DNA of 12,625 nt, from contig NIRF01000022.1 in assembly GCA_002878375.1 (NCBI GenBank), positions 1 to 12,625 of the forward strand. Direction: 5' to 3'. A model generated the notes under the pieces. The model was not told where the DNA came from. It was given only the letters and a program-made list of their open reading frames with translations, and made no database searches. A program made the translations under genes and the position numbers. Of this stretch, positions 1-12,625 are shown in pieces (position 1 is the stretch's first letter; each line of letters starts with the position of its first letter). Origin of the DNA: Dictyoglomus sp. NZ13-RE01. GTDB taxonomy: Bacteria > Dictyoglomota > Dictyoglomia > Dictyoglomales > Dictyoglomaceae.

Positions 1-125
1 AAAGCTTTTTTAGAAAGAGCTCTAATTGATGGTTTTTTCTCTTTTATTAAACTCATTATTAACACAATTAAAATTTCTTTTATCTTTTTTCTTAAAGAAA
101 AATCTGGTAGAATATTAATGACCAT
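1..125 (-). CDS. transposase, N-terminal fragment (continues beyond the window)
   Basis: An ATG at 125-123 on the minus strand follows GGGAGGTG by a short spacer and opens a frame that runs uninterrupted to the window edge (about 41 codons, beginning MVINILPDFSLRKK and ending near RALSKKA). The peptide is Lys-rich and helical-looking. It resembles the extreme N-termini of DDE-type IS transposases from thermophilic anaerobes, but the catalytic domain is not visible, so the family is not assigned. It is identical to the fragment at 12502-12625. The truncation is most simply the end of the available sequence, not gene damage. Confidence 0.75.
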   Translation of the reverse strand, partial: MVINILPDFSLRKKIKEILIVLIMSLIKEKKPSIRALSKKA

Positions 126-132
126 AGTTTTC

Positions 133-187
133 ACCTCCCGGGGTTTGGATGTTATCTCTTTCTAATCTAATTCTAACCCTGGGAGGT
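133..187 (-). promoter_or_regulatory. transposase leader hairpin masking the ribosome binding site (left copy)
   Basis: Mirror image of 12440-12494. On the minus strand, ACCTCCCAGGG (187-177) can pair with CCCCGGGAGGT (143-133), with one mismatch and two further A-T pairs inside. The 3' arm contains the GGGAGGT ribosome binding site of the transposase. Confidence 0.7.
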
Positions 188-199
188 TTTTCTTTTCAA
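170..199 (-). promoter_or_regulatory. probable transposase promoter (left copy)
   Basis: On the minus strand, TTGAAA (199-194), an 18-base spacer and TAGAAT (175-170) form a sigma-70-type promoter. The start point would fall near 163, downstream of the 5' arm of the leader hairpin, so transcripts from this promoter would lack that arm. Identical to the right copy at 12428-12457. Confidence 0.5.
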
Positions 200-285
200 A
201 AACTGATTACAGGTCAGCTTGTTTTTTTTGGACCTATAGTGTTATAATTTCGTCAGTTGGTTATATTAATTTTGTCATAAAAAAC

Positions 286-314
286 TTGACGATGTTAATA
301 TATAGGTATATAAT
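286..314 (+). promoter_or_regulatory. sigma-70-type promoter of the LacI-family regulator gene
   Basis: TTGACG (286-291), a 17-base spacer and a perfect TATAAT (309-314) give a start point near 321, about 33 bases before the TTG start at 354. This is the best promoter match on the plus strand before the sugar genes. The 219-285 stretch between the IS end and this promoter is AT-rich, with a T8 run at 222-229, a second TATAAT at 243-248 lacking a good -35 box, and no gene. Confidence 0.8.
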
Positions 315-333
315 TCTTAACAAAAATTTAATG

Positions 334-341
334 TTGCGCAA
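334..341 (+). promoter_or_regulatory. candidate LacI-type operator core (TTGCGCAA)
   Basis: TTGCGCAA is a perfect 8-base palindrome centred on CpG, the hallmark of LacI/GalR-family operator cores. It lies just downstream of the predicted start point of the regulator gene, where bound repressor would block transcription and give autoregulation. The palindrome does not extend outward symmetrically. A related TGCGCAAAG occurs at 1454-1462, over the start codon region of the solute-binding protein gene. The assignment is inference from position and symmetry. Confidence 0.35.
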
Positions 342-353
342 AGAGGGTAAAAA

Positions 354-1380
354 TTGCGTGGCATAGTTAAAAAAAATTGCAAAAGAATTAAATATTCATC
401 CATCAAGTGTATCAAGGGCACTTCACAATAAGCCTGGGGTATCTCAGGAGAACAGACTTAAGGTTTTAGAAAAAGTACAAGAGTTAGGCTACGAAATATC
501 CCAATTTTCAAAAAGAACAATACCTAAGAAGGGTTATTCTATTGGATTTTTAATATATCGTCCTCCTCATCACTCCTTAGGGATAATTGTTTTAAATGAG
601 TTTTATTCGGTGGTATTTAATGGGGTTGAGGTTGAAACAAGAAAACATAAATCGAATCTACTATACTCAATTCTTTCTTCAGACAAAGATGATAATATTT
701 CTATCCCTAACATGATAGAGGAAAAAGAATTAGATGGAATGTTATTAGTTGGTTATATGGACAGAAAATGGATAAAAAAGATAGCATCTTATGGAATTCC
801 CTTTGTGCTTGTTGATAATTACGCTGGTCCTGAATTTACCACAATAATGGCGGATAATTTTGATGGTATTAGACAAGGAATTGAATATTTATATAAATTA
901 GGACACCGAAAAATTTTACATATAGCAGGTCCTTTAAGCCATAGAAGTTTTCAAGAGCGATTACAGGCTTTTAATTTATTTATGAGTTGTTATGATGACA
1001 CTGTACCTTTAGTTACCTACACAGAAGAGCCCAGGACAGAAGGAGGATACGAAGCTGTCAAAAGATATTTTGAAAATAACAATGATATTCCAACCGCAAT
1101 TATTGCTGGAAATGATTTAATGGCAATGGGAGCAATAAAAGCCCTTAATGATTTAAACTACAAAGTACCAGATGATATATCTGTTATGGGATTTGATGAT
1201 ATTGAACTTGCAAAAAGCTATAATCCATCTTTGACTACAATAAAAGTACCAAAGAGAAGAATGGGCTCTTTGGCTGTGAATGTACTAATACATAATAAAA
1301 TAGAAGGAAACGAAGAAATACCAGTAAAGATAATACTACCTGTAGAACTCGTGGTAAGAGAATCTTGTAAAGGGAGGTGA
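354..1380 (+). CDS. LacI-family transcriptional regulator with a 5' frameshift
   Basis: A sugar-responsive DNA-binding repressor. The natural start is TTG at 354, six bases after AGAGGG; it reads M-R-G-I-V-K-K and then leaves the conserved frame in an A8 run (369-376). The continuing frame starts at I-A-K-E-L and gives a clear LacI helix-turn-helix (NIHPSSVSRAL). The first usable start codon inside it is GTG at 610, which would lack all DNA binding. Removing one A joins both parts into a 341-residue protein, the usual family length: helix-turn-helix at about residues 4-23, then a periplasmic-binding-protein-like effector domain with LGHRKILHIAGP and a C-terminal DDISVMGFDD motif. The canonical hinge residues (A-R-x-L) are replaced by S-K-R-T. 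It stands directly upstream of the sugar importer genes and presumably controls them. The frameshift may be a sequencing error, a real mutation or a slippage site. The family call is secure. Confidence 0.85.
369..376 (+). other. A8 homopolymer at the lacI frameshift point
   Basis: Eight A residues separate the TTG-initiated frame (354 onward) from the frame encoding the LacI helix-turn-helix, which has a TAG at 364-366 just upstream. Seven or ten A residues would restore one continuous reading frame. RNA polymerase can slip on A runs of this length, so a fraction of transcripts could be in frame. Confidence 0.75.
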
Positions 1381-1393
1381 GAGAAAAAATAAT
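1365..1393 (+). promoter_or_regulatory. possible promoter for the transporter operon
   Basis: TTGTAA (1365-1370), 17 bases, then AATAAT (1388-1393) would start transcription near 1400, just after the regulator's stop codon and upstream of the solute-binding protein gene. The matches are 4/6 and 5/6, which is not strong in AT-rich DNA. No terminator is seen after the regulator gene, so read-through from 286-314 may serve instead. Confidence 0.3.
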
Positions 1394-1452
1394 TAAGTAA
1401 TTTCCTCTTTTTTCCTTAAGTATCTAAAATTTTTCTTAGGGGAGGTAAATGT

Positions 1453-3390
1453 ATGCGCAAAGGTTATTTATTAATGTTTGTTTTGGTTTCCTTACTTCTT
1501 CTTTCAGGTGTGATTAATGGACAAAAAGAAGTGGTTGTAAGCTTACCCTATTGGGACACAGCAGGATTAACTCCTTATTATTGGCAAGCCCAACATATTC
1601 TTGCTCAAGGTACAATTTTTGAAGGATTATACGGATATGCACCTGATCCAAAAGGACTTGGTGGAGTAAAAGTAGTTCCAGTTATTGCCCAAAGTGTTAC
1701 TGTATCAAAAGATTATAAAACTTGGACCTTCAAATTAAGAAAAGATAAAAAATGGTCCAATGGAGATCCAGTAACTGCAAAAGATTTTGAGTGGTCATTC
1801 CGTTACTATTCAAGTCCTAAGATACCTGATCTTCCTGCATGGGCTGGTCCACTTCAATTTTTTGAAAACTTCTGGGCAGTGAAGAGTGGAGCACTTCCAG
1901 AGACAGAACTTGGTGTAAAAGCCCTTGATGACTATACTCTTCAAATCAAGCTATCTCAACCAAGGTATGATATGAAAGAATGGCTTTGCGTAGCCCAGGG
2001 CGTACCAATTCATAGAAAAACAGTAGAAGCGGATCCAGCAAATTGGTGGAAACCAGGTAAAATAGTTGTCAATGGACCATATATTCCAGTATCCTTCACT
2101 CCTGGTAAAGAGTTAGTACTTGTTAAGAATAAAAACTACGTAGGAGAAGTAGGAAATGTAGATAAGATTATATTAAAGTTTGGAGGACTTGGTTTACAGG
2201 CATTCCAGGCTGGTGAATTAGATGCAGCAATGATCAATAGTGTAGGAGAATTGAAGTATGTAAAAGCAAATCCTGAATTAGCAAAACTATTGAAAGAAGA
2301 CGTTATGGACTGCTTCTGGCAGGGATATCAATGGTCACGTGGGTTTGACCCATTATCTGATAATAAGAAGTTAAGACAGGCTCTTGCTATGGCTATAGAT
2401 AGAGAAAAACTATGTAACGAAGTTCTTGGTGGAAGAGCATTACCTCTTGCAAAATACTGGCCCAGCGGTAACCCAATCGGAGATAAATTAAAGGATATTC
2501 CTTTTGATGTTGCAACTGCCAAGAAGCTTCTTGCAGAAGCTGGATTCCCAGATGGAAAAGGCTTAAAGACTCTTGTATTCTACATAACTGGTGGTGGAGA
2601 TCCTGTTGTAGAGTTTGTAGTAGATCAATGGAAGAAGAACCTTGGCGTAAATTGTATTATTGAAAATATTGAGTCTGGATTATACTGGAACTCCTATGTT
2701 TGGGCAAATTATACACCAGACGCAAAAGCAGGATTTACAACAATCGGAGCTCCAATGAATAACTTAGAAATTGGCGCGCTATTTAAGAACTCTGATCATA
2801 CTGTATGGTTCTATGATTATCCTGTTAGCGTAAGAAAGAGAATCTACGAGTTATATCAAGAGTTAGATGCATGGCTTAGAAAAGATGGTGGATTGACAGA
2901 AGCTGATTGGAAGCCATTAATTGAAAAGAGAAATACATTATATGCTAACTTCCAAAAGATACTGCAAACTGAGCCAGAAAAATTATGGAAGGAAGAGTTA
3001 ACAAGACCACCTGTATGGTATGAACAATTTGATGAACTATATGAGAAATGGAAGTCTGCAAAGACTAATGCAGAAAAGACCAGTTACTGGAGATCTGCAG
3101 GTAGAGTCTTAACAGACCAAGAACTATTCCAGACAGGCTACTTTGGAGCAAATAAGACAAGACATGAAGCCTATAGATGGAGATTAAGAGCAGTTAATAG
3201 ACCATTTGATGAAGCAATTAAGATTGTTCCTTACGGATTACAGATCATGCAAGATCAATACTTCATGGTACCACTCTACTTGGCAAAAGCTCAATGGGTG
3301 CAAAATCCAAAACTTGAAGGTCTAATGCTCTACAAATTCTCTTGGGGTCCTGGATTCTTCAACTTCAAGTATCTGAATATGAAAGATTAA
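1453..3390 (+). CDS. ABC transporter solute-binding protein, family 5 (oligosaccharide/oligopeptide type)
   Basis: An exported receptor that captures a ligand outside the membrane and delivers it to the permeases encoded next. The ATG follows GGAGGT by six bases. Residues 1-23 form a signal peptide (MRKGY, then a Leu/Val-rich core) with likely cleavage near ING-QKE. There is no lipobox cysteine, so the protein is presumably anchored otherwise or free. Family-5 hallmarks are the W-T-F-K-L-R-K segment with N-G-D-P-V-T-A-K-D-F at 91-112, and L-R-Q-A-L-A-M-A-I-D-R-E-K-L at 307-320. At 645 residues it is about 100 longer than DppA/OppA. A Lys/Glu/Trp-rich helical region around 455-560 accounts for much of this. 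Proteins of this size in Thermotoga bind cellobiose, mannobiose and related sugars. The adjacent glycoside hydrolases and LacI regulator favour a sugar over a peptide ligand. Confidence 0.9.
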   Translation: MRKGYLLMFVLVSLLLLSGVINGQKEVVVSLPYWDTAGLTPYYWQAQHILAQGTIFEGLYGYAPDPKGLGGVKVVPVIAQSVTVSKDYKTWTFKLRKDKKWSNGDPVTAKDFEWSFRYYSSPKIPDLPAWAGPLQFFENFWAVKSGALPETELGVKALDDYTLQIKLSQPRYDMKEWLCVAQGVPIHRKTVEADPANWWKPGKIVVNGPYIPVSFTPGKELVLVKNKNYVGEVGNVDKIILKFGGLGLQAFQAGELDAAMINSVGELKYVKANPELAKLLKEDVMDCFWQGYQWSRGFDPLSDNKKLRQALAMAIDREKLCNEVLGGRALPLAKYWPSGNPIGDKLKDIPFDVATAKKLLAEAGFPDGKGLKTLVFYITGGGDPVVEFVVDQWKKNLGVNCIIENIESGLYWNSYVWANYTPDAKAGFTTIGAPMNNLEIGALFKNSDHTVWFYDYPVSVRKRIYELYQELDAWLRKDGGLTEADWKPLIEKRNTLYANFQKILQTEPEKLWKEELTRPPVWYEQFDELYEKWKSAKTNAEKTSYWRSAGRVLTDQELFQTGYFGANKTRHEAYRWRLRAVNRPFDEAIKIVPYGLQIMQDQYFMVPLYLAKAQWVQNPKLEGLMLYKFSWGPGFFNFKYLNMKD

Positions 3391-3400
3391 GAAAATACTT

Positions 3401-3429
3401 AGGGGAGAGGCGAAATCCTCTCCCCTTTT
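3401..3429 (+). terminator. intercistronic stem-loop (partial terminator or mRNA stabiliser)
   Basis: AGGGGAGAGG (3401-3410) pairs perfectly with CCTCTCCCCT (3417-3426) around the loop CGAAAT, followed by TTTTATAATTCTT. It lies between the solute-binding protein gene and the first permease gene. A leaky terminator or a 3' stabilising hairpin here would let the binding protein be made in excess over the membrane parts, a common arrangement in ABC importer operons. Confidence 0.75.
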
Positions 3430-3452
3430 ATAATTCTTAAAGGGGGTAAAAA

Positions 3453-4415
3453 ATGGGAATACTCAAATATATTTTAAGAAGATTAGTTACAATAGCGGTT
3501 TCTTTAGTGATAATTGTAATTATAACGTATGTTCTTATGTGGCTTGCACCTGGTGACTTCTTTAATATTAATGCTTTCCAGGCAAGCGCTGGAAAAGTTT
3601 CTACCTTAACACCAGATCAATTGCAGGTTTTGATTAAGGGATTTGAAGAAAAGTATGGTTTAAATGTTCCTCTTTGGAAGCAGATTTTAAACTATTTATG
3701 GGATGCTGTTAGATTTAAATTTGGTCCTTCCTTTTCTAATCCAAATATGACCATAGAAGAGCAAATAGCTATGCGTTTCCCAGTAACTTTTACCTTATCT
3801 ATATTGGCTATGCTTTTTGCAATCTTAATAGGAATTCCCCTTGGCGTAATAGCAGCATTAAGAAGAAATACTTGGATAGATTATACTTCTATGTTTATAT
3901 CAATGATTGGAAGTATTCTTCCTCAATACTTAATTGGTGTTCTCATGGTCATTATATTCAGTGTCTATCTTAAGTGGCTACCTACATCGGGTTGGGGAGA
4001 ACCAAAACAGATGGTTATGCCAGTAATAACGGTTGGATTAGGTCCTCTTGCCATTATTGCCCGTTTTATGAGAGCAAGCTTGTTAGACATACTAAATCAA
4101 GATTATATAAGGACAGCTTATGCTAAGGGTGGAAAAGAAAGAACAGTTATTATTAGGCATGCCTTAAGAAATGCCTTAATACCAATTGTAACAATTATAG
4201 GTCCAAACCTTGCATTTTTATTAACAGGTACTGTATATATAGAAAATTTATTTAGAGTTCCTGGTTTAGGTCAGCTTTTTGTAAGTGCAGCTGCACAGAG
4301 AGATTATCCATTACTTGTTACCTCGACCTTTATCTTGGCTTTATTCGTCATGGTTATAAATTTACTTGTGGATGTTATATATGCATTCTTAGATCCAAGG
4401 ATTAAGTATGAATAA
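3453..4415 (+). CDS. ABC transporter permease, DppB/OppB type
   Basis: First membrane subunit of the importer. The 320-residue protein has the usual length and about six membrane segments, the first at residues 11-31. The cytoplasmic EAA loop that docks the ATPases is at about 218-241 (D-Y-I-R-T-A-Y-A-K-G-G, then R-H-A-L-R-N-A-L). The end D-V-I-Y-A-F-L-D-P-R-I-K-Y is typical of the DppB branch. The start ATG follows AGGGGGT by five to six bases. Its last codons overlap an upstream in-frame ATG of the next gene (4408). It forms a heterodimer with the product of 4432-5301. Whether the substrate is a sugar or a peptide cannot be told from this subunit. Confidence 0.92.
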   Translation: MGILKYILRRLVTIAVSLVIIVIITYVLMWLAPGDFFNINAFQASAGKVSTLTPDQLQVLIKGFEEKYGLNVPLWKQILNYLWDAVRFKFGPSFSNPNMTIEEQIAMRFPVTFTLSILAMLFAILIGIPLGVIAALRRNTWIDYTSMFISMIGSILPQYLIGVLMVIIFSVYLKWLPTSGWGEPKQMVMPVITVGLGPLAIIARFMRASLLDILNQDYIRTAYAKGGKERTVIIRHALRNALIPIVTIIGPNLAFLLTGTVYIENLFRVPGLGQLFVSAAAQRDYPLLVTSTFILALFVMVINLLVDVIYAFLDPRIKYE

Positions 4416-4431
4416 GACTGGAGGAGAAAAT

Positions 4432-5301
4432 ATGGCAGTGTCAACTTTACAACAGAGAAGAGTAAGTTATTGGTCTGCAGCTTGGAGGAGATTCAAAAGA
4501 AATAAAATGGCTCTTATAGGAGGAATTTATGTTATAATCACATTAATTATGGCAATATTTACTCCTTGGATTGCACCTTATAGATATGATGAAACTCACT
4601 ATGAGCATGCTTTTGAGCCCCCAAGCGCTAAGTTTATATTTGGAACAGATGATTTAGGAAGGGACATGTTTAGTAGAATACTATATGCTTTAAGAAATGC
4701 CTACATAGTAGGTTTTGGTTCTCAATTGGTCACCTTGATAATTGGAGTTACAGTTGGAGCAATTGCAGGTTTTAGAGGGGGATTGATTGATACTTTACTT
4801 ATGAGATTAGTAGATATAATGTATGCTTTTCCTACCTTTCTTTTAAACATTATTTTGGTTGCAGCCTTTGGTAGAGGATTGCATATTATCTTACTTGCAA
4901 TAGGAATCACTGGATGGGCTGGAATGGCAAGATTGGTTCGTGGGCAGGTTTTATGGCTTAGAAATAGTGAGTTTGTTGAAGCAGCAAGGGCTTTAGGAGC
5001 AAAAGAGGGGCATATCATACGTAAGTATATATTGCCAAATATGTTGGGACCAATAGTTATTAGTGTTGCCTTTGGAATTCCAAATGGAATTTGGATAGAA
5101 AGTGGTATGGCACTACTTGGAATGGGAGTAAGACCTCCTATGCCAAGTTTAGGAGCAATGATAAGTTATGGTTTGGGAGTTTTCTTAGGGCTTCCCCATT
5201 TGGCTATATTCCCTACCTTATTTTTAACTTTAACTCTTCTTGCTTTTACCTTCTTTGGTGATGGTTTAAGAGATGCATTAAATCCAAGGAGTGAGGTATA
5301 A
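4432..5301 (+). CDS. ABC transporter permease, DppC/OppC type
   Basis: Second membrane subunit. I chose the ATG at 4432, because GGAGGAG sits five bases before it; an in-frame ATG at 4408 inside the previous gene adds eight residues and has only a weak AAGGA upstream. From 4432 the product is 289 residues. It has the short OppC N-terminal cytoplasmic stretch and a first membrane helix (W-R-R-F-K-R-N-K-M-A-L-I-G, about 18-45). The conserved F-G-T-D-D-L-G-R-D-M-F-S-R segment is at 70-82, and the EAA loop is at 181-203 (F-V-E-A-A-R-A-L-G-A). It is spaced 16 bases from the previous stop and four bases from the next start, so the genes are tightly co-translated. Confidence 0.92.
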   Translation: MAVSTLQQRRVSYWSAAWRRFKRNKMALIGGIYVIITLIMAIFTPWIAPYRYDETHYEHAFEPPSAKFIFGTDDLGRDMFSRILYALRNAYIVGFGSQLVTLIIGVTVGAIAGFRGGLIDTLLMRLVDIMYAFPTFLLNIILVAAFGRGLHIILLAIGITGWAGMARLVRGQVLWLRNSEFVEAARALGAKEGHIIRKYILPNMLGPIVISVAFGIPNGIWIESGMALLGMGVRPPMPSLGAMISYGLGVFLGLPHLAIFPTLFLTLTLLAFTFFGDGLRDALNPRSEV

Positions 5302-5305
5302 AACT

Positions 5306-6286
5306 ATGGCTGAGTTACTAAAGGTAGAAAATTTAAGAACTTATTTCTATAGGTATGATGGAGTTGTTAAAGCTGTAGATGGTATAAGTTATAGTTTGAA
5401 TCATGGTGAGACTTTGGGAATTGTGGGAGAAAGTGGTTCTGGTAAAACGGTCTCTGTTTTATCACTGATCAGATTGTTAAGAGGTAATGGGAGGATTGAA
5501 TCAGGATCTGCAATTTTTGATGGAAGAGATCTATTAAAACTGAGTAAGGAAGAGTTAAGACAAGTAAGAGGTAAAGATATATCTATTATATTTCAGGATC
5601 CTATGACCTCTTTAAATCCGATTATGAGGATTGGTATACAGATTATGGAGCCTTTACTTTGGCATAACATTATGTCTGATAAAGAGGCAAGAGATAGAGC
5701 AATGGAACTCCTAAGATTAGTTGGTATTCCAGAGCATAAAACAAGATTCTTTGATTATCCATTCCAATTTTCAGGTGGAATGAGACAAAGAGTTATGATT
5801 GCTATGGCACTTGCCTGTAATCCTAAGTTAGTAATTGCTGATGAGCCAACAACTGCTCTTGATGTAACTATTAGGGCTCAGATTTTGAATCTTATGCAGG
5901 ATATGAAAGAAGAGTTTAATATGAGTGTTATTTTAATTACCCATGATATAACTTTAGCAATGAATTTCTGTGATTCTATTATGGTTATGTATGCAGGGAA
6001 GGTTATGGAATATGCACCTATTGATAGATTCATTAGAAATCCACTACATCCTTATACTATTGGCTTGATAAATTCTACATTGGATCTTTCCAAAAAAGAA
6101 GGAGCTTTAAAACCTATCCCAGGAAACCCACCAAATCTTATCAATCCTCCTTCTGGTTGTAGGTTCCATCCCAGATGTAGTTATGCTCAAGATATATGTA
6201 GGGAGGTAGAACCGGAATTAAAAGAGGCAGAAGAGGGACATATGGTAGCATGTCATTTAGTGAAGGGAGGAAAATTAAATGCCTGA
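5306..6286 (+). CDS. ABC transporter ATP-binding protein, DppD/OppD type
   Basis: First ATPase powering the importer at the inner face of the membrane. The ATG at 5306 (product 326 residues) is preferred over the in-frame GTG at 5291, which lies inside the previous gene and whose bases form part of the GAGGT ribosome binding site. Motifs: Walker A G-E-S-G-S-G-K-T at 41-48, Q-loop I-I-F-Q-D-P at 94-99, signature F-S-G-G-M at 155-159, Walker B L-V-I-A-D-E at 175-180, switch His213. The C-terminal oligopeptide/dipeptide ATPase extension (L-H-P-Y-T-I-G-L) carries Cys285, Cys291, Cys298 and Cys316, the pattern reported to hold an iron-sulfur cluster in some DppD-like proteins. It overlaps the next gene by eight bases. 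Confidence 0.93.
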
Positions 6287-7229
6287 AGTTCTTCTTGAAG
6301 TTATAAATCTAAAAAAATACTTTCCTCGTGGTAAAAAAATATTGAAAGCTGTTGATGATGTCTCTTTTACTATAAATTATGGGGAAACCTTAGGGCTTGT
6401 GGGAGAGAGTGGTTCTGGTAAGTCAACTCTTGGAAGAACCGTATTGAGACTGTTAGAGCCAACAGATGGGGATATAATTTTTGAAGGAGTGAATTTAAGA
6501 AGGTTAAGTCCAGAAGAGTTGAGATTAAAAAGACAATATATGCAGATTATTTTCCAGGACCCTCTTGCTTCTTTGAATCCACAAATGACTATAGGTCAGG
6601 CAATTGAGGATGCTCTTATTATTCATAATATAGGAACACCTCAGCAAAGAAGAGAAAAGGTAATGGAACTTTTAGATATTGTAGGTATTGGTAGAGAATT
6701 TATTGATTCTTTTCCTCATGAGTTTTCAGGAGGGCAACAACAAAGAGTAGGAATTGCAAGAGCATTGGCTTTGAACCCAAAATTTATTGTTTGTGATGAG
6801 CCTGTATCATCTTTGGATGTTTCCATTCAAGCCCAGATTATTTCTCTACTTCATATATTAAAGAGGGAATTTGAAATATCATATTTATTTATTTCCCATG
6901 ACTTAGCAGTTGTTAAATACTTGTCCGACAAGGTTGCAGTTATGTACTTGGGGAAGATTGTAGAGCTGGCGCCAAAGGACGAGCTGTATGATAATCCATT
7001 GCATCCTTATACAAAAGCTTTATTAGCATCTGTCCCCAAGATGCCTAAAGATGGAGAAAGACAAAAAAGATTCCCAGCACTAAAAGGGGAAATACCGTCA
7101 CCTATTGATCTTCCTCCAGGATGTAGATTCCAGACAAGATGTGAATTTGTTATGGATAAATGTAGAAAAGAGGAGCCTGAATTTAAGGAGGTTTCAAAAG
7201 GGCATTTTGTAGCTTGCTATTTGTATTAG
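6279..7229 (+). CDS. ABC transporter ATP-binding protein, DppF/OppF type
   Basis: Second ATPase of the heterodimeric motor, 316 residues. The start ATG overlaps the previous stop by eight bases and is preceded by GGGAGG with an eight-base spacer. Walker A G-E-S-G-S-G-K-S-T is at 42-50, Q-loop I-I-F-Q-D-P at 90-95, signature F-S-G-G-Q at 149-153, Walker B F-I-V-C-D-E at 169-174, and switch His207. The C-terminal extension (L-H-P-Y-T-K-A-L-L) has the same four-Cys layout as its partner (282, 288, 295, 313). It completes a five-subunit family-5 importer. The next gene begins ten bases later, which places the two hydrolase genes in the same transcription unit. Confidence 0.93.
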   Translation: MPEVLLEVINLKKYFPRGKKILKAVDDVSFTINYGETLGLVGESGSGKSTLGRTVLRLLEPTDGDIIFEGVNLRRLSPEELRLKRQYMQIIFQDPLASLNPQMTIGQAIEDALIIHNIGTPQQRREKVMELLDIVGIGREFIDSFPHEFSGGQQQRVGIARALALNPKFIVCDEPVSSLDVSIQAQIISLLHILKREFEISYLFISHDLAVVKYLSDKVAVMYLGKIVELAPKDELYDNPLHPYTKALLASVPKMPKDGERQKRFPALKGEIPSPIDLPPGCRFQTRCEFVMDKCRKEEPEFKEVSKGHFVACYLY

Positions 7230-7239
7230 GAGGTTTTAA

Positions 7240-9036
7240 ATGTCTTTAAAGATTCTCCAATTAATATTTGTTTTATTAGTTTTAATAATATGTACTGGGG
7301 TATCCCAAACTCCAGTATATGTAAGTGATTATGCTGATAACCGTCCTTTAAAAATTAATGGTATTAAAATACTAAGAGACAAGGTAGAAAAATATGGCTT
7401 GTTTGAAATAATATTAGATTTACAAGGCAAGTACAATAATCCGTTTGATCCTGAGGAAATAGATATTAATTGTATTTTTATCGATCCAGATGGTAACGAA
7501 ATAAAAGTACCTGCCTTTTTCTATCAAGATTATGAAAGAAAAATTCAAAATAACGTAGAAATTTTAAATCCTGTTGGGAAACCACATTTTAGAGTAAGAT
7601 TCTCTCCAACGAAGGTTGGAAATTATAAATTTTACATTATAGCAAAGGACAAAACAAATAATGTTGTTAAATCTGATCTATATTCATTTACTTCTTTGGA
7701 TTCTAAGAAGTCAGGATACATAAGGGTAAGTAGTAGTGACTTTAGATATTTTGAGTTTGAAAATGGTGATCCCTTCATTCCTATAGGAGCAAATATTTGC
7801 TGGGCTGGGGGACGTGGCACTTTTGACTATGAAACTTGGCTCCCTGAATATGCCAAGGTTGGGTGTAACTATTTTAGAGTTTGGTTGGGACCCTCCTGGA
7901 CTACTTTTGCCATAGAAAGAAGCTCAATTAGAGAGTACGATTTAAAAAACTCTTGGAGATTAGATTATCTACTAAATTATGCGGAAAAGATGGGCTTTTA
8001 TATTATGCTATGTTTTGATAGTTATAATGAATTAAGATATAGAAAGGAAGAAGCCTATGGAATGTGGGAATCAACCCCCCATTATATACAAAATGGAGGT
8101 ATTCTCAAGGAACCAAAAGAATTTTGGTCAAACGAGGAAATGCAAAGATTATATAGGAATAAGATAAGATATCTTGTTTCAAGGTATGGATATTCAACTA
8201 ATGTTTTTGCTTGGGAATTTTGGAATGAGATTGATATTATTTCTCCATCTGCTTATATACCTGAATTAGTAAAAGATTGGCATAGTAAGATGTCAAATTA
8301 TTTGAAGTCTGTTGATCCATGGAAACATCTTGTTACTACAAGCTTTTCTGGATCCTCTGGAAAACCTGAGATTGACAGTCTTTCTGGAATTGATTTTGTG
8401 CAAACCCATATATATCAAGGTAGTAATTACATTAAGTATTTGATAGGGTTATTCAATTTTAAATCAGAATATAAAAAGCCTCATATCGTTGGAGAATTTG
8501 GTTTGGATGCAGGAGGAAGGGATCCTTATTTAGATCCTAAAGGTTTTGCTATTCATAATGCTATTTGGACTACCTTACTTTCGGGATATGCAGGCTCTGC
8601 AATGTCTTGGTGGTGGGATAATCATATTCATCCTGACAATTTATACTTTCATTATAAAGCCTTGTCAGATTTTATAAGTGGTGTTAATTTCCCGAAGGAG
8701 AATTTTAAAACTATAGAATCTTATAAATTTGTTAATACCGATAGAGATATTAGATTGATAGGATTAAAAGGCGAGAAAAATACTTTAATATGGCTCTATG
8801 ATAATAACGTTATATACAATTACAAAAAGGATATTCCTAAAATTTTATTGACTGGACCTAATTTCCTTCTAAAGCTGGATAATTTAAATAATGGCACATA
8901 TAAAGTAATATATTGGGATACTTATAATTCAAAGAGTATTAAAGAGGAAATAATAGAAGTAAAGGATAACATTGCTAATATAGAAGTACCTAACTTTGAA
9001 AGGGATATAGCTATTAGGATAGAGTTTTTAAAGTGA
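7240..9036 (+). CDS. secreted clan GH-A glycoside hydrolase with N-terminal Ig-like (DUF5060-type) domain
   Basis: A 598-residue exported enzyme predicted to cleave beta-linked polysaccharide or oligosaccharide. AGGAGGT stands five bases before the ATG. Residues 1-22 are a signal peptide (hydrophobic core L-I-F-V-L-L-V-L-I-I) with likely cleavage near GVS-Q; the Cys in I-I-C-T is not in a lipobox context. Residues about 35-155 look like the beta-sandwich found at the N-terminus of many GH5-like proteins. A TIM barrel follows from about 170: Arg213 in Y-F-R-V-W, probable acid/base Glu330 in F-W-N-E-I, His390/Tyr392 in Q-T-H-I-Y, probable nucleophile Glu419 in V-G-E-F-G, then S-W-W-W-D at 456-460. 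The last ~100 residues suggest a small beta domain. It is distant from classical GH5 subfamilies, so the substrate is open. It is translationally close to the GH5 gene behind it. Confidence 0.8.
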   Translation: MSLKILQLIFVLLVLIICTGVSQTPVYVSDYADNRPLKINGIKILRDKVEKYGLFEIILDLQGKYNNPFDPEEIDINCIFIDPDGNEIKVPAFFYQDYERKIQNNVEILNPVGKPHFRVRFSPTKVGNYKFYIIAKDKTNNVVKSDLYSFTSLDSKKSGYIRVSSSDFRYFEFENGDPFIPIGANICWAGGRGTFDYETWLPEYAKVGCNYFRVWLGPSWTTFAIERSSIREYDLKNSWRLDYLLNYAEKMGFYIMLCFDSYNELRYRKEEAYGMWESTPHYIQNGGILKEPKEFWSNEEMQRLYRNKIRYLVSRYGYSTNVFAWEFWNEIDIISPSAYIPELVKDWHSKMSNYLKSVDPWKHLVTTSFSGSSGKPEIDSLSGIDFVQTHIYQGSNYIKYLIGLFNFKSEYKKPHIVGEFGLDAGGRDPYLDPKGFAIHNAIWTTLLSGYAGSAMSWWWDNHIHPDNLYFHYKALSDFISGVNFPKENFKTIESYKFVNTDRDIRLIGLKGEKNTLIWLYDNNVIYNYKKDIPKILLTGPNFLLKLDNLNNGTYKVIYWDTYNSKSIKEEIIEVKDNIANIEVPNFERDIAIRIEFLK

Positions 9037-9046
9037 GGTGGTAAGA

Positions 9047-10051
9047 ATGAAATATGGGAAAATTTTGGTAGTGCTTTTATTAATTTTAATTGGGAGGAAT
9101 TTTGCTATGGAAAATAATCCTTTACCTATTGCACGTGGCGTAAACTTGGGAAATGCTTTAGAAGCTCCCTTTGAAGGTCAGTGGGGGACTGTTATAAAAG
9201 ATGAATATTTTAAACTAATTAAAGAGGCTGGTTTTGATCATGTAAGACTTCCCGTGCGATGGAATGCCTATGCTGATTATAAACCGCCATATAAAATAAA
9301 TCAGTATATATTTGATAGGGTAGACCACCTTATAAATGAGGCTTTTAAGAATAACTTATACATAATTGTAAATATTCACCATTATGAAGAGATTATGCAA
9401 GATCCTGAAAAACATAAGGAGAGATTTTTAAGGCTTTGGGAACAGATTGCAGAACATTATAAAGATTATCCTGACATGTTATACTTTGAACTTCTTAATG
9501 AACCTTGCCAAAATTTAACAAGTAAACTGTGGAACCAATATCTAAAAGAGACAATAAAGATTATAAGAAAGACTAATCCTACAAGGAAGATAATAGTTGG
9601 ACCTACAGAATGGAACAATCTTTATAAACTAAAGGAGCTCGAAATTCCATTGGATGATAAGAACTTAATTGTCACATTCCATTATTACAATCCCTTCCAA
9701 TTTACCCATCAAGGGGCTGAATGGGTAAACCCTGCTCCACCTGTTGGGGTAAAATGGATGGGTACCGATAAAGAAAAAAGAACTGTAGAATTCGAGCTTG
9801 ATATTGCTGTAGATTGGGCAAAAGAGCACGGTAATGTACCTTTGTATATGGGAGAATTTGGAGCATACTCAAAGGCAGATTTAGAATCCCGGGTAAGATG
9901 GACATCTTTTGTCGCAAGATCTGCTGAAAAGAGAGGTATTGCTTGGAGTTATTGGGAATTTTGTTCCAGTTTTGGAATATATGATCCTCGAAATAAGGCT
10001 TGGTTAGTTCCCCTTCTCAAAGCTCTTATTCCAGAGACCAAAATAGAATAA
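9047..10051 (+). CDS. secreted GH5 endoglucanase/mannanase-type glycoside hydrolase
   Basis: An endo-acting beta-glycanase of family GH5. The ATG at 9047 is chosen because GAGGTGG sits five bases upstream; an in-frame GTG at 9038 lies inside that site. The product has 334 residues: a signal peptide or anchor (K-I-L-V-V-L-L-L-I-L-I, then N-F-A with possible cleavage near 20), then a single catalytic barrel. GH5 residues are visible: N-L-G-N-A at 33-37, Arg67 in H-V-R-L-P, H-H at 111-112, acid/base Glu152 in L-N-E-P, His212-Tyr213 in F-H-Y-Y-N-P, nucleophile Glu270 in M-G-E-F-G, and Trp303 in S-Y-W-E-F. It closely resembles the single-domain Thermotoga Cel5A type, known for acting on glucan and mannan. 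No carbohydrate-binding module is present. It is the last gene of the plus-strand run. Confidence 0.92.
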   Translation: MKYGKILVVLLLILIGRNFAMENNPLPIARGVNLGNALEAPFEGQWGTVIKDEYFKLIKEAGFDHVRLPVRWNAYADYKPPYKINQYIFDRVDHLINEAFKNNLYIIVNIHHYEEIMQDPEKHKERFLRLWEQIAEHYKDYPDMLYFELLNEPCQNLTSKLWNQYLKETIKIIRKTNPTRKIIVGPTEWNNLYKLKELEIPLDDKNLIVTFHYYNPFQFTHQGAEWVNPAPPVGVKWMGTDKEKRTVEFELDIAVDWAKEHGNVPLYMGEFGAYSKADLESRVRWTSFVARSAEKRGIAWSYWEFCSSFGIYDPRNKAWLVPLLKALIPETKIE

Positions 10052-10086
10052 AAAAAGCCCTACCCTATTGGGTAGGGCTAAATTTT
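10051..10086. terminator. bidirectional intrinsic terminator between convergent genes
   Basis: AGCCCTACCC (10056-10065) and GGGTAGGGCT (10070-10079) form a perfect 10-bp stem with a TATT loop. The A run at 10050-10056 gives a six-U tail for transcripts arriving on the minus strand; on the plus strand the tail is the weaker TAAATTTT. It ends the sugar operon and the radical SAM gene, whose TAG stop (10080-10078) lies within the stem's edge. Confidence 0.9.
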
Positions 10087-11079
10087 CCAACATTGGAAAT
10101 CTTCCTCATATAAGTCACCTGTTAATGCGTAAGCTAAGGCTCTACAACCTATGCAGTCCTCTATAGGGCATAAATGACAAATACCCTTTAATTTATCTTT
10201 TGTAATTTCCTCTCTAAATTTTTTAAGTTTGTAATAGACATCAATGAACCTTTCATGTAATAGATTACCTATAATAATAGGAAGCCTCCTACATGGATAG
10301 ACATCACCATTAGGCATTAATGCCATAGATTCATCACCTATGTTACAAAGAGCTCCATAAGTTGTATTTTCTGCAAAATCCACGTAAAAAGCTTTGTAGG
10401 GTAGTAAATCTCTTATTGAGACTTTTTCTAAATCCGCTATTTGCGAAACAACTTCATACCACTCTAAATTACCTAATGTCATATCCTTTATGTTTTTACC
10501 TTCTCCAAGTGGGATGAATCTTTCTAATATTATTCCTTTTATGTCTAAGCTTTTTGCTAAATAATAAATATCCTTTACTTCCTTGTAATTATATTTGGCT
10601 AAGGTAAGCATGAGTACTAAATTTTTGAATTCTGGGAATTTTTCTCTTATATAATTGATATTCTCTAAAACTATTTTAAAGTTTCCTTTGCCTCTGATGT
10701 AGTCATTCGTTCTTTCTGTAGCTCCCTCTAAGGATACTTTAATCTCATTTATTTTTTTAAATTTTATAATTTTATCGAAGTGATTTTTTAAGAATATACC
10801 GTTTGTGATAATATTTACTGTATTTATTAATTTACTTTCTTCCATGACTTCTAAAAGTGGATAGAATAACGGTGATATGAGAGGTTCTCCTCCTGTAATG
10901 TTTATGGATAGACTATCAAAGTCTAAGCTTTTTAATGTATTTTCAATGTCAGATAAAATAATTCGTAGAATATCAGGACTTAAATCTCTTTCTTTACTAA
11001 AATTTTCCTGATAGCAATGTTTACATCTTAAATTACATAAATCAGTAATATGCCATTGAAAGGCAAATTCTTTTATCAT
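10078..11079 (-). CDS. radical SAM protein with SPASM-like C-terminal cysteine domain
   Basis: A 333-residue iron-sulfur enzyme that would cleave S-adenosylmethionine to start radical chemistry. The cluster motif C-N-L-R-C-K-H-C gives Cys15, Cys19 and Cys22. The SAM-binding G-G-E-P is at 63-66, and the N-G-I strand and V-S-L-E-G segment follow. The C-terminal third has Cys245, Cys263, Cys301, Cys304, Cys309, Cys312 and Cys330, close to the SPASM spacing that binds auxiliary 4Fe-4S clusters (as in peptide-maturing enzymes and the PqqE/AlbA/AhbD group). The start ATG at 11079 lacks a visible Shine-Dalgarno sequence, and the mRNA may be leaderless. It is divergent from a small Cys-rich gene 58 bases away. 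The substrate is unknown: a peptide, a tetrapyrrole or an enzyme to be activated are all possible. Confidence 0.88.
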   Translation of the reverse strand: MIKEFAFQWHITDLCNLRCKHCYQENFSKERDLSPDILRIILSDIENTLKSLDFDSLSINITGGEPLISPLFYPLLEVMEESKLINTVNIITNGIFLKNHFDKIIKFKKINEIKVSLEGATERTNDYIRGKGNFKIVLENINYIREKFPEFKNLVLMLTLAKYNYKEVKDIYYLAKSLDIKGIILERFIPLGEGKNIKDMTLGNLEWYEVVSQIADLEKVSIRDLLPYKAFYVDFAENTTYGALCNIGDESMALMPNGDVYPCRRLPIIIGNLLHERFIDVYYKLKKFREEITKDKLKGICHLCPIEDCIGCRALAYALTGDLYEEDFQCWKI

Positions 11080-11137
11080 AATGATATAATTATAAGGTTT
11101 TGTTTTTCAAAAATAAAGCTTTGTGGGAGGTAGAAGT
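11080..11137. promoter_or_regulatory. shared divergent promoter region
   Basis: These 58 bases separate the two divergent genes. On the minus strand, TATAAT (11094-11089) would start transcription two to four bases before the radical SAM ATG at 11079, with only a poor -35 (TTTATT at 11117-11112). On the plus strand, TATAAT also occurs (11085-11090), but with no well-spaced -35. GGGAGGT at 11125-11131 is the ribosome binding site of the small gene. Confidence 0.45.
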
Positions 11138-11332
11138 ATGGCGGAGTGCAACTTGCAGAGTAATTTGAAGATGTGTAATTGTACCTATGAGCCATGTCCC
11201 AGAAAAGGTATTTGTTGTGAATGTTTAGCATATCACAGGAGCCATGGCGAACTACCTGCCTGTTATTTCCCAAAGGATGTAGAAAAAACATATGATAGGT
11301 CTATAAAAAGATTTGTTTCATTATATAAGTAG
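11138..11332 (+). CDS. small cysteine-rich protein (DUF6485-like)
   Basis: A 64-residue cytosolic protein of unknown function with eight cysteines (4, 13, 15, 20, 26, 27, 29, 42) and His33/His36. The pattern C-N-C-T-Y-E-P-C, then C-C-E-C-L, then L-P-A-C-Y-F-P and T-Y-D-R-S matches my recollection of the DUF6485 family found in many anaerobes. The ATG at 11138 follows GGGAGGT by six bases; an in-frame GTG at 11123 precedes that site and is unlikely. The Cys arrangement suggests binding of zinc or an iron-sulfur cluster, but this is inference. There is no signal peptide. Its neighbours are a radical SAM/SPASM gene (divergent) and a metal exporter gene (convergent). A role as a radical SAM substrate peptide is conceivable but unproven, since the family mostly occurs without such a neighbour as far as I recall. 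Confidence 0.8.
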
Positions 11333-11355
11333 GGAGGACTAATCCTCCCTTTCTC
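11331..11355. terminator. short hairpin shared by convergent genes
   Basis: AGGGAGGA (11331-11338) pairs perfectly with TCCTCCCT (11343-11350) around CTAA, followed on the plus strand by TTTCTCC. The hairpin overlaps the TAG of the Cys-rich gene and its loop contains the stop of the convergent cation transporter. On the minus strand there is no U-run, so termination there is weaker. Confidence 0.6.
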
Positions 11356-12259
11356 CAATAGGATCAATATGAACAACTACCTGAGAAAAATCTGATAAGT
11401 TTTTTAAGCTATCTTGTACCTTTAAAGCTATGTCATGAGCCTCTTTTGCAGATAGCTTATTATCTACTTCTATATGCAAAGTAATTACTTTATTACTTTG
11501 ATAATCATGAACTGATATATCATGAAAATTGAGGACTCCAGGAATAGAACTAATTGTTTCTTCTACTTTTTGTATCAGTTCAGAACTTGGTGCTTCTCCT
11601 ATTAAAAAGCTTGAGGATGACTTTATTAAGTCTATACTTACCCAAACTAATAATAGCGATACAAAAAGCCCCATAATTCCATCTAATACAAAAATTTTAT
11701 ATTTCATTCCTATTAATCCAATACTAACTAAAATTCCTGCTACTGCATCACTTCTATGATGCCAGGCGTCAGCTATCAAGGTAGAGGAATTTATTTTTTT
11801 GCCAAGGAAAATGGAAAATCTTGCCATCCACTCTTTAAATAGAGAAGAAATGAGCATTAATATAAAAATAACAAGATTAAATGATACTATTTTGGGATTT
11901 AAAATTCTTTCAAAGGAATTTTTTCCTAAATCATAAGCAACAACTATTAACATAAAGGCAATTATTAATGTTGCAATTTGTTCTATTCTGCCATGTCCAA
12001 AGGGATGATTTTCATCTGCAGGTTTACTACCTAATTTAAATCCAAGAATTACAACAATTGATGTTAATACGTCCGATAGAGAATGGAAGGCATCTGCAAT
12101 TAAGGCTATACTGTTAATATATAATCCGGCTAAAAACTTGAATAAAAATAAAATGAAATTACCAATTATACTTACCCATCCTTCAAGATATCCTATATCT
12201 TTTCTATTCCAACTATATTTTTTTGAAATTTTTTCAAAAAGCCAGGCATTAAATCCCAT
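11339..12259 (-). CDS. cation diffusion facilitator (CDF) family metal exporter
   Basis: A membrane antiporter that expels divalent metal ions in exchange for protons. The 306 residues match the family's usual length: about six membrane segments in 28-205, then a cytoplasmic ferredoxin-like domain at 215-306. Transport-site residues are H59-x3-D63 in helix 2 (A-F-H-S-L-S-D) and H167-x3-D171 in helix 5 (W-H-H-R-S-D), plus the N-H-P-F-G-H-G-R loop at 84-91. Two His/Asp pairs are typical of Zn/Co-type members; E. coli FieF has Asp in place of the first His. The C-terminal domain holds several His (for example H248 and H252 in N-F-H-D-I-S-V-H-D) that may sense metal. AGGAGG lies seven bases before the ATG. 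Expression is probably controlled by the metal riboswitch and terminator directly upstream (12274-12361). Confidence 0.92.
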   Translation of the reverse strand: MGFNAWLFEKISKKYSWNRKDIGYLEGWVSIIGNFILFLFKFLAGLYINSIALIADAFHSLSDVLTSIVVILGFKLGSKPADENHPFGHGRIEQIATLIIAFMLIVVAYDLGKNSFERILNPKIVSFNLVIFILMLISSLFKEWMARFSIFLGKKINSSTLIADAWHHRSDAVAGILVSIGLIGMKYKIFVLDGIMGLFVSLLLVWVSIDLIKSSSSFLIGEAPSSELIQKVEETISSIPGVLNFHDISVHDYQSNKVITLHIEVDNKLSAKEAHDIALKVQDSLKNLSDFSQVVVHIDPIGERED

Positions 12260-12273
12260 ATTAAAACCTCCTG

Positions 12274-12304
12274 AAATAAAAAATTCCTGCTTGTTATGCA
12301 GGAA
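12274..12304 (-). terminator. riboswitch-controlled intrinsic terminator
   Basis: On the minus strand, TTCCTGC (12304-12298 complement) and GCAGGAA close a 7-bp stem with a seven-base loop, followed by TTTTTTATTT (12283-12274). It ends seven bases before... the AGGAGG site region of the CDF gene begins at 12272, so termination here precludes exporter synthesis. Its 5' arm is the 3' strand of the aptamer's P1 helix. Confidence 0.85.
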
Positions 12305-12361
12305 GTCCCGTAAGCTATTTGCTTACTGCCAAAAAGGCCCGGCTTTTCGCCTGCTCTTCCT
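12274..12361 (-). ncRNA. NiCo (czcD-type) riboswitch with overlapping terminator, ON switch
   Basis: Read on the minus strand, the leader folds as a four-way junction. P1 pairs 12361-12356 with 12305-12300 (AGGAAG/CTTCCT). P2 is GGC-GAAAA-GCC (12351-12341). P3 is GCC-TTTTT-GGC (12338-12328). P4 is GTAAGC/GCTTAC (12326-12310). The junction strands are AGCA, GG, A and GGGA. Short helices joined by G-rich linkers ending in GGGAC resemble the NiCo aptamer, a class found before CDF exporters. Directly behind is an intrinsic terminator, TTCCTGC (12290-12284 pairing with 12304-12298), whose arm uses five of the six P1 3' bases (12304-12300). Metal-stabilised P1 would therefore block the terminator and turn the exporter on. 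The fold and overlap are seen in the sequence; the class assignment is from memory of the consensus. Confidence 0.72.
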
Positions 12362-12369
12362 TAATGGAA

Positions 12370-12398
12370 ATTATATAATATAATCTATTCATAATCAA
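12370..12398 (-). promoter_or_regulatory. promoter of the riboswitch/CDF transcript
   Basis: On the minus strand, TTGATT (12398-12393), 17 bases, then TATAAT (12375-12370) place the start point near 12363, immediately before the aptamer's P1. The -35 box lies only ten bases from the IS boundary at 12409, so the element inserted just upstream without destroying it. Confidence 0.7.
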
Positions 12399-12427
12399 TA
12401 TGATAAAGGCTGACCTGTAATCAGTTT

Positions 12428-12457
12428 TTGAAAAGAAAAACCTCCCAGGGTTAGAAT
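12428..12457 (+). promoter_or_regulatory. probable transposase promoter (right copy)
   Basis: TTGAAA (12428-12433), an 18-base spacer and TAGAAT (12452-12457) predict a start near 12464. The 5' arm of the leader hairpin (12440-12452) lies in the spacer, upstream of that start. Confidence 0.5.
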
Positions 12458-12494
12458 TAGATTAGAAAGAGATAACATCCAAACCCCGGGAGGT
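12440..12494 (+). promoter_or_regulatory. transposase leader hairpin masking the ribosome binding site (right copy)
   Basis: ACCTCCCAGGG plus TT (12440-12452) can pair with AA plus CCCCGGGAGGT (12482-12494), a 13-position stem with one A-C mismatch and a 29-base loop. The 3' arm includes GGGAGGT, the ribosome binding site eight bases before the ATG at 12502. The stem is strikingly GC-rich against the AT-rich background. Confidence 0.7.
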
Positions 12495-12501
12495 GAAAAC
12501 T

Positions 12502-12625
12502 ATGGTCATTAATATTCTACCAGATTTTTCTTTAAGAAAAAAGATAAAAGAAATTTTAATTGTGTTAATAATGAGTTTAATAAAAGAGAAAAAACCATCA
12601 ATTAGAGCTCTTTCTAAAAAAGCTT
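12502..12625 (+). CDS. transposase, N-terminal fragment (continues beyond the window)
   Basis: The ATG at 12502 follows GGGAGGT (12488-12494) and opens a frame that reaches the window edge without a stop, giving the same ~41 residues as the left copy (MVINILPDF start). Only the Lys-rich N-terminus is visible, so no catalytic residues can be shown and the IS family is left open. Confidence 0.75.
   Translation, partial: MVINILPDFSLRKKIKEILIVLIMSLIKEKKPSIRALSKKA

Follow-up and report, generated by a model that had tools for sequence, protein, structure and literature searches.

A probable NiCo (czcD) riboswitch with an uncommon expression platform ahead of a CDF exporter gene in Dictyoglomus sp. 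NZ13-RE01

What governs expression of the CDF cation exporter gene near one end of contig NIRF01000022.1 of Dictyoglomus sp. NZ13-RE01, and which part of its leader RNA would be read out? We analyzed the first 12,625 nucleotides of this contig (the window), in which positions 12398-12259 of the minus strand hold, in this order, a promoter, a four-helix RNA, a terminator, a ribosome-binding site, and the start of the exporter gene, which begins 41 bases past the 3' end of helix P1. From the letters of the DNA, an original prediction had proposed that this leader is a metal riboswitch of the NiCo class. The four helices and the GG, AGCA, and GGGA linkers lie where that prediction had placed them, and we add to them the single adenine of J3/4, which it had lacked. 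The protein domains listed below likewise bear out the CDF exporter as the target. Transcription probably starts near 12363, ~7 nt past the -10 box and about two bases ahead of P1. The parts of the leader are as follows.

12398-12370 (-), promoter TTGATT-17-TATAAT, with the -35 box at 12398-12393 and the -10 box at 12375-12370; consensus scan, 10/12 matches
12361-12300 (-), aptamer, 62 nt; alignment to Rfam RF02683 and covariation
12361-12356/12305-12300 (-), P1, 6 bp; Rfam alignment and covariation
12361-12356 (-), P1 5' strand, AGGAAG; Rfam alignment and covariation
12355-12352 (-), J1/2, AGCA; Rfam NiCo alignment
12351-12349/12343-12341 (-), P2 hairpin GGC-GAAAA-GCC, 3 bp; Rfam alignment and covariation
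12340-12339 (-), J2/3, GG; with G12338 an invariant GGG in the NiCo alignment
12338-12336/12330-12328 (-), P3 hairpin GCC-UUUUU-GGC, 3 bp; Rfam alignment and covariation
12327 (-), J3/4, a single A; invariant in the NiCo alignment
12326-12321/12315-12310 (-), P4 hairpin GUAAGC-AAAUA-GCUUAC, 6 bp; Rfam alignment and covariation
12309-12306 (-), J4/1, GGGA; NiCo alignment
12305-12300 (-), P1 3' strand, CUUCCU; Rfam alignment, with 12304-12300 common to the terminator
12304-12278 (-), intrinsic terminator; stem 12304-12298/12290-12284 of 7 pairs (4 G-C), loop of 7, U6 at 12283-12278
12273-12267 (-), ribosome-binding site CAGGAGG, 7 bases ahead of the ATG; sequence
12259-11339 (-), CDF cation exporter, 306 aa; PF01545, E 6.5e-43, and PF16916, E 2.3e-19

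Beyond the promoter, the end of the window (12440-12625, plus strand) carries an inverted repeat, CCTCCCAGGGTT...AACCCCGGGAGG, whose 3' arm includes the ribosome-binding site for an open frame (MVINILPDFSLRKKIKEILIVL...) beginning near 12502 (+) and cut off by the end of the contig. To judge from these letters, the folded repeat could hide that ribosome-binding site.

Judged by its sequence, the RNA at 12361-12300 is a NiCo (czcD) aptamer that lies just under the annotation threshold. The Rfam NiCo covariance search proposed with the original prediction returned the leader at 35.3 bits (E 9.6e-7), which falls 1.7 bits short of the curated cut-off of 37, and a scan of the leader at Rfam gathering thresholds therefore comes back without a match. 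Across the whole 1.93 Mb genome, the NiCo model has a single match (E 2.4e-6), and it lies ahead of the CDF gene. A held-out model built from 16 classical NiCo RNAs, with the window RNA and all of its compact relatives (see below) left out, matches the window RNA at 44.1 bits (E 1.2e-11 in the 87 kb searched); a further model, R1, had the window RNA in its training set and its scores are not used as evidence for that RNA. In an alignment of 21 NiCo RNAs collected in this analysis, 84.1% of cells are paired, compared with 28-48% when the partners are slid, 12 pairs are altered on both sides, and the covariation score is reached by no shuffle. The four-way junction of P1-P4 is present with helices that covary across the 21 loci, C12353 of J1/2 pairs in the NiCo model with G12307 of J4/1 as a C-G pair that is invariant in them, and the window RNA keeps all conserved core bases; the fold z-score of the leader is -2.95. 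Two further features of the class are found as well, namely a position ahead of a heavy-metal exporter gene and an intrinsic terminator that overlaps the aptamer, though the strand used differs from that in classical members. Assignment to RF02683 thus has the E-value and the held-out model behind it, with the curated score not reached. A chance origin is ruled out by the held-out model, the single genome match, and the covariation. Other Rfam families scored on the leader (tfoR, OrzO-P, IS128, and HOTTIP) stay far under their cut-offs. The yybP-ykoY Mn(II) riboswitch likewise responds to metal and is built around a four-way junction (PMC6754395); the yybP-ykoY model has no match in the window leader at E-values up to 10.

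The NiCo RNAs also put the small helices into perspective. P2 and P3 do have three pairs each, as the original prediction had it, but they are not unusually short: three pairs make up the P2 core conserved in the class, a fourth P2 pair occurs in just 2 of the 21 RNAs, and we dropped this shortness as a peculiarity. What the window RNA lacks is the distal extension of P2, like other compact members. P2 is as short as in the window in two further loci, L018:1305-1363 and L024:1328-1390, from Tepidanaerobacteraceae and Clostridium thermobutyricum records; in this small sample, short P2 may be tied to warm habitats.

What sets the leader apart is the way in which the terminator engages the aptamer. 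The P1 3' strand and the terminator share exactly the five bases that had been predicted (12304-12300), so P1 and the terminator are mutually exclusive; a terminator search on the leader found one, against 0.3 expected in shuffles. Overlap as such, which the original prediction had reported, is real but is the rule of the class, and the uncommon point is which bases are shared. At each NiCo locus, we picked the best hairpin with a U-run behind it and noted which aptamer bases belong to its 5' arm. Leaving aside the closely related compact leaders, this covered 22 other NiCo loci, a sample of the class that includes some close kin (L002, L106, and L107). In 21 of them, the arm reaches into P4, with six or more bases from its 3' strand, and also draws one to four bases from J4/1, the exception being L113 with only a very weak hairpin; L018 and L024, compact P2 notwithstanding, follow this pattern too. 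For scale, 783 NiCo representatives have been counted elsewhere (PMC9481103). The window terminator arm instead consists of five P1 bases and two beyond, with zero P4 bases, and J4/1 is touched just by a weak GGA/UUU extension. Because the terminator stem lies in P1 and the two bases beyond it, the leader would, as its letters read, be read out through P1 alone. With classical NiCo RNAs of RF02683 from Clostridia and their relatives, the window RNA shares the four helices, the invariant core (GA.CAGG, CCGGGC, GCA, and GGAC), a terminator that overlaps the aptamer, and, in many of them, a CDF exporter gene downstream. It differs from them in the missing distal P2, the P1-only terminator, and the score just under the Rfam cut-off.

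Since the aptamer stands between the promoter and the CDF exporter gene and the terminator shares five P1 bases, an ON switch is our best reading, and we consider it very likely that this is a NiCo-class (czcD) metalloriboswitch that switches on the exporter under an excess of divalent transition metal. In the NiCo class, metal binding reportedly prevents formation of the overlapping terminator, giving a metal-ON terminator switch (PMC7689651, PMC7917058). The ON direction of the original prediction thereby gains support from sequence, covariation, and the known behavior of the class. In our model, the nascent RNA, started ~two bases ahead of P1, would fold first as the four-helix aptamer. In the absence of metal, the terminator hairpin would capture 12304-12300 of the P1 3' strand and transcription would end; new pairing between the P1 5' strand and the U-rich loop of P3 may assist the capture. 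When the guanines of J2/3 and J4/1 bind metal, the junction and P1 would stay closed, the terminator would not form, and the exporter would be expressed.

Folding calculations bear on this model. For RNA reaching to 12292, before the 3' arm of the terminator, the minimum-energy fold is the aptamer with P1-P4 at both 37 and 70 °C. With the 3' arm added, the balance tips to the terminator state, by a margin of 5 kcal/mol (37 °C) or about 2 kcal/mol (70-80 °C), with energies that leave out metal and magnesium; metal binding would need to offset this advantage, as a metal-ON switch requires. Prediction alone gives the re-pairing of the P1 5' strand (12361-12356) with 12336-12331 of the P3 loop in the terminator state. 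Predicted aptamer stability without metal or magnesium is marginal near 75-80 °C, and the computed P1 fraction goes from 0.000 at 37 °C to 0.047 at 80 °C. This slight rise is what could be expected of a temperature-sensing leader, in which weak P2 and P3 melt on heating and shift the balance. We give that idea hardly any credence, however, since the terminator state is preferred at every temperature tried and the metal-site core would have no role.

Which metal would a metal-ON switch of this kind sense? In the 4RUM structure, G46, G47, G87, and G88 are the ligands of Co(II) ions I and II, and G45 links to site III (PMC7689651). The junction positions 12340-12338 and 12309-12308 are all G in the window RNA; matched by conserved motifs, 12340-12338 would be the equivalents of G45-G47, and 12309 and 12308 those of G87 and G88. 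We infer from the class that the RNA binds metal and acts in the ON direction in vivo, with Ni, Co, or Fe as the metal. The identity of that metal is disputed for the class, with Ni/Co proposed from aerobic probing and Fe(II) from buffered anaerobic work and calculation (PMC7689651, PMC9434800). Under aerobic conditions, in-line probing revealed binding of Ni(II) and Co(II) and none of iron or zinc, whereas a czcD riboswitch under anaerobic conditions binds Fe(II) and Zn(II) besides Ni and Co (PMC7689651). Nested within our best reading is thus the alternative that the same switch has Fe(II) (or Zn(II)), not Ni(II)/Co(II), as its physiological ligand and guards an anaerobe from excess iron or zinc. 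In addition to the anaerobic data, metal availabilities favor Fe(II) (PMC7689651, PMC9434800), and the exporter, which aligns with FieF/YiiP (E 5e-26) and by alignment has His-Asp/His-Asp at the transport site, is closest to FieF, labeled in the PDB as a ferrous-iron or zinc/cadmium pump. Against this stands the aerobic probing, and we rate the chance of an iron or zinc ligand at a little short of even.

The window RNA has compact relatives that escape Rfam. They are NiCo-like and form the leaders of orthologous CDF genes at L246:1501-1561, L256:957-1017, L257:1501-1561, L247:1501-1561, and L253:1501-1561, in SKW194 (G064) with G533 and G534 of its phylum and in UBA4770 (G066) with G496 of its order, organisms whose names and kin point to hot habitats. 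The exporters behind them are 58-66% identical to the window exporter. Rfam NiCo gave no match on L015 and L017 at E 0.5, and at E 10 it found among the compact leaders only L247 (18.7 bits, E 8.4); the held-out model matches L256, L257, L015, L017, and L253 at E 3e-9 to 1e-4. Aligned in seven rows (the compact relatives, the window RNA, and L018), 92.9% of cells are paired, compared with at most 45% when slid, and eight pairs are altered on both sides. Length, compact P2, and a position just past the promoter are the same as in the window, whereas the first J4/1 position is A in 5/5 (G in the window) and no terminator is recognizable.

These five leaders raise the prospect of translational control in the window as well, in which an open P1 frees its 3' strand to pair with the ribosome-binding site and the main output does not come from the hairpin; CUUCC and GGAGG are able to pair, with one G-U. 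However, in the window a hairpin of 7 pairs with U6 sits between the P1 3' strand and the ribosome-binding site. We also rejected such pairing as the output of the compact relatives, in which it is predicted weakly and in L017 only. Translational control thus appears very improbable, and transcriptional readout by the terminator stays our preferred reading. For the relatives themselves, we tentatively speculate, on odds that are clearly against it, that a compact NiCo branch, overlooked by Rfam, regulates a single orthologous CDF exporter across three or more deep lineages with its output through P1 alone, and that A in place of G at J4/1, a putative metal ligand, could shift metal preference in most members. 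If so, the window RNA, which has kept the guanine, would be the natural comparison for the J4/1 A variants. Separately, L252:1500-1560 (+) holds a diverged NiCo-like leader before another CDF gene (held-out model, 23.9 bits, E 3.3e-5), in which GGGAU replaces GGGAC and which is followed by a terminator-like hairpin.

Within the Dictyoglomaceae, the aptamer was not found by Rfam NiCo or the R1 model in the six other genomes (G001-G006, of which G005 and G006 are incomplete); one R1 match in G005 (E 0.096) was discarded as its position reads as coding sequence. An orthologous exporter is present in five of these six at 66-72% identity, and none of them has the RNA; regulation by it is therefore dispensable in the family. 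A sample of 386 genomes has no bearing on absence, with so few candidates scored that the window's own RNA was missed. A plasmid search with the L022 leader gave no match, matches of a viral-contig pattern scan look like chance given too loose a pattern, and a regex scan of the loci gave several chance matches in other DNA. A small Cys-rich open frame of about 64 aa (11138-11332, plus strand) lies convergent with the CDF gene and is also found behind its orthologs in L095, L096, and L098, and this common neighbor supports common descent of the locus. NiCo-bearing relatives, too, have a CDF gene downstream. In the exporter tree, the window protein falls together with Dictyoglomaceae and GBS-1 (96/98), and the lineages surrounding this group bear NiCo; in view of this grouping and the shared neighbor, we do not favor a distant bacterium as donor of the whole locus. 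NiCo presence, as a label on the tree, needs three changes. Ancestral presence with later losses fits these data; gain of the leader alone by transfer may also explain them.

In G003 and G004 (L096 and L098; reverse strand, just ahead of the start codon), the exporter promoter leads into a hairpin, AAGCUUCC...GGAAGCUU, with a U-run and no aptamer. Because this hairpin shares CUUCC with the window P1 3' strand, it is perhaps the left-over platform of a lost riboswitch. Together with the missing RNA in all six relatives, such loci invite the view that the window leader is itself a relic, in which the aptamer fold persists without switching and the hairpin acts as a fixed attenuator. A decaying RNA should show damage in its core, however, and in the window the conserved core bases are all there, the helices are intact, and P1 and the terminator are exactly exclusive, making a relic very improbable. 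The absence from the six relatives, the score under the Rfam cut-off, and the marginal predicted aptamer stability near 75-80 °C count against a functional metal-ON switch, which we nevertheless prefer.

Altogether, the leader holds a real member of the known NiCo class that probably functions as a riboswitch and has an uncommon expression platform. Because competition is confined to P1, read-through should report P1 stability without a terminator that consumes the metal-binding guanines, making this leader a cleaner test object than classical leaders, and the compact relatives with an altered metal-site base would provide a natural variant set for metal selectivity. The sister genomes, which lack the switch and may have retained a hairpin from it, would represent a case of riboswitch decay. 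Finally, a class of metal riboswitches whose true metal is disputed now extends to the Dictyoglomaceae.
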